DNA from: Echinarachnius parma
Taxonomy: Eukaryota; Echinodermata; Echinoidea; Clypeasteroida; Echinarachniidae
DNA: 64,000 bases
Reading direction: 5' to 3'
NCBI GenBank assembly: GCA_037951105.1
Contig: JBAMJV010010127.1
Location: 1-64,000, forward strand
In this document: positions 1-64,000 of the stretch, piece by piece
Numbering within the stretch: position 1 is the stretch's first letter
Layout: every line of letters starts with the position of its first letter
Notes under the pieces: model-generated
What the model was told of the DNA's origin: nothing
Database searches by the model: none
Seen by the model: only the letters and a program-made list of their open reading frames with translations
Translations under genes and position numbers: made by a program

Positions 1-1300
1 ACCACAATTAATTAATTTATGGTGGTATATAAATGTATATGATTTATTATGTTGTGATTTTAACATTTTACTATTTGTTCATGAGCTCAATATTTTTCTA
101 AGTTTAATTTATAATAGTTCATATAATTGGTTGTTTATGATATTTGATTATTTTGTTTATGCCTTTATTTTGGTATAAAGTATTTTAAAATGAGTTTGCT
201 AAAATATAATCATTATGAAAATGTTTACAAAATCACTAAATAAACTGATATTAGATAGATTTAAGTTTAAAATGCAATATAAGTTAATTATTTTCATAAA
301 ATCTATATGTATTTAAAAAATAGCAAATTTTGCCTCTTAAAGGGCATCAAGCGTGGGGATGCTACATAGCGGGTCGCCATTTTGAACTGGGTTAGTTTGC
401 GCGCACCGCATGACACTGAGCTAACGTGCATTACGCACCGTGCGCAACGCGTATGCAAGATGGCGCCGCGCATCTCATTTGACGAATCTGAACTACCTTT
501 AACTATGCTCTTGAACATTATTTTCTTCTTGATTTCAGATATGTCTATCAATGCAATAATGTTTAGCTTTTAATGAAAATGTTATTGACTGCAGGTCTTT
601 TTGATAATCATATATGCTTTGTAATTAATTGCAATATTGATTTTGTAATGCTTGTGCAAATAAAAGTTTTATAAAACCAATAAAAACAATTCAATTTTTC
701 TTGAAGAACCCTCTAAATCAAAACTTTGTACTGTAAAACATTGTATAAAGGGATCTAGAAACATCATCAAAATCCTTAAAGGTATGGTGACAAGAAAACT
801 GCCTCAAAATTGGGTTTTACTGTATCTAAGGTAGATTTTCATGAAGATTACTAATACAAACAAATTTTCCTCGTGGGAAAACCCGGTAAAATAAAAAAAA
901 TCAACTTGTAAATTCACTTTCGGAACCCCCGTAAAAAAACTGAGTCCCGGGCGAACAAAAAATGACGTCATCTTTGTGACGTCACCTGCAGGCAATCGCA
1001 GTTTAGCTCGGTCATAGACGTACACGCTGAGTGCAATACTCACGTTGACACAGAGATATTATTTCCATTTGTTTCAATATTTGCAAACATTTGTTCAGGT
1101 TTATATCATGGACGATATACACTCAGATGTGTAGCTGCATCCTGCTACAATTCATTTCTTAGCAATTCTTAAGCATTTTCAGTAAAACCTCAATTTACAA
1201 GCAAAAACGAGTTTGTTTTACAAGCAAGTCATAGGCTCTGCATGTAAACAATGCACATTCCTCCGCATTGCTGTCTGCATGTGATGTCATGAATCGGGTG
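1..1300. other. Intergenic sequence, no gene recognised
   Basis: AT-rich sequence without a recognisable gene. A short CpG-rich patch at about 350-500 has an ATG in a CAAGATGGCGCC context, as in YY1-type promoter sites, but the reading frame that follows (63 codons) resembles nothing known. Two CRE-like TGACGTCA palindromes lie close together near 962-984. Either patch could be promoter material or part of an old repeat. Confidence 0.4.
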
Positions 1301-1305
1301 ACACG

Positions 1306-1708
1306 TGCGCACATTCCAGCTCTGCTATAAATGACTTTTTTTAGGAGCATGGAACGCCGATGCGTAATAAAGCAAAAAAAGTTGCGTGAAATTTCCCTTT
1401 TTTTCCCAACTTAAGGATTTCTTTGAAAAAAAGAGTGTGGTATATCAATAAAGGCACATATTTAAAGCTATAAACCTGTATCAAAGCCGGGATTTCCCCC
1501 CTTCTTTAAAGTGATAGTGCGCACATTCCCGCTCCGCTATAAATTACTTTTTTAGCAGTATGGAACGCCGATGTGAAAACAAGCAAAAAAGTTGCATGAA
1601 ATTTACCTTTCTTGCCCAACTTAAGAATTTCTTTGAAAAAAGAGTGTGGTATATCAATATAGGCACTTAATTAAAGCTATAAACCTGAATCAAAGCCGGG
1701 ATTTCACC
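1306..1708. repeat. Tandem duplication, two units of about 200 bp
   Basis: The block at about 1306-1500, starting GTGCGCACATTCC and ending with CAAAGCCGGGATTTC, is repeated at about 1516-1708. The order of landmarks is the same: GGAACGCCGATG, CCCAACTTAAG, GAGTGTGGTATATCAAT. By eye the units are roughly 85-90 percent alike. No coding content is evident. It may be part of a larger inverted-repeat element, since GTATGGTGA occurs near 783 and its inverse near 1705. Confidence 0.75.
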
Positions 1709-2050
1709 ATACATGAGATTGATATCCAGGGATCGAAACACTGGGATAAATCCAGGGGCTGTCTTTGCAAACGTGTGTGCGATGTTTTGGACCGGGATTT
1801 GGTGGATATTTCAGCTCAAAACGGTGACTAAAACTTGTTCTAGTGTTGAATGAACCCTAAGTACGCAAGCTGAATTTTTAAGACCCTAAATGCGTAACTC
1901 ATCAGTTTCAAAAAGATACCCTTTTCCCTGATTTTTGGTGTGATTTTGAGACCCTATTCACGATACGTACGTAACGTGCCTGATCGTAAAAAACACCCTT
2001 TTACGTGAATTCTTGGTCAAGCATGATACCCCCCTTTCTATGAGGACAGA

Positions 2051-2070
2051 CCCCCCCCCCCCCCCCCCCC
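2051..2070. repeat. Poly-C tract
   Basis: An uninterrupted C run of about 20 bases. It sits exactly where the 5' end of a MITE copy (2073-2480) is missing, so it may mark a rearrangement or an assembly weak point. Confidence 0.8.
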
Positions 2071-2072
2071 GG

Positions 2073-2480
2073 GGTCAAAATCGGTTCAGAAACGGCTGAA
2101 ATATCCATAAATATAACAATTTGTGATTATTGTGGGGGCCCCACAATAATTCAATCATTTTAAAGCCCTTGAAAAAAAACTTGCTTAGGCCTATACAATT
2201 TTCAAAAAATTGATGATCTCTCTATTCAATCATTATTTTAACGAAAAATCACATGCACATTTTTGTATTTAAGATGGTTGAAACCAATTTGTTTTTAGAG
2301 AGCGCCCTCTTGAGTTTCAAAGGCTCTTTTTGAATGATAATAGGCTTTTTATTTAGTTGTTTGTAATATTGTTATACCTTTCGAGCATGGTGGAGTTATA
2401 ATTATAAGTTTGTTATGTTTGATGGTGCAGGTTTTGGTTACTAAAATTCAGTTTGACCAAAACTCAACAATCCCTTTAAA
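2073..2480 (+). mobile_element. Partial copy of the AAGGGATAGTTGAG MITE family
   Basis: The sequence runs from TCAAAATCGGTTCAGAAA to CCAAAACTCAACAATCCC and matches the body and right end of the three fuller copies at 6508-7022, 7421-7980 and 9452-9997. The left terminus is replaced by the poly-C tract. No coding capacity. Confidence 0.75.
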
Positions 2481-2690
2481 ATTTACTTGGAACTCTAAAC
2501 GGTTCTCACACCTCATCACAACTTCATCATATTCATATTACCAATAATTATAAGCATGGAAAAGGTTTTGGTTTATCGAAGTTCCCTTTTGTTAAAAAAA
2601 AGACATTTACGATTGAAGTGTTCAGATTTTTGATTTTCCACTGGAAAGGTCATAATGTATCATGGTCCAATGGTGTAGACGCGTTCACAC
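2481..2690. mobile_element. Partial copy of the AGGGAYTTAGTAAC repeat family
   Basis: Landmarks shared with the copies at 42460-42846 and 51073-51465 appear in the same order: GGTTCTCACACCTC, a CATATTCATATTACCAATAA stretch, AAGCATGG, and ACATTTACGATTGAAGTGTT. The left end is missing and the right end is not clear. Confidence 0.55.
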
Positions 2691-3556
2691 GCGAGTGCAA
2701 TCAGTTTGTCGCTGGCTTCAGTACTAACAGTAGCAGTGCAGTGGCCGAGAGCACGATCATGACCCAGGACCAGCCCTAGTTCCACTGATCTCTAGATATG
2801 ATTTACGCCCGCTTTACGGTTGAATGAGTAAGGGCGGTATGTGCTCTGCTACGTTCTGTTGATTTGTATGTAATTCTAGCTTATTGACATCGATGAGTTA
2901 GAGCCAATGATGCTAATTACCATCATGATGGTAAATGGGGGGTAAATGTCGCTGGTCCGTTATCGAGCCCCTGCCCCCAGTGCAGGGCAGCTAGCCCCCC
3001 GCCACAATCGACCTTTCGACTACCGCACTACTGAATTGCACGTCTTTGGGCCGTCTTTGGTACGACCTACACGACAGGGGTGCAAAACTGGTGCAGATTG
3101 ACGGCGGCGTTGGTATGTGTACCCTTTTCACACAAAATTGTCTTTTGTCAATGTTTATGTTGTTTATTATGTCTTGAAATATGACTGTTTGAGTGCATCG
3201 ATGAGGCTGAGCTAAGTGATGATGCAGAGCTAGTTTATTAATATTATGCGTAATGAATTGACATATATATGTTGCGAATCACCCCTGCAAGTCAAGGGGC
3301 TTATTACTGGTTGCGAATATGGTTTGCAGAATAGTGTGACCGCCCGTGGTTGTGAGTGTGCAATGACTTCGCAACTTTGCCTTTAGCTTTGGTAGTTTGG
3401 GGTTCAGTTGAGCCTGAGGTTATTCCATTAATTTCCATGACCTTACAAAATAAAAACATCCAATACCAAATGACAAATGTTGGAGCCTTGTAGGTGAAAT
3501 TTCAGATAAAACATTCTTCAGATTTGCTCACTATATATGCTTACTTTTCCATTTAG
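2691..3556. other. Possible 5' upstream region of the first MGST3 gene
   Basis: More GC-rich than its surroundings between about 2930 and 3110. A segment ending GACGGCGGCGTTG followed by GTATGT near 3112 could be a non-coding first exon with a splice donor, because the first coding exon of MGST3 is preceded by a strong acceptor. This is inference only; no TATA box or transcript evidence is available. Confidence 0.2.
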
Positions 3557-4302
3557 CCTAGGACCAGCCCACATCTACAATGTATTGTAAATGGTCCTGA
3601 TGGACCATTTACTGCTCACAGTGGTAAAAATCTACGGGACACAATTTGAACTACAAACAGAGAGAAAAGAACAGCATATCTAAAGTTAAAAATTGCATAC
3701 CTAGATTGAAGCTGATTTTATGATTTATTGTACAAAATTTCATTTTCAAAATGATAAGTCATACTTACAAAAATCGTCATATAAGTTCCATTTCTTTCTC
3801 TTCCTGCTCGATGTCCCATCGTAAACAAAGAAAGCCCGCCCGCAACATGCGGAGGCCGCTTATTATTGTCCAAAACAAGCCAACTCGCGATCTGCAAGCA
3901 TGCCCGCCGTATCCGATTTCGGATACGCCATATCAGAATTCGGATACGCCGTGTCAGAATTCGGATACGGTAACACGTGTGGTGTGGGAAGCTTGCGGGA
4001 AATACATGACAGTCATCCAGATAGCAGCAACACTTTCGAGAGGGATCACGACTGAGATTTTCTCAGTCTTTTTATTTTCCAAAACTGCAGATTTTCCATT
4101 TTTTTCGACATTTGAAGAATAATTTGGACCATTTTGGTAAGTTCATATAACACTTGTATCATTTTTAGGGCCATTCATGATTGATTTTGTTGAATTTAAG
4201 ATAAGAATTTTGTGTGAAATTTTGACAAACTTTTTTTGTACTGTCCCACATTGTTCCCGTATAGCGCAGCATTACAATGTAGTGTTGTGTGGACCAGCCT
4301 AG
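3557..4302. mobile_element. Candidate inverted-repeat element with internal CGGATACG repeats
   Basis: The left edge reads CCTAGGACCAGCCCAC and the right edge, inverted, CCTAGGCTGGTCCACAC; the match is imperfect. Inside, the motif TTCGGATACG occurs three times in about 60 bp (3911-3970). A 123-codon frame at 3751-4122 crosses this motif array but has no recognisable domain, so it is not called as a gene. Confidence 0.35.
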
Positions 4303-4760
4303 GTATTCAAATGTAATTGTAGTGTCAATTTAATACTCTTCCTAGACGGAGTAGTGACTTTAGTAGATCCAAAGTGTGCATGCATGCATGTTTTGGGCAA
4401 AAAGGGGCGTGATCACTTTTGTTTTGTTTATTATGATTATTATGACTATTGCTGTTTCTTTCAGTCAAAATATCTTTCTTTCACTAAATCGTAAATGGCT
4501 CAGCCTCAAGTGGTATTTGACTATTTACATGGTATTGTAATTAATTCTTACATGTGCATATGTGTTACTTATATTCATATTGCATCATTATCGTCATTAG
4601 AATGCAAATATTTTTAATTTATTATTATTATATTTATTTATTTTATTATAATTTCATGTTGTAATTATCGGATCTGCTAGCTTGAAGTTGAATTATAATT
4701 TAGTATTTTAGTTATCTTTCATTGAAGAGTTTCTCGGGAAATAAGAACTACAGCTTCGTC

Positions 4761-4812
4761 TGTAAATACTCTCCCCAAGGATTATGGGCATGTTGTGTCG
4801 GTGACCATTCAT
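4761..4812 (+). pseudogene. Decayed partial copy of MGST3 exon 1
   Basis: About 45 bases (ACTCTCCCCAAGGATTATGG and flanks) match the start of coding exon 1, which lies 167 bp downstream. The copy keeps the codons for TLPKDYG but lacks the ATG context and the rest of the exon. The spacing is close to the 151-166 bp unit seen for the exon 4 copies of the same gene. Confidence 0.8.
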
Positions 4813-4848
4813 GTTTTCATTCCCAGTGATTTAAATATTTCATTTTGT

Positions 4849-4860
4849 TTCTGTTTGCAG
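4849..4860 (+). promoter_or_regulatory. Splice acceptor for the MGST3 first coding exon
   Basis: A pyrimidine-rich run ending TTCTGTTTGCAG lies 59 bases before the MGST3 start codon. It suggests that the exon carrying the ATG has a 5' untranslated part from 4861 and that a non-coding first exon lies further upstream. Confidence 0.55.
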
Positions 4861-4919
4861 AATTGGTAAATCCTCTTGCATTTTTAGAGTTCCTGCATAA
4901 ATAACAACTATACACAGCC

Positions 4920-7900
4920 ATGTCGGTGTTGTCAACTCTCCCCAAGGATTATGGGTATGTGGTGTTGGTCGGAGCGGCCAGTTCTGTCATGGTTTCCTTC
5001 CTAGCCATCCAGGTCGGCAGGGCCCGCAAGAAGTATGGAATTGATGTGAGTTCCGTGCATGTCCCTATATAGTTGTTTTTTTTAGATGATGGTGGTAGTG
5101 ATGGTGGGTGTGATGGTGATGGTGATGGGGGTGGTGGTGGTGATATGATGATGATGGTAATTATGGTGATGATGATGATGAGGATGATGATTATGATGAT
5201 CATGCAATTAGGAATAATACAAATTATACAAATGATAATGTTCCCTATAAAACACATTACTACTGGGTATCAATATTTACCAAAATCTTTTTGTCTAATC
5301 AATTTAAACAGAATGAGTAAAAAGTCAAACAGAATAATAACAAATAACACTGAAAATATAATGCGGGGGACAATTTTTTTTATTTATTTTTTATTGAAGG
5401 CTAGTAAGGAGGGCTACAGCTTAGTTTAAAAGTTAGTCATTTTATACATGTACAAAGTTTTATTGCAATGAATGATTTTAATTTAACTGCAGTATAGACC
5501 TACTACATACATGCAGTGATTTGATTTACATGTATACGTTTAATGTTATTGTTTGTCATTTCCATTTGTAGTACCCGACTATGTACAGTGACACCAACGC
5601 TGCCTTCAACTGTGTTCAACGAGCACACCAAAACACGTAAGTCCCAAAATGGATCCATGTATTGAATGTGAACATGGGTTGAATCTGCTCTTTATCCCTT
5701 TTTTGATTATTTACTTTATTTATTTATTTTTTCTGACGTGAGGGCATAAGTATGATAATAGTTTGAATTCTCCATGGAAGAAAACAAACTTCAAAAAACT
5801 CTAGATCTATTCTAATGAAAGGGGTGGGAAGTATTGCTATCAATGAAAGAAGTAGAGAAAATTGTGAGGATCGAATCATCATCAACTCAAGTTTCAGCTA
5901 AATTTGTGGAGAAATTAAAGCGATTTCTGAAGATACTCGGACAGAATTCCTCAGGAATTACCCAAATTTCTTTTTCAATTTTAAAATTATTGTCTCTGAT
6001 CTTGTGCTTGTGATATATATAATGAAAAACTTGCTAATTTCAATTTCATAATACACTGAGTTTTTAAGACAAGTTTAAAAGAGAATGCATCTGTTAGTTA
6101 TCTACTCTATAAATAATGTTAATAGTTTTTTATTGCAAGCATTCAGAAATTTAATTGATTTGATTCTTTATAGTTGACCATTGCACTCCGAGGTCAAGAG
6201 AGTGGTGACCCATTGCAAGAACCGAGTGGGTCTTGTATTAACTCATATTGTGTGAATGATGGTTCATAACTCAAGGCTATTCTTTATTTTCTCTGACACA
6301 GGTTGGAAAACTACCCACAATTTCTGATGCTGCTGTTTGTCTCTGGGCTTGAGAATCCGGTATGAGCTAGCTTTTTAATTCTACCATTTTGTTTACAAAT
6401 TACAGTTATCAAAAAAGATCATCTGTTAAGGAATTTGAGTTTGAGTTTGTAATTAATATAGCCCCCAAATACTTGGGTTCAAAGTCATGATGGTAACTTT
6501 AAAGTAAAGGGTAGTTCAGTTTTGGTAGAGAGGGCGCTGCACACCACAGTTTTTTGTGAGGTAATGAAAAACTGGCTGTCGAACATGCAATTTTAATGGC
6601 AGAATAAACTTTACTTGGTCAAAATCGGTTCAGAAATGGCTGAAATATCAATAAATATATTCGATCGTAATAAATTTGTGCCCCAAAATTATTTGATGAT
6701 TTAAATTTTTTTTTTTTAAATGCTTACACTTTTTCAAAAATTTTCAAAAGCGGTTTTTAAATAGTTGTTGATGATCTCTCTATTTAATCATTATTTCAAC
6801 AAAACATCACATGTATAATTTTGTATGACAAATGGTTGAAACCAATGCCTTTTTAGAGAGCGTCCTCTTGTGTTTTAATGGCTCTTTTTTTAATGATAAC
6901 AGGCTTTTTACTTAGTCGTTTGTAATTTTGTATACTTTTTGAGCATGGTGGAGTTATAACTATTAGTTTGTAATGTTACTGTGCAGGTTTTGGTTACTAA
7001 AGTTCAGCCTTACCAAAACTGTACTAGCCTGAACTAGTCACTCCTGCAAAGGAATTGGTTCAATGTAAATCTCATTGATTATAATCCTGTCTTTTTATGA
7101 GAAGAACTAAATATAAAAAAAAATTAAAAAACGATGTGGCACTATCAGATGGCAACCAATAACAAACATACAGGTTCCAGAATACTAAATGCATGCAAGC
7201 ACAGAGAGACATGCTCTGATGATATGATAGGTGCAATACTAATAGTAAAATGGTGTAGGATCATTGTGAATTAACCCGTTGCTTACAGGAACCTGGTGGG
7301 CTATGTACAAAGTCTATGGGGCTTTCAGAATCTCGAAGTGAACAGGTTAATTGGGTTGGCATTTGCAAGTTATATTTTACCCTTTAGCAGGTGTATCTAA
7401 TAAAGCGGTGAAAGTTTCCTTAAAGGGATAGTTGAGTTCTGGTAAGGAGAGTACAGTTTTGGTGAAACTGAATTTTAGTAACCAAAACCTGCATCATTAC
7501 ATTACAAACTAATAGTTATAACTAGAAAGGAACACAAAATTACAAATGACGTAGTAAAGATCATGTTATCATTCAAAAAGAGCCGTTAAAACGTAAGAGG
7601 GCGCTCTCTAAACACTCATCGGTTTCAACCATTTTGAATAAAATATTGTGCATGTGATGCTTTGCTGAAATAGTGATTGGATAGAGAAATAACCAACAAC
7701 TATTTAAATACCTATTTTGTAACTTTTTGAAAAGAGGAAGCATTTTTTTGAATTTTTAACGGCTGGTTCAAAATTCTCTAATAAACCCGGGGCCCCGGGT
7801 TTATTACAAATTGTTATATTTATGGATATTTCAGCCGTCTCTGAACCAATTTTGATCAAACAAAGATGATTTTATTATTTAAATATTATGCTCTTTCAAA

Positions 7901-10189
7901 TTTTACACTCAGTTTTTCATTACCTCACAAAAAAAAAAGTAGTCTAGCGCCCTCTCTACCAAAACTCAACTATCCCTTTAAGAAACATAAGAAATGTTGT
8001 TCGAGTTCTTCTACCCCTTGAAACAGTTGTACCCCTTTAAATGGTATCCCATGAAGCACGTCAGACTACTGTTATTCAAATCATTGTAATTCATGTGTTA
8101 GTATCATTTCTTCTCTTATATTAATAAAATTAATACAAGATTAACTAACTTTGTGTAGGGCAAAATTTCTTATATACCCATTTTGTGTTGACTATTTTGA
8201 TGTTTGTAAATACAGCTGCATTCTATTGGACATTGTATATGCCACTGCAATTCAGCTTCGAAGCTGCGAATGTGACATTTTGTTTGTTGAATAATTAGTT
8301 GTTTTTTTTAATACCATTATTTAAATGACTGATCATCAACCGTGCCGACACAAAGTTAGTGAATGTATTGTGTGTTTCCTTCTTCATACCAGAGGAGAGC
8401 TGCAGGGCTGGGAAGTATTTGGGTGCTGAGCAGGTTCGCCTATGCCCATGGCTACTACTCCGGAGGTAAGATACCCAATGTTAACACAGCTAGGGCTTGA
8501 CACTAGCACTTGCCCGCTTGCCCAGGGCAAGTAAAAAATAGTTGATGGGCAAGTAAAATTTAATTGGCTGGGAGGTCTGTGAGTGTTCAGCAAGTTCGCC
8601 TATATGCCCATGGCTACTATTTCGGAGGTAAGATACCCAAATGTTATTAACACAGCTAGGGCTTGACACTAGCACTTGCCCGCTTGCCCAGGGCAAGTCA
8701 AAAATAGTTGACGGGCAAGTAAAATTTCATTGGCTGGGAGGTCTGTGAGTTTTGAGCAGGTTCGCCTATGCCCATGGCTACTACTCCGGAGGTAAGATAC
8801 CCAATGTTAACACAGGTAGGGCTTGACACTAGCACTTGCCCAGAGCAAGTACAGATAGTTGATGGGCAAGTAAAATTTAATTGGCTGGGAGGTCTATGGG
8901 TGCTGAGCAGGTTCGCCTATGCCCATGGCTACTACTCCGGAGGTAAGATACCCCATTTGTTATTAACACAGCTAGGGCTTGACACTAGCACTTGCCCGCT
9001 TGCCCGGGGCAGGTAAAAAATAGTTGACGGGCAAGTAAAATTTAATTGGCTGGGAGGTCTATGGGTGCTGAGCAGGTTCGCCTATGCCCATGGCTACTAC
9101 TCCGGAGGTAAGATACCCAAATGTTATTAACACAGCTAGGGCTAATTGACACTAGCACTTGCCCGCTTGCCCAGGGCAAGTACAAATTGGTGTCGGCCTG
9201 TCGGGCAAGTAAAATCTGATAAATTGTCTAGTTTTCTAGCCGATCGGGCAACTAATTGATTGTACAACTATGAGAGAACAATGTTATTTCATACACGTGT
9301 GTAAATCTCAGCTTGTAGTAACAGGGCAAGTAAATTTAATATTGGGGCAAGTAATATTTCAAAATTCATGATTTGACTTGCCCGAATAGGCAAGTATAGA
9401 AAAAAACTTGTGTGTGGGGCATTTCCCAATAGGCCTTCTGTTATTTGGCTTTAAAGGGATAGTTGAGTTTTGGTATAGAGGGCGCTGCACAAAATAATTT
9501 TTTGTGAGATAATGAAAAACTGATTGTCAAATTTGAAAGAGCATACAATTTTAATGACAGAATAAACTTTATTTGATCAAAATCGGTTCAGAAATGGCTG
9601 AAATATCCATAAACATAACCATTTGTGGGGCCCCACAATTATTTGATAATTTTGAACCAGCCGTTAACAAAATAAAAAAAAAAAAAAAAAAACAGGTTTT
9701 TAAATAGTTGTTGATTAACTCTCTATCTAATCACTATTTCAACAAAACATCACATGCACAATATTTTATTTTAAATGGTTGAAACCAATTAACTTTTAGA
9801 GAGCGCCCTCTTGAGTTTTAACAGCTCTTTTTTAATGATAACAGGCTTTTTACTTAGTCGTTTGTAATTTTTTTATTCATTTCGAGCATGGTGGAGTTAT
9901 AAGTATAAGTTTGTAATGTAATGGTGCAGGTTTTGGTTACTAAAATTCAGTTTGACCAAAACTGTACTCTCTTTACCAAAACTCAACTATCCCTTTATTT
10001 AACAATACGATTTTGTTGTATCACTGGTTCAGTGTTTTATGTTCTAGAACCTTGTATTTATGTGCTCCCTTTTATCCCATTCTTTCAGACCCAAAGAAGA
10101 GGTCCCGTGGCACGTTCGGTCACTTCGGAATGATCGGCATGCTGGGAATGACAGTAAGAGGTGCTCTTCGTCTTCTTGAAGTCATCTAA
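4920..10189 (+). CDS. MGST3: Microsomal glutathione S-transferase 3 (MAPEG family), copy 1
   Basis: Five coding exons: 4920-5045, 5572-5636, 6302-6359, 8393-8465 and 10089-10189. All have GT-AG introns and together encode 140 aa. MGST3 is an integral ER-membrane enzyme that conjugates glutathione to lipid electrophiles and reduces lipid hydroperoxides (family knowledge). Seen here: N-terminus [16 protein letters not shown], a first hydrophobic helix, a [15 protein letters not shown] loop, the MAPEG signature R59-A-H-Q-N63 followed by E66, two more hydrophobic segments, and [16 protein letters not shown] at about 100-115, very close to vertebrate MGST3. The C-terminus ends at LLEVI and lacks the cysteine tail of mammalian MGST3. 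The start is the first ATG after a strong acceptor. Exon 4 is followed by four decayed tandem copies of itself. A paralogue lies tail to tail at 15103-19816. Confidence 0.95.
5088..5195. repeat. GAT/GGT-rich microsatellite in MGST3 intron 1
   Basis: Degenerate GATGGT and GATGAT repeats immediately after the first exon. They create long spurious open frames on both strands. Confidence 0.8.
6508..7022 (+). mobile_element. MITE, AAGGGATAGTTGAG family, copy in MGST3 intron 3
   Basis: About 515 bp, starting TTTTGGTAGAGAGGGCGCTG and ending TTACTAAAGTTCAGCCTTACC. It shares the central landmarks GTGAGGTAATGAAAAACTG, ATCGGTTCAGAAATGGC and GAGAGCG with the copies at 7421-7980 and 9452-9997. The terminal inverted repeats are more eroded than in those copies, suggesting an older insertion. 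Confidence 0.75.
7271..7350 (+). mobile_element. Ultra-short TTAA-flanked element, 80 bp
   Basis: Starts TTAACCCGTTGC and ends GAACAGGTTAA, so both ends are TTAA plus a CCC/GGG-type terminus as in piggyBac-like elements. The core contains GTACAAAGTCTATGGGG. Related copies lie at 15234-15314, 42387-42463 and 49620-49690. Confidence 0.65.
7421..7980 (-). mobile_element. MITE, AAGGGATAGTTGAG family, inverted copy
   Basis: About 560 bp in MGST3 intron 3 with terminal inverted repeats AAGGGATAGTTGAGTT and AACTCAACTATCCCTT, each flanked by TA. It lies in the opposite orientation to the other copies. A TA duplication fits Tc1/mariner-type insertion; the flanking bases also read TTAA here, so the exact duplication is not settled by this copy alone. 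Non-coding. Confidence 0.8.
8410..9110 (+). pseudogene. Tandem array: MGST3 exon 4 plus four decayed copies
   Basis: The exon 4 motif GGTTCGCCTATGCCCATGGC recurs at about 8433 (the real exon), 8593, 8759, 8910 and 9075, with spacings of 160, 166, 151 and 165 bp. Each extra copy keeps a GGAG|GTAAGAT donor but begins inside the exon at GGCTGGGAGGTC. The real CAG acceptor and the first codons (RRAA) are replaced by sequence rich in GGGCAAGT. Each unit also contains part of the hAT-like MITE that is complete at 9133-9420. This looks like unequal crossing-over or replication slippage that spread an exon-MITE junction. Confidence 0.9.
9133..9420 (+). mobile_element. hAT-like MITE rich in GGGCAAGT/ACTTGCCC
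   Basis: Begins near AGGGCTAATTGACACTAGC, ends near AACTTGTGTGTGGGG, and holds many copies of GGGCAAGT and its inverse. The cleaner copy at 48365-48638 has similar ends and an 8-bp near-matching target duplication. No coding capacity. Confidence 0.65.
9452..9997 (+). mobile_element. MITE, AAGGGATAGTTGAG family, full-length copy
   Basis: About 546 bp with TA at both edges, left end AAGGGATAGTTGAGTTTTGG and right end CCAAAACTCAACTATCCCTT. This is the best-preserved copy and lies in the last intron of MGST3. Because the right flank is TTTATTT, a TTAA duplication is excluded here while TA fits. Confidence 0.85.
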
Positions 10190-11596
10190 TTCAATTTGGA
10201 TCAAAATTTGGTTATAAAGGGTAATTACTTAGAGTTTTTGGTTGTTTTGATATAGAACTTAATTCAAAGTTATTAAGATATAGTTATTGAAATATTCTGA
10301 TATTTTGTTCCGTTTACATAGGAACCCCTGGCATAATAGACAATGCTTAAAAATTAGCACAGGCCCCTCTGGCCCAGGGCCACTGGCTGAAATGGGCAAT
10401 CAAGTGTAACAGAATTTGTAATACTTTCTTTGTTTGGGGCTACTAGATTAAAGTTTTGGGCCACTAAAGTTTGAAAAATCTTGGTTTTACTTGTCCCGCT
10501 GGGCCACATTGAGGCAAAACAGATGATTTCTAGCATTGTGATAGGATTAGTGGGGAGGACGTATTCAACATTTCAATTAACAGACTGCCACTCCATGTGA
10601 GAGAAAAATATTGTAATATATGTTGATTTCAAACTACATGTAAGTGAGCGAGATATTAATGAACTAAAGCTCAGTCTTATTTCATACAAGATAAGAGGCC
10701 GATCGGGTCACTAGGGGACAAAATAGTGTGGGGCAAGGCATCCTATCATTAATCACATGGACCAAATGTTATACTGCCAAACATTTGTTAGATTTAACTC
10801 ATGGGCTAAAATTACCGATCATTCAATTTCTGAGGAAATTTCAGGCCTTATAGACGTTCTTCGTAGAGTTAATATTTTCTTCTATAATACTGATTGATGA
10901 ATTTGTCTTTTCTTTAAATCTGCCTTGCTTAAAACAGAAGTGCACATCATATAAGTGTATATTTGCAATCATTTTTAGCCAAGCATATTGGCATTGATGA
11001 AGTATTTGGTAATATAGAATGGTTTTGTGATCATTTTGGGACCCCACAAAAGATCTCTTGCAAAAAACAGTTATTAAATGCAGAAAATATGAACACATCT
11101 TTGTCATAATACATGTACATGTACTATGTACAATGTGTATTCTTAAGAAAAGTGACTATTGTAACTAGTTCTTAGACTATGACTACAATATGAACACATA
11201 TATTATACCTCACTATGATTATATGGTTTATTTTAAATGTTGAACTTAACCAGGGGAAATTACTATTTGACCTTTTGTACTATGACTACAATATACTTCA
11301 CATTATGAGTGATAATACAAACAAAAACAATATAATATCAATCTTTGTATTACTAATGGTGTAGAAGATTCTATTTTGATATAAATATATATATGTATAA
11401 ATCTGTACTAAGTATGATTTCTTTGATAGTGTGTAATGATGGTTATTAGATGTGGTTTATTGTGTAATTGTTTTTTTTTCCAAAGAAATTAACTAATAAT
11501 GCATATATTTCAATCAATCCAGTAAGAACAAAGTCAGGGTTTGGTGAAGTTCCTATTATATTCTTGAGAGCTACCAGGCAGCAACATTAATGACCA
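10190..11596. other. Intergenic, no gene seen
   Basis: Probably holds the 3' untranslated region of the first MGST3 gene at its left edge, but no clear polyadenylation signal follows the stop closely. A repeat-like patch rich in GGGCCACT and GGCCC lies at about 10355-10510. The rest is AT-rich with no recognisable feature. Confidence 0.4.
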
Positions 11597-12400
11597 GGGC
11601 CCATATTCATAAAAACGCATTTGCATAGTTCCTTTCCAAGTATTAGATGCAATGTCTAAGCCTACAACAAGAGCTGTTTTTAGTTGCCAACTAGGTTTAA
11701 CTTATTACGTAAGCTTTGTTAACAACTGTGTGTTGCTTACTTGGCCCTATTATTCAAATGGACATGAAATAGAACTAAAATAGTGTGATTTTAGGACTAC
11801 AGATCCTGTTCATAATCTACATCATGGTAAAAGTCTTATCTTGGCATGGCCAGATCAGGGCCCATATTCATAAAAGCCTGCTAGTTTTAGTTCTTTGCTA
11901 AGTCTACTTTAGATGGCGTGGCTAAGAATTAAACTCAAGATAGTTTAGTTGCTAACTAGGGTTAACTTATTGGGTACCTATGGCCTACACAGCAGACCCT
12001 AGTTGGGGACCAGGAAAACTGTTTGTTGCTCAATAAACTGCACATAATACACTTGGCAAGGAACTACTGTAAGCTAGCCGGGTTTTTATGAATATTGGGC
12101 CAGGTCATTCGGCGTCAAATTGATTAGCACCTGGGCCCATATTCATAAAACCTCACTAGCTCAATTCTATTCTTAGTCTATTTTATATCATGGTATTTCT
12201 TATGTATGCCACACAAATGTTTCTTAGTTACAATGGTATACCTGGGTCTCTGGGTGAGCATTAGCTACAACGTTAATCCGAGTTGGCAGCTAAAGGAAAA
12301 TGTCGATATCCTTAGCCCGATCATTGAAAATAGACATAGAAAGGAAGTTAAAGGAACTAAGCTAGTGTGGGTTTTATATGAATACAGGCAATGGTTATAG
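11597..12400. mobile_element. Cluster of GGGCCCATATTCATAAA MITEs
   Basis: Three starts of the terminus GGGCCCATATTCATAAAA occur at about 11597, 11858 and 12133. The middle copy (11858-12101, 244 bp) is complete and ends in the inverse TTTTATGAATATTGGGCC. The first and third are partial or diverged. Shared internal text includes GTGGCTAAGAATT and GCTAACTAGGGTTAAC. A further copy is at 17364-17619. Confidence 0.75.
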
Positions 12401-13024
12401 CCATTGGTAGTGCCCAGTATAAGAATTAAATTAAATAAAGCGTATGTAGGATGTCGACCTATGAGTTGAAATACATTTTTTTATTTTTTACAAGATTTGT
12501 ACAAATTATATCTCAAAGTTGATAATAATGTGTTGTTGATAATTCATAGGAAGTCGTTTTGTGTAGGCATAAAAACCACTGCCCATACCATGTTTTGTAT
12601 CTGAAAATTTGTATTGTGGTGGTATTAAATGTAATACATGTAATGTGTTTTGATTTATGAACTTATGAATCATTAAATACACTCAATTTGAAACAAGTTG
12701 AAAGCGTATTGTTATGAATGCCTCATTCATCTTATATATATTTTTTTTTGTATACAATTAAATAATCGTATACAAAATAGGATTCTGATATTGACACATA
12801 TTTTCAAAATGAACATTATTAAAATCCTTGAACCAAACTGGATATGAAATCTGAACCTAGTGCTAGGTAAAACACCCAATATATTGGTTCACTTACAAAA
12901 ATGTATGCTTATCCTATTTATGATAACAAACATGTTTGCCAGCCAGAGGTTTTTTCCCAACATAGCTACACATTCTGTATGCATTGTAGATTAAAAGTTT
13001 TGAATTCTATTTACAAGGAAAAGG

Positions 13025-13110
13025 TTAATTGAATAACTTGTCACCCAGGCAAGTAACTCGCATACAAATGGGGACATCCGGATTTCAGAAACTCAAAGGG
13101 AATGGGTTAA
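13025..13110. mobile_element. Possible diverged ultra-short TTAA element
   Basis: Starts TTAATTGAATAAC and ends GGGAATGGGTTAA, with GATTTCAGAAACTC inside as in the 80-bp family. The left end is eroded. Confidence 0.35.
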
Positions 13111-13996
13111 AGTGATCCATTAACTTTGTAAAATTCAACCAAAATCACTTGGAGCTTTCAAACTTCTCCTTTACCTTGTTGCTTGACATATGACTACAGA
13201 AGAATGAAATGGGTTTGATTTTTTAAAAATCTCCCTAATTATGGATATATTTAACATTGAATTTTAAAGCGTCTATGGGTCGCTTTCGACCATAGTCAAG
13301 AATATAAAAATTTGAATACTCCATCGTCCATAGTCTCATAATTTGGATACTTCTGGATAAAAATCACACATTGATTGTCTCCGTTTTCACTAGGTTATCA
13401 TTAATCCTTCTCTATGAAAATCTCATATCATTCGATCTCAAGAATCTTACAATGTAATTAGTGTATGTGACCGGCTACAGTAAAACCCTGCACTTGTGGG
13501 TAATTCATGTTTTGAAGAAATTGGCATTTGAAGTTCACATAATGTGTTTTTGAGTGTAAAATTGTAACAATCATATCTTCCGCAAGTATAATTGACCAAT
13601 TTGTTAGAACAAAGCCTTTCTAATGGTATGAAAATCTACATTTTTATTTTTACCTACGTACAAGTGCAGGGTTTTGCTATAGCCGGTCACATATGATTGA
13701 AGTCTCAAAATATTAGATACCGTAATGGATCACTTAAACCATTCCATCCTAAAGACACAAATGCATGTTACGCAGAATAAATCAAACGCTTACATATAAA
13801 ATATCTGTTTTATATAAAATATGAATAGTTTTATTCCTGTTAAACAGTCATTACTGATTGATATTAGTTGACAAAAATATGATTCAAGGTAGAAATTAAA
13901 GACCCATGAGAATATATACCTCATTACCATTATAGTAATAATTGAATAGTTTACGTGATTAATTTGGTATTTTCGAAAGAGGTAGGCGAAAAGCCA

Positions 13997-14150
13997 GGGG
14001 CCCATTTCATAAAACTTGTCCAATTGTAAATGTCCAATTATTGTTACATGTATACTAGCTGTCTATCAGCATTACTGCTGTTTCATCAAAACTTACAATT
14101 ATTGAAACATACATTTACAACAATTGGAAAAGTTGTATGAAACAGGGTCC
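13997..14150. mobile_element. Short palindromic MITE, GGGGCCCATTTCATAAAAC ends
   Basis: About 154 bp. The left end GGGGCCCATTTCATAAAACT faces the right end AGTTGTATGAAACAGGGTCC, with CAATTGTAAATG and its inverse just inside. A non-autonomous inverted-repeat element between the two MGST3 genes. Confidence 0.7.
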
Positions 14151-14321
14151 AGATATTGACATTTTGAGGTACCTGTAGAATTGTAGATCAACAATCAGTG
14201 TATCTATCCAGTATGTCTCAATTCACTTTAATAACGACATACAGTAATCTACTTATACAAAACACATTATTTGACAGAAATTACATGCTTTAATTGATCA
14301 CAGGCCTATTTTCCTTGTTGC

Positions 14322-14360
14322 CCTACCCCCCCCCCCCCCCCCCCCTACCCCCTCCCCCTC
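14322..14360. repeat. Poly-C / CCCCT tract
   Basis: A run of C interrupted only by TA and T bases. Low complexity, with no other feature attached. Confidence 0.8.
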
Positions 14361-14592
14361 ATATAGCTACAAAAATAATATGCTGCCAAAGAACATTGAC
14401 TTTAATACAGGTTCAATGCAAACATGCATATAGTGTGTGGCTACTCGTATCATACCAATTATAATTATGTGTTAAACTACAGCTACAAGAAAAACAAACG
14501 GGCGATTTCCAATTCTTACGAGAGAAAACCAACCCTACACGGTTATGAGGAAACTTAGCTACTACATAAAAATACTAAAACCTATAATCAAC

Positions 14593-14787
14593 TACAGTCA
14601 AACCTGTTTCAGCAGCCACCTGTCTACAGCAGCCATCCTGCCTATAAAACAGCATAGTGGCCAACAAAAATAATCAGCTGCAGAGAAAATCAGTGTTATT
14701 AAAGGAACCTGTCTATAGAGGTCCCCTGTCTACAATGTCCACATTTTTGTTTCCCTAATGTGGTCACTATACACGGGGTTGAGTGTA
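14593..14787. mobile_element. pogo/Tigger-like short element
   Basis: Left edge TACAGTCAAACCTGTTTC, right edge GGGGTTGAGTGTA, flanked by TA. The inside alternates GTCTACAG and GTCCACAT blocks. The ACAGTNAAACCT terminus with a TA target is typical of pogo/Tigger-like elements (family knowledge). Non-autonomous. Confidence 0.55.
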
Positions 14788-14861
14788 GTCGATTAGATTT
14801 GTGTGTTGTTGTTTTTGGTTATATAAATTGCAGCTGAAAGACCTATATAAGACCTATATAA

Positions 14862-15010
14862 TGCTGATAGAGGTTGTCCTGGCACCATCTGTGGAGGCCT
14901 TCCGTCGCCACCTGACGGAAGAAACGAAGTAAACACCGGAATAGACTTTTACTTGCACTTTGTAAATAAGCACCTGTGCACCCTGTGTATGCACACACAC
15001 ACACACAGTA
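14862..15010 (+). mobile_element. Possible 3' end of a truncated LINE
   Basis: A short frame reads LAPSVEAFRRHLTEETK and then stops, resembling the C-terminal tail of LINE reverse transcriptase proteins. It is followed by a CA microsatellite near 14993-15006. Too short for a firm family call. Confidence 0.35.
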
Positions 15011-15102
15011 TCTGCAAGAATCTTCAGGATTGAAGGAGGCAGATTAACCCGAAGAAGAAGATATACCGGCTACTTCCAATTTGTCCACAAATACAACAAT
15101 GC

Positions 15103-18100
15103 CTAGACAACTCCGAGGAGACGCAGGGCGTTTGTGATGGACAGTCCGATGAGACCAAGCAAGCCGATGTAGCCATAGACTCCGTTCATCCTCTTGCTTG
15201 GGTCTGAAAGAACAAGTTGAGCAAAGAAAATGATTGAACCCGTTGCTTACGGGAACCGGGTGGGCCAAGTACAAAGTCTATGGGGTTTTCATAATCATGA
15301 AGGGAACGGTTTAATGTTCAGATTAATCTTTTATTGCCATGTATATATATATAAAATAATTTATTTGATATAAATATAAATATAATATTATAAAAACACA
15401 AAATTTGATTCCAGACTCTCGAATGCACAAGACAATTGAACATTTATACACGGTATACATAGAACATTTAAAATTGAATATCATAATACTAACATCGTGT
15501 AAAATATTGTATTACATTGGCAAGCAGTTAGGTAAAAAAGATAATATCATAATTCATACAAGTATAATTGTGTGCTGGTGGAAAGGAAGATGATATTTTA
15601 CTTTGAATTGAGATAAAGCAATTACTACAGACTTGTGAAAAATGTTCAATCCTCTTTTATTTAAACAAGCTGTTAAAACGAGGTTTCTAATATTAGCAAG
15701 GTAATTTCACAGGTCCGGGTTTTAAGTACTTTATTATTTTTAAGCCCCGATACAACGAGAAATCTGATATAACGAGGTAAATTAAATGGGCCAAAGGTGC
15801 TTGTTATAATGAGGTTTCACTGTATACCTTAATTATGATCAATAACAGAATATTTCATTTATTGTTTTTAACATCAGCTATATAAAGCAAATGTACATAC
15901 TTCCAGTGTAGTAGCCATGGGCGTAGCTGATTCGGCTCACAATCCAAATCAAACCCAACACAGCTGATGCTCGCTGGAAAGGGAATAAAGATAAGAAAAA
16001 TCAATCAACTTTGAGTCTATGATTGACATGATGTGGTTACAACCTAGTTGGCTGAATGTGTATGGGTCTTACAACCTGAATGATTGAATGCCTTCATTAA
16101 AGCAATGAAGGTGTTCTGGGGGTGTATCACACAAATTGTAAGGTAAACTTCAAATTATACTGAGCCATATGAGGCCTTGGAATAAATCACATTTTAAGGG
16201 GAAAATACAAACATTTGAGACTTTTAAAGAAATTTTCCATGAAGAACATGAAATCTCTGTGATAATAGAACATATAGCAACTAATAGATTTCCATCATTT
16301 TGAGTCCATCTTGGAATTTAAGTTCAACTGATAATCTTTGTGAAATCCCCCCCCCCCCCAACTGATAATCTTTGTGAAATCCCCCGGCCCTTTTAGGGTT
16401 TAATAACGAATTAACTCATCAATGAACACGACGGGTCCACTCGTGATGACCACTTATTAGGTCTTCACTGTGTGGTCTTTGTAGACCAGTTAGAACCATC
16501 TCCTGGGATATATGATTGGAAACAAAAGATTTACAGTTCCAATGTAAATGAGCTTGTCTATAAAGACCACCTCCTTGTGAAGACCCCACATATTTAGGCC
16601 TTTATCCATCAGTGGTTTTTATCGACCCGTTATATGCAGGTGTCACTTGTATGACGCACCTCTTGACCCCCGGGAAAGGTGCGTCATTGTACCGATGTGC
16701 GTCACCCTTTTATGAACCATGACGCACCCTCCGTCAGAAAAGAGACTCACCATTAGGAAACATTGACGCATATTTGAGTCAAAATTGTGATGCACTAACT
16801 ATTTCATGCAAATGACCGACCCATGACGCACATCATTTTGCGCACCAGAAAGAAACCTTGCCAAATTACATGACGGTCCTATTGACGAACCTTAAATGTG
16901 ACGCACTCATGGTAAAGTGACCGACTATGACGCACACATGGGTCAGTCTTGTGACTGACCTTTTGCTTCCATGACGGTACTGTGCGCCATCAATAGGGGA
17001 GTACACGACGCATCCATGACGCACCTTTCTGGGGGTCAAGAGGTGCGTCATACAAATGACACCTGCATCAATGTAAGGACTGCAAAGACCACCTGCTAGT
17101 TAAGACCACTTATTCTGTCTTCATTGAGTGGTCTTTATAGACAGGTTTGACTATAGTCTATTATATAGAGTACTTACTGGGAAGCCAAGACCAGCGAGGA
17201 GCAGGAGGACCAGGAACTGAGGATAGTTCTCCAATCTGTGAAGAGATAAATAGAACAAAAGTGTCAGATTAGAAGGATTTTTGTAATACTTTTGAATCAT
17301 ACAATTCACTCTTCAACCATGAACAGAAACACTATAACACTTTAAAAAACAGTTTGTTATGCAGGGCCAACCATACTCATAAAAGCCTACTAGCTTAGTT
17401 GCATGCTAAGTCTATTTTGTCTGACGTGGCTAAGAATTTAAAAAACATTTGCACTTTTAGTTGCTAACTAGGGTTAACATGTCATATAGTAGATAATCTA
17501 AGGCTTACTCAGCTAAACCTAGCTGGGGACTAGAAAACTGTTTATTGCTCACTAAACCGTATCATTTGAAATATACTTAGCACAGAACTAAGCTAGCAGG
17601 GTTTCATGAATATGGGCCCTGGTCTCTACACTATCACGTTATTTTGCTAGTAGCCATGCAGGTCAGAAAGATGAAATATTTTTGGTTGGCTGGAAACGGA
17701 ACAACTACTGGTCCAAAATTATATCTCATTTTCATAAAGTCTCCTCTTAAAAAACCTAAATTTACTTTACTATCAAAACTGCTGTTTATGGATGAGTCTT
17801 GGGTACAAATACTTCCAGATTTGTAAATATGTGACCTTACACCACAAAACGACCAATAAGTCGGGAAAACTGATTTTGCTGATTTTGATATAACATTAGA
17901 ATAGAAGCCATTACCTTTAAAATGGTATATAATTTGTCATCTTTGGACTTAGCAAACCCTTTTAAAATGAATGCCAAAGATATGGAATATTGCTGAAGCA
18001 TTTTTAAAATAAGGGAGAAACGGGCCGCTTAAAAGATCAGTGTCTATTCAAGCACTGTTATGAGATCACATTTATTAAATGAAAAATTGATATTTAAACA

Positions 18101-19816
18101 TGATTTTCGAAGCTCAAAATGTCCCAGAAGGTAGATTAAGATATGCTTATTTAGGAAATACCAAAATCCTAAATCTCATCTTTTGAACTAATTTTTTACT
18201 ATTTTAGCTAATAAAGGAGAAACTACCACAGCGACATAACGGTCGTTTTGTGGTGTAAGGTCACATATGGTATTGTTTTAATTCTTGAATAAATTATTCT
18301 ATAGGATTACAAACTAATTACTTGTAATTAGCATTCTGATGGGCTCTTTAAATCCTAAATACTTCCAGATTCCTGAGTACTTTCAGATTTGTAAATATTG
18401 TATCAGTTGTTCTAAATAATTATTGAATAAATAAATACATTATTTCAAAGGATAGTATAAATACTTACGTATTCTGATGAGCTCTCTGGAAACAGTTGAA
18501 TATCTGGCTGTCGGGACTGTACATGGTAGGATACTGGAAAAACAATAGAAAATAATAGAAAGTCAATTAATACAACAAAAACAGTTGTTCTCTTCTTCTT
18601 CTCCTCATTTCATCTGATGAGAGCGAGATGGGTAGTCTAGGATCGAGACCCTCGATCGCATGCTGAACTCTGTCGCGTCACCGGTAATAATCAGAGCCGC
18701 CCCCCATAATAGATAGCGCCGCCAACGAGAGAGATCTGCACATCAGCAGTGATGGCTGCCACCCGACCCCCTCAGTCTCGTACATCAACTCGCTCTGCCC
18801 TCGCACGGAGTGCGCCATCTGACGGCCAATTATAATATGGCATCTAAACGATAAAACAAAGTCTGGAACAAGGACTACGAGATGGGTTGACTTTGGCTAG
18901 ATTGAATACTGCAATGTACCATCTTGTAAGTTGGAGCCCTCTATATGTTATGCACAATTTATAGATAACAATTATTTCTAATTTTGATATAGGGCCTACA
19001 GTGGAACCTCGTTATAACGATCGATGTCCTTGGGACCATGAAAATTACCTTGTTATATCTGGTTTCTCATTATATCAGGGTAAAAAAACAAAGAAATATA
19101 AAGAGCTGGGACCAGCAAAATTACCTTGTTATAAGAGGGTTTTGTTATATATCAGAGCTCTTTATAACGAGGTTCTACTGTACTGTATTCATCACTAAAA
19201 AAAGGGAGCTGCATTAGCTAAGTTTCTACAACTATTTTATTAAGTTATGCATCTATATTTTAAACATGATAATCTCTGAAGTACAAAAAAGTGACATAAT
19301 TAGCGTTCTTCTCTACTTTCTCAACCAACAATTTGTAAATATTTTTTTCCCTGAGATCAAACAGCTAAATTGCTAGTCCAATATTAGGAATCTGTTAGAA
19401 GATAAATTAAATATATAATGCTACAAATGCGTTGCTTTCTAACCTCAACTTTGTGAGTCTTCCTCGCAAACGACACACGCTCCGCGAGGTATCCGACCAT
19501 GAACATACTACCAACAGCAGTCAAAACGACATAGCCAAAGTCAAGTGGAAGATCTGCAAGTCCAGTCATTTTTATCAGAATTAGCGGCTAGAAGCTTTTT
19601 TTATTTGATTCTGAGTTTTCGACACCGAAACAATCTGTCGAAAGAAGAGAAAAATAGAAGGAATAATGCAAGAACCATTCCATTTCTCACCTCAACTTTG
19701 TATTTCTTTCGTGCACCTCCAACCTTGCCGCCCAGGTACGCGATCATGAAGGCACTTCCGACAGCAGTCAGGATCACAAAGCCGAAGTCGGCGGGTAGAG
19801 CTTCTAGGCCACTCAT
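15103..19816 (-). CDS. MGST3: Microsomal glutathione S-transferase 3 (MAPEG family), copy 2
   Basis: Five coding exons on the minus strand: 19691-19816, 18469-18533, 17178-17235, 15901-15973 and 15103-15203. Their lengths (126, 65, 58, 73, 101) are identical to those of copy 1 and encode 140 aa, all with GT-AG introns. Family role as for copy 1: glutathione conjugation and peroxide reduction in ER membranes. Seen here: N-terminus MSGLEALPADFGFVIL, loop GGARKKYKVEYPTMYS, MAPEG motif RAHQNTLENYP, hydrophobic LVLLLLAGLGF, then SYAHGYYTGNPSKRMNG, ending ALRLLGVV. This copy also lacks a C-terminal cysteine tail. A second candidate first exon of equal length lies at 19444-19569. The two genes converge with about 4.9 kb between their stops, so the pair arose by inverted duplication or duplication followed by inversion. 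Confidence 0.95.
15234..15314 (+). mobile_element. Ultra-short TTAA-type element, 81 bp
   Basis: Starts TTGAACCCGTTGCTTACGGG (left TTAA mutated to TTGA) and ends GGGAACGGTTTAA. The core GTACAAAGTCTATGGGG matches the copy at 7271-7350. It lies 30 bp into the last intron of the second MGST3 gene. Confidence 0.65.
16420..17157. mobile_element. pogo-like element carrying a nested TGACGCAC MITE
   Basis: Blocks such as GACCACTTATTAGGTCTTCA and GTGGTCTTTATAGACAGG on both sides, with the right edge GGTTTGACTATAG, look like a Tigger/pogo-type element. It was split by the 435-bp element at 16634-17068. Its left edge is not certain. Confidence 0.45.
16634..17068. mobile_element. MITE with long inverted repeats and dense TGACGCAC motifs
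   Basis: The ends ATGCAGGTGTCACTTGTATG and its near-perfect inverse continue through GACGCACC and CTCTTGACCCCC, giving arms of about 50 bp. About a dozen TGACGCAC or TGACGGT motifs in both orientations fill the 435 bp. A 61-codon frame on the minus strand is a by-product. It lies in an intron of the second MGST3 gene. Confidence 0.85.
17364..17619. mobile_element. GGGCCCATATTCATAAA MITE
   Basis: About 256 bp, left end GGGCCAACCATACTCATAAA, right end TTTCATGAATATGGGCCC. Internal GTGGCTAAGAATT and GCTAACTAGGGTTAACA match the cluster at 11597-12400. Confidence 0.8.
18590..18850 (-). mobile_element. Possible LINE 3' end, minus strand
   Basis: On the minus strand the block ends in CAGATGAAATGAGGAGAAG followed by GAA repeats, a typical tail for RTE/L2-like retrotransposons. 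It is more GC-rich than its flanks and contains no obvious coding domain. Confidence 0.3.
18997..19182. mobile_element. pogo/Tigger-like MITE, 186 bp
   Basis: Flanked by TA. Left end CAGTGGAACCTCGTTATAAC, right end TTATAACGAGGTTCTACTG. The inside has GGGACCATGAAAATTACC. The same family is at 62657-63433, where two other elements split it. Confidence 0.8.
19444..19569 (-). CDS. MGST3: Alternative first exon of the second MGST3 gene
   Basis: A 126-base exon with its own ATG (19569), encoding 42 residues from MTGLADLPLDFGYVVL to FARKTHKVE, followed by a GT donor. It lies 247 bp downstream (in gene direction) of the exon at 19691-19816, has the same length and the same splice phase, and shares a short 5' flank (TGATAAA just before ATG). 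Either exon joined to exon 2 gives a full-length protein. They differ at about a third of residues, and the basic loop reads ARKTHKVE instead of ARKKYKVE. No good acceptor precedes it, so it would need its own start site. It could also be a silent duplicate, although the frame is intact. Confidence 0.8.
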
Positions 19817-20282
19817 GGTTTATCAGCGAAGCTATTTATTATGCCGTTAGAATCTGATCATATTAAACAGTCAAGAAAGACACACACATAAATTATTACA
19901 CAACTTACTTAATACATAATATCAAATTAAACCAATCATAATTCAGTTCCAAGGAGAGAGCCAGGGGGGATCAAGGGTGGAGCAATTAAAGCTCCTTAAT
20001 TAATCCACTTGCAGAGGGGGTTTCGAGACTTTGACTTTGAGGTCATTTGTTTCATATACACACAATATTTCTTCCTATTTTCACCCAACTAGCAAACTAA
20101 AAACACTTTTTTTTAAATACCTGAACAGTTGAATATATGACGTAAATTATGCCATTGCCCCGACAGGACATAATTGCCTAATCGAATACAGCATACTGTA
20201 TGATTTTGTATGTTATATCAAGGCAAGAATTTGCCTGAATTAATGCATAATTTAATTTTAATTTTATTTTTTGGTGGGGGGT

Positions 20283-21275
20283 GGCAAATTGGAGGGCATA
20301 TTCGTGTATTAGGCCCCACCACTGCTATACTGTATACATATTATCTAAGTCCTAACCCTATATAACCCCAAACTAAACACTTAACCCTTTGAACCCTGAA
20401 TTATTTGCATATTTCGTGAGCTATACCCTGACTTATTTGACATAATCCGCATATTTGACTAATGTCAAAAATATGTCAAATTTATGAAATAAATTTTCTT
20501 TATAAGGGCCAAATATGTTTTCTTATCAATGTAGGTGACACAAATGAACATAAACTCTACCTTTACAACCAGTAGGCCACTTTTTGGTGCCAATCAGCAT
20601 AGCAATTGACATTTTGCTCCCCGATGCACAAATATTCACCCCGATGCACAAATATTCACCATCACCATCTTGACCATGACCACTTGCTCCATCGGCACAC
20701 CGTCTATGATCTACCCCGCTTGTACCGGGCTGGAGGTGCTTAGGAACCGCTAAATCCACCACCATAGCCGCTGCAACCTCATCCTCCGTATCCATTTTAT
20801 CCTCAAAATCACTACCCTGACAATATTCAGAGTCATCAATGTCTTCCGCGGATTCTCCCAGTATTAGTGCACGAGCACTAACTGTTTTTCTTGCCATTTT
20901 CCCCGCATTTTTCACTTTTTCTCCGATCAAAATGCAAGAAAACTGTGCCTGCTATATCACAAGTCCGTATAAAGCCGTAACTGATCTTCACCTGATCAAA
21001 AGGGGGGGGTCACATGTCGAGCTGAAAATAAGTCACATGACGTGAGGCCTCTAAAGCGGCCTCTAGGGTTATTTTACTTTCTCAGCGAGGCCGCAAAAGC
21101 GGCCTGCAGGGTTCAAAGGGTTAACCATATAACCCTAATTTGGTGGCTATAGGTCAGATTAATGGCTATAGGTCAGATTTAGTGGCTATAGGTCAGATTT
21201 AGTGGCTATAACTTGGCTACATAAGACATACAGTATAGCAGTGGTGGGGGCCTAATACACGATATTGCCAATTGG
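20283..21275. mobile_element. Outer inverted-repeat element split by a piggyBac-like insertion
   Basis: The left arm runs ATTCGTGTATTAGGCCCCAC then CACTGCTATACTGTA. The right arm is its inverse with one extra C. Arms are about 40 bp or more. The right half holds three to four tandem copies of GTGGCTATAGGTCAGATT at about 21141-21215. The piggyBac-like element at 20385-21120 sits inside, so this element is older. Confidence 0.75.
20385..21120 (-). mobile_element. piggyBac-like element with transposase N-terminal fragment
   Basis: Flanked by TTAA at 20381-20384 and 21121-21124. Left end CCCTTTGAACCCTG and right end CAGGGTTCAAAGGG form perfect 14-bp inverted repeats. A minus-strand frame (20526-20930) starts near ATGGCAAGAAAAACAG and encodes an acidic stretch (ILGESAEDIDDSEY, then SDFEDKMDTEDE) like the N-terminus of piggyBac transposases. 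The DDD catalytic core is absent, so the copy is an internally deleted, non-autonomous derivative of about 736 bp. Confidence 0.8.
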
Positions 21276-22471
21276 AGAATCCCCCTCCCATTAATATTCT
21301 ATTATTTCTTACAAGTTCATTAAAATGACATGTCATAAAGAAAACAATAATTTATCTACAACTGAAACATAAACAAAAAACACTTGATCAGATCATTCAT
21401 AGTACAAATTGCCTTCACTTTTTTTTGTACCAACTCGGCTCAGCTCCGCCCATCAACAATAATATGACGCGACATACAACTCAGATTATTGTTCATGATA
21501 TTCAGATATTATGCTGTTTTTTTACAAGCCCTAATTCTCACAAATGCACACCTCACATGCACCCCTTTATACCAATTATCTAGATTCTGTATCGTGCTGA
21601 AGTGAATTGAGTACGATACTACGACCATAAGCGTATTGTACACAATATTATATCTTGTCATGTTATATCAAGGAGATACCTCCTTGGTTATATAATATGT
21701 CTGCACTCAGTAACATATAATTTCAGCGGTAGATATATGTTTCAGCGGTAGAATAGCTCATAGACATATGTTACAATTACCAAATCTATTCAATCGAGCA
21801 TCATGAACATTACTATGATTCTATGAAACGAAGTATAATAGTAAGGAGCTCATACCTGGATCGTTCCTTGTCTGATTTGTTGTTGGACAGTCGAAACTGA
21901 TGACCGCACTGTTCAAGGAGCTAGAAATTGTGCATGTGGAAACGTGTAGATAGGCATTGGCCCATTGCAGACATTGTACCTGTGCATGCACAAAAAGGGC
22001 GTCTTACTCTTAGCTGCACCAAACAATGGTATCATGATTCAGCAAATTTTTTTTTTTTCCACCGAAGATATACATTATAATATGCCTGGTGCATTTAGGG
22101 GCCTTGCAAAGTTAAACAAATTTCAAACATACAAATTAGATTTGGAAGTGGGTGGGTGGGTCCAGGGCCATTTTGGATAAAAACAAAAACAAAATTGGAA
22201 CCCCAACCCCCCCCCCCCCCCCAAAAAAAAAAAATTAGTGTCAAAAGCTGCACTTTACTCGTCTCCCGCCACAATAGTGCTGGGACCCGGAAGGAATGTC
22301 AGGATCGGAACCGGTCCGGAATGGTCCGGATAAAAAAAAAAAAGTTTGCATATAGCGGGGTGGGTGGGTGATGGGGTGAGCTCTATCCAAATTTTATTTG
22401 GATGTTTTGAATTTTTAAAAAACTTTGCAAGGCCCCTTAGACTGTACTTTTGTATGAGCATCTCCCACCCT
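21276..22471. other. Intergenic, no gene seen
   Basis: AT-rich with short low-complexity tracts: poly-T near 22048, C-run then A-run at 22206-22232, and A-run near 22332. The inverted text GGGCCTTGCAAAGTT (22097) and AAACTTTGCAAGGCCCC (22420) suggests another short inverted-repeat element at about 22090-22440. No coding sequence recognised. Confidence 0.4.
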
Positions 22472-22594
22472 AGACCGAAAAATCAGTCTAATATCCACTG
22501 AGACAGTGTTTCATTATCATTTTACACTATCTTATTCCCTCTTCATATTGTTCTGTATTATCAATAAACAAATCAGATCAGTGGCGTATATATA

Positions 22595-23046
22595 AATAAT
22601 AATAATAATAATAGACATTTATATAGCGCATATTGCAAAGAGCCTCTAAGCGCTTAACATATTTACATACAAATTAACACAATTAACAAAAACTAAATCT
22701 TTAGAGTATAAACATACATATATATATAAACAAAATTAACTATCAAGAAAAGCTAACTTAAACAAATGAGTTTTTAATCTTGATTTGAAAGTATCTACAT
22801 TGTGTGAAGTGCGAATGTTGAGGGGTAGATTGTTCCACAAGAAAGAAGCGGCGTAAGAAAATGATCTTTCACCATAGTATTTTGAGGTAATTCGTTGTGT
22901 GCATTCCAGGAGTGACTGAGTAGATGATCGTAATGTTCGAGTAGGAGTGTAGTGGTGGATTAGATCTGTTAAATAGGTAGGAGCGAGGCCATGATAGGCT
23001 TTGAAAGTAATGAGAAGGATTTTGTAGATGATACGAAAGCGCGGTC
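22595..23046 (-). mobile_element. 5'-truncated LINE, C-terminal end of reverse transcriptase protein
   Basis: The minus strand encodes the conserved C-terminal tail of CR1/L2-type LINE proteins: FRIIYKILLITFKAYHGLAP, YLTDLIHHYTPTRTLRSS, YYGERSFSYAASFLWNNLP, then FKSRLKTHLFKLAF and a stop. The 3' untranslated part ends in an ATT microsatellite tail (22595-22612). The catalytic core is missing, so it is a dead fragment. The same 3' tail sequence occurs at 62470-62562 on the plus strand. Confidence 0.85.
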
Positions 23047-23055
23047 TGACTGCAT

Positions 23056-23080
23056 GGGGGGGGGGGGGGGGGGGGGGGGG
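23056..23080. repeat. Poly-G tract, 25 bases
   Basis: Pure G run abutting the 5' truncation point of the LINE fragment. Capable of G-quadruplex formation on the plus strand. Confidence 0.9.
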
Positions 23081-23405
23081 CGCAAATTATTGGATGCATG
23101 GTGGCAGACAGAAATATTTAGATTTACTCTAATATCAGATTTCAGTTTACTCTATCCCGATCACGAATCCGCGATCCGACGATTTTTCGGTCTAGCATTA
23201 TTATGGTGGTAGCTATAAAAGAAAGCAAATGAAAAAGACAATTCATACTTTAGCTATAGGCGTGTACAATACTTTGTTTGTATTCTAGAAAGGGCCGCCC
23301 GGGCAGTAAAACTTCTCACAGACAAGATTTTCCCTCAAGAAATAGAATAACTTGTCTCTTTAGAAATAATGATTTTCTCCCCACTTCGGGGGAGGGGCCG
23401 TGGCC

Positions 23406-23431
23406 GGGGGGGGGGGGGGGGGGGGGGGGGG
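23406..23431. repeat. Poly-G tract, 26 bases
   Basis: Pure G run 325 bp from the previous one. A CA microsatellite follows near 23508-23524. Assembly length errors are likely at such tracts. Confidence 0.9.
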
Positions 23432-23539
23432 TAATACACAATTATTATCTATATGCCGCCGATGATAATCAGTATATTTTATACACCTAAACAAGAAACT
23501 ACATCGCACACACACACACACACATTTCTTTCCTTCAGT

Positions 23540-24147
23540 TTTTCTTATTGCTTCATTCAATACATTTCCATGACAAAAAAAAAGAATATCGCGCTATAAT
23601 ATAGCGCCAAAATAGTATTTACTTATGAATAAATGCTTTTTTGTAATGATTATATCGTAGTTAAGTGTTGTAAGTTTGAACGAAAGAATAATTGTGATCA
23701 GATGCCCAACTCCACATATAAGTATGTGCATTGAAATAAGGACAATGTTTATATTTGGGTATATAAAGGCAATAGTAATATTGTTTTTAAAAACATATCG
23801 CGGTACTTATGTCGGTGCCATTGCAATTTCTTTTGACGATTTATAAAATGCTATTATAATTTTTTTAAATATGAATAATGAATACAGTTATTGTAGTTCA
23901 AACGCCATCGATATAAAAATGTACCGATTATATTGATGCATTTGACTGAATTAGATTTCTAATTTAGATTTTGTGAAAATAATGTGTACAAAGTATTGTT
24001 TGGCGTAAAATATTATAAATTGACTAATGCACCGTCAACATTTTAAATAACAACAACAACAACAACAACTACAACAACGCATACTTTTACGAAGCGAAGT
24101 TTCGCATGCATGCTGGATCGAGCTAGGGGAATTTCCCTATGACGAAA
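23540..24147. other. Upstream region of TFB1M
   Basis: AT-rich DNA without other genes, ending in a CAA microsatellite (about 24049-24078). It probably holds the distal promoter of TFB1M, but no TATA box or initiator can be asserted. Confidence 0.4.
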
Positions 24148-24176
24148 TCACGTGTTTTGAACGAAAGTGTCACGTG
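24148..24176 (+). promoter_or_regulatory. Paired TCACGTG E-boxes 22-50 bp before the TFB1M ATG
   Basis: TCACGTG occurs at 24148-24154 and 24170-24176, 22 bp apart. This is the M-box/CLEAR-type E-box bound by MITF/TFE and USF bHLH-zip factors (family knowledge). Because they lie so close to the start codon, transcription probably begins near or within them. A similar triplet precedes the secreted protein gene. Confidence 0.55.
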
Positions 24177-24188
24177 CATCTTGCTTGA

Positions 24189-40785
<16,597 letters not shown>

Positions 40786-41572
40786 AAACTGGACAGAGGA
40801 CTCCATGATACAGTGATGCCTGTTAGTAATAACAATAATAGAGGAGTCTTATATCGCGCATGGTGGCTTAGCGGTTAGAGTGGTCCCGGGTTCGAACCCA
40901 GACCGGGTCATACCAAAGACTTTAAAAATGGTACCTTCTGCCTTCTAGCCAGGGGCTCGGCATTTATAGAATGGAGAAGATAAAGTTAATCACAAGAGTT
41001 ACCAGAGGGCTGGCCCCCTTCTGTAGCTTTTCGCTACATTTAGTAGACGTGTGGCCGAGGGCTAATGAATCGGAGATAGGCGCCGCCGTATGTGCCAAAA
41101 ATTGGCACGGGAAGGACTTTAACTAACTTATATTGTGCTGCTCATGTCTGCCACGATGTGACACTCCTGTTGCTATTATTACCCATGGTGATCAGGTACT
41201 GCTCAAATTCCACACAGTGATGTTGTGTGCTTTCTCAACTCCCCAGGAAGCATACCTGCCCATGCTGCTGATGGCGCAAGGCTAATTTACACCTGATCAT
41301 GGTACCAATTTATACTCCAGGGTAGAAAGCAGCAATGCAGATCAAATGTCTTGCTGAAGGACATAAATGACGGGTTCTGTTGAAAACCCACACAATGATA
41401 TTGTGTGCTTTTTCAACTCCCCGGGGAGCATACTAGTCTAGACCGAAAAATCGTTCTTTATATTCCGCTAGCTGGACAGCTGGATCGCGGCCATATAAAG
41501 ACCGAAGTATAGACAGAGATTTGAGTGTTGGTGGCAAAATCATATGCGTGCGACTCTTAGTACGGGGTTCAG
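40786..41572. other. Intergenic after TFB1M
   Basis: Contains the presumed TFB1M 3' untranslated region at its left edge (no clear AATAAA), the SINE at 40855-41125 and further repeat-like DNA. The phrase CACACAATGATATTGTGTGCTTT appears twice in variant form (about 41214 and 41390), so another tandem or dispersed repeat is likely. Confidence 0.4.
40855..41125 (+). mobile_element. tRNA-derived SINE
   Basis: An A-box-like TGGCTTAGCGGTTAGAGTGG and a B-box GGGTTCGAACCC are about 20 bp apart. This is too close for a functional tRNA because the anticodon arm is missing. The body has GGTACCTTCTGCCTTCTAGC and TGGCCGAGGGCTAATGAATC. RNA polymerase III transcription is expected for such elements. Confidence 0.8.
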
Positions 41573-42386
41573 TGACACGCACCCCCCACAAATTTTCTGT
41601 GTCCCCCAGGTGCCACCATACCCCATGAAAAATTCATACTTCCAGGAAAAAAATGGAAAACAGATATCAGTGTTGAAATGAAAATGAAACTATTCAATTG
41701 TTATAACTGATCAGTGGCGTACGTAGCTAGTATGTTTTCAGTTGGGGAGGGAGGGGGCTTGGGGGCACAGAAAATTTGATTTGTGGGGGCATATATTACA
41801 AAGATGCAAGTTTAACCATGAACCAATGATTATAATGTAAATATTGCTGGTTTCTTGAACCAGTATTATTGAGTGCAATCACTGAGATCTCAGTAGCCCA
41901 TATCAGCTAGTTATCATGTGTTCAATTATTACTGATTTTCATTGGACGAACAGCGAGAGGTTTTAAAGGGGACCACCACGTAAAGAACAACACGGGCTAA
42001 TATGTTTTAGTACCTTTAGTCGATTTTATTGATTAAGTAGAGGTCCAACACTTTGCAAAGGGTTGTGTGATTCAAAAACACTGCAATTAATCACCAAAAC
42101 TAACGGAACTTAACAGGGCCTTGGGTTCCGTAAGCATCAAATGTTTGCGAGTGCGTTGATTCTATACACATGTACGTTGGGAGTGAGACAATAGAAAGTT
42201 TACATCCTAGACAATCACCTATGGTAGTCTTCTTCTGCAGACCCATGAACACATAATTTAGTATGATGATGATTTTTCAAATTATAGACTTTTTCCGGAA
42301 ACCTGTTTTTTCATCTTTTGGTGGAATGGACTACTACAACTATAATTTTTCATTTATTAGAAAATTATTTGAGTGTTGGGTTCCTT

Positions 42387-42463
42387 TAACCCTTCACGTC
42401 GAGATTCTGAAATCCATATAGACTCTGTACATAGCCACCCAGTTCCCGTAAGCAACGGGTTAA
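42387..42463 (-). mobile_element. Ultra-short TTAA element, 77 bp, inverted copy
   Basis: Begins TTAACCCTTCACGTCG and ends CGTAAGCAACGGGTTAA, the inverse of the 7271 copy. Its right TTAA overlaps the first bases of the repeat at 42460-42846. Confidence 0.7.
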
Positions 42464-42846
42464 AGGGACTTAGTAACATTGTCCAAATCCTCAAAATCCA
42501 ATTGGAATTCTAGTGGTTCCCTCATACCTTGTTGTATTCGTATTAACAATAAAATCATGGGACAGGTTTCGATTTTTCCAATTTCCCTTTCGTTAAAAAG
42601 ATATTTACGATTGAAGTATTCAGATGTTATATAATCCAACGGATCGCGAAAACCGTGTACAAAGTGAGTGCAATGAGTTTGTGAACATCATTTTGCATTT
42701 TTGCTCGTTACTCGGCCATTTAACGTCCATTTTGACTTGAAATTTTCACACAATACCCTGTGGACACATCAGATAACAACAATATACATTGTATCAACCA
42801 ATCATCACTTTTTGCACATGTCAACAAAGTTACTAGATCCCTTTAA
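42460..42846 (+). mobile_element. Inverted-repeat element, AGGGAYTTAGTAAC family
   Basis: Left end TTAAAGGGACTTAGTAACAT, right end AAAGTTACTAGATCCCTTTA. The inside shares GTGGTTCCCTCATACCTTGT, AAGATATTTACGATTGAAGT and GCTCGTTACTCGGCCATTTA with the copy at 51073-51465. No coding domain; a 64-codon frame crosses it by chance. Confidence 0.8.
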
Positions 42847-43757
42847 GTATACTCTGTTGGACAATGAATTCTTTTCAGTGTTTAGAAACAAATAAAAAAG
42901 GAATGAAATGGATGCATTTATCAGAGGTATATCAGTATTATGTCTGTTTGTAATGATATCAGAATATTGTGCTGCAGAATATTTTATCAAAATATTATTG
43001 CATATTTTGTTCTGCATGTCCAGTAAAATTAAATATATTTCATTTCAGTTATATGGTACATGTATTTCTGTTATATGGGATTCTGGTTATCTGATAGTCC
43101 TCAAACAATTCTGTGTTATACTGCCTAAAAAGTGAAAGAATTCCTGTCGTTTCTAGTCTTATATTCCCTCTTGGGTATCATATATAATGGGATAAATCAA
43201 TATTTTAAAAACCATTATCATATCTTTTTACTAACCACTGGAGGCTACCATGTACTGCATGGTAAGGGCATATAATAACCTTGAAGAAAACAGTTCAATT
43301 TATTTTTGTAGCCATGTCGCTGTTGTTGAATGTCCTCCTTTTGCTTGTATTTCATGTGATAGCAGAATTGTAGTTTGCTTTATAAAATGGTTGATTGTGC
43401 TATCATGTGGCTTTGCTGCCATTATTAAATTTTCTATGAAATGAAAGTAGGACATGGTCTTTGAAATGTCTTTATTTTGGTGAAATCCGCATCTTGTGCA
43501 TGGGGAGTCCACCCCCCCCCTCCCCCCTCCCCCCTCCCCCCTCCCCTCCCCCCCCGAGCATGTAACGCAGCTCTCCAGGCTCTGCCCCCCCCTCCCCCCA
43601 GCACCAGTGGAGGTGCTGATTATTTGAAAAAGACTTATGCATGTGTGCACATATTTAACTGGTATATAATTTTTAATCACATTAAAGTTTAGATAACAAT
43701 GTGCATTATTATTATCAGATCTTTCATTGTAACCTACAGAAATGTCAGTGATTGTGT
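42847..43757. other. Intergenic, no gene seen
   Basis: AT-rich, then C-rich from 43498. CCCCCCTCC repeats at about 43510-43600 and a GAT array downstream generate long spurious frames, including a poly-His one on the minus strand. No host gene signal. Confidence 0.5.
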
Positions 43758-43782
43758 GATGATGATGATTATGATGCTGATG

Positions 43783-43824
<42 letters not shown>

Positions 43825-43905
43825 GTGATGGGGATGATGATGATGATGATGGTGATGGTGATGATGATGATGACGACAACCACCACGACCACGATGACGA
43901 TGATA
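43758..43905. repeat. GAT microsatellite array, about 150 bp
   Basis: Mostly GAT units with occasional GGT and GAC. The array resumes after the MITE at 43955-44453 as GATGATGATGATGATGAC, so the MITE landed inside a longer microsatellite. Confidence 0.9.
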
Positions 43906-43954
43906 ATAAAGGATAGCAGTTGTGATGGGTGTTATGATTGTGTGAGGATGATGC

Positions 43955-44453
43955 CCGGGGGGGGGGGGGGGGGCACTCATGTATAATGTAAGACGGGTAT
44001 GTGCCGCTTAAAAGAACCCCTTTTTCACACCCAATCGCAGCTCTAAAGATACCCGATTTTCAAAAATTGCCGCTCCATAGACCCCCGGAATGACTTGGCT
44101 AGGTAGTTGAGTAGCGCCAAGTCCATTATTCTTCTTGTAGTTCGGCTCCATAGTCCCCCGGAATGACTTGGCTATGTATTTGACTAACGCCAAGTCCATT
44201 TTTCTCTTCTAGTTCGGCTCCTTGGACCACCATTTGAGCCTTTTTGAGGGTTTCCGTAGGTCTTTGGTAGCTCCATGTCTATGTTTTTTTGTAGTTTTAG
44301 TCTGCTCCTTAGACCCCTTAACTCCCGTTTCAGGGTTTTTGTAGCTCCAAAGACCCTATATTTTGTGCTTGTAGTCAGCTCTTCAGACCCCCATTTCAGA
44401 GTTCCGTGAGGCACACCCCCGTCAAAAAATAATTCGAGTGCCCCCCCCGGGGG
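43955..44453. mobile_element. MITE with CCCGGGGGGGCACTC ends inside a GAT array
   Basis: The left end has a G run then GCACTCATGTATAATG and GACGGGTATGTGCC. The right end inverted has GGGGGCACTCGAATTATT and GACGGGGGTGTGCC. The flanking DNA is GATGATG on both sides. Inside is a tandem duplication of about 110 bp (GCTCCATAG, CCCCCGGAATGACTTGGCTA at about 44070 and 44150). Confidence 0.75.
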
Positions 44454-44735
44454 ATGATGATGATGATGACACACGCGCTCCCAGAAATCAAATTTGTCTG
44501 TGCCCCTAAGCCCCCCTCCCTCCCCTATTGAAAAAAATCCTAGCTACGTAGACCTACGCCACTGATCAGTTTTAACAATTAAATAGCAATTAATTTTCAT
44601 TTTAACACTGAATGAATGCCAATATTATAAAACAACTAATATCTGTTTTCTATTTTTTCTTGGAAGTATGAATTTTTCATGGGGTAGGGGGCACCTGGGG
44701 GGCACAGATTATTGGGGGGGGGGGGGCATGCACCC

Positions 44736-44854
44736 CCTCCAGCCACACCCACCCCCCCCCCTCCGACTTACGCCCCTGTATCTGCTTTTTTATAATGAAA
44801 ATAAAAAGCCCCCAGGTGGCCCCCCCCCCCCTCCCCATTTTTCTACTACTAACA
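44736..44854. repeat. G/C-rich low-complexity patch
   Basis: C runs (CCACCCCCCCCCCTCC) and AT-rich DNA between the inverted repeat and the minisatellite. Confidence 0.6.
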
Positions 44855-45175
44855 CCTGGACAATTACACCCCCCTCCCCCCGGGACGATTACCCCCCGGA
44901 GAATTACACCCAAGGACAAATAATTACAGCTACCACCCGGACAATTACCGCTCAGGCAGCCCCCCAAGACAATTAGCCCCAATTATTACCCCCCCCCCCC
45001 CCGGACATGCTACCCCCAAGACAATTACCCCCAGCACAATCCCAGCCAAGACAATAACTGCAACTACCCCACAATACAATTACCCCACAAGACAATTACC
45101 TTCCATGACAATTACCCCCCCCCCCCCCCAACCGGATGATTACCCCCAAGACAAACTCCCCCGGACGATTACGTA
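44855..45175. repeat. Degenerate minisatellite of GACAATTACCCCC units
   Basis: About fifteen variants of GACAATTACCCCC or GACGATTACCCCC at roughly 15-25 bp spacing, with embedded poly-C runs (about 44987-45002 and 45115-45129). It ends about 200 bp before the start codon of the secreted protein gene, so it lies in that gene's upstream region. Confidence 0.85.
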
Positions 45176-45190
45176 CCCCTTATATAAGTA

Positions 45191-45227
45191 CCCCCCCCCC
45201 CCACCCCCCCCCCCCCCCCCCCCCCCC
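45191..45227. repeat. Poly-C tract, about 37 bases with one A
   Basis: C run broken by a single A, just upstream of the TCACGTG cluster. G-quadruplex/i-motif capable; length may be unreliable in the assembly. Confidence 0.9.
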
Positions 45228-45243
45228 AGACTGGGTAAGAAGA

Positions 45244-45289
45244 TCACGTGTGGGGTTAAAAGTATCACGTGATACAAGTATATCACGTG
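45244..45289 (+). promoter_or_regulatory. Three TCACGTG E-boxes upstream of the secreted protein gene
   Basis: TCACGTG at 45244, 45265 (full palindrome TCACGTGA) and 45283, spaced 21 and 18 bp, about 85-130 bp before the ATG at 45374. This matches the MITF/TFE or USF E-box. The spacing is close to two helical turns. A similar pair precedes TFB1M. Confidence 0.6.
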
Positions 45290-45373
45290 CATGCTGCGTT
45301 GTGTTGTTGTGTGTATCAGAGCCATCCATGTACAACCATTTTTGTAGGATTTCATTATCGACGTAACACGAAA

Positions 45374-48300
45374 ATGGCTATCAATATCATATCGCGATTG
45401 ACAATTTTAAGTCTAATGCTCGTCATTAGTTATTCATCTAGGTCATACGGCTCATTTTCTTCATCCCGTCCTTGTGTTATCGAAAACCGGATTGGCAAAG
45501 GGAAAGGTTTGCTTGCGTTTTCAACTTCCAAAACATCTGGCTCAGGCTCAGCACCTTCAGTGCAAGTGGCCTACGGGGATGTGACGGTTTCCCCCGCCGC
45601 TTGGCTGCCGTGGCAGGACCTGCCGTTGCCGGGGTCGTTTTCTCCTCCCATCTCAAATGTTGCGTGCGACTACACAGATACAAACCAAACACAGGTGATT
45701 TTTACTTTTAGACTAAATTGGTACATGATACTTGGTATGTTTATCCTCCTGAATACTCCATCAGTGAATCAGTGGTTGTGCATGGTTGTGCAAGAATGAA
45801 TTTGACTAATTTTAATTCAATAATTTTTACAAACATGTCAATACTTATAAACTTTGCTAACATTAATAATAACAACTTTTAACAATCATTGTAAAACACT
45901 TCAACTATCATTATGCCATTTAATGGTTCCTTTAAGTTGTACCCAACATAATCATCAAATCTCTTTGGTGTTTTTGTAATTCTCTTCTAGAGGCTAGATG
46001 TTTAATTTAATTAATTTCTTTTTTCTACTACTTTTACCAGATCTACGTCCAATTGTCCGATGGACAGGTTTACACGGCAAAGCAAGACCAAGTCGCCTAC
46101 CTCAAGTTCTCCACCTGGAAAGGAGTTGGACAGAATCGTCTGCCCACCGACGGGAGTCAGGGCTTGTTACTTGATTCTGTGTTCGTGGGTCCGTATAAAA
46201 ATGACGTCCTCGTCTTCGCTCGCTCAAAAAGCAGCAACAACTCTCAGCTCTATTTTTGCAAAGGTAAACTAAAAAGTCTAGGGCCCCGTTGCAGGAAGAG
46301 ATACAATTAGTTGTAAGTCGGAGAATGTGTTCTAAATGGGGAAATCTGATTGGTTGAAACGTGCAAAGTTTCTGATTTACGATTAATCACAACTTACAGT
46401 CGATTGTATCTCTTTCTGCAATGGGGCCTCGGACTACATCCTGACTTGATCATAGCTTATTAACTAACATTTTTCCTACATTTTAACAGTTTGATTTAGG
46501 ATGTATAAATGGGCAATTCCACACAAAACATGTATCCTATTTTTTAAATGTTCATGTTTTGGATCACACACGTGACCAAGAATGGCCCAGAAAGGGTTTC
46601 ATAGCATGCACAATTAGTCTGACACTGCATGGGACTTTATGTATTGAGAAACAAATATTTAATTGAGAGCAAAATAAGTTTGTCACTTGATCTTTTAATT
46701 TCTATCATTTGCAAATTTGTTTAGGAAACTCCACAGGATTTGGATCGTGGAACCTTCTTGGAGGGTCTAAAGCCGTCCTTGGGACAGATGCAACCATCAT
46801 CATGAATCCCTTCAGTGGGAAATACGAAGCCTTCATGACTTCCCCAGAAGGTATCATCCACCGCACTTGGCAACACAACGAAAACAGCTTTGCTGACTGG
46901 CGATATATGGACTGTGAGTATATCTAGGGAGGGATGTCATATAAATACATACATGTAGAACTAAACAAATATTTGTTATACCTGGCTACTAAACTCTTCC
47001 GGAAAGAACACACTCATCCACAGTGTGGACCACAATGTTAGATTTGAGCGTGCCAAACTTCCTCAGTCACAAAATAGCAGGGGAAATGTATTTTTAAAAC
47101 TGTAAATTGACCAACTTGTCAAATTTGTTAATTTGTTTAGTTCATCCAAGACCCTAGATGACATTGAAACAACTACTGAAATTAGAAGATTACAAACTGT
47201 ATACAACACATATTTATGTGAAAGAGTTTACCAATATGTACATACACTAATACAGATAAACAGAAGCCAATATGCATTTGGTTTGCACAGCCACTTAAAG
47301 TATTCTTTCTCTCCCCCTGCCCCCTCCCCTCCCCCTGCCCCCTCCCCTCCCCTCCCCCCCCCACCCCCATCAACAAAAAAACAAACACACAAACACAGAT
47401 GCACCAAAGCTTGATATCCACACCAGACCGGTGGCCGGTGTGATGGGCTACAGCATGTTCAACGGGAGGCTCCTGGTGGCTGGTCTGGGCCAGGACGGCT
47501 ACGTCCACCGCTGCGAGCAGGCCACGTGTGATTCTCTGGACAACCCCTGGGGGTACTGCACATGGGGGAGCTGGCACCAGACCGGGGGTGCGATGCCCTT
47601 CGTCTCCAAGACGCCCAACAATGTGGCCGTCAGCCGCAACGTGCACTTTGGCACGGAGCTTTTCAGCGTGGATGATGCAACTGGCCAGTGAGTATGAATA
47701 TAGTAATTTTGTAACCCCTTGACTACAAGATTGAAAACCCCACTCCTCCCCCCCCCCCCCCCCCCCAAATAACAGCAAACAAAAACCCAACATAACCTTT
47801 AACCCCACCCCCTCTAGTCTAAAGTTCCAAAATAATAGTAAACAATAGTTCAAATTATAACCCTTTACCCCAACGCCTCCCCCAAAATAATAGCAAACAA
47901 AAGCCCTAATCATAAAACCCATACCCCTCCCCCCCAAAGCAAAAGCAAACAATAGCCTAAATCGTTACCCATCACCTTCTCTCCCCCCCCCCCCTTAAAA
48001 AAATGAATAGCAAACAAAAGCCCTAATCATAACCCATACACCACAAAAAATAACAATCAGCAAACAAACAGTGAAATTAATTACTTCAAGTCAAGGTCCT
48101 CGGTGCAAATTACAACCAATTGTAAGTCAGAAAATTAGCGCTTTTCAACCAATCAGATTTGGGCATTCAGAACACATGATCTGACTTACAATTAATTGCA
48201 ACTTACAATCAATGTTATCTCTTTCTGCAATGGGGCTAAGGTCCCCTGATAGTTGAGAGGACACTTGTGCTATATACACATCTTGTATTTCAAAGGCTAA

Positions 48301-51300
48301 GGGAACTTGTTTACATACTGTGTTACATTGTGTTGGCATTGTTATTAAAACGTATTACTTACAACAGGGCTTGACACTAGCACTTGCCCGCTTGCCCAGG
48401 GCAAGTTAAAATGTATGTCGGGCAAGTACAATGTCAATAATTGTCCAGTCTGCTTGCCCAATTGGGCAACTAAATAATTGTTCAACTATGAGACGACAAT
48501 GTAAATTGTATGAGTGTGTTAATCTCATCTAGAAGTAAGAGGGCAAGTACATGTTATATTGGGGCAAGCAAAATATAAACATTTATTATTTTACTTGCCC
48601 AAATGGGCCAGTACGTAAAGAAGTTAGTGTGGAGCCTACTTTACAATGCCTGTGGAGATATATGGTACGTGTTTATGTTGCTTGATAAGAGATCAAGGTT
48701 AAGAATTAAGGTCTGTATCATCGGCTCAAAAATAGCGCAGGACTTTAAATTACTAAAGTCTGCTATTGTCACGTTTCAGGTTAGTTTATAAAGGCCAGAG
48801 TAAATATGGCAGTATTTGCTTTTACATTAGGTCATGGTTATGTTGTGCTATCAAGTAGTTTTATTGATAAAGATGACGATCAAACAACTTGGGTATAGTT
48901 TGCAGAACCTTGAACTTATGATAAGAATTCTGTTGCTTGTCTGTGTTTTTTTTTCTTGTTTTTTTTTCAGTCAAACTACTTTTAACAGTTTATGAGGTTT
49001 ACATAATGTTTCTGAAGTGTGGATGTGAAAGACATGCATATTATGTATGTCAGACTAGGCGTTGCCATGTAGTAACTGCAAATTGAAACAAAAAATACCT
49101 CCACATTTTTTTACCAATTTCAATGAAATTTGGTAGTAGGTATTGTACCGTATACACACAAAAAAAGTGAAGTGCAGTTGTGCAAGATATGTCATTCATG
49201 TGTGTCGTGCAAGGCACAGTGAATCACAGTCTTTAAAACGATGTGTCATTTATGTAGAAAAAGCTTGTGGAGAGAACTTTTTATATACAAATTGGCATGT
49301 GAATCTGTGATGCAGGGGTATTAATATAATTAAGTGATCATTCTAGTTTACTTGACAGGCAAACATGAAAGAGATATATATTCTAACCCTGCATACAAAT
49401 TACATGAACAGAGAACTTTCCTGTTTCATTCATTCATTTTGTATCATCCCTCAACTTCCTGGGAAATGGTGGGCAAATCTGAGCGCTACGTCATTTGGCC
49501 TCTGCCAGATCTTTGATTGTGCACATTCCATGTACAAGTTAACACTTAAGCAGGTGGTCTTATGGTCTGAGGGCCTTGACCGCACTCACAATCCGCTGCG
49601 CCATCGATGTATCCCCAGTTTAACCCCTTGACCACGGGAACCGAGTGGGTTGTATACAAAGTCTTCATAAACTTGTAGGGAACGGGTTAATATATTGGAC
49701 TTGCATCTACCCATGCCAGTCCAAAGCCTATTCAGGCTGAATGAAAAAAGGATATACAACAACTTGTTCATAATATGCAGAACCTTTCTTCCTTTAATCT
49801 AACGGCACAGAGAGACATATATGCCCATTATAAATACATTATTATTATTATTGCAGGTTGTGGCAGGCTTGGCAGCTGGAGAGGGATGCGGCGTGGCACG
49901 GCTGGACCAAGGTTCCGCAAGACCTCCCCGCTGCCCAGTTCTCTACCCTCCCGCACTTCATTGTCAACAGAGGTGGTTGGTGGACGGCCTTTGCTCAGTC
50001 CTCATCCTCACAGGTACGTTAAAGACTGTCTAACACATTTGCATCCACCAAACTAGGTGGGAAAACAAATCTTGTAACTTGTAGCCAAAATAATTGATCA
50101 GTATTGTTAAAATAGCATAAAAAGGGGCTTGTGTGGACAAATCTGAACCTTAGTATGGTTGAATGCAGTTAAAACGTTTATGAAAGCCGCTGACATTGGT
50201 CCTAAATTCACTGCCAGTTCGGCCCATCTATGCTGGCCACATCTCTACGCTCGTTTGCATGCGAAGCCATGTGCCGCATTTCCCCGCAGGTTTTGCAAGC
50301 AGCGCACAAGAGTGCATATCAACATACAACCGTTGGTGCTATCGATCGATCAATGCATTGATAGTCTTCTAATTTTGCAAATACATGTATGTCAATTAAT
50401 AGGTGGTTTCCTAGCCAAATTTGTATAATCCCATATTAGTAAAATTATATTCTTTCACATCGTTGGTAATAGGAGCATACATTTCATTTATTGTGTGTGG
50501 GGCGTTTCTCCCAATACTGTCATTTACATTAGCTTTAATGTTATAGATAATAATCCCTGATTGACTGTAGGCAGAGTCTATCTTTTTGCTAATTTGTTGT
50601 GTGCTATACTGAATATAGATAGTGTCAGTTGAGCCGTCCAGATCTATGAATGCCACACCAAGCTCTGTTCCGTGGGGAGCAAACCTGACAGTGTCCTGGT
50701 CGGTGGCTGTCGATGAGGTCACAAGGTGGGACTGGGTCGCACTCTATCCGTCGGGAGCCAACAATGACCAATATGTGGACTACAGGTATGCTGTTTCCCA
50801 TTTCGACATTTCACAGTTTGTAAAGGCTGGGAGAAAGATTTGAACCCTTTCAAGACCCTTTTTTAAATTTTGCTGCAACATGTAATCTCCGTAGTTGAGA
50901 GTCAACAAATGTGATATGCCACCAAAAGTGAGATAAAACAGCAGATAAAAACAGTGTTATGGAACCTGTCTATAGATAGAAAATAATTGAGGGATCGTAC
51001 AAAAATAAATGTTTACATGTGAAATATGAAGGTTATGATGTTGTGCGAGTATTTTAATATTTCCTGCACCCCTATTAAAGGGATTTAGTAACATTGACCA
51101 AATCCTCAAAACTTGGTACTCCAGTGGTTCTCTCATACCTTGTCATATTCATATTAACAATAAAAGCACGGACAAGTTTTGTTTTTTCAAATTTCCATTT
51201 CGTTCAAAAGATATTTACGATAGAAGTGTTCAAATGTTAAACTATTCACTGGATAATTGTAAAGATGTACAAAGTCAGTGCAATGAGTTGGTGAATATCA

Positions 51301-54300
51301 CTTTGCATTTTTGCTCATTACTCGGCCATTTAGCGTCCAGTTAACTTGAAATTTTCACACAATACCTAGTTGACATATTAGATAACAACAATATACATGT
51401 ACATTGTATCAACCATACATCACTTTTTGCACATGCATGTTAACAAAGTTACTGTATCCCTTTAAACCCCCTGCCCCTCTCATTTAGATACGTTCAGGGG
51501 GGCTTGAACCCTGGCCGCAACCCTGTGCAGACTGGGAATGTGACCATGGCCTCGTACCTGCCCTATGGGACCTACCAAGCACGCTACCTAGTCAACAAGA
51601 AGTATATCAGTGTTGTGCAGCAAGGCAAGTAAATCCATCTGTTTCCCCCAGTAGAGAAATATAAGGACGGAACATACCAAACACGCTATCTAGTCAACAA
51701 CAAGTATATTAGTGTTGTGCACCAAGGAAAGTAAATCCACCTGTTTTCCTGAGAAGAAAAAGAGAAGAGAGTATTCCTTTCCATACTTGCCTTATGGGAC
51801 CTACCAAGCACACTACCGGGTCAACAAGAAGTATATCTGCATGTTTGTGCAGCAAGGCAAATAAATCCATCTTGATACTTGATGAGGATATGTCTGTAAA
51901 AGCGCCATTCAGTGCTGTCCAAGAGAGGCATTTGCATAGATGTATCTACACCTATATCTATATATCAATTCGCAAAGGAGGTTTGTGTAAACCATGGTTT
52001 AAACGATGGTCTACATCTATGGAGTGCCATTTGTAAACTGATGGAGAAAGAATGTAAACTCCTTACTTGTTAACAATGATGATGCTACACATTTACTAAA
52101 GGCATCAAATAAATGTTTGTCTTCTCAGATGGTGAAATTTGCTGGTTAGCAAGCACTAACAGTCATATCATTAGAAATTATAAATTGTTTTACTTGTCTA
52201 CGAGCAGCACTCCATAGATGTAGACCATGGTTTACACAAATTTCCTTTGTAAATCCGGGCCATAGACTCTGTTTCCCCCAGAGAAAGAGAAGAAAGCATC
52301 CCTTTATAGGAATTAGGATTTATTTCAGGCTTACATTGTCAAATTTCGACCAAACTTAGATTGAACTCTAGTGGTTCTCACATACCTAATAATTGTAATT
52401 GTATTACCAGTAGGGCTGTCGATTTCGGGTATATTTACTACCCGGGACTCGCGATAATTTTTCGGGCGAGTCCCGGGTACCCGAAATTTATCCATTTGTT
52501 GATTTCGCTATAGGCATGTCACGCCGCTGGGAAAACATGTTCATTCAAGTGACAAAAATGCAGCGCATTTATGACAATAAATCATCTTCTAGAATACAGC
52601 AAATTCGTAAATGAATTATAGTATTAGCATTTCTGACATGATTTTAACGGAATTATGGTAACATGCTGTCCAAATTTACCTTGATTACGAAATTTCTGAC
52701 GAAAATAAGACAAATCATCTCGGTGGCCGATCGTATCTTCATCACTAACACACATTGACCACGTCTCTATTTCCGCATGTGCTAAATACGAAATTGGTAC
52801 GTTGTACACTGTAGCACTAGATATGTCATCAAAATTATGCTAAACCATTGAGTGCTAATACTCAAAATAATTGGTAATTAGAAATAAAAAATAAGCGGAA
52901 TTCCGCGTAAAATCGGAGGTCTCACACCCCTGAATAAATACACCACGCTATACTTTGTACACAATCGGTGCTTCCTAATGCCATCATACATGTTACTGGG
53001 CAATTCCACCATAACGGAATTACATTCAGAGACGTTTTTTGCTCATTATTTCATTCCCTGCGCAATATTCTCATGACTTAAGTAAATTTTGATACTTATA
53101 TAAGTTGCACGGGTAACCAGGCTACAACATGATAGGGAAATGGTTTTATATCTTCCATGTGTTGTTGCACACTAGACCAATATGTGTGACCGTAACGGAA
53201 TTACCGGAGAATGGAGTTTTTTTTTTGCTACAAGTTTGCGTTGAGTTTCTCTGAAATATAAGACACTTTGAAACTGATTTTATGTATTTTTTCTATCTCG
53301 ATAATGTCAACTTCATTTTGGAACAAGTACGTGCATAAACAACACAATGATAAGTTCACAAATTCACTTTTTTGAAAAAAGACCACTGTAACGGAATTAC
53401 ACAAATTTGTAACGGAATTACATCTCTGAAAGTTACAAGGAAAACTCAATTATTTTGCACTCAACTTTTCTTACATGCTAATGCAAACATCAAGGCTATC
53501 TAGCACTTGAATATAAACCATAATTTGACATATCTGTAAAGCAATTTTTGAACTTGATATGTGTAAAATAAATGAAAATATGGCCAAAATACAAATAAGA
53601 GTGAAATTTGAAAAAAATATTGCTAAAATCCAGCTTTATTTCGGTTTATTTTCAGCTTCATATTAGTAGGCAAGAAATTAAAAAGGATTGCATCAATTTA
53701 ATGAAAGAAAAATCCTAGGAACTATGTCCACTAATGTGTGTAACGGAATTACACAACTTAAGCAGTGAAATCAAATTTTCCACAAATCGGTACATGAACA
53801 ACAAAGAATTCACATTTTAGCTTCAATACTTTTCAAAAATCAATAATTTGACAATAATAACCATATTTGAAAGAAAAAAAAGCAACATTTTAGAATTTTT
53901 CCTTTACTTCAAGAAAAATGGTTAAATTGTGAAAAAAATGTACTACATTATGTGAAATGCTAAATAACTGCACATAATCAATATCAAGCAACATTTAAAC
54001 AATTACAAATCACAAACAGGTCAAATCATTCAACTTTCAATGCTATAAAGCCTCGTAAACTTCCTGAATATTGGAAATCTGTGTGAATGGAAATGCATCG
54101 TGAATGGGTAATTCCACTGTTACAGAATGACAAATAAGTGATTTTTAGCTCTGTTTTCTTTTATCATATTTAAAATTCCTTTCACTTTCACAGTTTTTAA
54201 AACTTTAATAACTGGCAGGGGTACTAGAGGTACAACAGAACCCAAGATTGTTACAAATCTATAACAATGTAGCGTCCAGAGACCAAAATACAATCATAAC

Positions 54301-57300
54301 GGAAAGGGGTCTTTCATTCAACACTAACTATGTAATGATTTTCTGCAAAAGCTACCACAACAAATTCTTCATTGGTAATACAAACTTATCATTTAAGTTA
54401 CAAACTTGAATTTGGTACATCTTTTTTTTCCAGAAATGATCTATTTTAACCTCTGAAATTACCTTAAGACAAACGAATGTCACTGTAACGGAATTACGCC
54501 TGTGAAATCCTCCCATGAAAATGCAATTTCTTGGTTACATTTTTCTGCTTTTCTGCCTATAGTCATTAGTAAAGAATGTGTATGCATTGTTCATCACAAG
54601 CTCTTACATAAGGACCAGAACAAATCCTGAAGTTATGTGTGTGCGTAACAGAATTACAAGAAAATCGAGATTTGTTATATAAACTCTTGTTATATTCTAA
54701 AATTATTCTTTAAAAATTTCATCCTATATTGATCTTAATTTACTCTCAAATCAATTTGGAATGCGTTTTCATCCATTCCATGAAATACGTGTATAGATGT
54801 ATATCGGATATAAACGTGTATGATCCTCAAACAAAAAGTTGGCATTTTAAATATAAATATGGAATTGCCAAAAATTAAAGACACCTTTAGGAATTCCCAT
54901 TTGAAAATGCAAATACTTTGTACATCATTCTTCTTTGATCTGCATACAGAAGCACACTGAACACTCAATGTATTCTGACTTTATGATAATGAATAAAACG
55001 TGTGTATCTTAGCCTGTATTATGTTTAGTTTTGAATATCTTGAAGCCTATTCTGTATTTATGTTTAATTTTATATGCTTCAGTTTAATACAAATTTACAT
55101 AATTAATAATAAGTTATGAGCCTTTAACTGATCAATGATATTCAAATCTACATACAATTACAAAATTATTAATATTAAATCTCCTTGAAAGTTGAAGGTA
55201 TGATTTATATCTTAAAATACATGAATGTAAATTAATGTGAGAAAATAAATGTAGCACCAGTGTCATACTAATCACTGGATATTAAAAAAAAATTTTTTAT
55301 TGTTTTTGTTTTTCCCTTTCTAAAGTACAAACATGAATCTGCTGCATCTTCATAATTTCAGTCAAGTGGGTTTTGCTGGAAACTAATTTAATGATAGAAC
55401 ATTATCATCTCTATTATGTTCATGGAGAGATTAGAGAAATTATCTATCGTGTATCAATTTAGTTAAATCACCATTGATGCAATATGAAGCATGTGGGTAC
55501 AATGAGTCACATAACGTAACATTGTACAGTACTTGTATAATGACGTATTGTCTACATGGCTACAGTTCATGCTATTTAAAGGGTATTTCTACATTGAGAA
55601 CAAGAAATGTTTTTATTTTCAGCAATATCATTCAATACCTTACAAACCACGTGCGTGTAATTCCGTTACGTAACGGAATTACTAATACCGTTACGCCAAT
55701 TTTGGAAAAAGTAGTGACATTATTTCAGAAAATTATGTTGGAAGTTCTTAGGACTGTGGTGAAGGAAGAGAATTCACAATGACATGACTAAAGAACAAGT
55801 AATAAGATATTGAGAAAAACTTATTACATTTTATCGTAACGGAATTACGATCAAATATGCATAGATTTCAAAAATTTCTCAAAAAAAAAATGCAATGAAG
55901 TTACTGCCCATGCTTTACAATTTGTGATTGTTGCTACATTGTATGGAAAATATGAGAAAAAGAGCAGAAACAATCATTGAATTAAAAGATTCACTTCATT
56001 TTCATGAAATGAAGCTGATTTATGAATAAAAGGTCATAAATTTCTGTTCAATTCAAGCAGAAATATTTTCAAAACCAATAGAGCTATACACAAATGGTTT
56101 TCAGTTTCCTAAAATTCAAGTTTTCCTTTATCGATAACAGTTTGATTTAGGGAAGATTGCTCAACTTTGAGATGTGGTGTTTTTGCCTTCTCTCATACGG
56201 AATTGCCCTACTACGCTTCGATTGGCTTGATAACACTATATTTAATATTATAATCAAATTAATTATAACCCGGCTATATAATGCTTGAATATTGTCGCGC
56301 TGATAATTTGTACGAAGTTGAATTGGAGAACTATATAGCATGGATGATATAAATGATCGGAAGACAATATAAATGCTGATGGTGAATATAAGATGATGGT
56401 GATGATTATGACGACGATGAAGATGATAGTGATAATAAACTTATGATGGTGAAGATTATAATTATTATCATTGAGCCAATGAAATCGATGTGTTCACAAA
56501 TACGTCAAGAGATGGAGAGGCAGCCAGAGAAGCCAACCACCTGACATGACACTGCGATCACTCCCTCACTTACTCTAGTAAAAACGTAAGTAGTGTCATT
56601 TTGAAATGTTGAATTCAACAATGCTTTCGCGATTAAAACTGCACAAGTTTACGTGAGAAACGTTATTATAAGTAATCAGAGTTGAGCTTGAATACTCAAC
56701 AAATATTGCTACAACATTAATTTGATAACCATTTACATTTATTTTATCACTCAACCACTCCCGATACAAGAAATAAATTCCCAAACTCTTTTATTTTTCA
56801 ACCTAAAGAGAATGTTTATAAAATAAGTAAAAACAACATGCACACAACCATCACTCAACAAGCGACCCAGAACATGTCGGGCGATGTTTACCAAATATCG
56901 CCTATCGGCCATGAGGCTTTCTCGGAAGAGCAGTCCACACTCTCATGACCATCTAGCTCGGTCTACACCAATGCATTATACACTTACTTTTGTTCAGGGC
57001 GTACAGTATTATTATGATGATCATTTGATTACATAGATTTATACTAGCAGATTACCTACCTGTCATGCTTACCTCGGATAAACTGAGCGTCATGCAGCCT
57101 TGACGAAAAGTGACATTCCCGATGTCCAGGTTTACATCAATAATTACCAATAGTAATGCTTTTTATGATACCCTTTCATGGTGCACTTACCGATGAAAAT
57201 ACTGATGAAAAATACCGATAAAATTTCTTATGCGAGTTGAAATCGCTATACTTCCCCTCATAATTATTAACAATTGATTGGTAGATTTAATAAAATACAA

Positions 57301-60300
57301 TCATCAACATAATCAGTACATTTACTCATTCATTACCAAGTCATTGTCTATTTGTAATACGTTTTTATTATTTGATTTATTGTCATCGATCAGCATCACA
57401 TATTTATACTAATCATCACTAAGTTTATTATTTTCAATCACCATCATTCATATCAGATGTACTAAAATAAACTGATGAAAATATTCTGATTGAACTTAAT
57501 ATTTACAAACAATCAAAACCATCGCTAGTCGCACATAAAATTAAATCATATCATCTTCATCATCATCGTCATTATCAACATAAGTAACTGGACAGTCAAC
57601 AAATTATAATTATTAAAAGAAGAGGACAACAAAAAGTATTTAGTTGAACAAGACGGACGGAAACAAGGGTGAAACATTGTTTCTTCAAGCCCGAATGTCT
57701 GTTGAAGCTGAAGTTTTCCGATGTTTTGAAGGAGCCTGGCAACAAAAAGCTGTGGTACTCTTTACTGCCTCAGAGCGTCTGTCATCTTCCTTAAAAGGAA
57801 AGAAGAAAAAAAAACATGTAATGTTTATGATTATGTTTATATAATTAAATTTTGCACCATTACTTAGTCGATATGACAATATATCAAGGGGCCCAAGTTA
57901 TTATGAATACCACCACGTCGTCCTTTTCTCGAAGGGCAAAATATTTTATTAACGCAAAACATGAGCACGCATATTGAAAGGTTCTGTGACATAACAAAAA
58001 TGATAGAAGAGGACAAATTTACCGTTATTTAACCTCAAAATTCTGTGCAATGTTGTCTGAAAACCTTAGTCAGTTGCCATATTGTAAAATTGTGGTGTTT
58101 TATTGATCAAACATAGTTAACAAACATCAGATTCTTCGTAAACACGCAAGTCACAACATCGCATGCACAGCCGACACAACTCAAATCACATGCACTCACA
58201 GTCAAACAATCATTCGAATACGGCTAATTTTGATAATGTGCTCTTACATTTTGGCCATTTGACTTTACTTTTTTTGTAGATAACTGTTTGAAAACCTCAA
58301 AAAATTAAATATTTTTAAATTGTGGAGTTTTATTCTTGTCAAAACAATTATGGCCTTTGAAAATTATACACCGCTCGCCGCCTGATATCGACGACGCGAG
58401 TTAGCTCGTTGTTTACAATGAAATGGGATACTCCATTCGCAAGGCGGGGGTGGGGGTAATTACAATTGAAAACAATACAAATTAAACTTTTACAAATCTG
58501 ACAATATTCTCTAAATTTATTTCTGCAAGTACAGCAAATATTATTCTTGATATTTCCTATCATTTAATTAAGTTTTAAATACAAACTGAACTGATAATAA
58601 CATTAATTTGAAATCATTCTACCTATCCCAAGTAGAACATGCTGTACAGGGCGGGGTGGGGGGGGGGGGGGGGCAAAACAATGCTTTGCTAATTATAATA
58701 ATTTGCGCTATTTCTGAGTTGTCGGCAGAACAAAATCGCGCTGAAACTGTTCATTATTAACCTTTCTTTCCTCTCTTTTCAAACCACAAATCAAGTAAAA
58801 CATCGTTTTTATAAACGCAAAATACAATCAGGCACATTCAACAATATTTAGAATAAAACAGAATTGTTGACAAATCCCGATTTGAAAATCAACTTATTCA
58901 GCAGATATCGTAAATATTTTAACATTGTTATGGCCCCGTTTTCCACTTCAAAAAACTGTGGAAGAAACGGGTATCATTCAAGCAGGAATATAACTTCCCA
59001 AAACACTCTATCTCCGTCTCTCGTATTCAGTTCAGCATGTCTGAGCTTGTTTTGCACACGTCTTGCTAGTACTCAGAGCAAATTCCAATATTGTTTTTTT
59101 CCGAGCTGATCATATTATTACAGAGTGCATGAACACAAAAAGAACAGAAAAGAAAATGGGAGTGGGCAGATAACTCGGGAGTTCAAAGAGGGAAAAAGGA
59201 ATGAAAAGAAAATGAGAGTGGGCAGATAACTCGGGAGTTCAAAGAGGGAAAAAGGAATGAAAAGAAAATGAGAGTGGGTAGATAACTCGGGCGTTCAAAA
59301 AGGGGACTTTTTGCTTTTTTTTCGGGATATCGAGTATCGATTTTTGCGCCCGGGACTCGACATTTTTCGGCGGGACCCGGGTACCCGGGACTCGTCAACA
59401 GCACTAATTACCAGTAGAAACATGGAGCAGTTTTTGGTTTTCTGAATTTCTCTTTCGTTATAAAGATATTTATGATGGAAGTGTTTGGTTTTTAAATTAA
59501 CTGCTGGAAAATTATTGTATAATTGTTGTATGTCTTTATTGAGATTCGTTGTCTTATTTCTGACCACGTTAGAATCTTTGTCTCCATTTAAGGGGGGTTT
59601 TGATGACTTTTGTCTAGTGTTAACTCGACACTATCAATACTAAGATTGATTATGATTTGGTATGATCGTTTGTGGAATATTGGTCTCAGTCTTGGGCCAC
59701 GATCGGTCTTGGCAATGACCCCCCACTTACACAACACAACCAGTGGTCTCGATCTTCGTCCCGTTTCTGTAAATTACGCACCTCCCCCCCCCCCTTGATT
59801 CTATTGTCTCCAAACAGGATTCTATTGTCTCCAAACGGACGCGTGAATAGCAAAACCTGTTATTTTGTGTTGTTCTTTGCCTTGTGGTCCCCTTTAGCAC
59901 TGAAGAATTATGGCTTTTAATTTATATTCATGTGATAGATGTGACATACTACAACCAATCTACTGAGTCAGAGGTGATGCAGCTATATCGAGGCATCTTT
60001 GAAGGTCTTGGGGTCAAGAATGCAGGCATTGAACAGTGTGTGGACGAAGGGGCAGTGACTGTGAAGAAATTTCAGCAAGCGTTTGATGCATTCGAAAAGG
60101 GAGAGGCAAGTATTTAACATGTTGTGTCCTAGGTCTTTTAACATGTTTCCTCCTAGATTTAATTTGATACATGTATGTCTTGGCATTTTACGCCCATTGG
60201 ATCCCCTAAGATCCTTCAGTGAATGTACCCAAATGATCATAATTTCACGGTGTCCAAAGATGAAAGCGGCGCCGCCATGGTTGTGAAATTACAATGTACC

Positions 60301-61954
60301 TGTCATGCTTTGCAAATAATGATGTCTGTTTGCAAGTTTGCAAGGATACAGATTTCTTGAAGAGAGAAGGGATTTATTCTGCTACGGCGTTCTTTCGAGT
60401 TCTACTGCATTCTGGACTGCCATTTTTAATAGGAATGCTCTAGAACGCCCCAATCAATACTGAACAAAAGACCAGTGTGCTATTTAAAGGTTTCTGGGGG
60501 GGGGGGGGCCTTGCCAACTACAGTGTAACAGTTAGCTTATAATCCCCCCATGTTTTGCAGTTCTGCAGACAATAGGGAGTCTTCTGCCCCCTCTGGACAG
60601 GAACTATGAATAACGGGTCCTTTGTTAAAATTGAATAGAGGGTCCAAGAACTGGTTCTAGACCCTTGAAGAATAGTTCCCTTTCCCCTAAATTTAATCCA
60701 TTTCATACAAGAATGAATAAAGGAACCTGATTGTATTTATGCCCTGCGGATTGCAAAGTTTAGTAGGGAACAGGATAAAATGATTATTACACAGTATGAA
60801 AAAGGAGCAAAGGAAAATAATTAACGATCACGGTGACTCCACGTTGTCAATTTGTACATCGGATAGGGATTATCCCATCAAGGACGAGAGCTATTTCAAG
60901 GCAAAATTTATCATTATTTCCCTCAACAAATTGTCAACTCCTAATTTTAATCAACATTTTAATGACATAAAAATAGGTGGAAAAATTTTAGGCATTACAA
61001 TTTAAGACAAATATGAAGTAACATTGCCAATTTGAATGCCAAAATCTGTGTTGAAAATATGACAATGTGTTGCCAATATAAGGATTTTCCAAAATTATAG
61101 TGATCTATGCAATAACAATAATCATTAAAAAAATAATGAAAGCAGCTACAGTAACAAAATAAGGCTCTAAAAATAGAGACATTTATGCTCTTTCTCCTTG
61201 TACACTTCATATAATTTATTATCTTCTTACTCAAATGACTACCAAACCACAATATGTGAGTCATCCCAGGGTGAAAATCCCATTGACTATATTACCAATT
61301 GAATTCAATTGGTACCAATTGAAATCAATTGGTAATCGAAGTATCTGGAAAATGGAACAATTACCAATTGAAATCAATAGGTACCCATTGAAACCCATTC
61401 CAATGGGTACCAATTGAATTAAGTTTCAATGGGTACCAATTAGAATTTCAATGGGTACCCATTGAATTCAATGGGTACCAATTACAATTGTAACTGGAAT
61501 TTCGTCCTGGGATCGTCCTTGATGGGCTAACTTGTGCAATGGCTAGATATTAACCCAAAACCTATGGGAACCTAGCAGGGAACCAGTTAATTCAATGATC
61601 TGTCTTCCCTCCATTCATTTCCAGATCTATGATGGGCTGAATCTTTTGGGCGAGGCTTTGCACGATGTAGCGGAGACTCTGCGCCGCTGTGAAGAGGTCG
61701 CACTTGCCGCAGATCTAGACAAGTTTGTCAAGGACCTCGTCGAGTGCACGGAGAGTGACTGCACGTCCTTCCTCGTCGACCTCGCTGTGGAAGTCGTCAT
61801 CCTCTACATGAATGAGTACGAGATCTACGGCGACATCAAGGGTGCCTCCAATAGTTTCAACTTACTGGAGGCATACCAGCAGGGCGGGTTGTGCATCGGG
61901 AGGCTGGTGGGGGCGTGTCTCACCGTCGTCAAGTCAAATTCCCCCGTAATATAA
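45374..61954 (+). CDS. Predicted secreted protein: lectin-like propeller, Ig-like and helical domains
   Basis: Nine exons: 45374-45694, 46041-46263, 46725-46913, 47399-47687, 49857-50013, 50619-50785, 51488-51624, 59939-60105 and 61625-61954, giving 659 aa. Introns 1-6 are GT-AG; introns 7 and 8 fit the frame only as GC-AG. Residues 1-26 look like a signal peptide (ISRLTILSLMLVISYSS). Residues about 60-393 contain W-x-x-W-type repeats (WLPWQDLPLPG, FGSWNLLGG, FADWRYMD, WGSWHQTGG, WHGWTKVPQ) like PLL/DUF346-type beta-propeller lectins. Residues about 394-495 look Ig-like (NLTVSWSV, WDWVALYPSG, YLPYGTYQARYLV), similar to N-terminal domains of some secreted phosphatases. Residues about 496-659 are helical with six cysteines (IEQCVDEG, FQQAFDAFEKGE, DGLNLLGEALHDV). 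Secretion and glycan binding are inferences; the gene name is unknown. Confidence 0.8.
46281..46430. mobile_element. MITE with GGGCCCCGTTGCAGGAAGAG ends
   Basis: About 150 bp in intron 2 of the secreted protein gene. Left GGGCCCCGTTGCAGGAAGAG, right CTCTTTCTGCAATGGGGCC, inner GATACAATTAGTTGTAAG facing its inverse. Related copies at 38877-38960 (partial) and 48088-48240. Confidence 0.8.
46431..46724. other. Intron 2 remainder
   Basis: Includes GGGCAATTCCACACAAAAC at 46513, similar to the terminus of elements A and B, but without an opposite end or the internal motif. Nothing else recognised. Confidence 0.4.
47308..47372. repeat. CCCCTCC low-complexity tract before exon 4
   Basis: CCCCTGCCCCCTCC repeats immediately upstream of exon 4, acting as an unusual C-rich pyrimidine tract before the acceptor AAACACAG. 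Confidence 0.8.
47745..48065. repeat. Tandem repeat of about 60-65 bp units
   Basis: Four to five units built from C runs followed by AATAATAGCAAACAAAAGCC and CTAATCATAACCCATACC. Units are degenerate and separated by poly-C. It lies in intron 4 of the secreted protein gene. Confidence 0.8.
48088..48240. mobile_element. MITE of the GTTGCAGAAAGAG family, inverted
   Basis: Left GGTGCAAATTACAACCAATT, right CTCTTTCTGCAATGGGGC. The inside has CAACCAATCAGATTTGGGCA, the inverse of text in the 46281 copy. The left terminus is eroded. Confidence 0.65.
48365..48638 (+). mobile_element. hAT-like MITE, GGGCAAGT-rich, 274 bp
   Basis: Left end CAGGGCTTGACACTAGCAC, right end GTTAGTGTGGAGCCTA (inverse TAGGCTCCACACTAAC). 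The flanking 8-mers ACTTACAA (48357-48364) and CTTTACAA (48639-48646) agree at six positions, as expected for an aged hAT target duplication. Same family as 9133-9420. Seven or so GGGCAAGT/ACTTGCCC motifs inside could be subterminal transposase sites. Confidence 0.75.
48639..49856. other. Intron 4 remainder
   Basis: No gene or clear repeat except the ultra-short element at 49620-49690. Short poly-T tracts near 48945-48968. Confidence 0.4.
49620..49690 (+). mobile_element. Ultra-short TTAA element, 71 bp
   Basis: Starts TTAACCCCTTGACCACGGGA, ends GTAGGGAACGGGTTAA. The core GTATACAAAGTCTT matches the family. About 170 bp upstream of exon 5 of the secreted protein gene. Confidence 0.7.
51073..51465 (+). 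mobile_element. Inverted-repeat element, AGGGAYTTAGTAAC family
   Basis: Left TTAAAGGGATTTAGTAACAT, right AACAAAGTTACTGTATCCCT followed by TTAAA. Same internal landmarks as 42460-42846. It ends about 20 bp before exon 7, so it sits next to that exon's splice acceptor. Confidence 0.85.
51621..51630 (+). other. GC-type splice donor after exon 7
   Basis: CAAG|GCAAGT. Only a cut before GC gives phase 1, which joins G to AT at 59939 and keeps the frame open (Q-Q-D-V-T-Y). Cutting at the GT four bases later leads to an early stop. All other positions match the strong consensus, as is usual for GC-AG introns. Confidence 0.65.
51660..51865 (+). pseudogene. Two decayed copies of exon 7 of the secreted protein gene
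   Basis: The 3' part of exon 7 (TACCAAGCACGCTACCTAGT to the donor) recurs at about 51667-51733 and 51790-51862, offset by 102 and 129 bp. Both have lost the exon start. The donor reads GGAAAGT in the first and GGCAAAT in the second, so only the original retains GGCAAGT. Confidence 0.9.
51975..52250. repeat. Inverted repeat, arms about 45-50 bp
   Basis: GTGTAAACCATGGTTTAAAC with GTCTACATCTATGGAGTGC (about 51984-52030) faces GCACTCCATAGATGTAGACC and GGTTTACACAAATTTCC (about 52207-52250). Probably a MITE with one arm slightly altered. Confidence 0.7.
52323..52410 (+). mobile_element. Left fragment of an AGGGAYTTAGTAAC-family repeat
   Basis: Text such as GAACTCTAGTGGTTCTCACA and ATTACCAG matches that family. 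The remaining part continues after 59407 (GAAACATGGAGCAGTTTTTG, AAGATATTTATGATGGAAGT). The hAT-like element split it. Confidence 0.7.
52998..56208. mobile_element. Inverted-repeat element B with periodic GTAACGGAATTAC motif
   Basis: 3211 bp, bounded by GGGCAATTCC and its inverse and flanked by TACT (52994-52997, 56209-56212). The motif NGTAACGGAATTAC or a close variant lies at 53010, 53191, 53387, 53408, 53739, 54119 (diverged), 54295 (diverged), 54484, 54644, 55669 and 55835, plus an inverted copy at 55657. Near 54106 the terminus-like GGGTAATTCCACTG recurs, showing an internal duplication. There is no transposase frame. Same family as element A by ends, duplication length and layout. Confidence 0.9.
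55657..55682. repeat. 26-bp perfect palindrome of two motif copies
   Basis: GTAATTCCGTTAC is joined head to head with its exact complement GTAACGGAATTAC. It is the only place in element B where the motif appears as an inverted pair. Confidence 0.9.
56209..59160. other. hAT-like element interior, no gene recognised
   Basis: AT-rich with GAT-type microsatellites near 56380-56470 and TCA-type ones near 57400-57590, and a G run at 58659-58673. Frames of 60-80 codons occur but none shows a BED zinc finger, a DDE core or another known domain. Confidence 0.45.
59143..59300. repeat. 56-bp tandem repeat, three units
   Basis: The unit with GAGTGGGCAGATAACTCGGG and GTTCAAAGAGGGAAAAAGG repeats at 59161, 59217 and 59273, nearly identical. 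It is subterminal in the hAT-like element. Confidence 0.9.
59407..59938. other. Right fragment of the split repeat and intron 7 end
   Basis: Right half of the AGGGAYTTAGTAAC-family repeat to about 59500, then unclassified DNA with a C run at 59784-59798 and a short tandem (GATTCTATTGTCTCCAAAC twice at about 59799-59838). It ends at the TGATAG acceptor of exon 8. Confidence 0.5.
60102..60111 (+). other. GC-type splice donor after exon 8
   Basis: GGAGAG|GCAAGT. Only this cut (phase 0) joins to ATCTATGATGGG at 61625 in frame. Using the following GT gives an immediate stop. This is the second consecutive GC-AG intron in the gene. Confidence 0.65.
60106..61259. other. Intron 8, left part
   Basis: No gene recognised. 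A G run of about 13 lies at 60496-60508. The rest is AT-rich. Confidence 0.45.
61260..61513. mobile_element. Inverted-repeat element built of CAATGGGTACC/CAATTGGTACC units
   Basis: Ends ATCCCAGGGTGAAAATCC and GGAATTTCGTCCTGGGAT face each other. The interior (61298-61497) is an array of near-palindromes such as CAATTGGTACCAATTG, CAATGGGTACCAATTG and GGGTACCCATTG. Almost every stretch can pair with another, giving an extreme hairpin-forming segment. It lies about 110 bp upstream of exon 9. Confidence 0.8.
61550..61590. mobile_element. Possible minimal TTAA element remnant
   Basis: TTAACCCAAAACC to GGGAACCAGTTAA, 41 bp with TTAA at both edges. It may be a truncated member of the ultra-short family or chance. 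Confidence 0.25.
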
Positions 61955-62334
61955 ATCATGGTTGCAACACTTGCAGCGATTAATGCTATAATATAACTTT
62001 TTTGCTTTGTACGTGTCCCAGTCTGGCAAGTGAAAACAAGATTTTTTATTTCGTTATTATTAACAGTAACGTGCCAAGTACTTGCATTGAAGCTACCCCT
62101 TGGATGCCACGTTCATGATTGCACTAGCATAATAGAGTACTTGACCATGCCCATTGTATTGTGTGGTGGCATTGTATACTTAGTGGCTCTATTTGTTCAG
62201 TATGCACCCTTATCTTCAGGCGTGAGACATTTGCCTTTCAATACATTCCTTTCAAATCCCCCCAAAGCAATTTAGCTGTGGTCTTCCAATTAATGTGGCA
62301 CTGGGAATGAACTCCACTGGCACGTTTTGGGTTA

Positions 62335-62340
62335 AATAAA
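62335..62340 (+). terminator. Candidate polyadenylation signal of the secreted protein gene
   Basis: AATAAA about 380 bases after the stop codon, followed by an A run. It is the first canonical hexamer downstream. An untranslated 3' region of this length is ordinary; use is inferred only. Confidence 0.35.
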
Positions 62341-62469
62341 AAAAGGCCCAAAACCTGAATCTGGTGGCGCAAACAAAGAATAACATTACAAATTATGTAA
62401 TGTATATGGTTGCCCATTCTGGCCAGTGGAATATGTCTACCCTGTAACTTGGTTTTGGCTAATTCTATG

Positions 62470-62562
62470 TTAATCTTAACAAGCGCTTAGAGGTTTTTTT
62501 TTGCAATATGCGCTATACTAATGTCTATTATTATTTGTATTATTATTATTATTATATCGCAA
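62470..62562 (+). mobile_element. LINE 3' tail fragment
   Basis: TTAACAAGCGCTTAGAGG, TTTGCAATATGCGCTATACT and AATGTCTATTATTATT match, in inverse, the 3' untranslated tail of the LINE at 22595-23046. Heavily 5'-truncated, non-coding. Confidence 0.75.
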
Positions 62563-62766
62563 TATTACTTAATTAACATACGTTACAATGTATTGGTAAT
62601 TATTAGTACTAATATATATATAATATGCAAACAAGTACTTATTCACATTTATATTGTACAATAGAACTTCTTTCAAACGAGTTCTTAGGGACCATGAAAA
62701 TGACCTTGTTATATCAGGGTTACAAAAAGAAAAGAATGTAAAGAGCATGTACCTGGGGGTTTAGTT

Positions 62767-63100
62767 ATATGATGACATAAACGGTACCCCGGGGTACCAG
62801 ACGAAAATCCGCCATTTTGTTTAATTATTTATTTAATTTTTAGGGCTGTACTGTGGGTATAGCGTGCATACAATCGCGCGCTGCACTGCATGCACAACGC
62901 AATAGCTGCGGTACGGTTGGACGCAAGATGGCGCTGCACTGCATGCACAACGCAATAGCTGCGGTACGGTTGGACGCAAGATGGCGCTGCACTGCATGCA
63001 CAACGCAATAGCTGCGGTACGGTTGGACGCAAGATGGCGCTACACAACGCAGTACCCCGGGGTACAACGGTACCCCAGGGTACTGCGTGTGTCATCATAT
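62767..63100. mobile_element. MITE with ATATGATGACA ends and a 53-bp tandem core
   Basis: ATATGATGACA at 62767-62777 faces TGTCATCATAT at 63090-63100. Inside the ends is GGTACCCCGGGGTACC (62783, a perfect 16-bp palindrome), with its relatives near 63050-63083. The core has three 53-bp units (62883, 62936, 62989), each with GCAAGATGGCGCT, TGCATGCACAACGC and TGCGGTACGGTTGG. The AAGATGGCGC motif resembles YY1 sites. Confidence 0.85.
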
Positions 63101-63103
63101 CAG

Positions 63104-63404
63104 GGGAGTGTTTCACAAAGATTCTAAGTTGAACTTAACTCTAAGTTGGACCTAACACTTATGGAAAGCCATTTGTAACCAAAACATATTCAAAAGAAAA
63201 AAATACAAGTATTTGAGACTTTCAACAACAACAATATATCAATTATTTCAAGTCTCAGTATTATACTGTAACTGATTTTATCAAACGTAATGCCTTTTCA
63301 AAAGAACTGTTTCATTAATTTTACAAAGAAACTAATAGCTTTCCATAATTGTTAGGTGCAACGCAGATTTAAGTTTAACTTAGAATCTTTGTGAAACACC
63401 CCCC
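63104..63404. mobile_element. MITE with GGGGAGTGTTTCACAAAGA ends
   Basis: Left GGGGAGTGTTTCACAAAG plus ATTCTAAGTTGAACTTA, right TAAGTTTAACTTAGAATC plus TTTGTGAAACACCCCCC. About 300 bp, nearly perfect arms over 35 bases. Partial relatives occur at about 40438-40485 and 16133-16350. Confidence 0.85.
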
Positions 63405-63433
63405 TGACCTCCTTTTATCAAGGTTTCACTGTA

Positions 63434-64000
63434 CAAGTGCACTTCTCACTGTGGGGTGAATTGATAGCAAATGAGCCTTATTTAAATTGACAGTGAAAGT
63501 TTACTGTTTTGCACATTGGGTTTTGGTATTTTAGGGTTGGTATTTTAGGTTCTGTGGTAAGCTCAACTTGAAATGTTGAGCTTGGATAAAGCTAAACATT
63601 ATTGGGAAATGGCCCACACAAAAATTGAAATATACACTTTTGAAATATTAAAAAACATTAACTTGAAATACAATTGAAATATATATCACCTACTATGTAG
63701 AAGAGTACATCATATTGTATCTCTTAATGTAAAGACTTTTACAAAAACTGCTTTGAAAGGAATATTTGAGTAATGAAACTATACAAATCTAGCACCTACA
63801 TGCATGTACGCTTCAATTCAACAGCATGTACGCTGCATGCCAACGCTGTAGCCACGTGGCATGCAAGCTATTTGTGCATTAGGCTATAAGTACTCGGCCT
63901 GGCGGAGAAGGTTGAACAGGCGGTGAAATTTTGGCCCAATCTCAGCGATATTTCTGTATTTAATGATACTTGGGTTCAGATTTTACCACACAAACCCCTT
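63434..64000. other. Right edge, no gene seen
   Basis: AT-rich until about 63780, then GCATGCATGTACG-type palindromic text at about 63795-63870. No coding sequence recognised; a neighbouring gene could begin beyond the window. Confidence 0.4.

Follow-up and report, generated by a model that had tools for sequence, protein, structure and literature searches.

How can a short motif that recurs along a transposon differ at the same bases, in nearly every copy, from its counterparts in a relative on the same contig? The question arises from a 64,000-nucleotide stretch of the Echinarachnius parma genome (assembly GCA_037951105.1, contig JBAMJV010010127.1, positions 1 to 64,000), which we call the window. 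A preliminary description held that two elements, A and B, share their ends and the early layout of a motif whose copies had switched from a GG to a TT type, and it proposed co-evolution with a changing DNA-binding protein or homogenization by conversion. Our analysis confirms the observation with corrections and makes it somewhat stronger, adding a third switched position and a right-end layout to what was first reported. The explanation offered for the switch is plausible but not provable from two elements.

Two complete transposons with common ends

Element A (37155–39654, +) spans 2500 bp and element B (52998–56208, +) spans 3211 bp; both are TIR transposons without a recognised coding sequence. 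A opens with GGGCAATTCC at 37155 and closes with its reverse complement at 39645 (−), and B carries the same 10-bp identical ends at 52998 and 56199 (−). Target site duplications flank each element, CAGG/CAGG around A and TACT/TACT around B (52994–52997 and 56209–56212). With such ends and flanks, both insertions are complete on either side, and the family ends and 4-bp duplication first described for B stand. For non-autonomous elements, the Repbase rule of superfamily membership, as worded in the portion of the source drawn on here, combines equal duplication length with aligned termini (PMC4455052). Duplications are 4 bp in both elements and, in a comparison of terminal positions 1–11 allowing at most one mismatch, the left ends are identical over 12 positions and the right ends agree at 10/11. 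By this rule, A and B fit one superfamily. No empty site spanning a junction of A or B occurs elsewhere in the window.

Stop-free stretches of 50 aa or longer that overlap the elements number 29 (16 in A and 13 in B, the longest overlapping B being 115 aa). None of the nine searched (5/16 from A and 4/13 from B) reached the Pfam cut-off, and the weak matches among them were DUF3761 and Nab2, at E 0.1. No partner gene was seen among these 9/29 stretches and five other open reading frames of the window. The simplest classification of both elements is as non-autonomous DNA transposons. End-like sequences within B suggested an intact nested element at 54106–54870, a candidate that we rejected; inspected by eye, it has no flanking 4-bp duplication.

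Other features of the window include an uninterrupted 1104-aa non-LTR retrotransposon reading frame (27624–30938, +) with endonuclease and reverse transcriptase domains, whose N-terminal part contains GDIHQNPGP, presumably akin to a 2A peptide. A 508-aa reading frame (25707–27233, −) combines DUF1759 with an aspartyl protease, an arrangement that we take to be that of Pao/BEL-type retrotransposons. Judged by its retrotransposons and repeats, the window resembles genomic DNA of an animal. Scans of the window for Rfam families (gathering threshold) and tRNAs returned nothing. A short repeat within A (38875–38955) recurs at 46280–46360 and 48143–48197 with 80–85% identity. Between the elements, a lone GGGCAATTCC followed by ACAC lies at 46511–46520 (+); no motif match with up to two mismatches occurs around it, between 43074 and 52644, and it is possibly a solitary end of the A/B superfamily.

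Element-specific types of a recurrent motif

Against an expectation of 0.31, the window holds 16 copies of the core GTAACGGAA, eight in each element. Twenty sites depart from GTAACGGAANNAC by no more than one mismatch: nine in A, ten in B and one elsewhere (at 17693). The NN dinucleotide of these sites (positions 10–11) is GG in 9/9 cases in A and TT in 10/10 cases in B, which upholds the reported switch. The preceding base differs as well, being G at 9/9 A sites and C or T at 13/13 B sites, so the switch affects bases on both sides of the constant core. Nearly all sites lie on the + strand (9/9 in A and 9/10 good sites in B); those towards the left and right ends are therefore direct rather than inverted.

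Within A, a first unit (37168–37570, +) holds GG-type motifs at 37168, 37347, 37544 and 37558, and a second, duplicated unit (37769–38158, +), shifted by 601–602 bp, holds them at 37769, 37948 and 38146. Two right-hand copies (39119–39295, +) start at 39119 and 39283. The claim that all A copies are identical holds for their GG, and fails for the first copy, at 37168, which reads GTAACAGAAGGAC. A contains several further words: GGGTCATTCCATGTCAAA at 38192–38209 (+), whose reverse complement includes GACATGGAATGAC, a distant TG version of the motif; ATGGAC outside the motif, found five times against 0.58 expected (37328, 37366, 37686, 37967 and 38162, +) and absent from B outside motifs; and, near the right end at 39628–39636 (−), the similar word GTGGACATT, inverted.

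The first site in B is motif 1 (ATAACGGAATTAC, 53011–53023), followed on the same + strand by TT-type motifs 2 (53192–53204), 3a (53388–53400) and 3b (53409–53421) and by another at offset 742 (53740–53752). Further along the + strand come a degenerate internal copy of the left end (GGGTAATTCC, 54106–54131) with a decayed TG-type motif, a decayed AG-type motif (ATAACGGAAAGGG, 54296–54308) and two TT-type motifs (54485–54497 and, with one mismatch, 54645–54657). A cluster at 55657–55694 comprises a 26-bp perfect palindrome (55657–55682), formed by two head-to-head TT sites, and a degenerate copy at 55682; the last TT-type motif is at 55836–55848 (+). The well-preserved copies thus bear out the claim of a complete switch, and the decayed sites at 54119 (TG, two mismatches) and 54296 (AG, three mismatches) depart from it. 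Including these two and the weaker TT site at 55682, TT accounts for 11/13 B sites, the three having been chosen by eye from 15 in-element matches with two to three mismatches, of which the other 12 were left out. Mixed types within one copy, which the preliminary description took to speak against its reading, were seen only in the form of these two decayed B sites.

Could the motif serve the host? A host transcription-factor site conferring promoter or insulator activity, unrelated to mobility, would agree with the predominance of one strand and with the steps of 150–215 bp between neighbouring sites (6/8 in A and 6/12 in B). The core TAACGG, which we take to resemble a Myb-type site, offers a candidate identity for such a factor. 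A preference for different flanking bases in A and in B, which share a genome, would not be expected of it, and we consider this origin highly improbable.

Site positions measured from both ends

The shared early layout was borne out: from the left end, the first four sites start at offsets 13, 192, 389 and 403 in A and 13, 194, 390 and 411 in B. Right-end distances are 371 and 535 bp in A, and in B 372 bp plus a cluster at 526, 538 and 551 bp, so that the counterpart of 535 in A is one member (538) of a three-site cluster. The doubled third site is present in both elements as first reported, with a spacing that differs; its starts are separated by 14 bp in A and by 21 bp in B, and for this reason the doubling may be independent. 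Degenerate internal copies of the left end, each followed by similarly spaced sites, begin at about +601 in A and at +1108 in B.

We assessed the layout against random placements with a tolerance of ±3 bp. With the favourable cluster member (538), 32/200000 and 17/100000 placements were as good; that choice favoured the match, and the test was therefore repeated both ways, with 238/100000 for the first cluster member. When B was limited to sites with at most one mismatch, 2 or 122/100000 were as good, depending on the cluster member. Across either member, with or without decayed B sites, the range is 2–238/100000, for a statistic picked after the match was seen.

Spacer length and spacer sequence

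The preliminary description treated homology of A and B outside their ends as critical, and on this point the result is divided. The first 42 bp of the two elements align at 81% (E 3.7e-6), which extends past the TIR; beyond these left 42 bp and the right 10 bp, alignments of the DNA between sites did not establish similarity. Four matched spacers under three scoring schemes gave a combined z of 1.91–2.04, and spacer homology is not established because mismatched-pair controls exceeded this, reaching 2.88. The right-end pair scored z 2.53 (p 0.005) with the terminal 12 bp included and 0.9–1.12 when trimmed, and the first spacer of A matched the second unit of B with a local z of 2.49 (p 0.035). 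Ungapped diagonals displayed no clear zero-shift peak: z at zero was at most 1.82, and a single spacer reached 2.21 at shift −1.

The lengths of the matched spacers, in contrast, differ between A and B by only 1–2 bp (166/168, 184/183, 151/153 and 347/348). In simulations that assumed both the indel rates and spacer homology, such lengths were retained in 0–10/20000 trials. Kept lengths together with unalignable sequence are the hardest aspect of this pair to account for and also the most interesting: either spacing is constrained without constraint on sequence, or the layout is convergent. Convergence would be at work if unrelated bodies lay between similar ends, with the layout imposed by the spacing that a protein requires and the motif type fixed as each array formed. 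The unalignable spacers and their near-equal lengths suit this account. The 42-bp similarity goes beyond the TIR, however, and convergent sharing of a 9-bp core plus AC is unlikely, leaving the account quite improbable in our estimation.

The alternative in which spacing is constrained has a bold form, which we rate as unlikely though worth stating. Here, A and B would represent a fixed ruler, with offsets kept to 1–3 bp from both ends as the intervening DNA turned over until it could no longer be aligned. The nucleoprotein geometry, perhaps with sites set one nucleosome-sized step apart, would be conserved, since site positions are kept while the DNA between them is unalignable, and the base specificity would have changed simultaneously at every working site, here in a DNA transposon of an animal.

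Selection or conversion in duplicated units

Duplicated units within each element allow motifs to be compared with their surroundings. The two units of A are homologous (alignment z 4.45 and 4.84), with local matches of 54 bp at 85% and 45 bp at 82%. Motifs are conserved above their flanks in this element: the motif itself matches at 38/39 positions, against 41/50 (82%) within 10 bp, 26/43 at 11–20 bp, 46/69 at 21–40 bp and 102/175 (about 60%) beyond 40 bp, where an ungapped comparison gives 73/190. The gapped spacer identity of 224/353 carries little alone, because gapped values are inflated and spacer pairs without significant similarity reach 59–76% in the same scheme. So narrow a peak favours selection acting at the site and immediately around it. 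The duplicated unit of B counts against a uniform rule of motif conservation; its motifs (30/46) are conserved no better than its spacers (221/346). In its second unit, two sites are decayed, one of these being displaced in the alignment, and the fourth site of B has no counterpart there.

These comparisons bear on the proposal that local duplication or short-tract gene conversion spread the motif within each lineage after the switch, in which case uniformity would stem from one founder site and be unselected. In its favour, both elements contain their own left ends again internally, and the doubled third site of A is a 14-bp tandem; moreover, conservation in the A units reaches about 10 bp past the motif. 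Long conversion tracts are disfavoured by the narrowness of the identity peak in A, and the matching offsets at both ends suggest that several sites predate the A–B split. We therefore regard such spreading as possible, if on balance unlikely. The homogenization first put forward accordingly survives as short tracts in A, of a few tens of bases, which are possible.

Relatives and known systems

Pattern scans of IMG/VR returned zero matches for the left end plus motif, for doubled TT motifs and for two motifs 173–203 bp apart. A looser pattern matched at least 120 stretches there, and a scan of GTDB found seven contigs with one match each; both results were taken as chance. No match to phages was obtained by blastn with A and B. 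Among the matches listed in a literature search for the motif or TIR strings, no title concerned transposons.

VANDAL elements are plant Mutator-like elements with target site duplications of about 9 bp, hAT elements make 8-bp duplications, and Academ is a superfamily with 4-bp duplications. The 4-bp duplications of A and B are unlike those of VANDAL and of hAT. In Arabidopsis VANDAL21, according to the parts of the paper used here, the anti-silencing protein VANC21 binds short motifs ‘arrayed in the same orientation’; YAGTATTAC occurs in both subgroups and YAGTATTAT in only one, and arrays evolve through tandem repeats, with the repeat units diverging jointly (PMC5735166). To that extent, VANDAL21 is like A and B in having a short motif of one orientation in non-coding parts, with a type that differs between relatives (PMC5735166). 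It differs in that its types overlap within a subgroup, whereas those of A and B do not at well-kept sites, and A and B have sparse sites, three changed positions and a 4-bp duplication.

A second parallel, again from a partial view of the source, is soybean CACTA, in which TgmR/Tgm1 and Tgmt/Tgmw4m/Tgm-Express1 form two subfamilies, each with its own type of subterminal repeat motif, Tgm1 differing from the three others at six positions (PMC4219821). As would hold for A and B, two subfamilies are told apart by motif type; CACTA/EnSpm elements have CACTA ends and 3-bp duplications, however, and A and B have GGGCAATTCC ends and 4-bp duplications (PMC4219821). Both comparable cases of a motif switch in the sources so covered come from plants. 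The hAT element Herves resembles A and B in having a short subterminal motif at both ends, described in the portion consulted as sufficient for transposase binding (PMC3143072). Sola2 shares the 4-bp duplication, but the duplications named in the part of the source used here (AWWT, ATAT, AAAT and ATTT) are AT-rich, unlike CAGG of A (PMC3627910).

Discussion

We lean, somewhat beyond even chances, towards A and B being trans-mobilised transposons of two subfamilies, with sites that track diverged DNA-binding proteins. Subfamily membership is assumed here, as one element is known per type. The two would belong to a single superfamily, given their 4-bp duplications and 10-bp identical ends, and would be moved in trans. 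Their spaced 13–14 bp motif would most likely be a binding site for a protein of autonomous relatives, which could be the transposase, an accessory factor or an anti-silencing factor. The specificity of this protein would have changed at three bases, one before the motif and two at positions 10–11. Sites of each subfamily would follow their own protein, such that functional copies within an element share one type, and the geometry of the complex would keep the site spacing.

Confinement of all 16 cores to the two elements speaks for this interpretation, as do GG against TT and the accompanying G against Y in the preceding base, the layout shared from both ends, the motif conservation in the A units and the predominance of one orientation, a trait of the VANC21 motifs too. 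Against it stand bodies whose homology is not demonstrable, the two B sites of neither type, decayed as they are, the duplicated unit of B, and the conservation around A motifs, whose reach is what short conversion tracts could give. From the motif pattern we infer binding by a protein, its origin in a transposable element and its change as what brought about the switch. The co-evolution originally suggested, with a changing DNA-binding protein, fits a concerted switch with similar layout. The idea is plausible and not new in kind: judging from the portions of the two papers used here, related transposons with switched motifs have precedents in VANDAL21 and soybean CACTA.

Should the family as a whole show this pattern, A and B would exemplify natural pairs that record a change in DNA-binding specificity, with two site types and similar architecture in the same genome. 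The residues of a transposon protein that read three defined base positions would then become mappable, and such pairs would provide a test of how a parasite rewrites an entire array of sites along with the protein that reads them.
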